Assembly (NCBI GenBank): GCA_010909725.1
Contig: JAACMV010000002.1
Coordinates: 1,178,001 to 1,242,000, forward strand
DNA length: 64,000 nt
Direction of reading: 5' to 3'
Source: Picochlorum sp. 'celeri'
Lineage: Eukaryota > Chlorophyta > Trebouxiophyceae
Under the pieces are notes generated by a model. It ran no database searches, had not been told where the DNA came from, and was given only the letters and a program-made list of their open reading frames with translations. The position numbers and the translations under genes are program-made. Of the stretch, positions 1 to 64,000 are shown piece after piece. The number at the start of each line of letters is the position of its first letter. The stretch's first letter is position 1.

Positions 1-1
1 T

Positions 2-1189
2 ACAAGCCAATGTGCTCCTCCACCTACATGTGACAATGAGTCGGGAAATAATTTTGATAATTTCATGGACTATAGTCCGGATTCGTGCAAGAAGAGGTTC
101 ACACCAGATCAAATTGCAGTCATGCATGCCACATTGCTTGCTCGAAGACCAGAATGGCTTAAAAAATCAAAGAAGAACAAATCACTTCGGGATATTGCCG
201 TTTCAGAGGAGATTGGAGAGACGTCAAAGACAATTCAAGGAGCATTCATCAGGAGTGAGGATAATAATGTTGACTTGGAACACGTTCAGGGTTGCCCTGC
301 TGACAGCCTCTGGAAAAACGGTTACAAGAGGGGTGGCCCTGGCGTCTTAGGGCAGCCCCAACATGCTGTATACCAACTCGATATCCCAAGCTCTTCCTCT
401 ACATTACGAATAAGCCAATGCCAGTCTTCAGGCGAGGAAGCAACGGTTTCGTTGACATATCTTGAGTGTGAAGAGGATTCCGTGTGCACCTGTCAAATGC
501 TCCAATGTGGTCCAGAGACGGAGTCCAAGCTGAACATGGAAATTTCTCGTGTTCTTGGAGAGGGTCAAGGGAAAGACAGATACCTCATTGTGTCGAACAC
601 TGCACGGTCGGGGGACAATGTCACCTTCAGCCTGGATGCTCGTGTTGACTTGGACCAGACTCAATCTCCACAACATGTTTCCACTCCTTCTCCTGTCAAG
701 AAAACAAAGCAGTGCATATATGGTGGTACATATAAAATTTATGTGCCACGTGGTGCATGCAAGTATAAATATCTGTCAACGCCTGCAGATTGTGGAGCAA
801 CAACAGTGAGACTCAGGTCAAGAAAGCAATTGAAGAATGCTATGTCAGCAGCTTACTGGGATGTACAAACAAAATCCTCGATGGACAAACAAATGAGTAA
901 TTCATCTACCTTACGAAATCATGGGCGAACGAATTGCCCTTCAAAATATTTGGCTGCGCCAAAGTCCTCTCCTTCTATTGGTGGCAAGACATGGACATGG
1001 CGCATTATTCCTGTCAGCAACAAATCCTGCAAAAAAGTCAGATTGGTTGTAGATATCGGACTTCAAAAGAATCAATATGTGAGCGTAAGCCAAACCTGTG
1101 GCTTGGTATTCTCAAAGAGCAAGGCATCAAGTCAGATCTTTGGAGTGAAAGACAGAGATGGCAAGGCACCCAAGCCAGTCCTCATGTGA
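2..1189 (+). CDS. M43 (pappalysin-like) zinc metalloprotease, C-terminal part
   Basis: The gene enters the window already open; the frame runs from base 2 to a TGA at 1187-1189. The first visible residues include a C-D-N-E-S-G-N-N segment and then F-M-D-Y-S-P-D-S-C followed by F-T-P-D-Q, which is the Met-turn and conserved tail of peptidase family M43 (pappalysin/ulilysin type). The HExxHxxGxxH zinc site must lie upstream of the window. About 330 residues follow the catalytic domain: a Cys-containing beta-rich stretch (about 110-230) and a second Cys-rich stretch rich in Tyr, Lys and Ser. I do not recognise these tail domains. Secreted M43 enzymes often carry such adhesive C-termini. The ATG at base 65 is internal, not the start. 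Family call is firm, the tail is not. Confidence 0.75.
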   Translation, partial: TSQCAPPPTCDNESGNNFDNFMDYSPDSCKKRFTPDQIAVMHATLLARRPEWLKKSKKNKSLRDIAVSEEIGETSKTIQGAFIRSEDNNVDLEHVQGCPADSLWKNGYKRGGPGVLGQPQHAVYQLDIPSSSSTLRISQCQSSGEEATVSLTYLECEEDSVCTCQMLQCGPETESKLNMEISRVLGEGQGKDRYLIVSNTARSGDNVTFSLDARVDLDQTQSPQHVSTPSPVKKTKQCIYGGTYKIYVPRGACKYKYLSTPADCGATTVRLRSRKQLKNAMSAAYWDVQTKSSMDKQMSNSSTLRNHGRTNCPSKYLAAPKSSPSIGGKTWTWRIIPVSNKSCKKVRLVVDIGLQKNQYVSVSQTCGLVFSKSKASSQIFGVKDRDGKAPKPVLM

Positions 1190-1508
1190 TTGTGTCCAGA
1201 TGGATATAATGCAATCATTCTACCAGTATACTATCCATGGGCGTTCTCTGTTCAGGGTCCCGCTCATCTTTTTTACTCCAAGATTGCAGTCATCTCTGGA
1301 AGAAAAGGTGTCTTGCAAATTTGATGCAAATTTCTGTGGAGCCAAATCTCCTCAGTACGAATACATGATGTTCTGTTTTTTCCATTTCGAAAGTATACTC
1401 GGAATCAATCAAGAAAACTTCCTCAAATCTTTTCTGTTTCTTTGTTTCAAATTATTGTTCAGGATAATTTCAGTCTCAGACTGACAAGTTTGTTTACTAA
1501 TCTACTTG

Positions 1509-1509
1509 T

Positions 1510-1552
<43 letters not shown>
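1509..1552. repeat. TTTA microsatellite, 11 copies
   Basis: Eleven uninterrupted TTTA units are readable, 44 bp in total, in the 3' flank of the metalloprotease gene. Likely length-polymorphic. Confidence 0.95.
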
Positions 1553-1938
1553 TGACTATTTAAATATCAAGCTTTATTATTATACAGCAGTTTCCTATAA
1601 ACTGATATAGAAAACTGACCAGGGATTCAGATGAATGAATGACCATGAAGTGATGTCAACAAGACTCTGCATGCCGACAAGATGGCAAGCCTTGTCCAAC
1701 AGCATCTCTGCCTCGTAACCTGCATGGAGATCGGGTCAAAAAATACTGATCAAAAACACTTTCAAATTCCATCCGTACACTGACGACCTTGTATATACAA
1801 AATTATTCCTGGAAAGTACCAGATCAATGGCAGCAAGTCAGGGCTTCCTTCCCTGCAGCTGCAGAATAGTCTACTATCTGGTTGATTGATTGCATCAAAT
1901 GCCTGCTACTATCAGTGATCAGGTGTCTTCAAGAGGTA

Positions 1939-1978
1939 CACGTGCCTCCGCATGAGGAGGCACGCCTATCTATAGGCG
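1939..1978. promoter_or_regulatory. Two adjacent inverted repeats with a CACGTG box
   Basis: CGTGCCTCC (1941-1949) pairs perfectly with GGAGGCACG (1956-1964) across a six-base loop. Two of its bases are shared with a second repeat, CGCCTAT (1963-1969) with ATAGGCG (1972-1978). A G-box core CACGTG lies at 1939-1944. They sit about 145-180 bp upstream of the FKBP start. A regulatory role is inference; the repeats themselves are plain. Confidence 0.5.
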
Positions 1979-2121
1979 TAGCTACTCGTGTGCCACATGG
2001 CATGCATGCTGCAGAGTATACCCAGGTAAATCCTCTACAATGAGACGATGAGAGAAAAAATCAGTGGCAGAATTGATCGATCGATCCCCATTATTATAAT
2101 TTTTAATAATTTTTTGTAGCC

Positions 2122-2820
2122 ATGATTACTATACGAACGCATCAGGTGAAGAGGATTGCCCACAAGGAGTCTCTACTCGCTCCACATGGACATGTGAGTC
2201 AAAGGAGAGCTACTCGGATATTCTCATCGGTTAAGAAGGGGAATGGATCAATGAATACTACATCAGATATGAATTTGAGGAGAAAAGAGGTGCTCCAGGC
2301 TGGGATGGCGTTGTTGATGTGGCAAACAGTTGGATGGGATGCTGAGGCAGCAATGCCTCCAGGATTCAAAAAGGATTTGATCAACAAGCGTCGCACTCGA
2401 GAGACGGTAGACCCATCTCTTTTCAAGGATGGCCTAAATGGATTGAAGTATTATGATGTAATTGTTGGAGATGGTGAAGAAGCACGGGAGGGGTCGAGGG
2501 TGGTGGTGCACTTTGATGCCAAGTATAGGGGAATCACATTTGTCACTTCCAGGGTTGGTCAAGGTGTTGCAGGAGGTCAGCCTTTCGGCTTTGATGTAGG
2601 ATCCAAGCCTGGACAGGGAGGTACATTGCGAGGTTTAGATCTGGGTGTTCGAGGGATGAGGGTCGGGGGACAAAGGAAGTTGATTGTTCCTCCTGAACTT
2701 GCGTATGGATCCAAGGGATTCGGAGAGATTCCGCCGAATGCAGAGCTCATCATTGATGTACAATTGCTCAGCATCAAGACAAGTGCAATCGGTACACAAG
2801 TGAAGCTAGTTGAGGGGTGA
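2122..2820 (+). CDS. Thylakoid lumen FKBP-type prolyl isomerase (FKBP18-like)
   Basis: 232 residues. The C-terminal half (about 110-225) is an FKBP domain: G-S-R-V-V-V-H-F, then G-G-T-L-R-G-L-D-L-G-V-R-G-M-R-V-G-G, V-P-P-E-L-A-Y-G-S-K-G and I-P-P-N-A, the usual FKBP landmarks. The N-terminus is Arg/Ser-rich, then a twin-arginine segment R-R-K-E-V-L with a hydrophobic stretch ending in A-E-A-A, which fits a chloroplast transit peptide followed by a Tat-type lumen signal. The tail (S-I-K-T-S-A-I-G-T-Q-V-K-L-V-E-G) and the motif G-L-K-Y-Y-D-V resemble plant FKBP18. It probably folds lumenal proteins; catalytic activity is often weak in lumen FKBPs. Its stop faces that of FtsHi, 57 bp away. A TGTAA element follows at about 2868. 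Confidence 0.85.
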   Translation: MITIRTHQVKRIAHKESLLAPHGHVSQRRATRIFSSVKKGNGSMNTTSDMNLRRKEVLQAGMALLMWQTVGWDAEAAMPPGFKKDLINKRRTRETVDPSLFKDGLNGLKYYDVIVGDGEEAREGSRVVVHFDAKYRGITFVTSRVGQGVAGGQPFGFDVGSKPGQGGTLRGLDLGVRGMRVGGQRKLIVPPELAYGSKGFGEIPPNAELIIDVQLLSIKTSAIGTQVKLVEG

Positions 2821-2877
2821 TAATTGAGACACGTCGTGTTGAACAGGGCCTGTCGTTGTATGTATTGTGTGTAATGG

Positions 2878-5406
2878 TTACAAGAAGACATCTCTGTTCT
2901 GCTGGCGAATTTTCAAATCTTCCTCGTTCGCATATTGTTCAACTATTTCCCGGACACGGTGCCCTGTGATGGTATCATTCTGCATAAGCTCTTCTATGAG
3001 GGCGTCCAGAGCTTGCCTGTTTCGTGACAACATTGCCTTGGCCTGTGAGTACGAGTCTTCAAGCATGCTCTTCATCCTCTTGTTTGCTTCATCCTGAAGT
3101 TCAGGAGACACAAATTTGGGGACAATTTGGACCAGGGAACGGGTACCTTGCCTGCATCAATCACATGTACGATATTAGAATACACGCCAAAACTCAAATG
3201 AATAATATAAATCCATCACAACGTACGTTTTGGGAATAGAAAGGGTTCTTGGGCCAATTGTATCACCTGGACTCATCGCAGTTGACACGACTAATTTTGT
3301 GACTATTCTTCGGGCCATGACCAATCTTCGCTGCTGCATTGTGGACATTTCATCCTCCCCATAGTATATTTCTTCTGCTGCTCGTCCAGCAAGGACTGTG
3401 AGTAGTTGCTCTTCTAGATACCGTTTCGTAAAAGCTTGGGTAAGTTCTCTCCCTTCGTTCGCCTTGACGACTGTCTGTCCGAATGGGAATTTCTCACGGG
3501 GTACAATAGTCACCAATACAATTGGTTCAATTGCGGGAAGCAAGGTACACAACAAGGCAGTAGATGCCTCCATGACTGCCAAGCGTCTCCTGGCTGTATC
3601 ACTGTACCTACCTCTTTCTGGACCCAAGCGTTCTATCTCTAGGGCTTTCATTACATCTTCCGTTTTTATTTCTTCTCTCTCTCTTTGTGTCGCTACTGTG
3701 GCTGCCATGTTCACCAAATTCGCAAGTTGAGCTCCACTGTACTGCCGTGTCTCAAATGCAATTTCGTGCAGATCAATTTCAGGATCGTGTGGACGACCAG
3801 AGAGATGGACATTTAAGATATCAATCCTACCCTGATAATCTGGGAGCGGTACCATGACACTCCTATCAAATCTACCTGGCCTGATCAATGCAGGGTCCAA
3901 CACATCCTTCCTGTTGGTGGCTGCCATCACGACAACCTGGGATTCTGAATCGAAACCATCCATTTCAGACAACATTTGATTCAGCGTCTGATCTCTCTCG
4001 TCATTACCCTGTGCTCCGCCCCGAATCCTTCCAACAGAATCAATTTCATCGATAAAGATGATGGCAGGGGCCATCGATCTAGCAGTTGCAAACAAATCTC
4101 TCACTCGTGCTGCACCAACTCCGACAAACATTTCCACAAACTCGGACGCATTTAGGGATAAGAAAGCTACTCCCGCCTCGCCAGCCACAGCCCTGGCTAG
4201 CAACGTTTTCCCAGTACCAGGTGGCCCACACAAGAGCACACCCCGTGGTATCCTTGATCCACTGGCTTTGAATCGCTCCGGCTTTCTAAAGAAATCAACA
4301 ATCTCCTCTAGTTCTATTTTAGCATCTCCTATTCCTGCAATATCATCGAAGAAGACGACATCCTTTGCATCTGTATATTGCAATTTCACCCCCTTGAGAT
4401 CCTTCTGTGCTTTTTTCAGTTTCCTCAGCCTTTCCGGATCCTGCGCTTTTTGAACCTTGACAGTCTTCATTTTCCTAAACTCTTCTGCCTGAGCATTTGG
4501 ATCGTTCTCAGCCTGAGCCTCTTTCATCTTTCGTCGAAACTCCTCCTCATCCGCCAACTGAGACTCAGCATCTGTATTGTAGACTCCCTTGCTCGAGTCG
4601 TCTTCGCTCATCACCTTTGCAACAACCGCATCAATCTGATCTCTATCCACTTGAATCCCCGCCTTGGACGCCTTATCATACATTTCTTCAGCAGACCATC
4701 CCTGTGCCACCAACACCTCTGCATCCACCAGGAACTGGTCAGCACGCTCCTCAGCCTCCTTCCTCTTCCTCTCAGCTGCCTCCACCTCTTTAATTTTTAA
4801 TCTATCTTCTGCATCCCCTTTCTTCCATTTCATATAGGTCGTAGCCAAGTATACTGCCCCAACAGCCACATATGGCATCACATTCACCAGAAATGATGAC
4901 ACACCTGCTGTCAACCCCTTTGAGGGATTCAGCTGAGCCATCGTCGGTGGAGCGGGTAATCGAGACCCCTTCACAGCATGCGTTTCCATGGCATAGGATA
5001 AGCGAGCATCATCCGGAGGAAACACCGCCTGAGCAACCTTGCCACCATCCTTGAAACGAACCAAACAAGGCCCCTCCAAAAACTCATGCCCTCTCTGGGT
5101 AAAAAACGCCACCTCCTCCACCTTTTCCTCTCGAATAGCTTGTAATAGTTCAGAATATCCTAGTTTTTTATGTACAACCGGCAATCCATACGTGCCTTCG
5201 TATAAATACTGCTTCGCCGTAGCCATGACCCGAATGTTCCCAATTGGCCTTCCGATTCGACGACAGGAAGCGATTCGCATGCTTTTATGCATCATAGTCC
5301 CATTCAAAATGCGTGTCTGCACTCGATGGCTCTGCTGACTGACAACAGTAGCCATTCGTGGTCTACCCATGAAGGAGTACCGCTGATACTGGCAGAGATT
5401 CCCCAT
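2878..5406 (-). CDS. Inactive plastid FtsH homologue (FtsHi), AAA ATPase
   Basis: Two exons: 5406-3227 and 3151-2878, joined across a 75-bp intron (donor GTACGT, acceptor TGCAG), giving 817 residues. The unspliced frame would end in an unrelated tail; splicing restores S-I-P-K-T-Q-G-T-R and a helical C-terminus. A transit-peptide-like N-terminus is followed by a membrane segment (about 169-190) and a long charged helical region. Then comes the AAA core: Walker A GPPGTGKT at 394-401, Walker B IIFIDE at 449-454, and the arginine-finger region [18 protein letters not shown]. Where active FtsH has HEXXH, this protein has M-E-A-S-T (612-616), so it cannot bind the catalytic zinc. FtsHi proteins form part of the ATPase motor complex at the chloroplast inner envelope that drives protein import in plants; that role is inferred by homology. 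Which FtsHi (1-5) it is remains open; the AAA core reads closest to FtsHi1. Confidence 0.88.
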
Positions 5407-5671
5407 CGATGATATCTAGACTACTAAACACATACAAATGTGGTTATACTATAGCGACAGTGACGACTGTATGGCATGCATAAGGATGAAACATGTTCTG
5501 TTTTAAAGACTTTAATAAGGAGTGTTTTGTTTGCCTCTTGTTCTGGCATCTATTTCTTATTCAACAAAAAGTAAATTATGATAATTTCTTCCACAAATAA
5601 ATGCATGTAACTCTGTATTGGAGAGGTGATGGTCGGTAAGGGGCGACGATATTTTTAAAATTCCCTCATTC

Positions 5672-7285
5672 ATGAATTCTGCTGTTCGCCGAGGGAGTTT
5701 ACATGGAACATCATCTTTTAACACCGAAAGATTGAGGAGACGATCCATGTATCATGCTGTGTGTGGAACAGAGGCTGTTGGACTGAGGAGACTCATGTTG
5801 TTGAGGCCTGCTGTGTTTCTCTTGGGGCCAGTGGGACGTGAGCATAGTATTCGTGCATCTGGAACGAGGACAGGTTATACATCATTACATGGGGAAGAGA
5901 GTAGTGATGACCATCAGAGAAAAAGGAATGCAGCATTTGTGTCGAAGCAGTGGACAGTCCCACGGACAAGCTTGGCACACTACCCAGAAGAGACGAGGCA
6001 AGTGATCCAGAATCAACAGCGGGAGCGGCAGCAGAACGAGCCATCAATTGAGTTAGATACGGTATTGGCTGCTTTAGAATATGAACGAAACAGAGGGTAT
6101 GTGGACTTTGTGGGTCGAAGTGGAGATCATTTCTCTCAATGGATGTGTCGCCAGTTGCAACATGTGTTGGAGGATGTGAGAGATGTGGCAGATGTAGCAG
6201 ATGTCGGTGCTATTGAGGGGGTGATCGCTATGCTGGGGAATCAGTATGGTAGATCGGTTGATCGAAGAGAGCACATTGTAGACCGATGTGCTTGGGCTGT
6301 TGGGAAACTGAAAAAGTACAGGGAGCAGCAGGCAGAGGAAGAGGAAAGAAGCAGGAGGAATATAGTCACTGCGGAAGTGTCTGTTGACCATGGAATGTCA
6401 ACAGCTCCTGAGGAGGAATCTGGAGTGAAAAAGAAGAAGATTAAGCAATCGACCATTGATTTTCGGAATGAGTTTATGCAAAAGGCCATGTCCTCGACTC
6501 ATGAGCCAGATAGTGTGAACAGTTTGGAGGGGGAGCAAAGGACAGAATTGTGGCGGAGCTTGAGGGACAGGAGACTGACAGCATCTGCATTCTCCAAAGC
6601 TTTAGGTTTTTTTCCTGGAGATCGAATATCTTTATGGGAGGAGAAAATTGGCATTCGGGAGCCTTTTAAAGGGAATGATGCTACTAGGTGGGGAACAAAG
6701 AATGAGGCACGAGCCTTGCTGACGTACGAGAAGCTGACTGGGCAGCACGTCGAATCATGTATGTTTAAAGTAAAAAAGGATGATGTGGTACATGATTGGC
6801 TCGGAGCATCGCCCGATGGACTTGTGGCTGGATTGGGTCTGTCAATGCAGGACCAGGACCCATCGGGACCTGGCATTCTAGAAATCAAATGTCCATATAA
6901 TAAAGGTCATCCAGAGCTTGCAACTCCGCCAAACAGGGCAATATGGTATTACATGCCTCAAATACAGGGTTTGATGGATGTGTTCGACCGGGAATGGTGC
7001 TCTCTTTATATTTGGACCCCAAATCATGGGAGTTCATCGTTTGTCATTGATAGGGACAGAGAATACTGGGGAGCATGCTTTGATGTCCTCGCTGAATTTT
7101 GGTGGGCCCACACCGTGCCTGCGAGACAAGCACGTGATGCACGACATCAAGATGTGACAGATAATGAATGGATACAGTACAAGCCCACGGAGATCCATCC
7201 AACATCAGAGATGCTGAGGGATTGGAGTAAGAAGATGGCTTGGAGTGCACCAGGAAGGATATTCCAGCATGTTGACATATCATGA
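5672..7285 (+). CDS. YqaJ-family (lambda-exonuclease-like) nuclease with organelle presequence
   Basis: 537 residues, one exon. Residues about 290-475 form a YqaJ/lambda-exonuclease PD-(D/E)XK domain: R-D-R-R-L-T-A-S at the start, W-G-T-K-N-E-A (Glu345), G-A-S-P-D-G (Asp382) and E-I-K-C-P (Glu404, Lys406), followed by Y-Y-M-P-Q-I-Q-G-L-M, all typical of the family. The catalytic set looks complete, so an active 5'-3' exonuclease or nickase is likely. The first 65 residues are rich in Arg and Ser with few acids, which suggests mitochondrial or chloroplast import. Residues 120-290 are charged and partly helical with no known domain. Plants and algae carry such nuclear YqaJ genes of presumed phage or bacterial origin. 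Its role may be organelle DNA repair or recombination; that is inference. Confidence 0.8.
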   Translation: MNSAVRRGSLHGTSSFNTERLRRRSMYHAVCGTEAVGLRRLMLLRPAVFLLGPVGREHSIRASGTRTGYTSLHGEESSDDHQRKRNAAFVSKQWTVPRTSLAHYPEETRQVIQNQQRERQQNEPSIELDTVLAALEYERNRGYVDFVGRSGDHFSQWMCRQLQHVLEDVRDVADVADVGAIEGVIAMLGNQYGRSVDRREHIVDRCAWAVGKLKKYREQQAEEEERSRRNIVTAEVSVDHGMSTAPEEESGVKKKKIKQSTIDFRNEFMQKAMSSTHEPDSVNSLEGEQRTELWRSLRDRRLTASAFSKALGFFPGDRISLWEEKIGIREPFKGNDATRWGTKNEARALLTYEKLTGQHVESCMFKVKKDDVVHDWLGASPDGLVAGLGLSMQDQDPSGPGILEIKCPYNKGHPELATPPNRAIWYYMPQIQGLMDVFDREWCSLYIWTPNHGSSSFVIDRDREYWGACFDVLAEFWWAHTVPARQARDARHQDVTDNEWIQYKPTEIHPTSEMLRDWSKKMAWSAPGRIFQHVDIS

Positions 7286-7561
7286 CTCGATTTAGTAGGA
7301 TTCTTGATCTTTTTATCACAGTGGATTTCTCAAGATATACTGTTTGCAAAGCCAGGTGTGCATGCAGATGGGTGCATCATCCGTTTGTACAAACATCAAT
7401 GGGGCATGCAGAAATTTTCTAGGAATGTGTGAAATCCGAGTCAGCGTCTGGTCAGAATCTCAAACATTCTGGTCTTCATCCTAAATGAGTAGAGTTTATT
7501 TGGAGAGAACACATTAAGATAATCGTCATCACAATCGCAGCTGAGTTTACTCAGATTGACA

Positions 7562-9021
7562 ATGTTGGGTGTGTTCCTTGTGTGTATTTTGATCCTGGCC
7601 AAACAGTGCCAGGCCAAGTTTTTCTGGCACGGTGCGTACTTGTTTGGATACTACTGTACCATTCGATTGAGAACATTGCAACTGATTTGACAGTTTTTCT
7701 GTGGATTTCAACACTGTGCTCTCCTGGATAGGACTTGCTCGGTGACAACCACAACGGATCTCCTGGTGCCAACCTAGAGTTTGCCAGATGCCCTGTACTA
7801 ATCTAATTCTTATGGAATATAGTGAATCTACATAACCTCTCACCAGAGCCAGATGCCCTCTTCTACCTTGGCCCCAATAATGTGACTGTCCTTTGCCCTC
7901 AGGCAGAAGTCGGTGAAACTGGGCTTGTTGAGGGGGTTTCCTATACGAAAAGAGACAGGGAGGGAATCTTATCACTTCTTCAAGATGACCAGAACAATCC
8001 TGAACTTGCGACAACATGTACGTCTGGGATTACAAATATGGCTCGACTGTTTGAAGGGGCATCATCTTTTGAACAGAACTTGATTCGCTGGGACACCAGC
8101 CAAGTGACGGACACGAGTGGGATGTTCCTTGGAGCCTCCCTCTTCAACTTTTTTCCAGGTCTTTGGGATACTAGCAAGGTGAAATCGATGAAGCAAATGT
8201 TTGCTGGAGCATCGTCTTTTAATGAGTATATTGGTGATTGGGACACATCCTCTGTCCAGGACATGAGTGGCATGTTTGCAGGAGCTTCATCTTTTAATTC
8301 GTACATTGGCGATTGGGATACCTCCTCCGTACAAGATATGAATAGCATGTTTGCAGGAGCTGCTTCATTTAACTTTTACATTGGCAACTGGAATACATCA
8401 TACGTTCAGGATATGAGAGATATGTTTGCCGGTGCAGCTTCTTACAATGTGTATAATGGAGACTGGGATACATCTTCGGTACAAGATATGAGTGGCATGT
8501 TTTCTGGGGCGTCGTCCTTTAATCAGTATGTAGGAAACTGGGACACATCCTCAGTCCAGGATATGAGTCGCATGTTTGCTGGCGCCACGTCTTTCAATGT
8601 ATACAATGGAGATTGGGACACATCAGCCGTGAAGTCAATGAAACAAATGTTTGCTGATGCGTCGTCTTTTAATGAGTACATTGGGAATTGGGACACATCC
8701 TCAGTCCAGGACATGAGTGGCATGTTTGCAAATGCCAATGAATTCAACTCTTTCATAGGCAACTTTGACACATCCAAAGTCACAGACATGTCATACATGT
8801 TTTCAGGAGCATCTTCCTTCAACAACTACATTGGGGATTGGGACACAAGTCAGGTGGCAAACATGGATTTCATGTTCTTCGATGCAGCAACCTTCACACA
8901 AACAGTATCACCTTGGTGCGTGGAGAAGATTTCAGAAAAGCCTGAAGGATTTGACACAGGAAGTGGATTTGAAAACGATGCAGCATTGCAGCCATCCTGG
9001 GGAGCAGCGTGCAACAGATAA
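7562..9021 (+). CDS. Secreted BspA-like (DUF285) repeat protein
   Basis: Exon 2 (7823-9021) carries an N-terminal region with N-V-T-V-L-C-P-Q-A and G-V-S-Y-T-K-R, then eleven 25-residue repeats of the form [23 protein letters not shown] plus a degenerate twelfth unit. This is the BspA/DUF285 repeat, a right-handed solenoid found in surface proteins. No ATG opens this frame; it begins at a possible acceptor AG (7821-7822) preceded by TACTAAT. I therefore propose a first exon at 7562-7631 encoding a hydrophobic signal peptide ([12 protein letters not shown]) with donor GTGCGT; the phase fits and the total is 422 residues. The intron (191 bp) is longer than its neighbours, so exon 1 is less certain than exon 2. 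Probable role: adhesion or extracellular matrix. Confidence 0.72.
8053..8880 (+). repeat. Eleven 75-bp coding tandem repeats (DUF285)
   Basis: The 75-bp units are in frame and encode 25 residues each. Units 2-3 (about 8182-8280) and units 8-9 (about 8629-8730) are far more alike than other pairs: both read [13 protein letters not shown] and [11 protein letters not shown]. This indicates a past duplication of a multi-unit block inside the gene. Confidence 0.9.
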
Positions 9022-9289
9022 ACAACCTTGTGCCACTGATCAATTCAACCAGTCATATCTCGATTGAAATTTTTGTTTCAGACAGGCATTTGACGATCTT
9101 GGGTAACGACAGGTCAGTGAAACCTTACAATACGACATTCCTTGTAACAAGACCAAAAAAAAAGTGAGCTCCTCCTAGTTCAAGCCAGCCAAGATGACTC
9201 CCACAATGTAAGCGACTCCCTGGATGCCTCTGAGTATATATTACATCATATTATGTATTTAATATCATTAATACGTCAATAAAGTGAGC
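9022..9289. other. Intergenic, nothing recognised
   Basis: AT-rich spacer between the repeat protein and a small predicted membrane protein. It contains a poly-A stretch and TA-rich sequence near 9235-9280 that could serve as promoter. No open frame is convincing. Confidence 0.5.
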
Positions 9290-9475
9290 ATGGGATGGTC
9301 CCCGACGAAGAAGAGACTGGTCGCATCCCTTTCCATACTTACTTGGGCAGCCGCACTGCAGCTGCATATGTACTATTTGCAACGCACTGACGAATTCAAG
9401 GCAAAGTTTCCGGATTTAGCTCCTGAAGAAACGCTTCGGGTGAGTGTGAAGGGGAAAAATTCCGAGGAACGATAG
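9290..9475 (+). CDS. Small single-span membrane protein, uncharacterised
   Basis: A possible 61-residue protein starting M-G-W-S-P-T-K-K-R. After the basic start there is one hydrophobic segment (about 12-28, S-L-S-I-L-T-W-A-A-A-L), then a charged tail. This layout fits a small mitochondrial or ER membrane subunit or assembly factor, but I do not recognise a family. It ends 63 bp before the DPH4 start on the same strand. The short length makes it uncertain; conservation in a relative would settle it. Confidence 0.35.
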   Translation: MGWSPTKKRLVASLSILTWAAALQLHMYYLQRTDEFKAKFPDLAPEETLRVSVKGKNSEER

Positions 9476-9538
9476 ACAACGGTTTGAAGCCTTGGTAAGA
9501 GCCTTCTACACACGCCTGTTGAGGGCAGATGCTACACA

Positions 9539-9982
9539 ATGCGGCACATTGACAACACCGAAGCGGACTATTATGGTATCTTGGGTGTATCAAGGGGGGC
9601 TACAGATGAAGAAATAAAGCAAGGATACAAATCTGCCATTCTGGGGGCACACCCAGATAAAGCACAGGCCATGTCAGGGCATGAAAAAGCATCAGAGAAT
9701 ATTAAGCGGATACGGGAAGCGTACGGCATTCTTAAAAACGCTGAGACGAGAGCAGCATATGATAAGGAAATAGGTCGACAGGAAGCATATGCCCATGTAG
9801 ATGATGTGTATGTGCACATCCAATTGTCGGATATGGATCATTGTGATGGAAGTTGTAGATATCCTTGTCGCTGTGGAGACTCCTTCGTCATTGAAGAGTG
9901 CGACATTCGAGATATAGGGAGCGATACAGAGTGTATATTACAGTGTCCATCATGTTCTCTCATGGCACACCTGGCAATGTAA
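9539..9982 (+). CDS. DPH4: Diphthamide biosynthesis protein 4 (J-domain, CSL zinc finger)
   Basis: 147 residues. Residues 10-75 form a J domain: Y-Y-G-I-L-G-V, the HPD motif at 38-40, and A-Y-G-I-L-K-N-A-E-T-R-A-A-Y-D. It is followed by a CSL/DPH-type zinc finger: V-D-D-V-Y-V-H-I-Q-L-S-D-M, C-R-Y-P-C-R-C-G, then C-P-S-C-S. This J plus CSL order identifies DPH4 (DNAJC24), which supplies iron/electrons for the first step of diphthamide synthesis on elongation factor 2 with DPH1-DPH3. The stop codon overlaps TGTAA, and NUF2 ends only 11 bp beyond on the other strand. Confidence 0.9.
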   Translation: MRHIDNTEADYYGILGVSRGATDEEIKQGYKSAILGAHPDKAQAMSGHEKASENIKRIREAYGILKNAETRAAYDKEIGRQEAYAHVDDVYVHIQLSDMDHCDGSCRYPCRCGDSFVIEECDIRDIGSDTECILQCPSCSLMAHLAM

Positions 9983-9993
9983 AAAAGTTTTGA

Positions 9994-11409
9994 TCAGCGA
10001 ACCTCAAGCAATGACTGTGTGATACTGCTATAATCAGTTTGATCTTTGGTTGTGTCATCTGCATTTCTCATGTATCCTTCAATCTTCTCCTGGTACAGAT
10101 GAACAGTCTCCCTCAGAGAGTGATACTGCCGCAAGACTGATCCAATCTGAGACTCGTGTGCTGCCCTCAAGTCTGCAGCTTTCGCCTCTATTGCCCTAAT
10201 AGCCGCCTCATTTTGGTTTAATTTTGCAACAGCCGCGGCATTACCAGCCTCAATGGCCTCTCTGTGTCTCAACTGTTCCTCGACTCTGCCCTGTGCTGCT
10301 TGTTTCCTAATTTCACATTGGGCCTTGACACGCTCAATTCTTTCCATCAATGATGCATGCTGTCTATTCAGATGCTGATTCGTGGCCTCAAGCTGGGTCA
10401 ACTCGTGCTCTTGGCTCGCAATATTTGATCGCAGTGCCTTGACTCTCTTCGATACCTCCTTCTTCTTCTTAATCTCGACAGTAGTGTCTTGCATCATGGC
10501 AATCACCTTGGCAACTTCCTTTTCAATTTTGAGTGCAGCATCAAGCTTTGATGCGACATCCCGAGAGCTCTTTTCCGCCTCTGAGAGAGCTGCCTTCTCT
10601 AGCTCAAGCGCTCCAGCCAGATCTTCCAGCTCGGCCTTGATCTTGTGGGGCGACTGCACAATCTGTGCTTTGAGATCCTCTTGTGTGCCTCTCACAGCAC
10701 TCACCTTGAGCCTCAGCTGAGCAGCATCTTCCGTCATTGCATTCACTTCTTGTTTTAAAGACTTCAACTCATTCGACATACTTGCCTGTTGCTTATTGAG
10801 GGCCTGGTTCTCCCCATACAAAATATCAACCTCTGCCTCAACATTCGCCACTTCAGGCAGCTCTGCTTCCCTCTCCTCCGTCATCCTCGCGAGCTCCTTC
10901 TCCAACTCCTCGTGCTCCCTTCTCAACCTATCTCTATTGTCAATCAACTCCTCGTGCTTTTCCTGAAGCTCTGTGTACGCAACAAGCTTTTCCTCCCTGA
11001 ACTTTGCAAAATTAATCACAGCAGACAGACTTTTTTTCAGCCTTGCCCCCTCTGGCTTGTGCAAGTCCTTCATCGAAAAATCCTTCACCCCGCTAGAGCG
11101 CAATAGCTTGGCAGTCTGCACGAAAAATGCCATGGCAGGAATGGACTCATCGTGCAGCTCTGCATACTCAATGGCATCAATTGCAGCAAACACAGGCTGT
11201 TGCAACTCCTCCCTCGTCACCCCGCACAAGAGTACCACCAAATTCTCGAATATATGTTGGACTATCTCATACGTAGGCTTTTGTATCTGCTCAACTGTCG
11301 TCTTCATCCCCAGTTCGTGCAAACACTGCACAATTTCCTTCTCTGACAAGATTGGAAAACTGTAACTGAGGGCCATTCCTCCCCCTCCTGTGTGTTGTTG
11401 AGATGACAT
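9994..11409 (-). CDS. NUF2: Kinetochore protein NUF2 (NDC80 complex)
   Basis: 471 residues, one exon. The N-terminal domain (about 12-140) carries the NUF2 CH-like fold: Y-S-F-P-I-L-S-E-K-E-I-V-Q-C-L, then L-H-K-P-E-G-A-R-L-K-K-S-L-S-A-V-I-N-F-A-K-F-R-E, the family hallmark. The remainder (about 145-455) is continuous coiled coil rich in Glu, Lys, Gln and Ala. Length fits NUF2. It pairs with NDC80 to bind spindle microtubules at the kinetochore. It is convergent with DPH4 and divergent from DDX31, with which it shares a 429-bp upstream region. Confidence 0.93.
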   Translation of the reverse strand: MSSQQHTGGGGMALSYSFPILSEKEIVQCLHELGMKTTVEQIQKPTYEIVQHIFENLVVLLCGVTREELQQPVFAAIDAIEYAELHDESIPAMAFFVQTAKLLRSSGVKDFSMKDLHKPEGARLKKSLSAVINFAKFREEKLVAYTELQEKHEELIDNRDRLRREHEELEKELARMTEEREAELPEVANVEAEVDILYGENQALNKQQASMSNELKSLKQEVNAMTEDAAQLRLKVSAVRGTQEDLKAQIVQSPHKIKAELEDLAGALELEKAALSEAEKSSRDVASKLDAALKIEKEVAKVIAMMQDTTVEIKKKKEVSKRVKALRSNIASQEHELTQLEATNQHLNRQHASLMERIERVKAQCEIRKQAAQGRVEEQLRHREAIEAGNAAAVAKLNQNEAAIRAIEAKAADLRAAHESQIGSVLRQYHSLRETVHLYQEKIEGYMRNADDTTKDQTDYSSITQSLLEVR

Positions 11410-11838
11410 ATTCCTCTATTCACCGTAGTATTCAAATGAAACACGCGCGTATCTTTGGGTTTCTCTGGACCAACGAAAACAACCACCAACCAACAGAAAT
11501 TGCGCAAGGGATCCACGCACAGCCTTGGTCGTACGTATTGGCTTCTAATGCGATATTAATAATTTTAAATTCAGTAAGAATGCAAATTTATACCCACGTG
11601 GATTCAATATGGCTCTATAGATCTCATGCGGGGGGGTCGTCGATATTCGCAGTACCATTCTTGGTCTTACATGGTACTGCAATATATTTGTGTGGCATTG
11701 TCCATCATAGGGAAGGCCATGCCGTGAGGTTGAGTGGTAAATGCAAGTACAGATATCTGAGGGATGTTTTGCATTCCTCAGATCTACCAATTGATGGCCT
11801 AAGCCACGATACCCGTGGTGACATGCAGAACGACATGC
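11410..11838. promoter_or_regulatory. Divergent promoter region NUF2 / DDX31 with inverted repeats
   Basis: No gene is seen here. GCAGTACCA (11649-11657) and TGGTACTGC (11672-11680) form a 9-bp perfect stem with a 14-base loop; with one bulged base the stem extends by about five A/T pairs. A second set is nested nearby: AGGCCAT (from 11714) with ATGGCCT (to about 11800), enclosing ATCTGAGG and CCTCAGAT around 11755-11782. These could be transcription-factor sites or structured 5'-UTR elements of the helicase gene; function is not shown. Confidence 0.4.
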
Positions 11839-14298
11839 ATGGTATCATTTTGTGATGCATCCAGCGATAGAATGGAATTGAATATAGAAGAAGAAGTATC
11901 TCATAAAAATATAGAATCTCGCCCTAGAGAGGAATTGCATGGACAGGTGAAACGAATTCAGTCTGGCTCTGCACAGGGGTCAGCAGTGCCTGTTGCTACT
12001 GCTTCCAAGCACGAGAATTCACGTCAGCTCCGAGGTGCTCGCAATATAGGGTTGAAAAGAGCGAGATCAAAGGCCTTGGGGCAGAGGGAGAGTACGCCTG
12101 ATCAAGATGATATGAGACCAGTGGAAGAGGAAGAGGAGGCACTGGATATTGACAGTGTGTTGCAAATCACCATGGCACGCGAGGCGAAAATACGAGAGGA
12201 TGATGCTGAGAAGATTATTGAGGAAGATAGCGATGAGGGGCCGAGTCGTGCTTATGATTCTGACAGAGATGAAGGGTATGTATCCTTTGCAGGGCAAGCT
12301 ACGTTTTCAATGCATTCCAGGAAAGAGGCCAAGAAATCCAGGAGGCCGACATTTGAGCGCTCCAAAGATGCGATTGTTCAGATTGGCGCCCTCACTCGAG
12401 CGGGAGATGCGGAGGAGGGTGGTGTCGGTGCGAATGAAGGAGGCGGGTCGTTTGCTGATGTGGGTGTGTCCTCCCTGCTGTCTAGCCATATAGCAAAGCA
12501 TGGGTACCATGTACCCACGCCGATACAGCGCAAGAGTATACCTTTTCTACTGGTTCGTTCCTAAACTACTGATATTTGTCAATACATTGTCCAGAGTAGA
12601 GTTTACGCGTACTATATGCTTGTGTGTATCTTTGCAGGATGGTCACGATGTGATGATTGAATCAGCAACTGGATCAGGCAAAACGCTGTCATATTTGATT
12701 CCTATTTTTGATGTTTTGAGTAGAAAAGAGAAGAAGATTCAGCGTTGTGACGGCACGCTGGCGTTGATTGTGTGTCCCACGAGAGAGTTGTGCCTTCAGG
12801 TTTTGGACATTGCAACCATCCTGTCCAGAAGGTTTGCTTGGATTGTACCTGGGAGCATCCACGGGGGAGAGAATCGATCAAAAGAGAAGGCAAGGCTTCG
12901 GAAAGGCGTTAATGTATTAATATGCACTCCAGGGAGATTGTTTGATCATCTGATGAACACGGAATCATTCACAGCCTCTCACCTGGAATGGGTGGTGCTG
13001 GATGAGGCTGATCGCCTGCTGGACATGGGATTTCAGAAACAAATCTCAAATATTTTATCCGTTTTGAAGGAACGATCAAAGATCACTACACGCTGGCAGA
13101 CTGTTCTACTATCGGCAACGTTGCAAGGCGTAGAAGGCCTTGTTGCAAGTCTGGGTATGGAGAACCCAGTCACACTATGGTCTGGTGAGGAGCGGGAGAC
13201 ATCGAAAAAGGACATGTATTCGGACATACCGAAACGCCTTGTTCAGAGATATATTGTAGTCCCATGCAAATTTCGTCTTATCGCTCTCAATGCTGCCATT
13301 AGACAACATATGCAGCACATCCCGCAGGCCAAAATATTAGTCTTCTTGTCCAACTGCGATAGCGTAGACTTTCACCACGTTCTCTTGCAAAAGGAATGGC
13401 AAAATCAATCAGAAGAAGAGGAAGAAGAATCCAAACGAGAGCAAGTCGCCATATTAAAATTGCACGGAAACATGTCTCAGATTGACAGAACACGGTCACT
13501 TTTGTCCTTCACCAAGGCATCAAGGGGCATTCTTCTGGCAACAGATGTTGCATCAAGAGGCTTGGATTTCCCTGAGGTGTCCATGATCATCCAATACGAT
13601 TCTCCAACATCTCCTGAAGAATATGTGCACAGAGTTGGGCGAACCGCCAGATGCGGCAAGGGAGGCAATGCATTGCTCTTTGTGCTGCCCCTCGAGTGTG
13701 GATTCATCAACTATTTGCACTCCCAGTGTGGCATCGAATCCTTACAGAAAACAGATACCGTATCACTATTAAATCAAATGTATGGCAGTGATCCCAAGGC
13801 AGGCAAATCGCTCGCCATCGAGCTCCATCGTGGCGCCAATGCAGCCTCGCAGCATTTGAAATCTGTTGTAGGGCAGGACAAGGATCTTACAAAGCTCTCC
13901 GAACTGGCATTCACGTCCTCCGTGCGAGCGTATGCCACACACTCCAAAGAATTAAAAGAATATTTCAGAATAAAGTCGCTGCATCTTGGCCATTATGCAA
14001 ATAGTTTTGCTCTCAAGTACGTTCCATGCTTGCTGTATTCCACCGTGGTCTGAACCAATTTATATATAAATCACTCTGTACATGTTTTTTCTGATGCAGA
14101 GAGAAACCCATGATCGCAGGAAAGCACGGATCTTCCTCAATTTCTTCCCATAAGAAGATGGGAAATAACAGAACATCACGCCTCCCCTCCATCCAGGGCT
14201 TCAACAGAAAAGGAAAGTCAAAGACTCCTGGCAGCAATACCGCACACCACAAGAAGAAGAAGAAGAAGAAGGATATAGGTGGCTATGTTCTCTCATAA
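11839..14298 (+). CDS. DEAD-box RNA helicase DDX31/DBP7-like
   Basis: Three exons: 11839-12552, 12638-14016 and 14100-14298, with introns of 85 bp (donor GTTCGT) and 83 bp (donor GTACGT); 763 residues. Splicing joins P-T-P-I-Q-R-K-S-I-P-F-L-L to D-G-H-D-V, then A-T-G-S-G-K-T (Walker A), P-T-R-E-L, D-E-A-D, S-A-T, and A-T-D-V-A-S-R-G-L-D plus H-R-V-G-R-T-A-R. The acidic/basic N-terminal region and the order of motifs match DDX31/Dbp7, nucleolar helicases for 60S ribosomal subunit assembly. The third exon ends in a Lys-rich tail (K-H-H-style run of seven Lys), consistent with nucleolar targeting. The start is either the ATG at 11839 or the one at 11872 (M-E-L-N-I-E-E-E); I cannot decide. It converges on the CX9C gene, 15 bp away. 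Confidence 0.87.
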
Positions 14299-14313
14299 AA
14301 ATGGTGTAAGCAT

Positions 14314-14646
14314 TCATTCCATTGACACTCTTTTCCTCTTCAAGCATGCCTCAATCTTCCGCATCGCCCCATCACATGCTGAAAAGGCCTCTTTCCCATT
14401 CGAATTCACAACCCTCCTGGCACATGAGTCATATGTGGCTGCCTCTTCACAACACACCACACTTGCCAGGCAATACCTGTACCTATCTTGCAAATTCTTG
14501 CAATTCTTACTATCTTTATCTCCCCCATTCGCCCTTCTACAACTCACCAAAGCAGAGAATGTCCGTCCACACTTCCGCTGCATTCTCCCTTCTTCTTCCT
14601 CAGACACCACCGGTGCCCTCCAGGCTCCAAGGTTCCACCAACCCAT
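14314..14646 (-). CDS. CHCH-like protein with four CX9C motifs
   Basis: 110 residues. Four CX9C motifs are visible: C-GRTFSALVS-C, C-KNLQDRYRY-C, C-CEEAATYDS-C and C-DGAMRKIEA-C. Twin CX9C proteins are oxidised by MIA40 in the mitochondrial intermembrane space, where they act in respiratory-complex assembly. Four motifs suggest two coiled-coil-helix hairpins in tandem, or a divergent COX19-like CHCH protein. There is no cleavable presequence, as expected for MIA40 clients. Family membership is inferred from spacing only. Confidence 0.65.
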   Translation of the reverse strand: MGWWNLGAWRAPVVSEEEEGRMQRKCGRTFSALVSCRRANGGDKDSKNCKNLQDRYRYCLASVVCCEEAATYDSCARRVVNSNGKEAFSACDGAMRKIEACLKRKRVSME

Positions 14647-14849
14647 GACGAATCACTCAATTATATTTTACTTGTATCAAAATCTGATGTGATGTGAACC
14701 AGAAAACGAGGATGCATCAAGAACACCACCCTCAACTGTCCATATTTTAAATTTTTTAAAATTTTTGGATACCCATCCCTGAAAGCCCGATTCTATCCCA
14801 TATCATACTTTAAAATACTGTTATAATAAAAAGATTTCAGGAGCAGACA

Positions 14850-15569
14850 ATGAGAGGTAGCATACATCTGTCGACACTGCAGGAATGTTGCTGTCGAGGA
14901 ATTGCCCAACGACAGGGATTTCCCAGGATGTCGGTTCACCATCTCATAAGCAGACCAAATCCATCTACATGGAATAAAAGTCTGGGAGGAATGCCATCGC
15001 CCTGCATCGCCCCGGTGTCAGCGACACCTGCGCTCTTGGATGTGCCTGGGTTGTTTGCTGCTTCGACAGCTTACACTGCGGCTATTGCCTGCTTCCTCTT
15101 GTACAAGGCAACCATAGAGCCATTGAGGATGCGAGGTGCTGCTTCAGGGGAGGAATCCATCATGTACTCTGCAGATCAACTACAGGGGGGAGATTTTGGA
15201 AGGATTCCCTCCCCACTGCCAATGCTCATGCCCTTGATAGTTGCGTACATGTATCTCTTGGTCCAATCCTATGAACCAGACATGATTAGCCTGATACTTC
15301 CAGGAAGCCTTAAAGATGGATTTTCCAATGGATTCAACCCTCAGTTTTTTCCCAAGATTCAAGGTATTGCAACACTGTTTTCAAGGGTGACCACAACAGC
15401 ATCGCTATGGGTCCATCTGCTCTGTATCAATATCTTTGCTGCCCACCATTTGATGTGGGAAGGTATATCGCGTGGAATACCCACGCACCATACGATACTC
15501 GTGTCCATTCTGTGCGGTCCACTTGGACTGGTGAGCCATGGCCTCACAGCCTTGGTGCAGAGACGTTGA
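14850..15569 (+). CDS. ABA4-like (DUF4281) plastid membrane protein
   Basis: 239 residues. The first about 55 residues are Ser/Arg/Cys-rich and lack acids, fitting a chloroplast transit peptide. Hydrophobic segments follow at about 66-90, 125-140, 185-200 and 215-235. Motifs P-L-I-V-A-Y-M-Y-L-L, A-S-L-W-V-H-L-L-C-I-N-I-F-A and C-G-P-L-G-L-V match the ABA4/DUF4281 pattern (W-V-H-L...D-L-F, G-P-L-G-L-L). ABA4 (NXD1) is required for neoxanthin synthesis in plants; in algae and bacteria the family is broader, so a carotenoid role is likely but not proven. The usual Asp in the L-A-F-D-L-F motif is Asn here. Confidence 0.75.
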   Translation: MRGSIHLSTLQECCCRGIAQRQGFPRMSVHHLISRPNPSTWNKSLGGMPSPCIAPVSATPALLDVPGLFAASTAYTAAIACFLLYKATIEPLRMRGAASGEESIMYSADQLQGGDFGRIPSPLPMLMPLIVAYMYLLVQSYEPDMISLILPGSLKDGFSNGFNPQFFPKIQGIATLFSRVTTTASLWVHLLCINIFAAHHLMWEGISRGIPTHHTILVSILCGPLGLVSHGLTALVQRR

Positions 15570-16349
15570 TCCCTTTTCATACCGCTCATGCTTCTCACTA
15601 TGAGATATGATGAATATAGAATGTCTGCCCTGCCCTAGGGCATACTAGTCATGCTAGTAGGTAATCATTATGCCTGTATTGTTGCTCCGTACAGCATTTA
15701 CTAGGAAGAAGATGCAGGCCTCATGTATATATATAGTCAGAAATAGAAAGAAAAATGTAAAGAGAATGATATAATGCTTCTTCTATACATTGGATCGAGT
15801 ACCGATGCAGAATGTCTTGATGAGCTATATCCATATCTGATATCAGATATCCAACGCCTATAGATCCAGATCTGGCCCATGGGCCGCGGAGGACGAATGC
15901 CGATGCATCGAGATGATCCCTCGGATTGTAGACATACGATATGCTCCTAGCCATTAAGTTTACTATTAAAATATATCTTTAATATTTTACATGCACCTGT
16001 GTTTCTAATTGCGTACAGGTAGGTGATTTGAGAGTCTCCAACTGTGGTGTCGGAGAAATATCTAGTGGCCTTCCTTCGGGTGTGGACCTACCATGTGCCA
16101 TCTCCATCCCCTTGATTTCATCTCTGTAGTATTTTTTACAACTAAAGTTGTCTGGGAGGGATGGGTGACGCAAAGATTCCTCATACCCCGGGGAGGGATC
16201 GCCGGCAATCCACGAGAGCCGCGGGCGCATTATTATTGATGATGATGATGATGCACGATGTTCGACCCAACAGGATTGGGTCGGGTATGGGGTGAGGTTG
16301 TTGTTATTGTGACCGACATGGACTCTCATGCGCGGTGGTACATGATTGT
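15570..16349. other. Intergenic, 780 bp, palindrome-rich
   Basis: I see no gene. The region carries TGCCCTAGGGCA (15631-15642), TACTAG/CTAGTA (15643-15648 with 15654-15659), the 18-nt perfect palindrome ATATCTGATATCAGATAT (15833-15850), CCAGATCTGG (15866-15875) and GGCCCATGGGCC (15874-15885). A GAT repeat lies near 16238-16251. It includes the promoter of the hexose transporter. Confidence 0.6.
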
Positions 16350-18146
16350 ATGCAGAGCGAGGTTTTGTCATCCAACATGACTGGTCCACCAATGGAACCC
16401 ATTGTGACGCTGTACTCGTCCACCTTGGGCGAGTATGAGGCCAAGCTGACTGGATATGTCATCTTTGTTGCCTTTCTGGCAGCATCGGGAGGACTGTTGT
16501 TTGGATACGATTTGGGAGTCACTGGAGGGGTTGAGAGTATGCCAAGTTTTCAAGAGAAATTTTTCCCAGATGTATACGAGTCGCAGCAGAATTTTGATGG
16601 ATCTTCTCCGTACTGCACCTATGATAGTGCGACGCTTCAATTTTTCACAAGCGTACTGTTTCTTGCCGGTCTTGTGGCATCTCCTGTGGCTGGATGGGTG
16701 ACCAAGAGATTTGGTAGATTGCTGTCCATGTTTATAGCCGCCATCAGTTTCCTGATCGGAGCTGGGCTGAATGCTGGAGCTCAGAACCTTGCCATGCTTT
16801 ACATTGGGCGCATCATGTTGGGTATCGGCATTGGTTTTGCCAACTCATCTGTTCCCTTGTATCTTTCAGAGACTGCGCCATTCAAATATCGCGGAGCTTT
16901 GAATCAGTTATTTCAAATGTCGACGACCATAGGCATCCTGGTTGCCCAACTGATCAACTATGGCGTGAAAGATTGGGCTGAAGGATGGAGGTTGAGTCTT
17001 GGTTTGGCAGCCGTTCCAGCGCTCATCCTGCTGATTGGTTCTATTGTTCTTCCAGAGTCTCCCAACTCTTTGTGTGAGAGACAGCAGGACGCAAAAGCAA
17101 AAGAAATTTTGAGGAAACTTCGTGGATCTGAGAATGTGGACGCCGAGATGCGAGACATTATCGAAGCAACAAAATTGTCCCAAAAGGTGACCATGAGGCA
17201 GTCATGGCGAATGATGTTGAAGAGAAGATACCTCCCACAGTTCATCACGACACTTCTCATTCCATTGTTCCAGCAATTGACTGGTATCAATGCAATCATG
17301 TTTTATGTTCCTGTCCTCTTCAAGAGTTTAGGATCAGGATCAGAGGCTGCATTGCTGAATACAGTGATTGTCGGAGCTGTCAATGTGTTGGCAACTCTTG
17401 TTGCCATTTTCACAGTAGATAGGCTAGGAAGGAGGTTCCTGTTCATCGAGGGAGGAGTTCAAATGCTTTCATCCATGATTGTCACCGCTGTGGTGCTTGG
17501 CGTCGAATTCAGCAAGTATCCTGACGGGGTGCTGCCAACAGGGACTGCCATTGGTGTCTTGGTTGTCATTTGCGTCTTTGTAGCTGCCTTTGCATGGTCC
17601 TGGGGACCCCTTGGATGGCTCGTTCCTTCAGAAATTCAGACATTGGAGACAAGGGCAGCTGGTATGAGCGCAGCTGTGTGCATCAACTTTTTACTTAGTT
17701 TCATTATCGGTCAGACATTTGTGAGCATGCTATGTGCCATGGAGTGGGGAGTCTTCCTCTTTTTCGCCGGATGGGTTGCAATTATGACAGTGTTTGTCAT
17801 CTTCTTTGTGCCTGAAACTCGCCATGTACCTGTTGAACAGGTGCAGGTCCACTTTGCGAGGCACAAGATTTGGAAGAAGCTCATGGGTCCTGCTGCTGAT
17901 GAGGTTATTACAGCGCATGAAGGCAGGAGAGCTGCTCGCAAAGCTTATGCTCTTGAGGGAGCAGCTGCTGCGCAACCTGTCAAAAATGAAGAAGAGGCAG
18001 CAGAGGAGGACATCCTTGGAGGACGGACATCATCTCTCTGGAACCAATACTATACAGAGACTGCTGATGAAATCACCATGACAGAGGTGCAGGAAAAGCA
18101 AGAGGAGGAAGCGGGTTCATCCTCTTCTGAGCCAGCATCTTCATAA
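16350..18146 (+). CDS. STP/HUP-type hexose-proton symporter (MFS)
   Basis: 598 residues, one exon, starting at the first ATG of the frame (M-Q-S-E-V-L). Twelve hydrophobic segments are spread over about 30-500. Sugar porter landmarks are present: G-Y-D-L-G-V-T-G-G-V in helix 1, the G-R-L-L-S-M-F loop, P-E-S-P-N-S at the end of helix 6, Q-Q-L-T-G-I-N-A-I-M-F-Y-V-P in helix 7, D-R-L-G-R-R, and P-E-T-R-H-V-P-V-E after helix 12. The order and the V-E-S-M-x-x-F-x-x-K-F-F-P extracellular loop match plant STP and algal HUP hexose/H+ symporters of the plasma membrane. The tail (about 540-598) is acidic, rich in Glu, and ends in Ser, a possible regulatory site. Confidence 0.92.
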   Translation: MQSEVLSSNMTGPPMEPIVTLYSSTLGEYEAKLTGYVIFVAFLAASGGLLFGYDLGVTGGVESMPSFQEKFFPDVYESQQNFDGSSPYCTYDSATLQFFTSVLFLAGLVASPVAGWVTKRFGRLLSMFIAAISFLIGAGLNAGAQNLAMLYIGRIMLGIGIGFANSSVPLYLSETAPFKYRGALNQLFQMSTTIGILVAQLINYGVKDWAEGWRLSLGLAAVPALILLIGSIVLPESPNSLCERQQDAKAKEILRKLRGSENVDAEMRDIIEATKLSQKVTMRQSWRMMLKRRYLPQFITTLLIPLFQQLTGINAIMFYVPVLFKSLGSGSEAALLNTVIVGAVNVLATLVAIFTVDRLGRRFLFIEGGVQMLSSMIVTAVVLGVEFSKYPDGVLPTGTAIGVLVVICVFVAAFAWSWGPLGWLVPSEIQTLETRAAGMSAAVCINFLLSFIIGQTFVSMLCAMEWGVFLFFAGWVAIMTVFVIFFVPETRHVPVEQVQVHFARHKIWKKLMGPAADEVITAHEGRRAARKAYALEGAAAAQPVKNEEEAAEEDILGGRTSSLWNQYYTETADEITMTEVQEKQEEEAGSSSSEPASS

Positions 18147-18543
18147 ACTCAACTCACGTCAACTGTCTTTACTTTTCCTTTTACAGCTCTTTTTTCATTC
18201 GTGCAAAGAGCACAATTTTCATGCAGAACAGAACAATGAGCTGATTGTTTTTTAAAGATACAATTTTCAATAGAATTCGTAATTTGTAATCTCATCGCAC
18301 CCAATGATTGGTCATTGCTTCAGCTCAAGATCAACTACTTATACGAGGAATCCAAGATCCTGATGGCACAAGATCATGACTCTATATCTATGTAGAGTCG
18401 TGCAGGCATGATCATGATGTGTGTGATGAGATCACTCTTGCTGAAAAAAAAAAAGCATCCCATGCACAGATTCAGATTAATGATTGCATCGGGCCACCCA
18501 TTAAGTCGTTTTATATTACTACATTGTTGCGTTTTCAGGCACC
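18147..18543. other. Intergenic, 397 bp
   Basis: No gene is seen. A TGTAA element near 18287 could serve the transporter transcript. GACTCTA (18378-18384) pairs with TAGAGTC (18393-18399) over an eight-base loop, and CATGATCATG follows near 18407-18416, both in the promoter of the DUF1995 gene. Confidence 0.5.
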
Positions 18544-19791
18544 ATGAACTTATCTTCACGCACAGGGCAGGTCCTAGGACCACAACGTACAAGTAGGAGC
18601 CTGGTTGGAATACGAACCACACACGCACGTCAACCGCACCACCAAGGCCGCTGGAGGGGGTCTTCTCTTGCAAAACTCTACTCCAGTCATAGGCATGTGT
18701 GTTGTGCGGCAGAGAAGGAAGGGAATAGGGACATAGAGAGTAGAAGAGCTGGGCGAGCCACGTATCGACCTTCAACGTTTACTGAATTGATCGACGATGC
18801 GGTCGGATCGATTGTATATGGTATACAAGATGGATTAAATCGTGTTGAAGTCGAGTTTCCTGCAGTGAGTGACGTGGATGGGTACAAGGGGTCGTCAGAT
18901 TTGTACATTGACACCAATATCCAACTGGCTATTGCTGCTGCGAGAAAGATTTTCTCTACAACGGCTATGAAGGTGCATCTCTTGGTTCCAGACGAGCCAG
19001 AGTATAGGAGAGCTTACAAATTGTGCGTGCATTAGGTGATTTTGTTTGTACATCTGTGGGCAACCTGGTGTCGTTGCAAGGATCGATCCATTTGTCGTGT
19101 TTTCAGGTTCAAACAAGCTTTAGAGACATCAGAAGGCGTAACATTAGGACATTGTATGGAAGGAAAGAGCACGTACAAGTATGTGGATGCGAACATCCAA
19201 AACTTTGTATCCTCTCTGACCTCAAAGTTCTCATTGGGTGAATCCTACCCGGATCCATGTGAAAAAGCCGGAGACGCGGATATGTACATTGCTGTCAACT
19301 GTAGTACTATAGAGTTGACAGATTTAGAGGATTATGCGAGCGAGAAGGTAAAGGAGAAACCTTTAGTCACCTGGAATATGGAGCTGGACAACCTTCGGGC
19401 TGACCTGGGACTCTTGGGCTTTCCTCCAAAGGATTTGCAGTACAGATTTCTCTCGAAATTTAAACCTGTCTTTTACATTAGGCAGAGAGATTATTCAAAA
19501 ACAGTTGCAGTCGCTCCATTCATCATCAACTACTCTGGGGCACTCTTCAGGGAGTACCCAGGGCCCTGGCAGGTAATGCTTCGGCAGGATAATGGTGTTT
19601 ATGCGTGCGTCGCAGAGGAAACAGAGAGGAGATATCCACTTGGAGAGTTCAAGGCCGAGCTGACCAAGGCTATGGGATTGGATGTGGAGCCTGAGGGATC
19701 CACTGCAGCATTCTTGAGGACAGGATACAAGACCACCACCTGGTGGGAGGATGATATTGACCGTGAAGAGTCAAATAGCTGGAGAACATAG
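18544..19791 (+). CDS. Chloroplast DUF1995-domain protein
   Basis: Two exons, 18544-19022 and 19107-19791, with an 84-bp intron (donor GTGCGT); 387 residues. Splicing gives A-Y-K-L-F-K-Q-A-L-E. A basic, Ser/His-rich N-terminus of about 70 residues fits a transit peptide. The mature part begins Y-R-P-S-T-F-T-E-L-I-D-D-A and contains V-E-V-E-F-P, D-L-Y-I-D-T-N, A-D-M-Y-I-A-V-N-C-S and W-N-M-E-L-D-N-L-R-A-D-L-G, all features of DUF1995. Plant members include LPA3 (photosystem II accumulation) and LCD1; which one this matches is not clear. Its stop lies 61 bp from that of the fusion gene on the other strand. Confidence 0.72.
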
Positions 19792-19852
19792 TATATTATT
19801 TTTCAACTTAATAGTAGTAATAAAGGTTGAGTTGTCTGTGTATAACACGCGA

Positions 19853-22606
19853 TTAGAACCTCTTCCACCCATCGTCTCCACGTGGGATAATTTCGGGCAC
19901 TGACTTCTTGAGCCTGTACCAGACCACAGGGTCCACGCCCAGAGCAATCATAACACCAAATTGCTGGCACCTCTCTGGCATAGCCCAGATAAATGCACGG
20001 ATGTATGTGACACGCTGAGCATGCATGGGCAGGTTCTGCACCACAGCCGGGAGAGCCTCCCACCACCCTGCTGGAGGTGCATCATCCCAACAGTCGTTCA
20101 TAATCTTCTTCTGAACAGGGCCAGAGACGTATCGGCGCACCACAGGCTTGATGTTATCTTCGACATAGTCGTAATTCTCAAATGCTTGCTTCACAAATGA
20201 TGTGATTGCATCATGCAATGCTGATGTTGCTCCACTCTGAATCATATCTGAAATCTTATTTTGCTCCTCAATCATTGCGTCATTCATTTTCAACGCCATA
20301 TTAGGGTGACCAGGGAAGAATGTGGCAATCTGAGGGAAGCATGTATCTCTCTTCAGGCCCGAGTAGAAGTCATTCACAGATGCAAATGTTGACCACTGAG
20401 ATTTCAGGGCAGACAAGAGCCTTGTATTGTTTGGACTCGATGCTAAATTCTCTGAGGTCGTGTGGATTTTCTCCAACATGGCACGAAGAGCTTCCTGTGC
20501 GAGTGGAAGCTGACTCATTGGCCCCCACTTGTGCTCTGGAATAAACACCTTGAGACGAGCAATACCAGCATATGTTCTCAATGTGAGCACCACAGTGGAG
20601 AGCGTTGCGAGTGCAATCAAACACGTCGCAAGAACCTTTGTCAATGCTGTTTGCACCGTCATATCATACAGAACGGCTGCCCAAGCAAGAGCAGTGAGGG
20701 GGAACCCAAGGGCCCACATCTGCATGAAGAATTTCTCACTCCACAAAAAGTGACGCCATGCCATCCATGCCATGATGAGACCCATTGATATCGCACTGTA
20801 AAACAGAGCCTGAGATATTGCATCCATGAAAAAGCCTCCTTGCAATTGAGCCCAGGCAATAGATGCAACAGCAGGTGGTGCAATCCAAATGGCAGCAAAC
20901 ATCCTCATCCGAGGATCTGCATTGTGTCCGAGAGCAAATCTTGGGAATAGCGCAGCGAAAAGGACAACCCACATGATGGTGGCAAATCCGAAGAAAAGGT
21001 AGCAAACTTGTCTGTAAGATTCGTCAATAATTGGTCCCAGAACTGCATAGATGTACAGGCCAACAGGCGCCATCAACCAAGCACCATTCATATGACCATC
21101 GTGGCGCAGCGTCGACAACCAATTACCCACAATGATCACTGCAATCAGGGTTCCAGTAGAGCTTCCAATCCAGAAGAGAACACGGGCCAAAGGTGTCGAG
21201 TATGTATTCCATGCAAGGAAGGCATACACCCCAAAGGACATGGAAGGTACTGAGAAAGCATTATTCATGGCTGGATGCATCCATTCTGAACGCACTTTGC
21301 GTGGATAATAAATCATCTTCAAAACAAACGGACCAGTCATGATGACGGTATGGATGAGGGACAAGAGCGTGATAATTTGCCACACAAGGTTTGGTGCAAG
21401 ATACCGTGGCGACAGCGACATGAACTTGTAAAGTGCCGCCAGGGCGACAACACCAATCACAGAGGACTGGAATCCGATTTTAGAGTGTTTGATGATGGCA
21501 AAATCTTCGCGCTCCCAATCATCGGTCTTCCCTGTCTTGTAATGCAGATCAATCTTTGTGCTTCTTGTGTGATTTTCAAATTCATATGTAACCCTCTTGG
21601 GCACCTCTGGATTCACAACCTTGGTCCACTCGTTCCAAGTATACTTTGTTTCTGGCAGTGAATTGATGTGCACCATGTAAATTGTGTCCGGAATAATTTT
21701 GAACCTGATGGCATATCCAAACACCCAGCATCCAGCACAAAAGTTGAGGAAACTCTCCAGCCAGGCAAAGAAAGCGAGAATCGCCGCAAACACTGTCGAC
21801 GCCTCCCACTGCTTTGTAAATTGCAAAATCATAATGATTGCTGAAAACAGCACACCAACGGACACAGCAAATTGCTTTGGAGGACCAGCTCCCCACACTG
21901 GCCCAGTGCTCCTTCCAAACACTGCTGGACCTACAAGGTCCCAGACAGCCACAACAAACATAGCAAGCGATCCAACAGGAGAGATGCCTGCACCCCCGTA
22001 CAAACGCAAGCAGAAATCTGTCAAAAGACCCACAGAAAGCCACTTGACAGACCTCTTCTCCTGATAGGACAAGGCAGCAATGATGACACAGATCACAAAC
22101 ACAAAGAAACCTGTCCATCGAATCACCCGCCCATCCACAGTATTCGGGAACTCGAACAACGCCCCAATCACGTGGGGTGCCTCCTTGTCCACCCCTACCA
22201 ACGGCACCTGGGCCTCCTTGGCATCACCCTCCTCCACATCTCCACTCCCAACAAGCTTGTCAAACTCCCCACTGGCAATGATCGCCTTGGTCTCATTACA
22301 CCCTCCAACCAGATTACCGTTGATGAAGACCATTGGAACAGTCTTCTGCTGAGCATACTCCCTGAGCTCCTCCAATACCGTAGATCCTGGAATATCCCCA
22401 CCCATCTTGTCCATCTTGTAATACCGAAAGTGAACACCCATGTTCATCATGGTTCTGGTCACTTCAATACAAAAAGGACATGTAGATCGACCAAAAACAA
22501 CAACAGTGTCGGCATTGACTGCCGTCTCAATCTTATCCCGCACAGTCTCCCCATCGATACTTGCGAAATCTTCAACATCGATCCCAATCTTCACAGGATC
22601 AGCCAT
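19853..22606 (-). CDS. Glutaredoxin / DUF4395 / TDT-channel fusion protein
   Basis: 917 residues, one exon. Four parts can be read. (1) Residues about 15-120: a glutaredoxin domain with the dithiol site C43-P-F-C46, the T-V-P-M-V-F cis-Pro loop and G-G-C-N-E-T. (2) About 150-320: a DUF4395-type membrane domain, with N-T-V-D-G-R-V-I-R, I-S-P-V-G-S-L-A, G-P-P-K-Q-F-A and C-A-G-C. (3) About 385-700: a ten-helix TDT/SLAC1/TehA-like anion or dicarboxylate channel, with W-M-H-P-A-M-N-N-A-F-S-V-P and N-G-A-W-L-M-A-P-V-G. (4) About 705-917: a soluble helical domain with scattered His and Glu, vaguely hemerythrin-like. Fusion suggests a redox-controlled anion channel. The order of domains is seen; the function is inferred. 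The single long frame argues against a gene-model fusion error. Confidence 0.8.
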   Translation of the reverse strand: MADPVKIGIDVEDFASIDGETVRDKIETAVNADTVVVFGRSTCPFCIEVTRTMMNMGVHFRYYKMDKMGGDIPGSTVLEELREYAQQKTVPMVFINGNLVGGCNETKAIIASGEFDKLVGSGDVEEGDAKEAQVPLVGVDKEAPHVIGALFEFPNTVDGRVIRWTGFFVFVICVIIAALSYQEKRSVKWLSVGLLTDFCLRLYGGAGISPVGSLAMFVVAVWDLVGPAVFGRSTGPVWGAGPPKQFAVSVGVLFSAIIMILQFTKQWEASTVFAAILAFFAWLESFLNFCAGCWVFGYAIRFKIIPDTIYMVHINSLPETKYTWNEWTKVVNPEVPKRVTYEFENHTRSTKIDLHYKTGKTDDWEREDFAIIKHSKIGFQSSVIGVVALAALYKFMSLSPRYLAPNLVWQIITLLSLIHTVIMTGPFVLKMIYYPRKVRSEWMHPAMNNAFSVPSMSFGVYAFLAWNTYSTPLARVLFWIGSSTGTLIAVIIVGNWLSTLRHDGHMNGAWLMAPVGLYIYAVLGPIIDESYRQVCYLFFGFATIMWVVLFAALFPRFALGHNADPRMRMFAAIWIAPPAVASIAWAQLQGGFFMDAISQALFYSAISMGLIMAWMAWRHFLWSEKFFMQMWALGFPLTALAWAAVLYDMTVQTALTKVLATCLIALATLSTVVLTLRTYAGIARLKVFIPEHKWGPMSQLPLAQEALRAMLEKIHTTSENLASSPNNTRLLSALKSQWSTFASVNDFYSGLKRDTCFPQIATFFPGHPNMALKMNDAMIEEQNKISDMIQSGATSALHDAITSFVKQAFENYDYVEDNIKPVVRRYVSGPVQKKIMNDCWDDAPPAGWWEALPAVVQNLPMHAQRVTYIRAFIWAMPERCQQFGVMIALGVDPVVWYRLKKSVPEIIPRGDDGWKRF

Positions 22607-22612
22607 GATGCT

Positions 22613-22650
22613 GGTTATACCCTCGTACGTCGCAGTATAAACGTATAACC
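22613..22650. promoter_or_regulatory. Inverted repeat just upstream of the fusion gene
   Basis: GGTTATAC (22613-22620) and GTATAACC (22643-22650) form an 8-bp perfect inverted repeat with a 22-base spacer containing CGTACG. It lies 7-44 bp upstream of the ATG (22606, minus strand), so it is either a promoter-proximal site or a 5'-UTR hairpin close to the start codon. Confidence 0.45.
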
Positions 22651-22806
22651 CTAGGGCAAATGCATGCAGAGTATTTATTATGCCCTATTTTGTCCAAAGG
22701 GATCAAACATAATGTCGAGGCAACTGATTCCATACACGTCATTTATGACGAGAGTTTAAACTCGGTTTTTAATTTCTATTTAAGGATTCGTTACACACAA
22801 TTGTCG

Positions 22807-23691
22807 TTACAATGCCTCCCATATGAATGGTATGCCATCATCTCTCCATTCCACTCTATCCTCACAGATGGCTGCAATACACCTAGGGTATAAGATATGT
22901 TCCTGTTTCAACACTCGAGACGCCAGCGTCTCTGCTGTATCCGTTGGATACACGGGAACAACTGCCTGGGAGAGAATGGGTCCTGTGTCATATTCCTCAT
23001 CAATAAAGTGCACAGTGGGCCCCGAAAACCGAGCTCCCGATCTAATAACCGCCTCGTGCACTCGAGACCCATAAAACCCTTTACCTCCAAATGATGGGAG
23101 GAGTCCTGGGTGTATGTTGACAATGGCCTTTGGAAATGTATCCACCACAGTCCCCGGGATGAGTTTCATGTATCCCGCGAGGATGATGAGGTTGACATTG
23201 AATTTCTCTTTCAGTTGATCTATTGCCAGCTCCTCTGCAGTCGAGACTGACTCTGAGGTAGAAGAAGAAGAAGACTGAGATTTTCGGGGTGGGTACACCA
23301 GCACTGGGATACCGTGCTGTCTCGCATATTCTGCCCCCCCACAACTCGGTGCATTCGTAACAACTACAACTACCTCTCCTCCTCGAATCTCACCCTGACG
23401 AATGGCATGGTGAATGGCTTTAAAGTTGGAACCACCTCCTGACACAAACACTGCCAACCGCTTCTTGCCATCCTCTTTTCTTTCTGCTCTCCCTAGTTGA
23501 CCACTGCTAGTACTAGTAGTAGATGATGAGGATGCTACTGCTATCAAGGATGCTCTATTGATGCATCGTTCCATTCTAGTGCATGGCAACCATGCATGTC
23601 GTCGTATGCCATTGCTACCAATCCTCCGAGGTCCTGCCACCTGATGGCTTATTTTCTCCACAGATCTCGGTCGATGGAGTTTTAGTGACAT
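22807..23691 (-). CDS. Phosphoribosylglycinamide formyltransferase (GART, PurN type)
   Basis: 294 residues. About 90 N-terminal residues are Ser/Thr/Arg-rich and poor in acids, a likely plastid transit peptide. The enzyme follows: L-A-V-F-V-S-G-G-G-S-N-F-K-A-I (substrate loop), L-A-G-Y-M-K-L-I-P, then N-I-H-P-G-L-L-P-S-F with the catalytic Asn and His, and D-E-E-Y-D-T-G-P-I with the catalytic Asp. It transfers a formyl group from 10-formyl-THF to GAR in step 3 of purine synthesis, which is plastidial in plants. It is monofunctional, as in bacteria and plants, unlike the trifunctional animal enzyme. Confidence 0.93.
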   Translation of the reverse strand: MSLKLHRPRSVEKISHQVAGPRRIGSNGIRRHAWLPCTRMERCINRASLIAVASSSSTTSTSSGQLGRAERKEDGKKRLAVFVSGGGSNFKAIHHAIRQGEIRGGEVVVVVTNAPSCGGAEYARQHGIPVLVYPPRKSQSSSSSTSESVSTAEELAIDQLKEKFNVNLIILAGYMKLIPGTVVDTFPKAIVNIHPGLLPSFGGKGFYGSRVHEAVIRSGARFSGPTVHFIDEEYDTGPILSQAVVPVYPTDTAETLASRVLKQEHILYPRCIAAICEDRVEWRDDGIPFIWEAL

Positions 23692-23878
23692 CTTTATCTA
23701 TAGTACAATCGTTGTGGCACCCAACCATGGGCTTTTGAGTTGAGAGATGCTGTCCAGTCCAGACATCGGGTCTCCATCCATGGTTTCGAAATGCCTGAGA
23801 ATGTCCCTCATACTTGAATGATCTGATGCTGTTACATTGATCAAAGTACATAAAATACATTATGTGTACAATGTGCGG

Positions 23879-25612
23879 ATGAAATATGCGATGCATATTG
23901 TCCAGCAGCACCGAGGAGGGCACCCTTGTGGGTTGTCGTATTGTCAGCCTCATAGAATTCTTGGCAGCCCACTTCGAGTGTATGGGACAAAGAGGAGCGT
24001 CAGAAATAAAAGAGGGATTGTGTGCTTCTCTGTCGGCAGAGAAGAAGACGAGACACGTGACTATGAGAGGCAAGAGGGAGGACAAGGGACTGGCACCAAA
24101 AAATCGTTTCAGGAGACTGAGTTTGCACTGGTATTGGCAGCTTGCTCCATTGGTTTACTGACGGGATTGGGTGTTGTATTGTTCAACGATGCGGTTGGAA
24201 GTATTCGTCATCTTGTCTGGGGGGATGTGTCTGGTGTGACTGGGAGAGAGTTGCTGGCAGTAGAGGGACATGAGTGGGCTCTGAGATTGGCGCTGCCTCC
24301 TGTGATGGCAGGGGGGGTGGTCGGATTGATAACGCTCGCTTCATCTCCTCGGGCTTTGCCCGTCAAGTCCAAGGGCAAGGCATCGTGGTTTGAGAGGCTT
24401 TCTCGTGTGGGCAGTTCCATAGTGACATTGGGTGGCGGGGCATCACTTGGGCCCGAGGGTCCCTCGGTGGAAATTGGTAGGGATGTTGCAGAGTACTTTG
24501 TGGATACATTGAAGAGCGGCAAGAAACATGTGGCATCTTTTGTTGCTGCTGGGTCTGGGGCAGGTGTTGCCGCTGGATTTAATGCACCGATATCTGGTGT
24601 ATTTTTTGCTGTTGAGACTGTACTTCAGCGGGAAGAGTATTTGATAGGAAGGACGAAAGTGTTACAGGAGAAGGAGTCTTCAGGGTTGACGATTGCCATG
24701 GTCTTGCTTGCAGCTGTCCTTGCAGCTGTAGTCTCTCAGGCAGGTTTAGGTAGCTCTCCTGCATTCAAAGTTCCTGATTACTCTTTGGAGAGTTTTGGGG
24801 AGCTACCACTGTATTTTTTGTTTGGGAGTGTATGCGGTATCGTGTCATCTGTATTTTTGTATAGCATTAGTGTCGCTAGGGATACAATTCAAATATGGAG
24901 GGCGAAAACAGCAAATGAGGCAGTAGCAACGATAGGATTACCCCTGTTTGGTGGCCTAACGACAGGAATCATTGCGCTGTGGTATCCAGAGATACTATAC
25001 CAGGGTTTCGATAATGTGAACTCTGTCTTGCGATCCAGTGGAGACTATGATGCATCTATTCTCATGCAGATTGTTGTCCTGAAAATTATTGCAACCAGTG
25101 TTTGCAGAGGCAGTGGACTCAAAGGGGGTCTGTACGCCCCAAGCATTTTCATTGGAGCTTCCCTAGGATCTGCATATGGACTGATATGTCAGCAATTGGC
25201 AGATGCTTTCGGTATTGCTGTCTCACCGCCTCAAGCATACGCATTGGTTGGGGTTGGAGCAATATTAGCATCTGCATGCAATGTTCCCCTGACCTCAATT
25301 CTGCTATTATTTGAACTCACTAGAGACTACTTGATCATCCTTCCAGCGTTGGCTGCGGTAGGTATTAGCTACTGGGTGAGCTCGAATTGGGATCTGCAAG
25401 GGGTGAAGCATCAGTCTAATCCTGCCACCATGGATCCAGATGTGTCGGATGCATCAGGTCGTCATGTGGATGGTGAGGATTTGGTGATCCATGTTGACGA
25501 TGGATTGACAATCTCGCAAATACTGGCGCTTTGTGAAGCACAGAATAAACGTAATGTCGTAGTTTTGAACGAGGAAAACAATGTTTCTGCTACAATTCAT
25601 AAAACAGAATGA
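23879..25612 (+). CDS. Chloroplast CLC-family anion channel (CLC-e-like)
   Basis: 577 residues from the first ATG of the frame (M-K-Y-A-M-H-I). A basic leader of about 60-80 residues precedes the CLC core. Selectivity motifs are visible: G-G-A-S-L-G-P-E-G-P (G(K/R)EGP equivalent with the gating Glu retained), G-A-G-V-A-A-G-F-N-A-P-I-S-G, and G-S-G-L-K-G-G-L-Y-A-P-S (GxFxP equivalent). The G-P-E-G-P form is typical of plant CLC-e/CLC-f and cyanobacterial CLCs. CLC-e sits in thylakoid membranes and affects ion balance and photosynthesis. The C-terminus holds at most a partial CBS-like stretch (about 510-577). Its stop is only 6 bp from that of the cyclophilin gene. Confidence 0.87.
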   Translation: MKYAMHIVQQHRGGHPCGLSYCQPHRILGSPLRVYGTKRSVRNKRGIVCFSVGREEDETRDYERQEGGQGTGTKKSFQETEFALVLAACSIGLLTGLGVVLFNDAVGSIRHLVWGDVSGVTGRELLAVEGHEWALRLALPPVMAGGVVGLITLASSPRALPVKSKGKASWFERLSRVGSSIVTLGGGASLGPEGPSVEIGRDVAEYFVDTLKSGKKHVASFVAAGSGAGVAAGFNAPISGVFFAVETVLQREEYLIGRTKVLQEKESSGLTIAMVLLAAVLAAVVSQAGLGSSPAFKVPDYSLESFGELPLYFLFGSVCGIVSSVFLYSISVARDTIQIWRAKTANEAVATIGLPLFGGLTTGIIALWYPEILYQGFDNVNSVLRSSGDYDASILMQIVVLKIIATSVCRGSGLKGGLYAPSIFIGASLGSAYGLICQQLADAFGIAVSPPQAYALVGVGAILASACNVPLTSILLLFELTRDYLIILPALAAVGISYWVSSNWDLQGVKHQSNPATMDPDVSDASGRHVDGEDLVIHVDDGLTISQILALCEAQNKRNVVVLNEENNVSATIHKTE

Positions 25613-25618
25613 TAGTGA

Positions 25619-26539
25619 TTACGCAGCACCACAATTTTTAACAATGACTTTCGAGAAGGGCCTGTCAAAAGACATTTCTGCAACGTTTGCTCTCTTGTCA
25701 CCAGACTTCTTCCCAGCCTGGAAAAATGGGCTGTTTGTATTATTTTTTACTCGAGGTAGGTTTCGTAACTTTTCTACAATGTCCATGCCCCCTACGACCT
25801 TGCCAACGATTAAATTGAATCCATCCAACTCTGGGGATGGATTTGTGGTGATGGAGAAACCAGTGCCATTTGGTTGCTGTCCTAAGACCTCTGTAACATT
25901 CACAAATTTACCGTCAATCGCTACCAATCTGTCTTTCGATTCCAAACTCTTGATGGGCCGAACATTGATCGACACAAGGCCAGCTGCATCGTGTTTAAGA
26001 TTTGACTGATCCAATTCATCTTCAAGGGCGTCTGCGGTTGGGCCACCAGTGACTAAAACTCTTCCATTTGCCTCGTATGAGAGAGATGGAAGAGCGCCTA
26101 CGGTGATGTAAGTATCCAACAACTGTGCCACCTTGGATCGCCTGTATCCTACGCCTTGAACACCTTTAACAAGATCAAGAAAACGCTGTTCCGCTATCTT
26201 AGCTTTGCTACCAAGCAATTCAACCTCAATCCTACCGAAATCTTTTCCATCCACGGCAATGTCGAAAAAGACCCTTCTCTGCTGCGAGATCTCTTGCTCT
26301 GCATGGGCAGTGTATCTGATGGGAACATCTGCCAGGAGAACTGAAACTGATACCAGCGCTTGTGTCAAGTGATTTCTTCGCGAGACTGGTAGCGATTGAC
26401 ACACTATGGCACGACCAGAATTCCTTGTCCTATCCTTGCCTTTCTGATGCTGTATCTGTCTCTTCTTCCTTCCTTCCACACAGAAATGGGTAGTCAGAGT
26501 CAAGCAAGCCTTATTATTGAGTCGATACAGCCTATCCAT
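25619..26539 (-). CDS. Divergent chloroplast cyclophilin-like protein (lumenal)
   Basis: 306 residues. The N-terminal about 85 residues read as a transit peptide plus a hydrophobic lumen signal with S-R-R-N-H and ending near A-H-A-E. The rest has a cyclophilin layout: V-F-F-D-I-A-V-D-G-K-D-F-G-R-I-E-V-E-L, A-E-Q-R-F-L-D-L, A-A-G-L-V-S-I-N and D-G-F-N-L-I-V-G-K-V-V-G-G-M-D-I-V-E-K-L. The catalytic Arg/Phe/His set of CypA (F-M-V-Q-G-G-D-F, H-T-G-P-G) is not present, so isomerase activity is doubtful. It resembles the plant CYP26-2/CYP28-like lumen group. It is tail-to-tail with the CLC gene. Confidence 0.78.
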   Translation of the reverse strand: MDRLYRLNNKACLTLTTHFCVEGRKKRQIQHQKGKDRTRNSGRAIVCQSLPVSRRNHLTQALVSVSVLLADVPIRYTAHAEQEISQQRRVFFDIAVDGKDFGRIEVELLGSKAKIAEQRFLDLVKGVQGVGYRRSKVAQLLDTYITVGALPSLSYEANGRVLVTGGPTADALEDELDQSNLKHDAAGLVSINVRPIKSLESKDRLVAIDGKFVNVTEVLGQQPNGTGFSITTNPSPELDGFNLIVGKVVGGMDIVEKLRNLPRVKNNTNSPFFQAGKKSGDKRANVAEMSFDRPFSKVIVKNCGAA

Positions 26540-26673
26540 GCTCCAACTGTAATCAATTTGTGCACAAAACGAAGGAAAAGTAATTTTACTCTCGCAATCG
26601 ATGCTACAAGCAGTATCGTTCTGCGTCCAGCAAAAGATGCGATTGGATTTTGTTTCGAATACAAGAAAACTTC

Positions 26674-26745
26674 CCTAATTAGGACCACGGTGGTCGATCG
26701 ATCGTGGGCATAGGCAACCAGGCCTTTGATGGCGTACCCATCAAA
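26674..26745. promoter_or_regulatory. Cluster of palindromes between cyclophilin and MZM1
   Basis: CCTAATTAGG (26674-26683), GACCAC-G-GTGGTC (26683-26695), CGATCGATCG (about 26695-26704) and TTTGATGG-5-CCATCAAA (26725-26745) follow one another in the 240-bp divergent spacer. The last repeat lies about 35 bp upstream of the MZM1 start. Role unknown; divergent promoter elements are the simplest reading. Confidence 0.4.
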
Positions 26746-26779
26746 TTACTTTTTATTTTATACGGAGTGACAGATAGTC

Positions 26780-27270
26780 ATGGCAGCAACGGCAATCGCA
26801 GCTGAGACGCGCAGCGTTTATAGGGGTCTTTTGCGTTCAGTTCAGCAAGGTGCGTCCACGTCTGCGACATCCAAGTATATTCGCGTGCTTCAAGCTCATA
26901 GTTGAAATTCATACATGTGTAGTCTTTAGGGGGGATTTAGAAATGCTTACTGCTGCGAGACAAGAAATAAGGGATAGGCTGGAGGTTGGTCCTGTTTGCT
27001 GTCTAAAAATTCATTCAACGCATACACCCTCATCGGCAACACTTGATTTTGCTGTAGGAACAAAGGAATGTGCACGATGAAGAAGAAGTGAGCCGACTGC
27101 AGGCAGAAGGAAGGGAGGCAGCAGAATTTCTCAAGACGTCCATCATGCAAGCAATGCCAAATGAAAAGGGTCACATTGCTGTGGATTTAGAAGGGGAGCA
27201 TGCAAACTGTGTCGTCGAGCCAATCGTGCCAGGGATGGAATTGCCAAGTGGCAAAAAGAAGAGGACATGA
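26780..27270 (+). CDS. LYR-motif complex III assembly factor (MZM1/LYRM7-like)
   Basis: Three tiny exons: 26780-26849, 26923-26984 and 27058-27270, with two introns of 73 bp each; 114 residues. The joined protein begins with a short N-terminus, then V-Y-R-G-L-L-R-S-V-Q-Q-V-F-R-G-D, the LYR helix and its conserved Phe-x-x-D, then A-R-Q-E-I-R-D-R-L-E-E-Q-R-N-V and A-E-F-L-K-T-S-I-M-Q-A. The order and the short basic tail resemble MZM1/LYRM7, the mitochondrial matrix chaperone that holds the Rieske Fe-S protein before insertion into complex III. The acceptor for exon 2 was chosen at TGTAG (26921-26922) rather than the nearby TTTAG because only the former keeps the frame. LYRM paralogues cannot be fully excluded. 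Confidence 0.75.
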
Positions 27271-28032
27271 TGGTGACTTGTTACAAACGAAGAAATTGAA
27301 ATATTGACAACATGCAAACAAAAAAAGTAGTGCTGGAAAAACATTTTTTTTAGAAAAGGATGTTTTGACCTTATGGTTGTCTCTTCTCATGGAAATCATG
27401 CATGGTGAAAGTGATCACAGTAATTCTTCTCACTTTCAAAATGCATATGGTTGTATCAATCGTTCATATCTGCTGCCAGGCAGACATCCACCGATGAGTT
27501 CACAATGGTCAATGTGTCAAATCATCAGTGGTTTTCAAAGCTCTGGCCCAATCTTTCTGCATATGGTTTGAAAAAAACACGTATGGATAAAAATGGAAAA
27601 CGTTGTGCATTCATCATCATGGTTGTAGTAGGGAAAATCCAAATAAGTAGTTGTCAATCATTTGTCCTCGACATTTTCCAGCCGTCTGTGAAATCATCTA
27701 GTCTGCTTCCTTCATCATCATCATAATACATTTTCTTCTGCTTTTTCTGCTCTGTACGCTACGAATACATTTGATGGTGGTAAAGCTTTTGTATCGTGGT
27801 TTGTTGCTCTCACATTGCACCTGTGAGAACATCTGCCTGATCCTGCTTCCTGAACAGCATCATCATTTGAAATCTTTTAATCTTGCTCATCCTGCTTGCC
27901 CCTGCGCTAAAAAAGCATGCAATATCCTATATGAAATAAAATTCTTCAATCAATCCGATCCAATCCAATCCAATCTGACACCTGCCCTGCTGGAGTTGTC
28001 CACACAATTCAAGTGCATCTAATCGTGAATGA
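27271..28032. other. Intergenic, 762 bp, no convincing gene
   Basis: This holds the 3' flanks of MZM1 and of the CCCH zinc-finger gene, which converge. Short frames (for example 27451-27726) have no family features and biased composition. A run of C-C-A-A-T-type repeats lies near 27954-27974. AAAACAT and ATGTTTT form a 7-bp inverted repeat around 27337-27366. Confidence 0.55.
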
Positions 28033-29226
28033 CTAGACACAAAAATCACCAAACATATGCTCGCATACTGACATATCCAAGGAATCGGAGGAGGAAGACT
28101 CTGGAATGCTCAAAACACTGTGGCAATCGCTTCCAAACCTTGGAAGTCCTTCATTCTCTGCAGATTTCCGAGCATGCTGTGGCCAAATCCCTGTCTTCCT
28201 GCTGGCAGCGAGGGTCTTGAGCGCTTCAACGGCATCAGCCACAGCATTTGCTCGTCTCACCTGGTCCTTTTCAAATGCCGCTGCTTGAAGCGATGCAAGC
28301 TTAATATTCTCGGTAGAATCCCTCGTCACGTATCCTGAGGGTGTCGTGGTTCCAGAGCACACACCAGGCGATGAGTCCGCAGAGCTGCATTTACATCCTT
28401 CCTCGCTTGGGTCCCTGAGCTCATCCAAGGAGTGGGCAAAAAAGCAAAGGTCCCTCTGGCACGCCTTTCCTTCGGTGCACAACTGTGTTCTGTATTTCGA
28501 GGGATGCAACCAGGCTTCAAATACGCCATGGCTCAAAGGACACATATCACCCAACTTACAGTTTCCCTTCCTGAAATGAGGACAAGGGACAGCCCTGTAT
28601 GTATATTCTCTTGGATGCCTCCTTCGAGCCTTCTCCCCCGGGTGCAAATAGGGACATGCCGCAGTGTCATGCAAGCACGAGTCCAAATGAGGACACAATT
28701 CCACCTTGTATCGGTACATTCTGAAATCGTCGCTCGAGTAATCACAACCATCGATTTCTTGCAGAAAGCTGATTGGCGTCATCAACGCGGCAGGCTTGGC
28801 ACCACCTATGGGACCCTGCTGCTGAGACGCGGTCATCTGCTCCAGGGAATGCCCAGGCACGCGACCGCAGTGATCCATCGCATCCCTGTCTGCACCATAC
28901 TGCACCAACAACGCAATGATCTTTGCACTGGCCATGGACGGCCTGCACGCGCAGGCAAGATGCAGGGCAGTCTTCCCATCACTTGGGGAGACTGCGGTAG
29001 CATCTGCCCCAGCTGCAAGCAGCTTCTCCACACACTTCACTGCCTGCATCGATGCTGCAATCTGTAATAAGGATCTCGTAGACTGCTCTCCCTCCTTCTC
29101 GTTCTGACTCAGGGACTCGTCCCACGCATACCACGAGTCCAAAGAGCCCGTGGGCAGCAGCTCTGGCAAATCCATGAGAACACCATGCACCCAAGGCATC
29201 GTGCTTGCATCCACAGACTCGAACAT
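28033..29226 (-). CDS. Ankyrin plus tandem CCCH zinc-finger protein (plant RR-TZF type)
   Basis: 397 residues. Residues about 50-130 contain two ankyrin repeats (S-L-L-Q-I-A-A-S, L-L-A-A-G-A-D-A, G-K-T-A-L-H-L-A-C-A, L-L-V-Q-Y-G-A-D). Residues about 185-275 hold an Arg-rich stretch (G-E-K-A-R-R-R-H-P-R-E-Y) and zinc fingers: C-x7-C-x5-C-x3-H, 16 residues, C-x5-C-x4-C-x3-H. That exact spacing defines the plant tandem zinc-finger (TZF) group, with an extra Cys/His cluster upstream (C-P-H-L-D-S-C). Plant RR-TZF proteins shuttle to P-bodies and bind mRNA, controlling decay under stress and sugar signals. The C-terminal 120 residues are Ser-rich and disordered. Single exon. Confidence 0.87.
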   Translation of the reverse strand: MFESVDASTMPWVHGVLMDLPELLPTGSLDSWYAWDESLSQNEKEGEQSTRSLLQIAASMQAVKCVEKLLAAGADATAVSPSDGKTALHLACACRPSMASAKIIALLVQYGADRDAMDHCGRVPGHSLEQMTASQQQGPIGGAKPAALMTPISFLQEIDGCDYSSDDFRMYRYKVELCPHLDSCLHDTAACPYLHPGEKARRRHPREYTYRAVPCPHFRKGNCKLGDMCPLSHGVFEAWLHPSKYRTQLCTEGKACQRDLCFFAHSLDELRDPSEEGCKCSSADSSPGVCSGTTTPSGYVTRDSTENIKLASLQAAAFEKDQVRRANAVADAVEALKTLAASRKTGIWPQHARKSAENEGLPRFGSDCHSVLSIPESSSSDSLDMSVCEHMFGDFCV

Positions 29227-30058
29227 ATTCAGTCTTTAATAATGAAATAAAATCCTTCAAGGAAGTCAATTGAAGACACCTGCACACACAAGAATGCATG
29301 GTACCATGCCATTCCATGATACAAGATACCCTAGGCAGATTTGCTCTTGCCTCGAACCAATCGCCCCGATAGTCTGCCGGCAGTTGCTTGCTACAACAAC
29401 GCGACTCATCCGTACAGAACAAGTCCCTCCCGAATTAGGTATAGCATTATATTGAATATATCAATGGCGCGCGAGTGATGCAGACAACAAATTCCCGCCA
29501 ACCGACCCTACCACACCAAGTGAGTCCCACGCGTGCGTACCGAGAAATATTCTCTACCGAATAGCTCTGGCTATGCTACACAAAATGATACCTAAGATCC
29601 GAGTACATAGAGCTGTACCTACTACGACTACATATGAATTTCATTATCCTGTGCGTGGACTGAGTTGGATGCCAATGGGCAGTCAGCAAGATCACAAAGC
29701 ATCTCCAACACTGCCACATGAGCCCGTACAACCACGAGCTTTGACAGGCAGCACCTACCTCGACGTGCCTCGATGCACACGACCGATCGGCTGTAACGTT
29801 TTACCGTCTCATATATTAACATTGACATGCTACGCGATTTCTTCTTGTATGTAGCAGACAGGCGATATCTCCGCCTTTTTAATACATACACTAGATATTT
29901 AGCTCTGGGTCTCCCTCTGTAGTACATGTACACCTCGTAGGAAGGGCCATCTTGTTCTGTGCTCTCTTCGCCCGAAAGGAAGTCTGTGCTGCTGTCTTTG
30001 GTCCAATATCAATTGAAAGGTTGATAAATATTTGTAATTCATTCATTAGCTGGCTGCC
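29227..30058. other. Intergenic, 832 bp, no convincing gene
   Basis: Divergent spacer between the CCCH gene and bL33m. Two overlapping frames on opposite strands (29573-29854 and 29628-29933) look like chance frames. The 14-nt perfect palindrome GCATGGTACCATGC lies at 29296-29309, 70-83 bp upstream of the CCCH start. Confidence 0.55.
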
Positions 30059-30321
30059 ATGGCCAAGGGACAGAAGGCAGCAACGATACTAGTCAAACTG
30101 CTGAGCAGTGCTGGGACTGGATATTTCTAGTGCGTCTATTCTTCCCTAGAGAATACCTTCCTTTGTGTCTGTCTGTACATGATGTTTCATTCATGACGAA
30201 TGATTTTGGATGCAGTGTTGCCCGTAAAAATCCTAGGAAACTGCCTCAAAAGCTGGAGTTCATGAAGTATGATCCTCGAGTCAGGAAGCATGTGCTGTTC
30301 CGTGAGACAAAGCTGCGATAG
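30059..30321 (+). CDS. Mitochondrial-type ribosomal protein bL33
   Basis: Two exons, 30059-30129 and 30216-30321, with an 86-bp intron (donor GTGCGT); 58 residues. The product begins [20 protein letters not shown] and continues G-Y-F-Y then [25 protein letters not shown], the full bL33 pattern. It lacks the zinc-binding Cys pairs of some bL33 forms. No transit peptide is present, as in mitochondrial bL33. It lies on the same strand and about 290 bp upstream of bS16m. Confidence 0.9.
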
Positions 30322-30611
30322 TGTGCTGGGTGAATTAAAAAATAGGTTGATGCGTGTTCTATGCAGCCAAAGTCCTCCCAATGTACATTCGGAGAAGTAG
30401 TCCTCCTCGTCCTAGCGACACCATGGTGTAAATGGTCTGTAAGCTTGGATGTATGGGAGGCCTCCTGGCGAATGGAGAATACGTGAAGCATCCCACCATG
30501 TTTTTCTGATCAGACCCATTATTTAATATTTAATATGAATGTCATGAATATTCTGGCATAGTATAGTACAGAGGAACAAGGGAGGACTGATTTCCAGTGC
30601 CAAAGAGACTC

Positions 30612-31050
30612 ATGGTCGTGAGGCTTCGTTTAGCTCGTTTCGGGCGTAAGGTGGGTGGTTTGATGTCATTTAATGGTCCCCATACATGTCTCATGATAGC
30701 TTTTACTGCAGAAAATGCCGATGTATAAGATATTCGCCGCGGACGCTAGAAGCCCAAGGGATGGTCGGCATCTCGAGGTGCTGGGGTATTATGATCCGAT
30801 TCCTGAGAAGGATGGGCATAAGCATGTGGGTTTAAATATAGAGAGGATCAAATATTGGCTGTCAGTCGGGGCGCAGCCTTCAACGACTGTGGGGAGGTTG
30901 CTAAGTCAGGCAGGGGTGATTCCAAGGTCACCGATGGGTCTCGCATGCCGGGCTGTGAAGAATCCGGATAAGAGAAATAAGACCAGGCCAGATCCTGAAC
31001 AAGATGAAGAGAGTGATGAAGTGAGGGATGCCTCATCTTCTTCTGCATAG
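30612..31050 (+). CDS. Mitochondrial-type ribosomal protein bS16
   Basis: Two exons, 30612-30650 and 30712-31050, with a 61-bp intron (donor GTGGGT); 125 residues. Exon 1 gives M-V-V-R-L-R-L-A-R-F-G-R-K, exon 2 continues K-M-P-M-Y-K-I-F-A-A-D-A-R-S-P-R-D-G-R-H-L-E-V-L-G-Y-Y-D-P, the bS16 signature. The core ends near residue 90; an acidic tail of about 30 residues follows. The short start fits mitochondrial bS16, which is nuclear-encoded in plants and can be dual-targeted. Its stop is 37 bp from that of the DEAD helicase. Confidence 0.9.
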
Positions 31051-31087
31051 CTAGAACTATATTTAAACATTTAATAATAATGTCCTG

Positions 31088-32842
31088 TCATTCCTCGTCT
31101 GGAGAGAGGGCCAAAATTGTCTCGAGAGATCTTTTGGCGTCTTCAATTGTCTCTTCATCCACGCTGTCTGAAATATCCGAGACAGTGCGAGGCATTGGCG
31201 GAATGATCTCGGTTGGTTGAGGGCCACCAAGAGAGTTAAGCATCCTCTTGTACTGTTCTACTTGGTTCCGCAACAAGAGTGTGGTGATGACACCCGCATT
31301 TGATGATCCTATGCGACCCATTCTGCCAGTCATGTGGAGGTATTCGCTTTCATCTTTCGGTAAAAATGTGCTGTACACATGTGTCACAGCTGGCAGATCC
31401 AGCCCTCGTGAGGAATACGAACTGGCAATCAGCAGGCTTGTCTTGTTGTCTCGAAAAGCGTGGAGAGCCTGAATTGGCTCTGAGCCGTCTGGAAGCAACA
31501 CTGAAATTGCATGCTTTCCCCACAGGATATTTCGTAAAGGTTCCGCAAGCGCACGAGCATTCTCAGGCTCTTTCACATATACGATCCCTCGGTTGGGCTG
31601 AGAATCTATATTTTGAAGCTTTTGATCTGCCAGAACACACCGACACAAGACTCCGAGTTTATCCACTTCATGGTCCACAACAACATATGTGTGCTTCACT
31701 GTGCTGCTGAGCATACTCCTCTCACCAACGACAATGTCGATTGGATCGTCAAGCCATTTCTGTTCCCGTGCATGGGACAACAGAGAATCTGATATTGTTG
31801 CTCCACTCAGTACGACTGTTGGTCGCGCCGCCCCGCTCTGTTTATGTCTTTCTTCTTTTAAATTCGATGTAGTTTCCCGAGTTGTACATGTATGGATGAT
31901 GTAATCCATATCCTCAGGGAACAGAGTATAGCATGCATCTGCCTCATCAACACATAGACTGACGCAATGTTGGACAACCTCAACGCCACGGCCCAGAGCA
32001 GCAGCAATAAGTTTCGGTGTTCCTACCACAACGTGTGCCCCATCTAAATATCTATTGGTGACAGCCTCTTCGACCTCGTGATCCAACACCAACCCTTTCA
32101 CCTTGAGGCCCCTAGGCCCTTTAAACTGGAACATATTTCCAGGAGCTCCAGGAATCCCAGCGTTTGTCGATCCACCAAATAGAGAGTACACTTGCATTGC
32201 AATTTGTACTCCCAAATCCCTTGTTGGAGCGATGATCACAAGCTGAGGGCCCTTCAAATCATCAGGATACACATCCGGAGGATACCCCAGAAGTGATAGC
32301 AGAGGCAACAGAAATGCTAAAGTCTTGCCTGATCCGGTGGGAGCCTGAATGATGCAATCCGATCTACTCCCAATGGCAGCACAAGACCTGGATTGGATGG
32401 GTGTTGGGATCCCATACCCAAGATGCTGCACTCTGTCGACCAGCCAGTCCAGAATGCCTAGTTGAGACCAATCACCGGGCCCATCAGAACTCGCTCCAGG
32501 TAATTTGCTCAAGACGCTCTGAATAGCATCCCGAAGAGATGCTGCAGCTGTGTAATCCTCTGCATCCACAGCTTTCTTCAGTGCTGTGTGCAACTGATTC
32601 AAATCGTCTGGATAATCGCCGTCGCTTGAGACAGCCTGGCATCGCATTGATATAACACCCTCTACATTCCGCCGTGCTCCATTCAAAGCGCCACGCAGAC
32701 GTGGTCTGCAAACTATGGGGTGACTCCAGGCAACTATGGGTCGACCAACCTTCATCGTCCATAGGATGGAGCACGCAACCACCGTGTATTTACTTCTGAA
32801 TGGTGTGTTACTTGTAGCCCATGACGAGCACCAATGCGCCAT
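31088..32842 (-). CDS. Chloroplast DEAD-box helicase with UVR-like motif (RH58-like)
   Basis: 584 residues, one exon. The N-terminal 70 residues are Arg/Ser-rich and fit a transit peptide. A short helical motif, L-H-T-A-L-K-K-A-V-D-A-E-D-Y-T-A-A-A-S-L-R-D (about 83-105), resembles the UVR motif. Then come the helicase motifs: G-Y-G-I-P-T-P-I-Q (Q motif), A-P-T-G-S-G-K-T, A-P-T-R-D-L, D-E-A-D, S-G-A-T (in place of S-A-T), S-S-R-G-L-D-L and H-M-T-G-R-M-G-R (in place of H-R-x-G-R-x-x-R). This resembles plant chloroplast RH58. Motif VI deviates, so ATPase strength is uncertain. Likely role: organelle RNA or ribosome metabolism. Confidence 0.8.
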   Translation of the reverse strand: MAHWCSSWATSNTPFRSKYTVVACSILWTMKVGRPIVAWSHPIVCRPRLRGALNGARRNVEGVISMRCQAVSSDGDYPDDLNQLHTALKKAVDAEDYTAAASLRDAIQSVLSKLPGASSDGPGDWSQLGILDWLVDRVQHLGYGIPTPIQSRSCAAIGSRSDCIIQAPTGSGKTLAFLLPLLSLLGYPPDVYPDDLKGPQLVIIAPTRDLGVQIAMQVYSLFGGSTNAGIPGAPGNMFQFKGPRGLKVKGLVLDHEVEEAVTNRYLDGAHVVVGTPKLIAAALGRGVEVVQHCVSLCVDEADACYTLFPEDMDYIIHTCTTRETTSNLKEERHKQSGAARPTVVLSGATISDSLLSHAREQKWLDDPIDIVVGERSMLSSTVKHTYVVVDHEVDKLGVLCRCVLADQKLQNIDSQPNRGIVYVKEPENARALAEPLRNILWGKHAISVLLPDGSEPIQALHAFRDNKTSLLIASSYSSRGLDLPAVTHVYSTFLPKDESEYLHMTGRMGRIGSSNAGVITTLLLRNQVEQYKRMLNSLGGPQPTEIIPPMPRTVSDISDSVDEETIEDAKRSLETILALSPDEE

Positions 32843-33135
32843 TGCATACCTGCCAAGACAAAGCTTTTTAAAATTGTTTATTTAAGGTATCGCTGGCGTG
32901 TATCGTCTTCATTATCGGCCCATCTATGGTGCTGACAAGTGTTTTTTTCTTTATAATAGCACTTGATTCTCTGAGATAAACATCAGAATACCCCACGGAC
33001 CTCTGGATATCTACGAGAGAGAGAGATGACGGAGCAAATTCAAACGGAGATGGCGTGATATTCAATCTGTACGCAGAGAGTGACGTCTGATATGCAATTC
33101 TATACTTTTGAATTATTCAGTTGTTGGAGGATGAA

Positions 33136-35616
33136 ATGATGGAGAGAACTGTGACTTTTGGAAAGGGTTTTCAGGCAGGCAACGACGAGCCTGCTTTGCA
33201 ATACTCGACAGTGTTCAACATCGAGGGCCCGTCTACGTCCGGACAGGATTCTTCGGGTGATATCACGTGTTTTGTAGCTTCAGAGAAGCTGTTGGCGATA
33301 GGGAGGCTTGATGGACGCGTGGATCTCATCGATTGTGAGGGGGACACTATCAAGACGTTCAGGGAACATCATGCACCTGTCCGAGGGTTGAGCTTCGATG
33401 CAAAGTCGGAATATTTGGCAAGCTGCTGCTCCAGTGGAAAGGTTTTCATATTCTCATTGTATAGTGAGCAGGATAGTTATGTTGAAACCTACTCGGTGGG
33501 GAAAGAGTTGACCTCTATTGCCATTGATCCCAGGTATGCAAATAGGAAGACAAAGGAAGTCATCGTCGGGGACAAAAGTGGAAACGTATACTTTCTCAGT
33601 AAAGGATGGCTGGGAACATTAGAAAAGGTGTTATTCCGGGGCAAACACCCGATCAGACGCATTGCATGGTCAGGCACCATGGTGGCTTGGTCCAGTTCAA
33701 CTGGTGTGAGGGTGTATAACACGGGATCTCATCTTCCCGTGGGGACAGTTCCTCTGTCAGAATACAATGACGTATCTTTGTTGTGGGTTGCCTCGGGAAA
33801 GCTTTTCATAGGGCAAGGAAAGCAGGTATGGAGTGTAGCAAGTACTTGCATGAATGGGAGTCTGGCAACGACAGACTCTTCTGGAGATGGAGAGCGCACA
33901 TGCTTCTCAACAGATCTCGTGTTTGAATCAGATCACGGCACCGTTGAGTCGTTGGGTCAAGGAATAGAATCAATTTTTGTCCTCACCAGAGGAAGTGATT
34001 CATACACAATTCTGAAACTATGTGATGAGGCACCAGCAGAGTTCTTGCATGGAGGGGAGTTGCCATTTCCTGAAGATGTTGCCGTACATCTTTCGGGCTC
34101 AGTTGCTTCGGCGTTGAACACGTCATGTGACACCGGAGAGCCAATGTTTTTCATCCACATGCCGCAGGGGATAGTTGCTGCCAAACCCTTGGATGCAGTA
34201 TCCAGACTAGAATGGTTATGTGAGAACCATAGATTCCAAGAAGCTCTTGCTCTTACGAATTCGACGTACAGCCTTAGAATGAGGAAAAGAGATGTTGGTG
34301 AAAAATATATGTCACACTTGATAGGTAAAGGTGAGTATAAAGTTGCCGGAGTGCAAGCACCACAATTGCTGTTTGACAGCACGGATGCATGGGAGAGATG
34401 GGCAACAAAGTTTGGGCAATCAAAAAAATTACACCTGCTTGCGCCTAATCTTCCATATAAAGACGTACAATTATCCGTAGGGATCTATGAACTCGCTATA
34501 AAGTCTTGCTTTCAACAGAAAGAATATGAAATAGCTGCCCAGATCTTGGATACATGGCCGGTTGAGCTGTATGACGAGAACGCAGTGTATGCGATGGCAA
34601 AGGAGAGATTGACTAGAGATCCCGATAGCACAGGCCTTCTGCAGATATCCCGAATCCTGTGCACCAAGATGGGAATGCACCAGAAGGCAATGGAGATCAT
34701 GATGAGACTCTCTGATGTCAGCGTATTTGATTACATTCGTGATCATAAACTGTTTTGGGCTGCATCTGTAGATGCAGCAACACTCATGGAAATAGACGAA
34801 GTACGCGCAACCAAGATGTTGGTTGAGTATCATGATGAGGCTCCTCCCCTCGAAGTGATTCAATCAATGTGCAGATTCCAAGAAGGGGTCGCAAAGGCTG
34901 ACACATCGGAAGAAAATTTTGGCGCATCGCTGTCAGGGAGGGTAAAAGGACTATCAGACATCTGGTCAAAACGGCTGTACAAATACTTGGAATGGCTCCG
35001 TCGAAGGGACTCTTCTATTACAGATTTTGACACGATTTTAGTGGAGATGTGCGCCTTGTACGAACCAGAAAATATGATGACCCTCCTGCAAAGTTCAAAT
35101 TCTTATTCTCTCGACCAAGCCTTGGATGCATGCGTCAAACATGGCTTAGTGGCAGAGCAAGTATTTGTTCTCGGACGCATGGGATCAAACATTGATGCCC
35201 TGCATTTGATCGTTGAGAAGATGCAGGATGTGTCTGCTGCTGTGAGATTTGCAAATGAATGCATGGATGTCACTATTTGGGAAGAGCTGATGCATATCGC
35301 AAGCAAGAATGGGAGCTGGGCATCAGAGCTTTTGGAATTTGCTGGAGATGGAATTAACCCTGGACATTTATTGCAATCCATCTCAGAGGATATGTGTATT
35401 CCTGACCTGAAAGATAAGATCCACCTCGCTGCCCAAAGGGTACGTGAGGAGCTCTCAATGCAACAACTTTGCCAGATCAACTTGGAAGATGATTGCTCAA
35501 GGCTTCTCTTCCAATTGTATCAAAAGCTTTGCAGGTCGATTGAGATTCTTGAGTGGGCAAACGGCTCAGATACAGAGGATGAGATTCCTGTGATTTCAAT
35601 GTGGAGCAGTCATTAA
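33136..35616 (+). CDS. VPS41: HOPS complex subunit VPS41
   Basis: 826 residues from the first in-frame ATG. Residues about 35-330 hold WD40-type repeats (I-G-R-L-D-G-R-V-D-L-I-D, L-A-S-C-C-S-S-G-K-V-F-I-F, I-A-W-S-S-S-T-G-V-R-V-Y). The remainder is an alpha-solenoid, with A-L-A-L-T-N-S-T-Y, and Y-E-P-E-N-M-M-T-L-L and A-L-D-A-C-V-K-H-G-L-V-A-E-Q-V-F-V-L-G-R-M-G, typical of the clathrin-repeat region of VPS41. It tethers late endosomes to vacuoles with the HOPS complex. The C-terminal RING-H2 found in animal and plant VPS41 is absent; the protein stops soon after the solenoid. The stop is 15 bp from that of the neighbouring coiled-coil gene. A tiny out-of-frame ATG lies just upstream of the start. 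Confidence 0.88.
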   Translation: MMERTVTFGKGFQAGNDEPALQYSTVFNIEGPSTSGQDSSGDITCFVASEKLLAIGRLDGRVDLIDCEGDTIKTFREHHAPVRGLSFDAKSEYLASCCSSGKVFIFSLYSEQDSYVETYSVGKELTSIAIDPRYANRKTKEVIVGDKSGNVYFLSKGWLGTLEKVLFRGKHPIRRIAWSGTMVAWSSSTGVRVYNTGSHLPVGTVPLSEYNDVSLLWVASGKLFIGQGKQVWSVASTCMNGSLATTDSSGDGERTCFSTDLVFESDHGTVESLGQGIESIFVLTRGSDSYTILKLCDEAPAEFLHGGELPFPEDVAVHLSGSVASALNTSCDTGEPMFFIHMPQGIVAAKPLDAVSRLEWLCENHRFQEALALTNSTYSLRMRKRDVGEKYMSHLIGKGEYKVAGVQAPQLLFDSTDAWERWATKFGQSKKLHLLAPNLPYKDVQLSVGIYELAIKSCFQQKEYEIAAQILDTWPVELYDENAVYAMAKERLTRDPDSTGLLQISRILCTKMGMHQKAMEIMMRLSDVSVFDYIRDHKLFWAASVDAATLMEIDEVRATKMLVEYHDEAPPLEVIQSMCRFQEGVAKADTSEENFGASLSGRVKGLSDIWSKRLYKYLEWLRRRDSSITDFDTILVEMCALYEPENMMTLLQSSNSYSLDQALDACVKHGLVAEQVFVLGRMGSNIDALHLIVEKMQDVSAAVRFANECMDVTIWEELMHIASKNGSWASELLEFAGDGINPGHLLQSISEDMCIPDLKDKIHLAAQRVREELSMQQLCQINLEDDCSRLLFQLYQKLCRSIEILEWANGSDTEDEIPVISMWSSH

Positions 35617-35631
35617 TGTGGTTACAGTTTT

Positions 35632-37794
35632 TTATTTATTGAATACTTTCCCAAGTGCATCACCAATTTCTTTCAACAAGAAAGCTTTCGATCCTGACAT
35701 GAAGGACATCCGTTCCAACAATTGATCTTGCAGTACCTGGCATTGTCCGATTGCATCTCTCGCTGTTCCCCATGCAAGAGGTACATATTCCAAGTCAAAA
35801 GAAGGCCCGCTTTCTTCATCATCATCCTCATCTTCCGCTGGACAAATTTTGAACATAAATCCAGTCGTGGGATGGTTGTAGATGATGCCATTTCCAGATA
35901 CCTCGGCCTCCAAACCAATATGATCTAACAGCTCCCTTTCCTCTGCAGTTATCCTCGCAAAATCATCCCCGCCTTCCTGAACAGGCGGCAATTTTGCTCC
36001 TTGAATGCTACTGCGGCTGCCCGAATAAAACTCAATTTGCTTCGGTTGACCATCTGGACCCAACAAGGATCCAGGTTGCACAGACACCCTGCGATGAACC
36101 TGCGCTCTAGATTCTTTTGTACCAGGGATATCCCCTTTGCCTTGATGGCCCGAAACTGTACCATGCGTGCTGGAGGGATATCTCCCCGAAGGCCCAGCAT
36201 GAGGTATTGTGGCTTGTGGCTGCATTTCATATGACCACTCACGCTGTCCTCTGTGGAGACCCCACGTGGGCCCAGCTGCATCTACCTGACCATACGTGTA
36301 CAAGGAATTGGATGGGACACCCTCGGGCACCAAAGATCGGGCCTGCATCTTGGCAACGCCGTGAGGTGCTTGGATACCAACATCCATTCCTTGCATGGAG
36401 TCTGTTCCGACACACTTGTCAGCAGTAGTGTATATCCGTGCATATTTCTCTAAAAATGCATTCCGTTTTTGCAGCTCCGTAATACGGCTCTCTTTCTCGA
36501 GATTAGAAACACTGAGGTCGTTTACTTCGAGCTCAAGCTCACTTATGCGAGACTGTAACTCCCTTACTTTTTGATTCAACTCTGCAACCTTGTCAGTGTC
36601 CACAAGATCTGCGAGCCTCTCAGCTTCGGATTTCCAGTGCTCTGCGACCTCCGCGGCAGCTTTACCATGTTCTCTCACCTTATCATTCTGTATTTCGATG
36701 ACTTGCTCGATGTCTTCCCTGATCTTCAAATCCTTCAGGGCTGCATTTTCCTCCTCCAACTTTTTGCATAGATCCACAAGGGATGCCATGCTATCCCTCA
36801 TTTCCTGAACATGCTTGCCACTAATCTCCGGTAACTGAATCTTGTATACATCGGGTGACGTCGAGAAATCGTTGAGATACCTTTTGGTATCCAACAGGCT
36901 TGGCGATGAGCTGCCCCCATGCAGACCTTCTATTGATTTCATCAGACCAGCAATATCGAACTGATTACCGGCCTCTTTTACCTTTTTCGAGGAAGAAATA
37001 TGACCGATTTTGGCTGCGATACCACCGAGCTGATCTGCACCAGCGATTGGCGACCCTTTCCTTTTGACATTCAACTTGCTTGGCTCTGGGGAGGGTGTAT
37101 GCTCACTCACAGTCTCTTCATCCAACAAATCCACTTCATCTACCGTGCTCCTCTGATGTGCCCACGGTAATCCAGGTACTTCTCGCTTCGCCTCGGCTTT
37201 CGTCGAACCCTTTTTACTCCTTCCGCTCTTCTTCTTGGCTGGAGCAGCAGCACCTGAAATTTCTCTGGACGAGGACGGCAGATCAACTGCAGTACAATGA
37301 AAGCATAATTATTCATTTATAGGGGACACAAAATGCCGGGTTGCCAAATCAGGACATGTAGCGCAAGCGTGAGACATGCGACGAACTCCACTCGAAAGTC
37401 AACAACGGGACGTACCGATTGGAACAACAGTCAGGCCGGCATTCCTTCCGCGAGCTGGAATTCGCTTTGTATCTTTTCCTGACGTGTCATTTTTTTTCTT
37501 ATTTGTTTGCTTCCCATTGCCGGAGCCCGAACTCTTCTTCGAACCTCCCGAAGTCTTGGCGGTTGGTCTTTTGCCAACCACTGGGCTTTCTTTACCGCTA
37601 TCGGACGCATTCTCCTTATTTGGACTCCCAGCGTCCTTTTTCTTTTTCGATTGAGCTGCTTTTTTCTTTTTCTTTGGCTCTGCTGGAGGATCGTTGACGT
37701 TTGGCTGAATAGTTTTCAGCCAAGCAGGAACCATTCCCGAGCCTTTGTCACTATAGCTCACGGGAGCACGCGCTCGCATGCCCCGACCAGCCAT
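35632..37794 (-). CDS. Lys-rich coiled-coil protein with possible C-terminal RWD-like domain
   Basis: Two exons, 37794-37416 and 37286-35632, with a 129-bp intron (donor GTACGT); 677 residues. Splicing gives T-V-V-P-I-V-D-L-P-S-S. Residues 1-130 are basic and disordered (Lys, Ser, Gly-rich, K-K-K-K-K runs), a likely nuclear or chromatin-binding tail. About 270-410 is a coiled coil (L-C-K-K-L-E-E-E-N-A-A-L-K-D). The middle is disordered; the C-terminal about 110 residues are globular, with L-D-H-I-G-L-E, T-T-G-F-M-F-K-I-C, F-D-L-E-Y-V-P-L and F-L-L-K-E-I-G-D-A-L. Coiled coil plus such a domain recalls Csm1/Pcs1 (monopolin) or other RWD kinetochore proteins, but I do not recognise it with confidence. 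Confidence 0.72.
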
Positions 37795-37897
37795 TATTTA
37801 CAATAAATACAGTTTCAGAAGTTTAATGAATATTTGGAACAAAAATCGTTGGCATGACGAGAAACTCATGTACATTTTTTTGAAATGGAAAGCGCGC

Positions 37898-39151
37898 CTA
37901 TTTTTTGATTGGCAAGGAGAGAAATGAGACTGAACCTTCTTCAGAATTTTCCCCTTGGCCTGATTTCCATGCTCCGATAGCGATGGCATCCCCTCGGTCA
38001 GATGCCGAAATGGAGAGACCAAATTCGTCATTGGTGGTGAACCGGTCTTCGTCAGTAATCGTTGCCAGGTGGATCCACTCCCCCTCGACATCTTGGAAGA
38101 GGAGGACGCTACCAACATGAGATTTTTCGCCTTCTTTTGAGAGAAATGAGTGTCCCGGAGCCGAAACAAAGAGCAATTCGCCATTGGTACTGCATGACAG
38201 GCTGACACCAAAGAGCCGACCCTCCGTCCTCTGGCCATCGGGCATCTCTATTGTGTCAATAAACTCAAAGGATCCACGCTCCCCTTTTCTCTCCAATACA
38301 TACACGCACCCCTTCTTTTCATCATGCCCTGGCGAGGATATAAACATTCTGTTCCCAGACATGGCGATAGAAGTACCGAAATATTCTCGTTTTCCTAGGG
38401 GCACACCAGGCGGAGTAAGTTTCTCGCCCAATTCCCACGAGCCATTCGTGTTGTCCAATAGGTACACAATCCCTCTTCCTCCTCCACATGTAGGCGCGGC
38501 GATTGCACAATATCTTGCACGCTGCTCCATGGCAACGAATTCCCCAAACTCTCCCAATTCATTCTCCCTTCTATCGCATTCCTCCAACTCTACTCTTGCT
38601 CTCTGCATCCACACTCGTGCAGATGAATCTTTTTCAAAAATATACGCGGCACCGCATTGTTTCCCGTATTGCGGTGCCCCCACTAGCACCCAAGTAGCTG
38701 TCTCATCCATGCAGACAGAGAGCCCAAAACAGTCTCCTGGTTCCAGCCCTGTCTTGGTCGGCCTGATCGCTTGTATTTCTGTGAACACCCCTCCTGCACT
38801 TTTCTGGAACATATACACACACCCAGTGGCACCATCATATCCATAGCTGCCTACAGCAATTGTCGAGCCATCTGGCACCACGGCAACTGTCCCAAAGCTG
38901 TGGTTATCATTCTGATCAGATGCTGCAAGAACCTGTGAGAGCACTGGCTTTCCAGAGCCCTCAAAGTGGTACACATAAGCTCTCCCATTGTTGACGAATC
39001 CATCACCGCTCGCGTGCCACGCGCCGACGACGAGCAATCCGCATGTGCTCTCCATCTGAACTCTCACTCCAAACCAGGAACCAGAGCCGTGGTTTAGGCC
39101 GGGTGGCCTCAAAACAACATCAGGTTTCAATGTACCATCTCTTCGTAGCAT
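37898..39151 (-). CDS. FG-GAP repeat (integrin-alpha-like) beta-propeller protein
   Basis: 417 residues, one exon. About seven repeats carry the FG-GAP pattern: W-F-G-V-R-V...L-L-V-V-G-A, S-F-G-T-V-A-V...I-A-V-G-S-Y-G-Y-D-G, C-F-G-L-S-V...V-L-V-G-A-P, Y-F-G-T-S-I...M-F-I-S-S-P-G-H-D, L-F-G-V-S-L...L-F-V-S-A-P-G-H and E-F-G-L-S-I...I-A-I-G-A-W. Each ends in a segment like G-x-x-Y-V-Y/F. No signal peptide is seen at this start, so it may be cytosolic, or an upstream exon may be missing. Function is unknown; such proteins often bind ligands or scaffold complexes. Confidence 0.8.
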   Translation of the reverse strand: MLRRDGTLKPDVVLRPPGLNHGSGSWFGVRVQMESTCGLLVVGAWHASGDGFVNNGRAYVYHFEGSGKPVLSQVLAASDQNDNHSFGTVAVVPDGSTIAVGSYGYDGATGCVYMFQKSAGGVFTEIQAIRPTKTGLEPGDCFGLSVCMDETATWVLVGAPQYGKQCGAAYIFEKDSSARVWMQRARVELEECDRRENELGEFGEFVAMEQRARYCAIAAPTCGGGRGIVYLLDNTNGSWELGEKLTPPGVPLGKREYFGTSIAMSGNRMFISSPGHDEKKGCVYVLERKGERGSFEFIDTIEMPDGQRTEGRLFGVSLSCSTNGELLFVSAPGHSFLSKEGEKSHVGSVLLFQDVEGEWIHLATITDEDRFTTNDEFGLSISASDRGDAIAIGAWKSGQGENSEEGSVSFLSLPIKK

Positions 39152-39276
39152 ATTTATGCCTTTATTTTACATTCAAAATTACTTATTTAACTATTCCGGT
39201 CTATAGATGACTGATTCGTTTGTTTGTTAGGGTGATCACGTCGCTGACGTGGCCGGATCTGTACACATGTGTGTGT

Positions 39277-40983
39277 TCAAATCAAAGGATCAAGGCTGGG
39301 AACTCGAGGTGTGTTCCTCCGTTCCTCCAGTTCCTCCTGCGAGAGACGTGGTAAGCTTGAAAGCAGTTCAAAGGATGCAACTTGGTTGAAACCTCCTTCC
39401 CATTGGATTTGGACAGCATAATTGCCAACACTTCTAATATCCATTGGCTCGATATCATCCGGAATATCACCATCCGAAAGCATTTTCTCCCCTGTCCATT
39501 CGTTGATACTAGCAGCGGATGTGTCATTCCTTCTTACAGTTGCAGGATCCAAGTAGTACGCGGCAGCCTCGCCCTCACCTGTATGGGCAGAAGGAGGTTT
39601 GACCACAAATGCAGCCACCTCTGAATCATACCGGCATGCATTCTTCGGTACGAGAGCCAACTTTGCAGCTTCTCTCACGACGCATGCACCCAGTTCTTGG
39701 AACACTTGAGAAGTCGCACCGATCGGATCTTCGACGACAAGAGGCTTGCCACCATCCCCAGCAGCAGACAGCCGCGAGTCAATGGGAAATTTCACCAGGT
39801 GTGGGATACCGAAATCCGTTTGGACCCGCTCGCCAGACCCTTCACCGAATGGTTGATATCGTTTCCCATCATCTCCATCAAAATAGCTCATATTCTCTGC
39901 AACAGCAACACATGGCACCTCCATTCGCGCAAACATTCTAATACCTTTGGCCACGTCAACAAATGCCAAGTTCTGTGGTGTGGTCACAACAACGGCGGCC
40001 GTAAAAGCGACTGTCTGGCACAGAGTAAGCTGAATATCACCAGTACCGGGTGGAAAATCGACCACCAGATAATCCAGCTCACCCCATTCTGATGTCAGGA
40101 GAAGCTGTTCAATCAACCCAGACACCATGGGACCCCTCATGATGGCACTGCCTTGTCCAGCAAACCCAAACGATACTCCTTTAACGCCTTCATACTCAAC
40201 AGGAGTGATGGCCTGCATTGCGTATACTCATGTCATTGTGTGACGAGGTGACTGACTATCAGAAATATGTCCACATACCTTTGTCTCAGGGTCCATCTGA
40301 AGCACTCGAATCTCCGGGCGTATCATCGTAGGAAGACTGGGCCCATACACATCAGCATCGAAAATTCCCACTTTTGCTCCCATCTGGGCAAGAGTGTACG
40401 CAAGGTTCACGGCCGTGGTAGATTTGCCCACCCCACCCTTGCATGATGACACGGCAATAATATGCTTCACCTGTCGCAGCCCATTAGGCCTATTCTCTTC
40501 CGGCCCAAGGGGAGACACTGGCTGAGCATCCATCTTCACGTCCACGCTCGTCACCCAGTCGATCCCAGACACCACGGCGTTCGCACTCTTTTCAAACTCC
40601 TCCTTTATTGGACAAGCTGGTGTCGTTAGTTCCAACCTGAAACACACCCTCCCTGATCCAGAATCTATCTCTAAATCTTTCACAAATCCGCAATCCACAA
40701 TGTTCATTCCAAAATCTGGATCCATGATGGTAGATAAAGCACCTAGGACGTCTCCCTCCAACGTTCGAACCCCACCTTCTCCATGGGCTCTGCATCGCAA
40801 TCTAGAGATACGACCACGTCCATCATTCTTAACCACCACATTGTTACTGAGTCCACGGCAATGCCCAATGGAAGTCCTGGCTGGCCTTGCTACTGGAGAC
40901 ATGTGCGTCCCACATGTGGGCGATACGCGAGCCAAAAACCGAGTGCTCATCGGCCCCCAACCATGAGTTTGCATCAACTTCAT
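39277..40983 (-). CDS. HCF101: Chloroplast Fe-S carrier HCF101 (Mrp/NBP35 P-loop ATPase)
   Basis: Two exons, 40983-40279 and 40212-39277, with a 66-bp intron (donor GTATGT); 546 residues. The first in-frame ATG gives M-K-L-M-Q-T-H; the leader (about 1-65) is a transit peptide. An MIP18/DUF59 domain (about 70-150) contains I-M-D-P-D-F-G and T-T-P-A-C-P. The P-loop C-K-G-G-V-G-K-S-T spans about 181-189, with [10 protein letters not shown] and [10 protein letters not shown]. The DUF971 tail, with [18 protein letters not shown], completes the HCF101 layout. HCF101 delivers [4Fe-4S] clusters to photosystem I. It is divergent from GET3. Confidence 0.94.
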
Positions 40984-41059
40984 TCTGAAACTATACAAAA
41001 TCTACAATGCACGGGATCGGGACTGGCAACGGTATTGTTGCCCTCTGGATCACAGCATG

Positions 41060-41073
41060 CATCCAGCTGGATG
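41060..41073. promoter_or_regulatory. 14-nt perfect palindrome in the HCF101/GET3 divergent promoter
   Basis: CATCCAGCTGGATG reads identically on both strands. It lies 77 bp upstream of the HCF101 start and 86 bp upstream of the GET3 start, in the shared spacer. A dimeric transcription factor site is a reasonable guess. Confidence 0.4.
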
Positions 41074-41158
41074 AAAGATCCAGAGATGATGATGAAAGAT
41101 GTTGACCATAACAACCTCATCATACGAGCCCAGTCTCCAGATTCAAAACACATTCATC

Positions 41159-42308
41159 ATGTCTGGAGTACACGACTGTGACGAGTATGCCTTGGAACCA
41201 ACCTTGGAGAACATCCTAGAGCAGACCTCTCTGAAATGGATTTTTGTGGGAGGCAAAGGAGGCGTAGGGAAGACGACGACGTCGTGTAGTTTGGCCATTC
41301 AGCTTGCGAGAGTCAGATCAAGTGTTTTAATTATATCCACGGATCCTGCTCATAACCTGAGCGATGCTTTTAGACAGAAGTTTACAAAGACACCGACACT
41401 CGTGAATGGATTCGACAACCTCCACGCCATGGTACGATTCGATTGCTCTTTCAAGTTGGAAAATATGCTTGTTTTCTTATCTTCTTCTCATGTAGGAAGT
41501 TGACCCGAATCCGGATGTGTCAGAGCTGGAGACTATGGAAGGGCTTGAGGAAGGAGGCTTTCTGGCCGAGATTTCCTCCTCTATCCCAGGTATCGATGAA
41601 GCCATGAGCTTTGCAGAAGTTATGAAGAGGGTCCAATCCATGGATTATTCTTGCATCGTCTTCGACACTGCCCCGACGGGGCACACGCTGCGTCTGCTGC
41701 AGTTCCCAACCACCCTGGAGAAGGGGCTGGGCAAACTCATGAGCCTCAAAGACTCGTTCGGAGGAATCCTGTCGACTGCTTCCTCCTTGCTCTCTGGCCC
41801 TGGAAGCGAGGACATGCTGACCGGTATCATGGAGAAGCTCGAAAAGCTGAAGGAGATTGTGGAAGAGGTGAATGCCCAGTTCAAGAGTGCCGACCTCACA
41901 ACTTTTGTCTGTGTGTGCATTCCAGAGTTCTTGTCGCTCTATGAAACCGAGAGACTGGTTCAAGAACTGGCCAAGTTTGAGATCGACTGCAGGAACATTG
42001 TGATCAACCAAGTCATCTTCCCAGAGGAGGTTGGTTCGTCCCGACTCCTCCAAGCCCGAGTCAGGATGCAGCAAAAGTATTTGGAACAGTTCTACGACCT
42101 GTACGAAGATTTCCACATTGTCAAAATGCCTCTGTTGGAGGAAGAAGTGCGAGGAAATGACTCGTTACGTTCATTCTCAGACAACCTCATCACCCCGTAC
42201 AGCCAATCGTCGTTGGAGGACCTCGACAAGCAAGTCCTCATGAACGAGGCGGAGCACCTGAGATCTAAATTGGAACAGGTGGAACAGAAATTGGCACAAA
42301 TGAATTGA
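41159..42308 (+). CDS. GET3: Tail-anchored protein targeting ATPase GET3 (cytosolic type)
   Basis: Two exons, 41159-41431 and 41496-42308, with a 64-bp intron (donor GTACGA); 361 residues. Splicing gives L-H-A-M-E-V-D-P-N-P-D. P-loop [10 protein letters not shown] lies at 31-40, switch [11 protein letters not shown] at about 67-76, then [15 protein letters not shown] and N-Q-V-I-F-P-E-E. The zinc CxxC of animal and fungal GET3 is replaced by S-S-R-L-L-Q-A-R, as in plant GET3a. It carries tail-anchored proteins to the ER membrane. The short N-terminus before the P-loop argues for a cytosolic form rather than an organelle paralogue. Confidence 0.93.
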
Positions 42309-42362
42309 ATACATTCCACTGCTGTAATTTATTTGTTGATCTCATCGAAAATAGGTACTGCC

Positions 42363-42665
42363 ATGACAACAACAGGCGACCTCGTCGAAAGTCTCAACCA
42401 CGCTGATACGGTACGTACGCATGCCAGAGTCATGGCAAGTGGACAATGATTGATTAAAGATTCGCTGCAGACATTGATTGAGACCATTGACAAAACTCGC
42501 GCGGTTATGGAGCACCTTGCTTCTGCCCAGCCTGACCAGCAGAGTATCCAGACCTTGTGCCAAGAGGTTGTGAAAGACTTGGAGAGCGTGGGATCTGCAT
42601 ATGGGGATGCGTGTGAAGCCCTCAAACAATCCATTCCGGTCCAGCCTCAGCACCCACCAAGATGA
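42363..42665 (+). CDS. Small helical protein, possibly Mediator subunit MED11
   Basis: Two exons, 42363-42410 and 42471-42665, with a 60-bp intron (donor GTACGT); 80 residues. Sequence is helical: M-T-T-T-G-D-L-V-E-S-L-N-H-A-D-T joined to T-L-I-E-T-I-D-K-T-R-A-V-M-E-H-L-A-S, then C-Q-E-V-V-K-D-L-E-S-V. The V-M-E-x-L-A-S...C-x-E pattern and length recall plant MED11, but small helical proteins are easily confused. It starts 54 bp after the GET3 stop on the same strand. The splice junction is supported by canonical donor, acceptor and phase. Confidence 0.5.
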
Positions 42666-42828
42666 CCATGTTGCTTCTTGTATTCCCTAAAAAGAATGTT
42701 GAAAACATTGTGGCTGCTGATGTGGCACCCACCGGTTCCGACACGATTTATTGACACGTGCCTCGACGTGCATTCAATTCAAAAAAAAAAGTTTATTATT
42801 ATTACGAATACAGAGTATCAGAATTGAT

Positions 42829-43281
42829 ATGATGATGACGAGTGCGAGGGTAGTGACACAAGCAAAACTGGGTGTACTCCCAGTAACTTTGCCAACACGG
42901 ACACGTGACCGGTGCCGTCGACTGTGTGTCCGGGCGTCGGACGATGAGGACATGGTGCCAATTTTTTCTGGAAGAAGGAAGAAGGGTTTCAGCGCAAAGG
43001 AGTATGAGCAGCTGAGGAACCCACAACTTTTGGGTGGTAAGACCATTGGGGAGGAGTTGGAGCTTTTGCGGAAGCAGTATGTCTCTGCAGAGGAGATGGC
43101 GTCTGATCAGGTTCAATCTGATTTGATATCGGACAATTGGCAAGGCGATGTATACGTCGGAAGTAGATGGAACACATTGTCGGTTTTATATTTGATCATG
43201 TTGGCATCCATTGGAGGCATCGGGCTGTTTGCATGGATGTCTTATGGCACCATGTGGGGAGTCACTCCAGGACTATGGTGA
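42829..43281 (+). CDS. Small plastid single-span membrane protein, uncharacterised
   Basis: 150 residues from the first ATG (M-M-M-T-S-A-R). Residues 1-35 are Arg/Thr-rich with a likely cleavage near V-R-A-S, a chloroplast transit peptide. The mature part has N-P-Q-L-L-G-G-K-T-I-G-E-E-L-E-L-L-R, then W-Q-G-D-V-Y-V-G-S-R-W-N-T-L-S-V-L-Y, and one hydrophobic helix (about 123-143) near the C-terminus. The clearly structured conserved-looking blocks suggest a thylakoid assembly or antenna-linked factor, but I cannot name it. A longer frame opens upstream at a non-ATG codon and is not used. Confidence 0.7.
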   Translation: MMMTSARVVTQAKLGVLPVTLPTRTRDRCRRLCVRASDDEDMVPIFSGRRKKGFSAKEYEQLRNPQLLGGKTIGEELELLRKQYVSAEEMASDQVQSDLISDNWQGDVYVGSRWNTLSVLYLIMLASIGGIGLFAWMSYGTMWGVTPGLW

Positions 43282-43337
43282 TAATAAGTAATAGGATAGG
43301 GTTTCGTGAGTGTTCCACGGAACCCCATGATGTAGCT

Positions 43338-43376
43338 AGCAATTAATTGCTGGCCAGCAATGGAGCTCCATGGAGC
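43338..43376. repeat. Chain of four overlapping or adjacent perfect palindromes
   Basis: AGCAATTAATTGCT (43338-43351), TTGCTGGCCAGCAA (43347-43360), TGGAGCTCCA (43361-43370) and GCTCCATGGAGC (43365-43376) are each perfect and overlap or abut. The chain lies 23 bp outside the left end of the Fanzor element and 56 bp after the preceding stop codon. Confidence 0.85.
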
Positions 43377-43397
43377 AGTGAGAAGATCCACTGGAAA

Positions 43398-43399
43398 TA
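43398..43399. repeat. TA target-site duplication, left
   Basis: TA directly precedes the left inverted repeat; a matching TA follows the right one at 45967-45968. TA duplication is the mark of Tc1/mariner-type insertion, but two bases alone are weak evidence. Confidence 0.5.
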
Positions 43400-43423
43400 C
43401 CGTAAAAATTTTAAATTTCGTTT
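43400..43423 (+). repeat. Left terminal inverted repeat of Fanzor element
   Basis: 24 bp, beginning C-C-G-T-A-A-A-A and ending T-T-T-C-G-T-T-T. It matches the reverse complement of 45943-45966 at 21 of 24 positions (mismatches at positions 2, 10 and 15). A further shared block G-G-A-A-T-G-T lies inward at about 43430-43436. Confidence 0.85.
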
Positions 43424-43531
43424 AATTAAGGAATGTAACATCTAGTCCATTTGACTCTGGTCAATCCGAATCTTCTAGAACCTTGGATTGGTATGAAGTC
43501 GAGCCGCCATCGCCAACCGTGTCATTTCAAA

Positions 43532-45845
43532 ATGAAAAAAAAAGAGAAAGGTGTCCGCCACACCATCGAAAAAGGTGAAGAAAAAGAAGTTTACTCGATT
43601 GGATGTGGCTATAAAGAAGGATAAAGACCGTTTTTTCAATAAGACAGTCGTCAAGTGCACTTTGCAGCCTTTTTGTAAGTTCAAAGTGGTTCAACGCGAA
43701 ATTGAAGAATGTGTATTCTATCTGAGTAGACTACAGATTCATGTGCATCATGTCATGCATCTATTGTTATTGAGGAACGGTGGGGCATTTAGAGACCACA
43801 AAGATGAAACTCTCTACGAACTCTACAACAAAATCTACAGACACCTTGCTAATCATTTGCAACAAAAGAAGGAGAGAAAGGATGTTGATACCAACTTGCG
43901 CGACTTGTGCAAGGAATATTGTGAGGAGACTGGGTTAAGAACAGATTGGCCACAGGGTTGTCTCTCTTCTTGGAGAGGCAAAACAATGGAGCAGATGGCC
44001 CAGCAGTCGTCTGTTATGCATACCACGCATTTGGAAACCAATCTTAATGTATATGCATTACGGTATCTGAGATATTTGCTATTTCGAGACGACACGGACT
44101 TTGACCAAATCAAAAATTTGTCAAAGAAGAAGTTTGGACAAGTATTTTCTGCAATCACACAGGCATTCTGGGAGAGGACGAAAGTCAGTGATATTGTTGA
44201 ACGTAGACCATCATTGACAGAATTTGCGTCTGATGTGTCAGTATGGGATGAAGCACAGAGAGCCTTGGATATCATTTGCTCGTTGGTGCCAAAGACGACA
44301 ACTCTTTCTGAGAAATCCAGAATTTGCTTCTTCATTTTGGGTCACTTGGAGCCATTCGTGGAATCACTGCAACAGAGGTTCAGAAACGGAGAGTTTGAAG
44401 GGAAGAAGAGTATACTTGGAAGACAGAAATGGACATTTTGTCTGTGTCCACAGATGGCCTGGAAACCAAAGCATATCCATATCTCCAGCACAGCAGTGAA
44501 GACTATGGTTGAGCAACTCGCAAAGAAATATCCATATATCAGAAAGATAGTAGATGACTGTCCAGCACTGGATGACTATACAAATAAGTATTATTATTGG
44601 AAATCGATATTCAACATGAAGCGAGTATTGAAAAAAAAGCACATGAAGGACCAAACGAAACTCAGATTCGGATGCTCTATATGTACTGATGGCGTCTCTG
44701 TTTCTGCTGTTATAGACACTGTGAAGTCGGATCTGGAATGCAAGATAATCCATCTGCAGGATGATATGAATTACGTCAAAGCAAAGTTGTGGGCCACCTA
44801 TTGTGGGATGTTTGCAACCAACATTATTGCAAAAAAGATCAGATATGACCCTTTGCGTATTCTCCTTGGTGACATTTCCACCATACATTATGTTCTACTG
44901 AAGCCATTGTTGCATACATTAAAGTCACAAAAGGACGTTCTACAGAAACGAAAGGCTAAAAACAAAGACAAGACAGTCATCACAGAAAGGATCAAAAGGT
45001 TGGCTGGCATACGCAAAGATGACCATAGTATATATCACACAGATTGTATCATTGTCGGTTTGGACCCAGGTAAAAAGTCAGCGGCCACGTGGGTTTTTCA
45101 TGATTCGGAAAAGCAAAAGATCCATGCAAAGTGGAATGCAGAAAATGGTCGTCATACAGAGGTGGAAGACAAATATAAAAGTGATTCTCTGGGGTCAGGA
45201 GAATGGATCTTCTTATCTAGTCAGAAACAGTATACAGCCAAAATGAAGAAAAGGATGTCTGAATACTGTCCTGCATGGATGTCTGTGCCAACATACAAGA
45301 CAGTAGATCTTGAGAAAATTTTTGAGAGTTACAGATTCCAAGTTTCTATGTGGCCCCAACTGCAACAAGCCTTCTTCGATGACAAAAAATGGTATCAGAA
45401 ACAGAAGATGAGGAAATTTTGCAAGGAAAAGTCGGCCATGGAGGATGTGGTTGCTCGAATCTGTGGAACAAGAAACAAAGAGGCACAGAAGAGAGTCATC
45501 GTGGCGTATGGTGATGGTGATAATAACGGCACAATGAGGGGCACTGCTCCTATCATGAGCACAAAACTGTTCAACAAGGTATCGGAATGTGCCACAGTTG
45601 TGTTGGTTAATGAATTCAATACGTCCAAACTCTGTTCTTGCTGTCATGAGGCAATGGAACAGTACAACAAACAATTCAGGATGAAACGTTGTCACAACAA
45701 TGAATGCATTCGAAATGTTTGGGACCGTGATGTCAATGCCAGTATCAATATCAAAGACTTGTTTTTGGAAAAGTGTCACAATGGAGCTCGAATCAAGGCT
45801 TTCAAGAGGACGAGGAAAAGGCAAAGGACATCAACACGGCAATGA
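43532..45845 (+). CDS. Fanzor (TnpB-like RNA-guided nuclease), with 5' frameshift
   Basis: The open frame 43551-45845 encodes about 764 residues but has no ATG before Met69 (43755). An ATG at 43532 lies one base out of frame; a run of nine A's (43535-43543) follows it. One A fewer would give M-K-K-K-R-K-V then S-A-T-P-S in frame. This is either a real indel, a length polymorphism or an assembly error. Catalytic features are intact: RuvC-I Asp505 in G-L-D-P-G-K-K, RuvC-III Asp727 in W-D-R-D-V-N-A-S, and a zinc finger C695-x2-C698 with C714-x4-C719. Between them lies V-N-E-F-N-T-S-K-L-C, with Glu688; the canonical RuvC-II position has no Glu (V-A-Y-G-D-G-D), matching the rearranged active site known in Fanzors. 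The N-terminal 490 residues are basic and helical, as expected for guide-RNA and DNA binding. Fanzor1-like by length and motifs. Confidence 0.93.
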
Positions 45846-45942
45846 ATTCGGCATGTAAGTCGGCTGCTTTTTGCAGACGCTATGCTTCAAGATACAGCAG
45901 AGAGAACGATGGAACTTCCAAGTTTGGAACATTCCGTCCGAC
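45846..45942 (+). ncRNA. Candidate guide (omega) RNA region of the Fanzor element
   Basis: This 97-bp stretch lies between the Fanzor stop and the right inverted repeat, the place where TnpB and Fanzor guide RNAs usually reside, often overlapping the ORF end. It contains a CTGC-TTTTT-GCAG hairpin near 45864-45878 and TTCCAA-GT-TTGGAA (45916-45929). The guide itself would be taken from DNA beyond the right end. No transcript evidence; the call is positional. Confidence 0.35.
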
Positions 45943-45966
45943 AAACGAAATTAAAAAATTTTACTG
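45943..45966 (-). repeat. Right terminal inverted repeat of Fanzor element
   Basis: 24 bp, reading A-A-A-C-G-A-A-A on the plus strand and ending A-C-T-G, then TA at 45967-45968. The junction creates TGTAA (45965-45969), so the element end could double as a polyadenylation signal for the Fanzor transcript. Confidence 0.85.
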
Positions 45967-46323
45967 TAATTTACGCGAGCGAGCGATAGATGTTGATTAT
46001 TTTTTCAAGATAATTTTGAGTATTCTTAATAATATGTGTAATCATGTATCATGAATTTGCGTGATTCTGCTGCTACCTTGTAGGGGACAAGGTGACACCG
46101 AGAAACGAAAAGTGAAAGTTTGAAGGTTCTCGTACCTGAACCACTATAATATGAGATTCATCCATCCTTTTTCCGTTCAATAATTTGGATAGTTTGGATA
46201 ATCATATCTGATTCGGGGTTGAGTATCAGCAACAAATACAGTACAGTCCGGTGACATAGCGAGCGAGATAGGATTGAATAGATGCTGGTGCTGTAACCCA
46301 CACGAATTAATTAGATTGATAAA
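45967..46323. other. Intergenic, 357 bp
   Basis: Host DNA between the Fanzor element and the lipase gene. GCGAGCGAG occurs twice (about 45975 and 46259) and an 8-bp tandem TTTGGATA pair lies near 46185-46200. No gene seen; includes the lipase promoter. Confidence 0.5.
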
Positions 46324-49300
46324 ATGCCTCAGTTGCGGATGCTTGGACGCCGTTGGCGGCTTGCGAGCGATATGCTGCCACTCATGGCGATTGTTTTTGT
46401 CATCATTCACGTTGCCATCCTGGTTCCAGTGTTCACCATGTATGCGGTTGGAAGGGGTGGTTATTCGTGTCCACAGGAGAGTCTCGTGGAAGGTTCTATT
46501 TTGGCAACACTTCTATGTCACCTGATCGCATTGGTTCATGACGCCGTGATGGTGGTTGTTGGCTTGAGAGGAGGGCCTTTTGAGGAGAAGAAGAGGAGGT
46601 CCATGTCGACCATGATGGTGTCGCGAATCTTTTTGTACCTGCTGACTTTGGCAGCCGTGATTTTGTCGACTGTTGTGGTATATAGTCCCAGTGTGCAGGA
46701 CAATTGCTTTGCAGGAGATCCATGCAAAGCAGTTGCTGGTGTGTGTGAGAATGGAAGGCTCATAGAGGCGTGCAGAATTGCATATGAGTTGTCTCCGAGG
46801 GAGCTTCAAGTGTGTCGAACCGAGTGGTTCAATTTAGCGGCAACGTATGCTGTGGTAAATTATAATGCCTCGTACCTGCCACATTACCCAGATGGAGGCA
46901 TCACCTATGACGGCATATGCAATGTATCCATGACGGCAGTGTCTGAAGCATTCAAGAAATGGCAAGAGGAGACTGGGCAATATTTCCCGACATACAGAGA
47001 ATCAATTCTTCCAGGGCAGCCAGGAGACGATGCAGTATACGTAGGTACCATTTGGGCAGATGATATGGGCATGGTGGCAGAGAATGCCACATGGAATGGG
47101 TGCCTTGGCGATGGCTGCCAGGGTATAGCAGCTGCTCCGAGCGAATGCCCGGGATACAATGCACTGATTGCTTTTGGAGAAGATAGTCCGCTGTATAAGG
47201 ATGCGCAAGGCGTTGTTTGGGGTTCTTGGGCAATATTGATCCTGGTGCTTGCCATTTTCATCTTCTCATTCAATGCATTCCCAGATTATTCCAAACAAGA
47301 GAGTTGGACAGGCTCGGTGCGAAGTTTGTCCAGAATGCTTTGTTTCTCTTCCCTGCTTGACTCGATCAAAACAGAGGACGGTAGTACTGCGGCTGAAGGT
47401 CTGGGCGAATTGCTGTTTAAATTCTTTGGAAGCATTGACTTGGATGTGACGGATCAAATGTTAGGATTATATCTTGTGTCAGAGAGACAACAATGGAGGA
47501 GATTTACGGTGGCAACAAATGTGCTCAGCTCGTATGGGTACGAGTACACACGCAAACGCAGAGGTTTGAGCTGCTGTCGTGGGTCCTTGTTGAAGAGGAA
47601 GAAGGCCCTCAAGTCTCGACTGCAGTCATCCTTGGACGGGGAATCTCTTGGTGTGGAAGTTAGAAAACTGGTTCCCTGCCCAGAATCTTTCTCAGCGTCG
47701 TATGAAATTTCTTTTTTATCGCCAAAAATGTACCATAGCTTTGCGAGGCTAGCGGGAGAAGATGTAGAGGTTATACAGTCAATGTGGTCAGCGCCACAAC
47801 AAGAGCACATTGAATCAGACAAGACTGTTGCTTCACAAGCAGCCATGAGAACACTCCAAACTATGACGCTTGAGTTTGATTCGACGACATTTTTGACACC
47901 AGCCAAATTTTCTCATGGTGCTTTTGAACCACAATTATCTGCTCCTGCAGCAGCAGATGTATACCTTGGCAGTCCGACAAGCTATGTGCCGAAAGAAACT
48001 CTGGAGGACTGCCTAAAACTCTCATGGTTTGCGAAGGCGTCGTATGGCCTCCAGACGGTGAAATGGAAGGATGCCAAAACAGGGAACTGGTGCTTGGACA
48101 CACTTGACATGTGCCTTGATTGCCTCAAGTCTATTGGCGCAAAGGTTGTGGTGAAGAATCATTTTAGGAAGAGAAATCTTAACGCAATCATCAATTACAC
48201 AGGAATTGATCCAGCAGATATCCTTCATGTGTCGTACACAAATACTGCAATGGGAATTTTGCCCTACATGGTTGTCGTTGACAGATCATCACAGAACATC
48301 ATCATCTCTGTCAGGGGAACAGTAAATACAGCGGACTTGATCACGGACCTCATGAGTCATCCAAAGGACTGTAGCTCAAGTTTGCCTGAATGGGTGTTAA
48401 GAGAAATCTATGGCAGTGAGCATGGAGGGGATCATCACGGAACCAAGATCTACTGTCATGGTGGCATCTTGTCATCAGCAAAGGCAATACTGGCAGATCT
48501 GGATTCGAAGGATCTTTTGACTGCCATGGAGGGTGTCACACGCAGTTTCGATGACGAAAGTATTCTCGAAACGCTTGGCGGTGTGGATGGGAGAATTCAT
48601 AGGGAGGTGATTGATGATCTGGGCCAAGAAGATGATGTTTGTCTGCCTCTTGGAAGAGCTCAATCAGTCGTGCACGAAGCAGCAGAGAAAGGTTGGGGAC
48701 TCGTCGTCACAGGCCACTCATTGGGTGCCGCCGTTGCAAGTATTGTTTCGTTTAGCCTGATTGAGAGGTTCAGTTTTGCCCGTTGCGTTGTCTTCAATCC
48801 GCCTGGAGGAGTCATGGACCCAAGACTTGCGGAGCTATCTAACAAATTCTGTACATCAGTCGTAGTTGGATTCGATGGAATATCTAGATTGTCCATTTCA
48901 AACGTCAGAATGGTGATTGATGACATGGTCCTTGCGCTGGGGCGATGCAAGAGGGCAAAACTGGCTGTCTTCTGTGATGCCATACTCGGGAGAAGAGAGG
49001 ATCCGTCATCCGCCCCTCCGACCTTCTGTGATTTTCAAAGCATAGATGATGAGGCAAAATCAATTATATCTCTGTACCTCGAAACCTCGCGACTGCATGC
49101 CACTGGCGAGACTGACATTCCTTTGCACCCTCCTGGCAAAATTGTCTTCTTGAGGCCGCATTACGATATGGGTTCTTCAAAGCCGCCAAGCACGTGGGAC
49201 GCGCTGTATGTCAGGAGAGAAGACCTAATGGATGAAGGAATACTCATATTGAAAGAGATGCTAGTGCATCATCACATTTATGCTTTGCAAGAAGCCCTGC

Positions 49301-49329
49301 AAGCAGCAATGAAGCATGGAGATCCTTAG
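46324..49329 (+). CDS. Sn1-specific diacylglycerol lipase-like class 3 lipase
   Basis: 1001 residues, one exon. The first about 135 residues hold three to four transmembrane helices (M-L-P-L-M-A-I-V-F-V-I-I, L-A-T-L-L-C-H-L-I-A-L-V, I-F-L-Y-L-L-T-L-A-A-V-I-L), then a Cys-containing luminal loop, and another helix near 300-320 (W-A-I-L-I-L-V-L-A-I-F-I-F). The lipase domain follows: V-V-V-D-R-S-S-Q-N-I-I-I-S-V-R-G-T, and T-G-H-S-L-G-A-A-V-A with the nucleophile at Ser799. The catalytic Asp is likely in D-G-I-S-R-L-S-I-S; a His lies near H-H-H-I-Y. Membrane helices plus class 3 lipase is the layout of DAGL alpha/beta, which cut diacylglycerol at sn-1. The insertions are longer than in animals. 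Confidence 0.87.
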   Translation: MPQLRMLGRRWRLASDMLPLMAIVFVIIHVAILVPVFTMYAVGRGGYSCPQESLVEGSILATLLCHLIALVHDAVMVVVGLRGGPFEEKKRRSMSTMMVSRIFLYLLTLAAVILSTVVVYSPSVQDNCFAGDPCKAVAGVCENGRLIEACRIAYELSPRELQVCRTEWFNLAATYAVVNYNASYLPHYPDGGITYDGICNVSMTAVSEAFKKWQEETGQYFPTYRESILPGQPGDDAVYVGTIWADDMGMVAENATWNGCLGDGCQGIAAAPSECPGYNALIAFGEDSPLYKDAQGVVWGSWAILILVLAIFIFSFNAFPDYSKQESWTGSVRSLSRMLCFSSLLDSIKTEDGSTAAEGLGELLFKFFGSIDLDVTDQMLGLYLVSERQQWRRFTVATNVLSSYGYEYTRKRRGLSCCRGSLLKRKKALKSRLQSSLDGESLGVEVRKLVPCPESFSASYEISFLSPKMYHSFARLAGEDVEVIQSMWSAPQQEHIESDKTVASQAAMRTLQTMTLEFDSTTFLTPAKFSHGAFEPQLSAPAAADVYLGSPTSYVPKETLEDCLKLSWFAKASYGLQTVKWKDAKTGNWCLDTLDMCLDCLKSIGAKVVVKNHFRKRNLNAIINYTGIDPADILHVSYTNTAMGILPYMVVVDRSSQNIIISVRGTVNTADLITDLMSHPKDCSSSLPEWVLREIYGSEHGGDHHGTKIYCHGGILSSAKAILADLDSKDLLTAMEGVTRSFDDESILETLGGVDGRIHREVIDDLGQEDDVCLPLGRAQSVVHEAAEKGWGLVVTGHSLGAAVASIVSFSLIERFSFARCVVFNPPGGVMDPRLAELSNKFCTSVVVGFDGISRLSISNVRMVIDDMVLALGRCKRAKLAVFCDAILGRREDPSSAPPTFCDFQSIDDEAKSIISLYLETSRLHATGETDIPLHPPGKIVFLRPHYDMGSSKPPSTWDALYVRREDLMDEGILILKEMLVHHHIYALQEALQAAMKHGDP

Positions 49330-49364
49330 GGCCTTTGAGATCAAGTTTTTTTTACACATTTTAT

Positions 49365-50788
49365 TCATTTGATATCGTATACTTCCTTTACTTTTTTTAT
49401 AAAGTCGCTTTTCTCAACGCAATTTTGGCATTTTGTATCTCTTCCTGCCAAAAGTTGCTTCAACTGAGACACCTTCATTTTTGAAAAGTCTGTGGATTCG
49501 TCAACTTGTATCGCTTCTGCACACTTTTTACCTGAATAGAATGAATTCAGCCATTTCACAAGCTTTGTATTTTTCACTTCTCCAGAATACGCCACGGTGG
49601 AGCGGACGTCTCCTCCACAAATTGCCACAACATGGGGATAGGTAGGAATACTAAATTTGCCATTGGAAGCCAGGTGTGAGGACTTTCTTACCTCTGCAAA
49701 AGATATTCTTCCCCTGTAACGCATAGCTAAAGATTTGTATAATGCGCTCGTCTTGTCTTTTGCTGAGAAAAGTACGACTCCAATCCCCCACCGTGCAGTC
49801 TTGGAGGACAGTGTGGTCTTCAGGTAGGCTTCCAAATCAGAATCCGTTTTGAGCGTGCTGATCAGGTCATTTGGGAGCAGGCCAAGGCCCCAATTTGTCA
49901 ATGCACTCGCCGATCTATCTCCATTATAATCTACCCAACGTCCATTTTTATATGCCTTGATCGTAGGGTATCCCTGGATGCCCTGACCTTGACAAAGTGC
50001 CTTTTGCTCATCGCAGTTTACAGCAGCCACGCGTATGACTCCGTGAAGCGACTCTGCGACTTTTCGCCATTTACTCGCAAGATTCTTGCAATGTCCACTG
50101 CAATCACATTTTTTTTGTAGCACTTGTCAGAGTCTTGTCTGAAAACATCATGTACCAGGAAAAAAAATGAAGACACATACCACCATGGAGCGTAAAACTC
50201 AACAAGCCACACCCAGCCTTCCCCGTCTCCTTCCGGCATGGTATCCTCGTCAAGCTCTTGAACCAGGGCATCCTTCTCATAAAAGCTACCTTGGCGAGGT
50301 TGCTGCCTCTGTTGCTGCCTGAACCCACCATTGCCACCAGGAAACCCTTGTCCTCCAAACTGGAAGCGGACATTTCCCCCAGGGAAGCCTCCCCCGAACA
50401 CAGTCTCGAAAATGTTGAAAGGGTCTCCATGAGCAAAGCCACCCCCATGGAAACCGCCGCCGCCGCCGCCACCCCCTCCTTCCTTCAAACCCTCTTCCCC
50501 AAACCTGTCATAGACAGCTCTCTTCTCAGAATCGGTCAACACCTCATATGCTGCTGCAATGGCCTTAAATTTCTCCTCGGCTTCTGGATTATCAGGATTT
50601 CTATCAGGATGGTATTTGAGAGCCTGTCTCCTGTAGGCCTTTTTGATCGTGGCCTCTTCGGCGTCTGGAGCAACGCCGAGCAAGTCGTAGTACTTTGTGT
50701 CTCTCACACCCAGCACGACCTGCTGCTGCGACAGCAACAACACCAGGATGACGAACAGAGCCTTGCCATTGGAATTCAACAACTTCAT
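49365..50788 (-). CDS. ER J-domain thioredoxin-like protein (ERdj5-like)
   Basis: Two exons, 50788-50181 and 50097-49365, with an 83-bp intron (donor GTATGT) that splits the active-site codon; 446 residues. A signal peptide (1-27) precedes a J domain with H-P-D at 60-62. A Gly-rich and Gln-rich linker follows. The intron removal joins E-F-Y-A-P-W to C-G-H-C (about 203-206), a thioredoxin/PDI active site. A second thioredoxin-like fold without CxxC spans about 310-390. The tail has [21 protein letters not shown], a SAP-like Cys motif common in algal PDI relatives. No KDEL ending. Likely an oxidoreductase and BiP cochaperone in the ER lumen. It converges on the lipase gene, 35 bp apart. Confidence 0.87.
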
Positions 50789-51148
50789 GATATCCTATTA
50801 ACACATGAAGATAGGTCAATCTCAAAATGCGATGCGCTCCGCTGACAGATCACCTTTCAACGTGGAAGGACTCGAACCAGAAATGACTCTCCGGCCCCCA
50901 GAACTAGCTCGACACAATGCAGGTGCAGGCAGGTCGATCCCACTCTTCAATAATTAAGTCTTCGTTGAAATATTGGGGAGGCCGGTGAAATAGACAACCA
51001 ATTGGGGCCACACACGAGGCCTCAACGTTTTAAAAGAAAGTTGGAATATTTTTTTATATCATCTATTTAAGAAACTTCCTGCTCCACTCGAAATACCTCA
51101 CAATTCGAGTGGTAGTGGTATAAAATTCCCATCAAAGGCATAAGAACC
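50789..51148. promoter_or_regulatory. Divergent spacer upstream of the J-protein and PMM
   Basis: No gene seen; a tRNA-like T-loop sequence near 50870 fails to pair. CCACTCGAA (51084-51092) and TTCGAGTGG (51104-51112) form a 9-bp perfect stem with an 11-base loop, ending 37 bp upstream of the PMM start codon. Confidence 0.5.
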
Positions 51149-52040
51149 ATGGCTGGGGAGAAGAGAGATCGAAGTAAGGTGCTCGCGCTCTTCGACGTCG
51201 ATGGCACGTTGACCGAGGCTCGCAAGGTACGGGGGCGAGATCGATCGGAGCAAAGACTCGTTTTTTGTATTTTATGGATGCATCATGCATGTTGACTCTT
51301 CGGAGTTGTGGTGGTGGGATCGCGTGCTTGTGTTCGACCTCAACGCTGGTCGGTGCTGCCTGCAGGGTATCCAGCAGCCTATGATTGATATGATGAAGGA
51401 GCTCCGATCAAAGATAACCATCGGGACAGTCGGAGGTTCCGACCTGGTGAAGCAGATTGAGCAACTGGGGGAGACGGTGCTGACTGACTTTGATTACTGC
51501 TTTAGTGAGAATGGCTTGGTTGCATACAAGAATGGAGAAATGCTGGCAAAGCAGTCTCTCAGCAAGTATCTCGGCGAAGATACCCTGAAGAAAATTATCA
51601 ATTTCATGCTCGGGTACATGGCGAAAATCGACAACATACCGGTCAAGAGGGGTACATTCATTGAGTTCAGAAATGGCATGCTGAATGTCTCACCCATTGG
51701 GCGCAACTGCAGTCAAGAGGAGAGAGACGCATTTGAAAAGTTTGACTTAGAGCACAATATTCGGAAAGATTTTGTGGAAGCGCTGAAAAAGGAATTTCCT
51801 GATGTGGACTTGTGTTACTCAATTGGAGGCCAGATTTCCTTTGATGTGTTCCCAACAGGGTGGGATAAGACGTATTGCTTACAGTTTGTCAAGGATGATT
51901 TCGATGAGATTCACTTTTTTGGAGATAAGACATTCGAGGGAGGAAATGATTATGAAATATACACGTGCCCTGATACCATAGGGCACACAGTGACTGGTCC
52001 AGAGGACACCATTAGGCAGCTCAAAGAGCTCTTCTTCTAA
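51149..52040 (+). CDS. PMM: Phosphomannomutase
   Basis: Two exons, 51149-51226 and 51366-52040, with a 139-bp intron (donor GTACGG); 250 residues, the usual size for eukaryotic PMM. The catalytic D-V-D-G-T lies at residues 16-20. Further hallmarks: [32 protein letters not shown], and G-G-N-D-Y-E-I-Y. It converts mannose-6-P to mannose-1-P for GDP-mannose, N-glycans and, in green plants, ascorbate. Cytosolic. Confidence 0.95.
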
Positions 52041-52144
52041 GGAGCTTTTATCACATGTTCATGCGGCGGATGTTTTGCCATGTACCAACCGGTTGCTTAT
52101 ATGAACTGGCACTATGTAATCTGGATACACCTAGACGATGGATC

Positions 52145-52194
52145 GATCTCGAGATCAGGTATCTGTCCAGCTGGACAGCAATTGCAGCAATTGC
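52145..52194. repeat. Palindrome cluster upstream of mitochondrial EF-G
   Basis: GATCTCGAGATC (52145-52156), CTGTCCAGCTGGACAG (52163-52178, 16 nt, perfect) and two tandem AGCAATTGC units (52177-52194) lie in the 267-bp spacer between PMM and the EF-G gene. No gene is seen in the spacer. Confidence 0.6.
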
Positions 52195-52307
52195 ATGGCT
52201 GAGCAATGCTCACCCTGGGTGTAATATGAGCAATCCATCGTTCCATGTGAACTATATTTGATTATTTTATTCTGTAAAAGTCCTGAAAGAGGGTCGATTA
52301 TTTATCG

Positions 52308-54614
52308 ATGGCTCAGGTTGTCGTCCAGAGACTACGGAGTCTCCGCTCTCTGCGGCTACAGTCTGTCGCATCCACAGAAGCACTCCTTGGGTCTTTGAAC
52401 GAACACATCTTTGAAAACACACCAGGTCGGACAAGTGCAAGCCTGACCTCGTTCTTTTCAGGCCCTCAGAGTGGCCACTGGTTACTGAGTCGACAGTATT
52501 CCTCGCTTCCTGCTCAAAATGAGGATACACAAGAATCGGATTTATCCAAGATACGTAACATAGGTATATCAGCTCATATTGATAGTGGAAAGACGACGTT
52601 GACGGAAAGGATCCTTTTCTACACTGGGAGGATTCATGCCATTCATGAGGTCAGAGGGAAAGATGGAGTGGGGGCTAAGATGGATTCCATGGATCTGGAG
52701 AGGGAGAAAGGCATCACCATTCAGTCTGCTGCAACATACTGTAAATGGAAGGACACCCAGATCAACATTATTGACACCCCTGGGCACGTTGATTTCACTA
52801 TTGAAGTAGAGAGGGCACTTCGGGTGCTGGATGGTGCCATCCTCGTATTATGTTCCGTTGGGGGTGTTCAGTCGCAGTCTATCACAGTAGATAGGCAGAT
52901 GCGTCGGTATGATGTCCCGCGACTGGCGTTCATCAATAAGTTGGACAGAGCTGGGGCAGACCCTTTCAGGGTGATCAGGCAGTTGCGAGAGAAACTCCGG
53001 CTGAATGCTGCAGCCGTGCAATACCCGATTGGCTTGGAAGAATCACACACCGGTGTAGTAGACTTGATAAAGATGCAGGCCTTTAAGTTCAGTGGGCCAT
53101 CGGGGGAGACTATTGAATCCTTTGAGATTCCACATGATATCTTGGGTGAGTGCCAGGCTGCCCGCGCAGAGTTGATTGAGAGACTCGCCGAGGTGGACGA
53201 TGAGGTCGGAGAATTGTTTTTGATGGAAGAAGAAGTACCGGAGGAGGTGATGACTGAGGCCATTCGAAGGTCCACGATAGCACTGGAGTTTGTCCCAGTC
53301 TTCATGGGATCCGCATTCAAGAATAAAGGAGTGCAATTGCTTCTGGACGGAGTGACCGGGTACCTTCCATGCCCTACGGACGTGAAGAATGAAGCTCTCG
53401 ATTTAGACAAAGACGAAGAAAAAATGGTGATTCCGTGTGACAGAAACGGACCTTTGGTTGCTTTGGCATTCAAACTAGAGGAGGGCAAATTTGGGCAACT
53501 GACCTATGTCCGTGTGTACTCTGGAAGATTGAGGAAGGGTGAAATGATTACAAATTTGTCCACTGGAAAGAAGATTAAAGTACCTAGGCTTGTTCGAATG
53601 CATTCTGACGAATTGGAGGACGTGCAAGAGGCCTCTGCTGGTGATATCGTCGCCATGTTTGGGGTCGACTGCTCCTCTGGTGATACCTTCACTGATGGCA
53701 TCAGATGCGCGATGACATCCATGAGTGTCCCTGACCCAGTGATGAGCCTTGCCGTATCCCCTCAGGCTAGAGATCAGTCGTCCAACTTTTCCAAAGCGCT
53801 GAACAGGTTCCAAAAAGAGGATCCCACATTCCGAGTGTCTCAGGACAAGGAATCAGGAGAGACCATCATTTCCGGAATGGGCGAGCTACATCTCGAAATA
53901 TACGTAGAACGTATGAAGAGAGAGTACAAAGTCGAGTGCGATGTCGGAAAACCGAGAGTGAATTATAGAGAGACCATAACCAAGAAGACTCCATTTGATT
54001 ACCTGCACAAGAAGCAGAGTGGTGGGCAAGGACAGTATGGACGGGTGACCGGATACATCGAGCCATTGCCCGCGGACTCGAAGGAGAAGTTCGTGTTTGA
54101 AAACGGCATTATTGGCAATGCGATCCCCCCGAACTATATTCCTGCAGTAGAGAAGGGCTTTGAAGAGGTGACCAACTCTGGCTCTCTTATTGGCCATCCT
54201 GTGGAGGGCGTCAAGGTGGTTCTCACCGACGGGGCAGCCCACGCAGTGGACTCCTCCGAGCTTGCTTTTAAATTGGCAGCAATGTACGCATTCCGCTCCG
54301 CATACCCAGACGCCTCCCCCACAGTACTTGAGCCAGTAATGGAGGTGGAGATTGTGGTCCCCAGTGAATTCCAAGGAACCGTCATTGGAGATATCAATAG
54401 GCGCAAAGGAGTCGTCGTATCGAGCGAGCAAGAAGGGGACGATGTGATAATTCTTTCCCATGTGCCCCTCAACGAGATGTTTGGATACTCCAGCTCACTG
54501 AGGAGTTTCACCCAAGGCAAGGGAGAATTCCAAATGACGTACCTCAATCACCAGATGGTCACATCAGATGTTTTGGCTGAGTTAACATCGCATTATAAAA
54601 CAATAAAGAAATAG
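52308..54614 (+). CDS. Mitochondrial translation elongation factor G (mEF-G1 type)
   Basis: 768 residues, one exon. The first about 80 residues are Arg/Ser/Leu-rich with few acids, a mitochondrial presequence. GTPase motifs follow: A-H-I-D-S-G-K-T-T (G1), G-I-T-I-Q-S-A-A-T (G2), D-T-P-G-H-V-D-F (G3), N-K-L-D-R (G4) and G-S-A-F (G5). Domains II to V are complete, ending with [19 protein letters not shown]. The sequence reads closer to mEF-G1 (translocation) than to mEF-G2 (recycling). A plastid location cannot be excluded by eye. TGTAA follows the stop at about 54618. Confidence 0.93.
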
Positions 54615-54648
54615 ATTCTGTAATAGCCTCGAAACTCTCCATGGCACC

Positions 54649-55499
54649 ATGAAATTAGAGGACGGTGAATGTGTCCTTGTCTCAGGTGGCACAGGTATGC
54701 GTTTTGAAACCCCTCTGGCCTCAAAAGGCCAACTGATTGGACCACAACTAAATTTCATATCTATTTTTGGATAGGGATAGTCGGAAGTGGGATTATCGAT
54801 GAGCTTGTGCGATCCACGGCTGCTACTGTTGTGGCCCTCGTCAGGTGTCACAAGGGTCCACAGCTCATACACGACATGGAAGTCTTGGGGCACGACGTTG
54901 CGGCTGTGGGTGATAGATTTGTCATTATTGAAGGCATTGATGCTTCTGGACAGATGAGCGGTCTCGTGCAAAAGATTAAAGAGTCTGGAATCAAATCCAT
55001 CAACCACGTTGTCTCCTGCTTTGGTGGCGGATTTAAGAAAGGTCCCATGTCGACATTGGGCGAGGACGATCTCCACGAGTGCGTCGATAGAAGTATGCCC
55101 CACGTTCGTCTGATGAAGGAGATCTGGCCGATGATGAGAGAAAGGGCCTGTGGGCAATCAAACATGTCCTACACGTTCGTTGATGGCATGCTGGGTGAGC
55201 GATGCCATATGCCCCAGGTTGCTGGACTTTCCGTATCGAATTCGTTTTTATACGGGTGTATATTAGCATTTCAGGCAGAAAATAAGGATATAAATATAAG
55301 AATCAATGAGGTGAGAATAGGAGTTATGGTGAGAAAAGATGCAACATCAGACCACCCTTTCATGGACAAGCATGACAGTTCCGCCGCGTATCCTGCCAGC
55401 CTCGTTGGCAGGCACGTCATTAATCTCTCATTGATGGATACAAGCGCTGATAGAGGAGTGTTTCGCATCACCTCGCAAGAACTAGGCCAACCCACCTGA
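54649..55499 (+). CDS. NAD(P)-binding Rossmann-fold protein (SDR-like)
   Basis: Two exons, 54649-54694 and 54775-55499, with an 80-bp intron (donor GTATGC); 256 residues. The joined start gives V-L-V-S-G-G-T-G-I-V-G-S-G-I, a glycine-rich dinucleotide site. Other features: A-L-V-R-C-H-K-G, I-N-H-V-V-S-C-F-G-G-G-F, and Y-T-F-V-D-G-M-L-G. No clear YxxxK catalytic pair is visible, so it may be an atypical or non-catalytic SDR. No targeting peptide, probably cytosolic. It ends 10 bp from the UBC9 stop on the other strand. Confidence 0.75.
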
Positions 55500-55509
55500 C
55501 GCACGCGCA

Positions 55510-56163
55510 TCATACAGGTGAGGGGTATTTTTTCACCTGCTCCTTAACTTTTCTTTCGTACGTTTTTCTCCTCTGTGTAAAGTCCATAAAAGCCTCGCTT
55601 TGAGCTGGAGATTTCTCATTTGGTGTATCTAACAAATCCTGAATCCCTGTAAGAATCTGCTTCAACGTGATTGATGGTCTCCACTGCTCATCCTCATTCA
55701 GGATGCTCAGGCAGACAGTCCCCGAGGGATAAATGTTTGGGTGGTAAAACCCTTTATCAAATGAACACTGCACATGTGTACGCATATCAGCATAGTTGTC
55801 TTGTGTATCCCCACAGAAGAACAGTCTCACCTTTGGTGGCCTTGCAGGATACTCGTTTGAAAAGCTAATTTTCAGGGGGTAATGTCCTCCCTCCCAAATC
55901 GTCCCTTTCTTTCCAGGAATAATACAATTCCATAATTTGAGATCGACTTCCCTGCAGTACCGTTCGTTATCGCCTTCCAGCTGAGATTCAAAAAAGAGGA
56001 CACACGAGGGTCTAAACACCCCAACAAGTTCACCTATGCCAAGAAACACGCACCCGTTGTCTCCAACCTTTGGTTTGGCGTGAAATCCAAATGGTCGATC
56101 CTTCCTCCACGCCTTTCGCTCTTCAATCAACCTATTTCGAGTAACACTGTTGGTTGTTGCCAT
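55510..56163 (-). CDS. SUMO-conjugating enzyme UBC9 (E2)
   Basis: Three exons, 56163-56068, 55980-55831 and 55767-55510; introns of 87 and 63 bp are multiples of three and contain no in-frame stop, so the unspliced frame stays open (217 residues). Spliced length is 167, close to UBC9. Removing them aligns [18 protein letters not shown] with the family, whereas the unspliced form has two foreign insertions. Key features: [25 protein letters not shown], and the catalytic Cys in [14 protein letters not shown]9 transfers SUMO to substrates. Confidence 0.92.
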
Positions 56164-56235
56164 GGTTTTGCGGGTACCGATGACGGCGCGTGATTCGAAT
56201 AACTTGAAATTTAAAGATGAATAAATATATTCCCG

Positions 56236-58136
56236 TCACTCGTTGAGCCAATGAATTACTAGGCCGGTTGTCCATCCAAATCCCTGGACGCACTCATATT
56301 CTCCACCAGACCCACAGGCACCGGCATCTTGGCAGTCGAACTTTTCGGGCAGGGTATGCACCTTCTCCCATGCCAATCGAGCAGCGTGGATGAACCTCTT
56401 CTTCATGCTCTCTGCGAGGTTCTCTGCTTCGGCAGATAGACGCTCCTTGCCTGCTTGAGCTAGCAGGTTGGAAGCAGACGAGCACCCTTCTGCCAAGAAA
56501 TACTGCAATGGAGGCCACACATTGGGCCAATCCCATTGTTGTCCCGTTTGGATTGAGGATGCTGCAATACCTCCTGGTGCGTTGATGACGGACGCTCTCA
56601 AACTATCGACTGCCTTTGACAAGATGTTGACCTCTACAGCATCCTCCATGCACCACAGCGGTACCCAATCAGAGGCATAATCTTCTTGCCTCGAGAACCC
56701 AGAGGTAGTCTTGATGTCGGTGTGAGGCACATCATCAAGAACCACGTCCCTCCACTTGGAGCGCCCCTTGTCCCAGAATATCGCCTGCAGGGCAGCCAGT
56801 CTCTGCAGTCCAAACTCTTTGAATCTTTTCTCAGTGTCAGAATCGCCTACAACAGCTGCCATCTTCGATACCAAAAATTCTGATTTCATGAGGAGAGCGT
56901 TTAAGTCTGCGGGCAATATCCGTGTTGTCCTGATCGAGCTCAAGGAGTTATCAGGGCCCAACCATCTGGAAGAAAAATCCCATCCTGATTCTGCAGCTGC
57001 AGAGATGTCTCTAAATAATTGTTTTTCCATGATTTCTCGGTCCTTTTCGGAGAGCCGGCTCCATTCTATTTTGAATTTCAGATCCTCTAGCGTCTGTAAA
57101 TCTTCCCTGAGAGATTCCGGCCTCGGGTTGGTCCAGTTTGCATAATATCTTGAGACGACATATGTTTCACCTGCCATTGCGGGAGCGGTAACTTGCAAGG
57201 TTCTCTCACTCGTCCTCCAGAACATCAATTCTTTCTTCAGCACGGAGAGATATGTCGTGATGATTTTAGGCGACATGGTATGGCAATACAGTGCATGAAC
57301 CATGGCTGTCAGCATGGGAGGTTGAGATCTGTTGAGATAATATGACCTGAATCCATTTGGAACCAGGCCAAATGTTTCTACCATGTACGCAAAGTTACCG
57401 ACAATACCCTGAAGATGTATGTATTTGATTTGTAACAGCACCAGAACAACACGAAGGAACTGCCAATGCCAACCTACCTCTGCGACTTTGAAGTGGTCTT
57501 CTGTTTTCAGCAGAGCCAGTATGATCCAGTATGAATCCCAGTAATAGCTCTCTCTAAATCGCTCGCCCGGTATGATGAAAGGATTGGGAGCAGGGAGCAG
57601 GGTGGATCTGATACCTGACTCGGATGATGCGGTGGCCCTTCTCAGTAACTCGAGCATGGAGGCAACCAGCTCACTTTCCCATGACAGGCCCCCCCTCTGG
57701 AGAACCGATACAGCCCTTGTATCACTCCCAGCCTCCATGAACCAGCTTGCTATGAAACTTTGCAACCGTTTGCTGTCCTGCCCACACAAACCAGGACCCT
57801 TCTTTCCGTTGCCAAACAATCGACCAAATTCCTCCATAACGAGCCGAGGCTCGGCTTTGAGCGGCATGTCTCTACATTTCACACAACAAAAGTGAATTTC
57901 AGGGTGCATCGGTGAATGATGATGCGCGATCGAAGCGTGCTTTTCGGATGCACCCTCTCAAGCTGGAACAAGAAAGAACAGGAGGAAAACTGAGAATGGT
58001 CTCGACATGCAACTCACACAATCGTCTTACTGTCTTCATATACATTGGCGTATGCGCAACACTCATAGAACTTGCCCATTACGGTGAGAAACGCATCGTG
58101 TGCTCGTGCCAAGTTTTTTTCCTCACCCTTGCTCAT
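56236..58136 (-). CDS. Trehalase (glycoside hydrolase family 37)
   Basis: Three exons, 58136-58018, 57871-57478 and 57408-56236, with introns of 146 bp (donor GTGAGT) and 69 bp (donor GTAGGT); 561 residues. Exon 1 ends in N-V-Y-E-D-S-K-T-I-V, which joins to D-M-P-L-K; together these form the D-S-K-T-x-V-D-M trehalase motif. Signature 1 P-G-E-R-F-R-E-S-Y-Y-W-D-S-Y lies in exon 2, catalytic-region A-E-S-G-W-D-F-S-S-R-W and signature 2 Q-W-D-W-P-N-V-W-P-P in exon 3. The 69-bp intron is stopless and a multiple of three, so the unspliced frame looks intact but carries a 23-residue insert. It hydrolyses trehalose to two glucose. No obvious signal peptide at the chosen start. Confidence 0.92.
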
Positions 58137-58407
58137 GGTGGTACCCAACAGGCAATGCCGCCTCAGGGTATCCTCAGCATACTTTCGATTGATTTTTTGA
58201 TGTACCCTCTAAAGCACTGGCGCTTCTTTTGTGCAGCAGGCCCGCTCGATTCCTCGGCCCCGATGCAGTTGGGATCGAACTCCTTTTCTTCTGTCGTCTC
58301 GAGGGTCCGGCGGGGCTCTCCGCTCTGATGACCATCGGATTGATTCCGCGTGCATCCCTCCAAAGGCCCATTAATTGAATTATCGGAGATGAAAACTTTG
58401 AGATAAG

Positions 58408-59412
58408 ATGGAGGATCGAGCTGAACGATTTAAAACCAAGACACGGGCGTTGAACGACCAGTTTCGAACGTGGGTCACGAGCGAAGTAGAGGCTAAGCCA
58501 GAAAAATTACTCTCAGCAGGCTGTGCTGACTACATGAGACATAGTGCAAAGCTTCGGTTCCAGTATGAAGATATATTTGACGAAGGCGATGACACCGATG
58601 ATGCCAGGCTGTCCGGTGGGACGAGGAAGCCCAGTGCAACCTTACTAGGCTTGGCACCTTTGGTTCAGACAAAGATAGTGCACTTCATACGCCATGGAGA
58701 GGGTTTTCACAATGTTGGGATCGTAAACTTGGACTCTAAACTCACGAAGAAAGGATGGGCACAAGCCCATGCTCTGGGAAAGCACGTTCGGAGCCAGGTC
58801 CATGGTGTAGCATTAGTCATTTCTAGTCCACTCTCAAGGGCACTGGAGACGGCTGTGGGCGTATTCGGAGACCCTCAGGGCGCCTCTTGTTTGATGAAGG
58901 AGCAAGGGGATATCCATAATGAACAAACACAGCACGATGCTGCCAGTTGTGCTCCAGGAATGAGATACATAGTACATGAAAGTTGTAGGGAACGGCTTGG
59001 TCCTTCCAATTGCGATGCCCGCCGCGATAAGGCTCTCTTGGAACAGCATTTCGTAGGATTTGATTTTTCGAAGGTTTCTGAAGGCCCCGATTCCATGTGG
59101 AAGGAGGGCAATGTTGAGAGTGAAGCTTCGGTTGCTGGCAGAGGCATGGCATTCCTCCAATTCGTCATGTCTCAGCCCGAGCAAAATATCGCGATAGTAA
59201 GCCATTCAGCTTTTCTATGGTTTACTCTGGCTGCTTTTGGGGGTGATTACTCAAAAAAAGTACGAGAGAAGATGCAGAAGTGGTTTGAGAATGGCGAGAT
59301 GAGATCTCTAGTTTTGACGGATGGAGGAAACTTGAATCCTATAGACCCGTACGGCTTTGAAGGCGGCGAAGCTGCTACGGAGCCTCAGCAGGCACTCATC
59401 GATGAAAGGTAA
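58408..59412 (+). CDS. Histidine phosphatase superfamily protein (PGM-like)
   Basis: 334 residues, one exon. A helical N-terminal extension of about 85 residues precedes I-V-H-F-I-R-H-G-E-G-F-H-N with the catalytic RHG at 95-97. L-T-K-K-G-W-A-Q-A, I-S-S-P-L-S-R-A-L-E-T-A and the second His in I-V-S-H-S-A-F-L complete the active site. This resembles plant phosphoglycerate mutase-like proteins, whose true substrates are mostly unknown; calling it glycolytic PGM would be wrong. TGTAA lies at about 59420. Convergent with HRQ1, 23 bp apart. Confidence 0.85.
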   Translation: MEDRAERFKTKTRALNDQFRTWVTSEVEAKPEKLLSAGCADYMRHSAKLRFQYEDIFDEGDDTDDARLSGGTRKPSATLLGLAPLVQTKIVHFIRHGEGFHNVGIVNLDSKLTKKGWAQAHALGKHVRSQVHGVALVISSPLSRALETAVGVFGDPQGASCLMKEQGDIHNEQTQHDAASCAPGMRYIVHESCRERLGPSNCDARRDKALLEQHFVGFDFSKVSEGPDSMWKEGNVESEASVAGRGMAFLQFVMSQPEQNIAIVSHSAFLWFTLAAFGGDYSKKVREKMQKWFENGEMRSLVLTDGGNLNPIDPYGFEGGEAATEPQQALIDER

Positions 59413-59435
59413 CCCCCATACTGTAATCATGTGAT

Positions 59436-62400
59436 TCACAAATTCATTTGTAAGGCAGCCTGGAGGATTTTCTGAGCCCCTCCTTTGGACAAAACGCTGT
59501 TGTACTCAGAACACACTGTGCTCTGTATGCAACCAGGACAGCCCGAGTCGCTTTCACACGAACAACGGACGATGAGGTTCAGTCCCTTTTCGATCAAATC
59601 CCTGAAAATTGGTTGCGCTTTTTCGCACAACCCAATCCCGCCTGGATACTTGTCAAACAATAGCAGTCTTTCAGGTTTGTACCTGGTATCATACAAATTA
59701 TCACACTCTGTTCCGATATCCTCCGGATTACACATCAGGTATAGAGGCAGCACATTCATCAGGGCGTGCGCAGCTGCATGAACCGAATCTCGAAAGCTGT
59801 AGCCTGCCAATTGGACAATTTGCCTGGCGGTTGGTGGCAGTCGCTGAGACACTGCAACAGTCTCGTACACGACATCAGGGAGAAATAGATCGACAGTATC
59901 AAAGACTTTCCCTGAGCCCCTCCATATGCGAGCGAATCCCATCCAATGTGTTGTGATACGACAGTTTCCTACGGTAGGTGAGTTCTGCCGAGCACACGGC
60001 GTGTAACTCGCTTTATCACCTATCAAATGTACATCCGTGTAGTCAATCGTGGTCGTATAGTATTTGACATCCGTAGGATGCACGATGGCTATCCTAGCCT
60101 TGTGATCCACAGATTTGACGATGAATGTGCCGCTTTGAAACATGTATATTGCTCCTTCGTATACAACAAAAAAAGCCTTCCTCTTCTCTATCTCCTCTAG
60201 AACTTTTCCATCAGAACTTTCATCAATCACAGTATATTTTTCCTGGTCAATGTCTCGAAGTGTGATGGCTTTCGAGGGAGATGAATGTCTCCCTGCGTAC
60301 ACCAGAGACCCGGGATCACTTGCATGAGGGACCAAGGCACTGCTTTGGATGAGAAGGCGCACACTGTCCACAAATCCATTTCCAAAAACTGGAGCATCCG
60401 AAGCAGCATTAAGTGGCATTTCATACGCAGCACATGTAATATGAGCTTTTAGTACCTGAGGATTGGCGATATCAATTTGTGCAGCTTCAATTGTACGCCC
60501 AAAGAGCTCTTCTGGTTTGGACATGAAGAATTGATCCAATGGACCATCCCAACCAACATACACGGACAGTGATTTTTTGTTGCGTCTGCCAGCACGACCT
60601 GCTTGTTGCCAAAGTGATGCAACTGTACCCTGAAATCCAAGATGAAGTGTGACATCCAATCCTCCTGCAGGCAAAGATCAGAATGAGTGCCAAGGGCAAC
60701 AGATGCATTCTCGTGGAGAGCACAAACCTATATCAATACCCAACTCCAGCGCATTCGTTGCTGCTATACCCAAGAGAGACCCGTCAAAAATTCTGCGCTC
60801 GATGTCACGCCGCTCAGCCGGGCTGTACCCGGCTCTGTACACTGAAATAGTGGAAAGTAGGTTGGAAGGGGCTGAGGCTGCGACAATTTCTCTCGTGTAT
60901 GTGGCAACGAGCTCAGACAGCTTTCTCGTCTTGCAGAATGCTATGGTTCTCAAGCCATGCTTGACGCATTCGGAGAGAAGATATGAGATTTCTACAATGG
61001 GACTAGACCTTCTAGACTGTAGTTTGTCCTGTATACGCCCAACCTTTGCTCGCCAGTCAGCCCCCCTAGTAGCGCTCTGGGTTGATGATTTGTTGACGGT
61101 AGCCGATATCGCAGCCATAGCCTCTTGAGCTATCTTCGACTTGACCTTAAACTCTGGCTGTCCTACCACAACAGATGTCTCCCATTGCAGATCCTGTTCC
61201 GGAGACTTGCCTAGCAATGATGGAAAATGCCTTTCTTGTCTTGCATTTCTCAATGCTGTCCTTCTATCCTCCTCTTGTTGAATCTTGACACCGTTTCTCT
61301 CACTGATAATGGGTGGATTATACAGGACAAATGTCTTCTCCTCCCGTGGAGACCCATCAACTGAAACTAATGCCAAAGAATCTTCGCCGGTCAAATTTGA
61401 AGCGTGAGCCTGAGGATTCGCAACGGTAGCCGTTGTTAGAATACACGTTGGACTTGATTGATACATTCTCGCGCAAATCCTCTTCAATCGACGTATTGTC
61501 AAAGCCACATGACTCCCAAAGACACCCCTGTACGAATGAGCTTCATCAATGGAGATCAGACGAAGATTGGCGAGAAATTTTGAGAATCCGCGATGGTACG
61601 GCAATATGGAACAGTGCAGCATGTCAGGATTTGTCAGGAGGACCTGTGCATTGGCCCGAATTTCCTCTCTGTCAGAAAGCTCTGTATCCCCATCATATAT
61701 GCAGACTTTAGATTTCGCAAATACCTCTCCCACAATATGAGAAGCAAATTCTTGAATATTTCGAAGCTGATCCTGAGCCAAGGCTTTTGTTGGAAAAATG
61801 AGCAAGCCGCAAGCTGACGAATCTTTGAGCAGAAATTCAAATAAGGGAACCAAATAGCACATGGACTTGCCAGAGGCTGTGGACGTAGACACAACGCACG
61901 ATTGTCCCCCCAGTATATGCTGAATTGCTTCCACCTGGTGTGAATAGAGTGAATCGATTCCCTTTATATTGCGTAGATATTGTTTCATTTCATCTGACAG
62001 AGGTACATCCTGCTCTAGGGCCAAAGTCTGGGCCTCTCTTCTCGGCAAGATTTCTTCGTGAACAATCTGATTCTTATAGTACTCGAGTGATTTCAAATGC
62101 TCCAGCAGATGGTCAGGGGATAATTTCTCATTGCTGGTGCAAGGAGGGGTTTTCTTCAGCAGGAGCGGCGGAGCTGCAGAGTGTCTTTGTCCACCCACTG
62201 AAAGAGCCCTGACTGTATCATTTTTGACGAAAGCAGATTTCTCGACCACTTCCTCCAAAGACATTGGAACTATACACGATTGGAGATCCGTTTCCCCCTT
62301 TTCCATTGGTGGTACCCCAGAATACTCAAGACCAGAGATTGAGTATCTCCACGGGCTGTTCTTTCCCCTGCACTCCAGGATGAAATTTATCAATGACTTG

Positions 62401-63421
62401 CGCAGGATCCAGCTCTGTCGCACCCTTTTCTTGCTGCATTTCATTCCTTTCGAGATCCTCGTCGCCAGGTCCACTTTGAACTGCTCTGGCACCTTTTCAG
62501 ACCGTGCTTTCCATACGTCGCTAAACTCCAGTGTGGCATGCTCTCCACACTCCTCGCACAATGCCATGCGACATGTACCCGAACATCCCGCAGATCGATA
62601 TATCGCAATAACACATGGACAAAGACGCGCAAGAATATCGATATGGCTCGAAACTAATTCCCTTTCCTCGTCATCTCTCAGCATGCCCTTGACAGTTTTC
62701 CACTGACACCTGATTTTCCTTGCCATTAGAAACTCTATAATGCCCCAGACCACGTCAAACACCCTTTCTAATTCTTCAAATACTTTTGGAATATGTAAAA
62801 CTGCCAATGCATCGTTGCCAACGGTGCATCGTGGGTGATTACCATCATTCAGTACTGTGCCCTCATCATCTTGGCATGGGGCTGTCACCATGTTTCTTCT
62901 TCTTTTCGAATCCTTCACGGGCGAAGGATTCGGGCGCAATATGTACCCAGGTAGCATTGTATCCATTTCCTGAGATTCCCTGATCGGCAAGGGAGGCTCC
63001 ACATGTTCTGGCACCTCCTCTGGCAGCACCTTATCCTTGGCCTTTGTCCTTTTCCTCAAACAGGCCACCTGCGCAACATCACAGTAGCATGCTACCTTTT
63101 TCTTGTTTGCTTCATGCAAATGATGATATGTTCGTACCAAAAAACAACCCTCAGCTAAACCCAATTCGCAAAGCTCCCTATCGTTCTTCAAAACCTCTCC
63201 CTGCACCACAGTGGAAATAGTATGCCAGGCGGGCTACAATAAAAAGGCACCACGAGACTCGATCGTACATTGTACATAATTTTACACCCCTGAAATCTAG
63301 CATCGATATCTCTCAATTTCCTCCTCACATCCCGAACAGTTGATAGTGGGTACCCACCGCCCTGACTGAGTTCAAACCGTTGCCCTCCACACAGGGTCTT
63401 GACTTCAACAAACTCCACCAT
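59436..63421 (-). CDS. HRQ1: ATP-dependent DNA helicase HRQ1 (RecQ4-like), with N-terminal UBL
   Basis: Three exons, 63421-63269, 63200-60728 and 60664-59436, with introns of 68 bp (donor GTACGA) and 63 bp (donor GTTTGT); 1284 residues. The first about 75 residues form a ubiquitin-like domain (M-V-E-F-V-E-V-K-T-L-C-G-G, I-M-Y-N joined to G-E-V-L-K-N-D). The helicase core follows: S-T-S-T-A-S-G-K-S (Walker A), P-T-K-A-L-A-Q-D-Q, D-E-A-H, T-A-T, T-N-A-L-E-L-G-I-D-I-G then G-L-D and Q-Q-A-G-R-A-G-R-R. The C-terminal MZB/DUF1998 zinc site C-S-C-x4-G-C-P-G-C is visible. HRQ1 is a 3'-5' helicase for DNA interstrand crosslink repair; plant HRQ1 also bears a UBL. An in-frame ATG further upstream (63562) is possible but adds no recognisable sequence. 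Confidence 0.9.
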
Positions 63422-63660
63422 TGTACCCAATGGTCTGTACCAGCATGAAAACTCACATGATTCTTTATTTTGCTGGTCGATGCCGTCAGACCTCTGCCCT
63501 TCGGACCCACACGATAGCTGTAACCAGATGCTCTGTTCATTCGGAGGGAGAATCCAATCCAACTCTGGTCACGTGCATGCATGCATGCAGATCATCGACA
63601 TCGGGCGACCAAAACACGCTCTCGCTGCATTTATTTAATCAATAATCCAATATATGTGAT

Positions 63661-63959
63661 ATGATGATGACGATGAGACACACGCGTGCCGACTGCAGGC
63701 TGACAGCAACTGTCCACCGGGCGGCCTCTGCTCGAACTGCGTCCAGAGCGATGATCGTGCCTTCTTCCTTACATGGATCTTCCATTACCAAGGTGCGTGA
63801 TTTGATACACACGGTTGCATGGCATTTAGGGTGTCTTGCAGCAGTGGCCATGCAACATTGAATCGGTTTAAACGTAGTCGTTGTACCTTGATATGCAGCC
63901 GTTTCAGGGGAAATCGACCATTTCGAAGACTTTTGTAGCCAGAACTACATCTCATATCT
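63661..63959 (+). CDS. 5' part of an organelle-targeted protein, cut by window end
   Basis: Exon 1 (63661-63792, 44 codons) encodes M-M-M-T-M-R-H-T-R-A and an Arg/Ala/Ser/Thr-rich leader with only one acidic residue. A GTGCGT donor starts a 106-bp intron; exon 2 (63899-63959) continues P-F-Q-G-K-S-T-I-S-K-T-F-V-A-R-T-T-S, and a GTACGT donor begins a second intron that leaves the window. The sequence seen is wholly transit peptide, so the product cannot be named. Chloroplast or mitochondrial import is likely. Confidence 0.6.
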
Positions 63960-64000
63960 GTACGTTGTTCGATATAAGGCGTCTGTGCTCCGGACTATTT

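Follow-up and report, generated by a model that had tools for sequence, protein, structure and literature searches.

Introduction

How does a nuclease gene, riding on a transposon with no transposase of its own, come to sit at the same place on both homologous chromosomes of a diploid alga? The question arose from a locus of Picochlorum sp. 'celeri' (GenBank assembly GCA_010909725.1, contig JAACMV010000002.1), in a stretch of 64,000 nucleotides (positions 1,178,001 to 1,242,000) that we call the window. An initial annotation had placed there a Fanzor nuclease within a mariner-like element, and had suggested that the nuclease may favour the retention of the element. The biological role of Fanzors is stated to be unknown in the Discussion of a report on these proteins (PMC10432273). 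We consider it probable that the element is a pogo-type derivative carrying a Fanzor1, and that RNA-guided homing copies it into the empty homologue; the comparison of the two homologues is the new part of this work, the kind of element having been known since 2013.

The published genome of Picochlorum celeri is a phased diploid assembly: 27.43 Mb, divided over two sets of 15 scaffolds, with 46% G+C, a SNP heterozygosity of 0.8% and polishing by PacBio reads only (PMC7225527, which gives PRJNA598876 for the long reads). The genome analysed here has 27,412,692 bases in 30 contigs, and the window has 46.9% G+C. Contigs are designated by C, loci by L and insertion sites by S1 to S11, the window site being on C2; the homologous contig pairs are C2/C22, C17/C8, C4/C30, C15/C27, C19/C11, C20/C5, C10/C16 and C3/C23. 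To all appearance the assembly is a pseudo-haplotype build made with FALCON-Phase, a method that, as we read it, may place an unphased stretch in both phases.

Structure of the element

The element is 2,567 bp long (window positions 43400-45966) and contains one gene. Its left end, CCGTAAAAATTTTAAATTTCGTTT (43400-43423, plus strand), and its right end, CAGTAAAATTTTTTAATTTCGTTT when reverse-complemented (45943-45966, minus strand), are 24 bp each and match each other at 21 of 24 positions. One TA adjoins each side (43398-43399 and 45967-45968, strand not applicable). On re-reading, the inverted repeats and outer TAs of the initial annotation proved exact to the base. A search of the genome for the end pattern, allowing up to three mismatches, returned 48 places against 2 for a backward control, which argues that the ends are not due to chance; 39 of the 48 are ends of near-full copies. 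By DNA search there are 20 near-full copies (98-100% identity), one 394-bp left-end fragment and two relatives at 68%, and no locus with a right end but without the gene.

The gene body occupies 43551-45845 on the plus strand, as judged by frame, Pfam, motif and fold. The frame of the window copy has 764 aa from a GTG; the majority start across the 20 copies is an upstream ATG giving 770 aa, and this form begins with MKKKRKV, a basic sequence resembling a nuclear signal (conserved ATG and N-terminus at 43532-43552, plus strand, from the 20-copy alignment). The run of A at 43535-43543 counts nine A in the window copy against eight in the usual form, so that the conserved start falls out of frame. 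The extra A may be a sequencing error, since the assembly was polished with long reads only. The start and the frame are intact in the allele of the window copy on C22 (L002), one of 13 of the 20 copies whose frame is unbroken up to the ATG; six copies are broken, and the window copy lacks the start only.

The protein carries DPG at D511 (numbering of the 770-aa allele), followed by TSxxCxxC...CxxxxC...WDRD, and matches Pfam Cas12f1-like_TNB (E 1e-8). The motif of Bao and Jurka, D-X(125,275)-[TS][TS]xx-C4 finger-X(5,50)-RD, is present as D511, TSKLCSCC...CHNNEC...RD with a spacing of 185. It is also found in the protein of a longer relative on C20 and in 19 of 19 database relatives, which are 38-97% identical and mostly share a similar basic N-terminal stretch. 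A single-sequence search for a relation to a proven Fanzor1 gave no match; it took a profile of 21 sequences to match the Guillardia theta Fanzor1 (9cer), over the C-terminal part and with E 2.5e-5. An AlphaFold2 model (mean pLDDT 78.6, pTM 0.68) was compared with the PDB by Foldseek: ranks 1 to 7 were all Fanzors (SpuFz at 4.5e-14, PpFz, GtFz at 1.7e-10), and Cas12 enzymes came next, far behind, at 3e-4. The TM-scores were modest (0.35-0.49 by query length), so the likeness is at domain level, and the predicted fold is closest to SpuFz1 among solved structures. The reading of the single gene as a Fanzor therefore holds by its DPG, finger and WDRD motif, by the TNB match and by the Fanzor-like predicted fold, and comparison with known families places it in Fanzor1 by motif, profile and predicted fold.

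Insertion sites and target motif

By their flanks, the 20 copies and the fragment sort into eleven sites. At seven of them the element is on both homologues: the window site S1 (C2/C22), S2 (C17/C8, 1.04 Mb), S3 (C4/C30), S5 (C15/C27, 61 kb), S6 (C17/C8, 0.99 Mb), S8 (C19/C11) and S9 (C15/C27, 0.92 Mb). One site, S4, is multi-copy and subtelomeric (C29, C13, C21, C1). Presence on both homologues is not universal, as three sites were seen on one contig: S7 (C27:10466), S10 (C21:96611, mixed flanks) and S11 (the fragment, at 14 kb on C22). At S7 the right flank is matched on the C15 homologue, where the element is absent, but the left flank there is different; we rejected the pair as a clean heterozygous empty site, the left flanks not corresponding. 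No empty paralogues were found among the fetched loci.

A TA adjoins every end seen except on the left side of a scarred copy on C11. At S9 the element breaks a histone deacetylase (HDAC) gene on both homologues, and its left end has also taken in a 2.75-kb repeat. When the flanks are joined through a single TA, the frame is unbroken (...TLSFHKFGDMFFPGTGD...), which indicates that the TA was duplicated at insertion. For two close relatives of the HDAC (66% and 61%) the matched stretch is stop-free on either homologue, though the frame on C30 is shorter, 292 aa against 474 aa on C4. At S3, a paralogous stretch (C30:37832-38040) matches at 98% across the joined-flank junction, with just 14 nt lying left of the junction. 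A lack of other copies or of empty sites with TA, which would have told against the initial annotation, is contradicted by the 20 copies and by the conserved HDAC frame that returns once the element and one TA are taken out.

An A precedes the left TA in all 11 distinct left flanks (background 0.37, p 1.7e-5), and nine of the 11 also have A two positions further out (background 0.265 from window composition, p 2e-4). Past the right TA, T follows in one case of nine (p 7e-5 against a symmetric expectation). T being rare there, the motif is confined to one strand, which is expected of a TAM and not of a symmetric transposase preference. L015 (mixed flanks), L012 (on one homologue) and L020 (truncated) were used for the left-flank motifs and left out of the pair counts given below. 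We predict that ATA (A-N-A-T-A) beside the left end, formed at the window site by the TA at 43398-43399 and the A before it, is the TAM. The left flank of the C20 element is TTA, which does not fit ATA. The TAM of PpFz1 is ATN. For SpuFz1 the TAM was measured as CATA, and the conserved CA before the repeat belongs to it (PMC10432273).

Comparison of the two homologues

For each allelic pair, the SNPs within the element were compared with the number expected from the flanks. Five of the seven shared sites are informative, since their flanks differ. At S8 no SNP was found in the element against 69 expected from the 1.4-kb flanks (p 3e-22) and, taking the single-copy flank only, none in 2,501 bp against 36 expected (p 1e-10). 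At S9 there was none against 24 (5.3 kb, p 2e-6). The window site S1 had none against 6.6 over 9.9 kb (p 0.003), or 10.1 with 2.8 kb of flank, with SNPs lying 33 bp and 525 bp from the element. S3 had none against 7.3 (p 0.006), and S5 had one against 8.3 (p 0.015). S2 showed zero differences, and S6 a single SNP, inside the element, with SNP-free flanks. The element in the second homologue thus seems younger than the divergence of its flanks, most strongly at S8 and S9 and more weakly at the other three informative sites. The evidence from S9 is strong provided that the assembly is right, and S1, S3 and S5 add modest weight.

Low numbers of SNPs in the element may in part be general to coding sequence, because a second Fanzor family (C10/C16) is also below its flank (7 SNPs against 21 expected, p 0.006), lower but with no island of identity. 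Other loci served as weak controls. At C20/C5 the element has no SNPs but 12 indels, with six clustered SNPs on one side. Among MITE-like loci, L028/L029 are identical and L030/L031 are evenly diverged, just one end having been found. L043 was rejected as a heterozygous control, being nested and rearranged. The loci of S4 (L007, L013, L015b, L016) were kept outside the seven-site counts because of the many indels in C1, C13, C21 and C29; L007/L013 have four element SNPs against 31 expected, and the right flanks of S4 diverge from about 20 nt past the TA, in an ATT repeat.

Selection on the Fanzor gene does not account for the identity of alleles, since codon changes among seven close copies run at about one silent to three replacing. 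Between the HDAC-site copy and the others there are 15-16 silent and 17-23 replacing codon differences, which shows that there was some constraint; since the recent spread, little selection on the Fanzor gene seems visible.

Could ectopic conversion among all copies, and not copying between homologues, have homogenised them? The homology of non-allelic copies stops at the element borders, as the islands of identity do, and the non-allelic L012 and L014 differ by one SNP (L007/L015 by none), which is what such a process would leave. Nevertheless, the closest copy is the allele in all seven allelic pairs, and target nucleotides missing past the TA at two sites (see below) would stay unexplained, so we regard this explanation as very improbable. 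Non-allelic copies mostly differ by 2-15 SNPs and alleles by 0-1 (noisy L015b left out), the HDAC-site copy standing apart at 37-45. The same figures bear on another explanation, in which the element is an ordinary passenger, with a Fanzor that contributes nothing to its retention and with insertions that predate the split of the haplotypes, allelic mitotic conversion or loss of heterozygosity having later made the copies alike. Loss of heterozygosity is known in vegetatively diploid algae, according to the part of an Auxenochlorella genome account that treats it (PMC12633428), and two of our sites have SNP-free flanks. The difference between alleles and copies at other sites counts against it, as does the pair at S8.

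Junctions at S8 and S3

Outside C19 and C11, the S8 flank queries (1,091 bp left, 796 bp right) matched nothing but a short subtelomeric repeat, located where the right query is furthest from the element. The wider flank has 75 SNPs in 2,712 bp, including a denser repeat stretch further right. The C19 copy is a textbook insertion, TTTTATA-element-TACAATAG. The C11 copy lacks the first 65 bp of the element and is joined there to TTTTAT; on its right side the TA is followed by AG, a 2-nt filler replacing the 16 nt CAATAGAACGTAACCA, and then by the ordinary flank; the alignment shows this replacement as a 14-nt gap with two mismatches. SNPs between C11 and C19 resume 20 bp left and 69 bp right of the element.

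If the element was copied into a break made about 16 nt beyond the TA, every feature of the C11 copy is explained. A crossover or a long conversion tract would have carried the flank along, and an independent insertion into the same TA leaves the missing 16 nt unaccounted for. Judging from these junctions, it is difficult to account for S8, even taken alone, unless the empty C11 site was broken, and it is natural to infer that the Fanzor made the break. The passenger explanation meets here a tract of identity that stops at the element borders, the single-copy flanks differing at 26 of 1,791 bp; a converted tract that fits a 2.5-kb element, with SNPs 20 bp away, would itself need a local break. 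With this, we find loss of heterozygosity in a passenger element rather unlikely as the source of the pattern.

It could also be argued that the identity of alleles is not biological, and that the assembly placed repeats or unphased stretches in both haplotypes. Polishing with long reads only, the pseudo-haplotype output and the indel noise in C1, C13, C21, C29 and C5 make this worth considering, and the pseudo-haplotype build is among the chief doubts about the homologue evidence. However, the C11 copy differs from C19 in its junctions and by SNPs in the flank on either side, which means that the assembler did not copy it from there as a block, and at the window site SNPs lie 33 bp and 525 bp from the element. 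The C19/C11 pair escapes the doubt of an unphased duplication because its two junctions differ; the other sites do so less clearly. We thus hold an assembly artefact for distinctly unlikely, less probable than the passenger explanation, and return to RNA-guided homing: copying by repair is strongly supported at C19/C11 and less so at four other sites.

A second possible scar was seen at S3, where C30 shows a deletion of TTC (nt 21-23 past the TA) and 1,400 bp of left flank are identical. Target nucleotides past the TA are therefore missing at two of seven sites, nt 1-16 on C11 and nt 21-23 on C30. The published cuts of SpuFz1 fall after nt 16-17 on one strand and after nt 20-21 on the other, as given in the part of the report describing its cleavage (PMC10432273). 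The C30 deletion starts inside the zone of nt 16-23, and the C11 deletion runs from nt 1 and ends at the edge of the zone. The statistics on this point are thin: in the 8-nt zone, picked after seeing the data, 0.054 indels are expected over seven sites; with the zone chosen post hoc, p is 0.0014 counting both sites and 0.05 counting S3 alone.

Predicted guide RNA and proposed mechanism

A motif around the stop codon, GAATTCGG, occurs in the window element as well as in its C20 relative, and in each of them the right end can fold into two successive hairpins, of which the second lies in the terminal repeat. The fold of the C20 right end beats all 200 shuffles (z -3.25); that of the window element has z -1.2, and 29 of 200 shuffles fold as well. 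An Rfam search with the predicted scaffold gave no match, and a search of viral contigs for related DNA, for guide-RNA covariation, gave two remote matches only; the window and C20 sequences, being two, are too few for covariation. We predict an omega RNA scaffold that starts around the stop codon and extends to the right end (45836-45966, plus strand), with the guide starting after the TA at 45967. The predicted guide sequence at the window site lies in the right flank (45969-45991, plus strand), as suggested by the homologue deletions at two other sites.

We propose the following course of events. A transposase supplied in trans, for which the C20 element is the best candidate, would move the element into TA sites. 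RNA reading through the right end would then take about 20 nt of flanking DNA as guide, and the guided Fanzor, recognising the A-N-A-T-A TAM, would cut the elementless homologue about 16-21 nt past the TA, a position taken from the scars together with the published SpuFz1 cut positions. Repair would copy the element into the cut homologue, mostly cleanly and sometimes with a scar, so that the element would spread from one homologue to both as an RNA-guided homing drive. We lean, though only just, towards viewing this as a naturally occurring, RNA-guided gene drive of a eukaryotic nuclear genome, in which each insertion re-programs the Fanzor with its flanking sequence, the empty homologue is cut and the insertion becomes homozygous. 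The suggestion that the nuclease favours retention of the element receives indirect support from the homologue comparison.

Homing endonuclease genes likewise spread when the empty homologue is cut and the gene is copied in by repair. Their recognition of DNA by protein is fixed on one site, whereas here the guide would be re-set at each insertion. IS200/IS605 TnpB acts as a gene drive among plasmid copies, its nuclease cutting the elementless copies of the site and so favouring copies with the element, as far as the relevant part of that report goes (PMC11870625). We propose the same for Fanzor, but there the setting is bacterial plasmids with TnpA, and here a eukaryotic nuclear diploid with a DDE transposase. 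Among the matches listed in the open literature searched, no report of Fanzor homing between homologues appeared.

Elements of this architecture were described by Bao and Jurka in 2013. In the part of their paper dealing with them, PUl-4 is Fanzor1-only with Mariner-type inverted ends and TA duplications, and PUl-1 and PGv-1 are Fanzor1-carrying Mariner elements that also encode a transposase (PMC3627910). The window element resembles PUl-4 in being Fanzor1-only with inverted ends and TA duplications, and its C20 relative resembles PUl-1 and PGv-1 in also encoding a transposase; unlike all three, the transposase here is of DDE_1/pogo type and the host is a diploid green alga. That part of their account contains no homologue comparison, TAM or target scars, which are compared here.

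Spu-1 of Spizellomyces punctatus, which encodes SpuFz1, likewise has one Fanzor ORF, short inverted repeats and many copies, as presented in the portion of the report devoted to it (Saito 2023, PMC10432273). It shares with our element conserved base(s) before the repeat, the CA of Spu-1 belonging to the TAM, and its guide RNA comes from the right end, where we predict ours. The same portion reports 134 ghost loci for Spu-1, against one left-end fragment in our DNA search, and no transposase with Spu-1 ends in Spizellomyces, unlike here. In diploid Auxenochlorella UTEX 250-A, an uncharacterised Fanzor element is the most abundant repeat (PMC12633428). Like ours, it is a Fanzor element with multiple copies, and its host is a trebouxiophyte alga with a phased diploid genome; the account of it, in the part concerned with repeats, is without ends, transposase or allelic state, all three of which are described here.

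If our proposal is true, Fanzors gain the missing biological role, their riding on many unrelated DNA transposons is explained, and TnpB-type copying into empty sites works between homologous chromosomes, alongside a DDE transposase. Seven insertions on two homologues, predicted TAM and guides, possible scars and a candidate transposase make the role of Fanzor directly testable in a culturable alga, and the element of Auxenochlorella UTEX 250-A is a natural second test case.

A candidate transposase

The C20 element is 6,021 bp long (C20:34490-40510) with TA-flanked ends. Its first gene encodes an 893-aa transposase with a match to Pfam DDE_1 (E 6e-13); PF03184 (DDE_1) we take to mark the pogo group. 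Its second gene, in the same direction, encodes an 809-aa Fanzor that is 49% identical to that of the window. The left ends of the two elements match through about 110 bp, including AATTAAGGAA and CGAGCCGCCATCGCCA, so that by alignment the left subterminal region of the window element (43424-43508, plus strand) is common to both. Past about 110 bp the window element runs straight into the Fanzor, with no transposase. The right end of the C20 element has diverged, matching its own left end at 15 of 24 positions; in that scan a chance pair reached a higher score.

The window family appears to be a transposase-less derivative of a pogo-type element, since the C20 relative has both a transposase and a matching left end; on the simplest reading, an internal deletion removed the transposase from an ancestor. 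The search for a helper covered the DDE_1 family, and four DDE_1 loci were scanned for ends; C20 was the only one with ends similar to those of the window element. L043, a pogo insertion on C2, was rejected as a helper for its different ends (CTGTACCGCCGC), and L044 and L045 for having no convincing TA-flanked ends in the short stretch scanned. We infer that the C20 transposase mobilises the window element. The element was rightly called non-autonomous in the initial annotation, given that it has a single gene and that the longer relative sharing its left end has a transposase. The mariner transposase that was expected elsewhere in the genome is borne out with a refinement: a DDE_1 transposase with a matching left end does exist on C20, but it is of pogo type and not mariner proper. 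A degenerate relative of the C20 transposase (62%) lies at C3:884780.

Other Fanzor relatives in the genome

A second Fanzor-like family, encoding proteins of about 920-1024 aa, is present on contigs C10 (locus L037), C14 (L038), C16 (L040) and C11 (L042), with a remnant in L039. Convincing TA-flanked ends were not found for this family when L037, L038 and L042 were scanned. At three loci its members adjoin COPA-like or PRMT1-like genes, as named by ORF reading. A third Fanzor relative (L027:2662-5724; C20:45162-48224) has 1020 aa when read from a TTG, and gave no Pfam match at E 0.001. It is 38% identical to the window protein across approximately 280 aa.

Features of the C20 element

The 6,021-bp C20 element, in which a DDE_1 transposase accompanies the Fanzor, contains a pair of 26-bp inverted repeats, one ahead of the transposase region and the other ahead of the Fanzor (L025:4073-4098 and L025:7377-7402). 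This pair may be a promoter signal common to both genes. The final 100 aa of the transposase have stand-alone relatives elsewhere in the genome, on C6, C18, C16, C4, C3 and C23, at 36-50% among the matches listed. Short stretches with ends resembling the right end of the element (CAGGAAAA...TTTCGTTA) occur at C2:1322214-1322740 (L028) and at C3:1013118 (L030), where just one end was detected; both are candidate MITEs.

Insertion sites and associated repeats

On the homologous contigs C15 and C27, a Fanzor element interrupts an HDAC gene (L023:1954-7274, C15:912453-917773, and its C27 counterpart). The insert is 5.3 kb, and HDAC loci related to the interrupted gene are present elsewhere in the genome. 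The left end of this Fanzor copy holds an inserted 2.5-2.75-kb repeat (L023:1979-4732), also represented by L034, L033 and L036. The repeat forms a tandem array adjoining the multi-copy subtelomeric Fanzor site S4, and it appears to be either subtelomeric or mobile in nature.

Another Fanzor element, at C27:10466 (L012), is located at a breakpoint relative to C15 (L032:1049): its left flank has no correspondence there, and its right flank matches at 98%.
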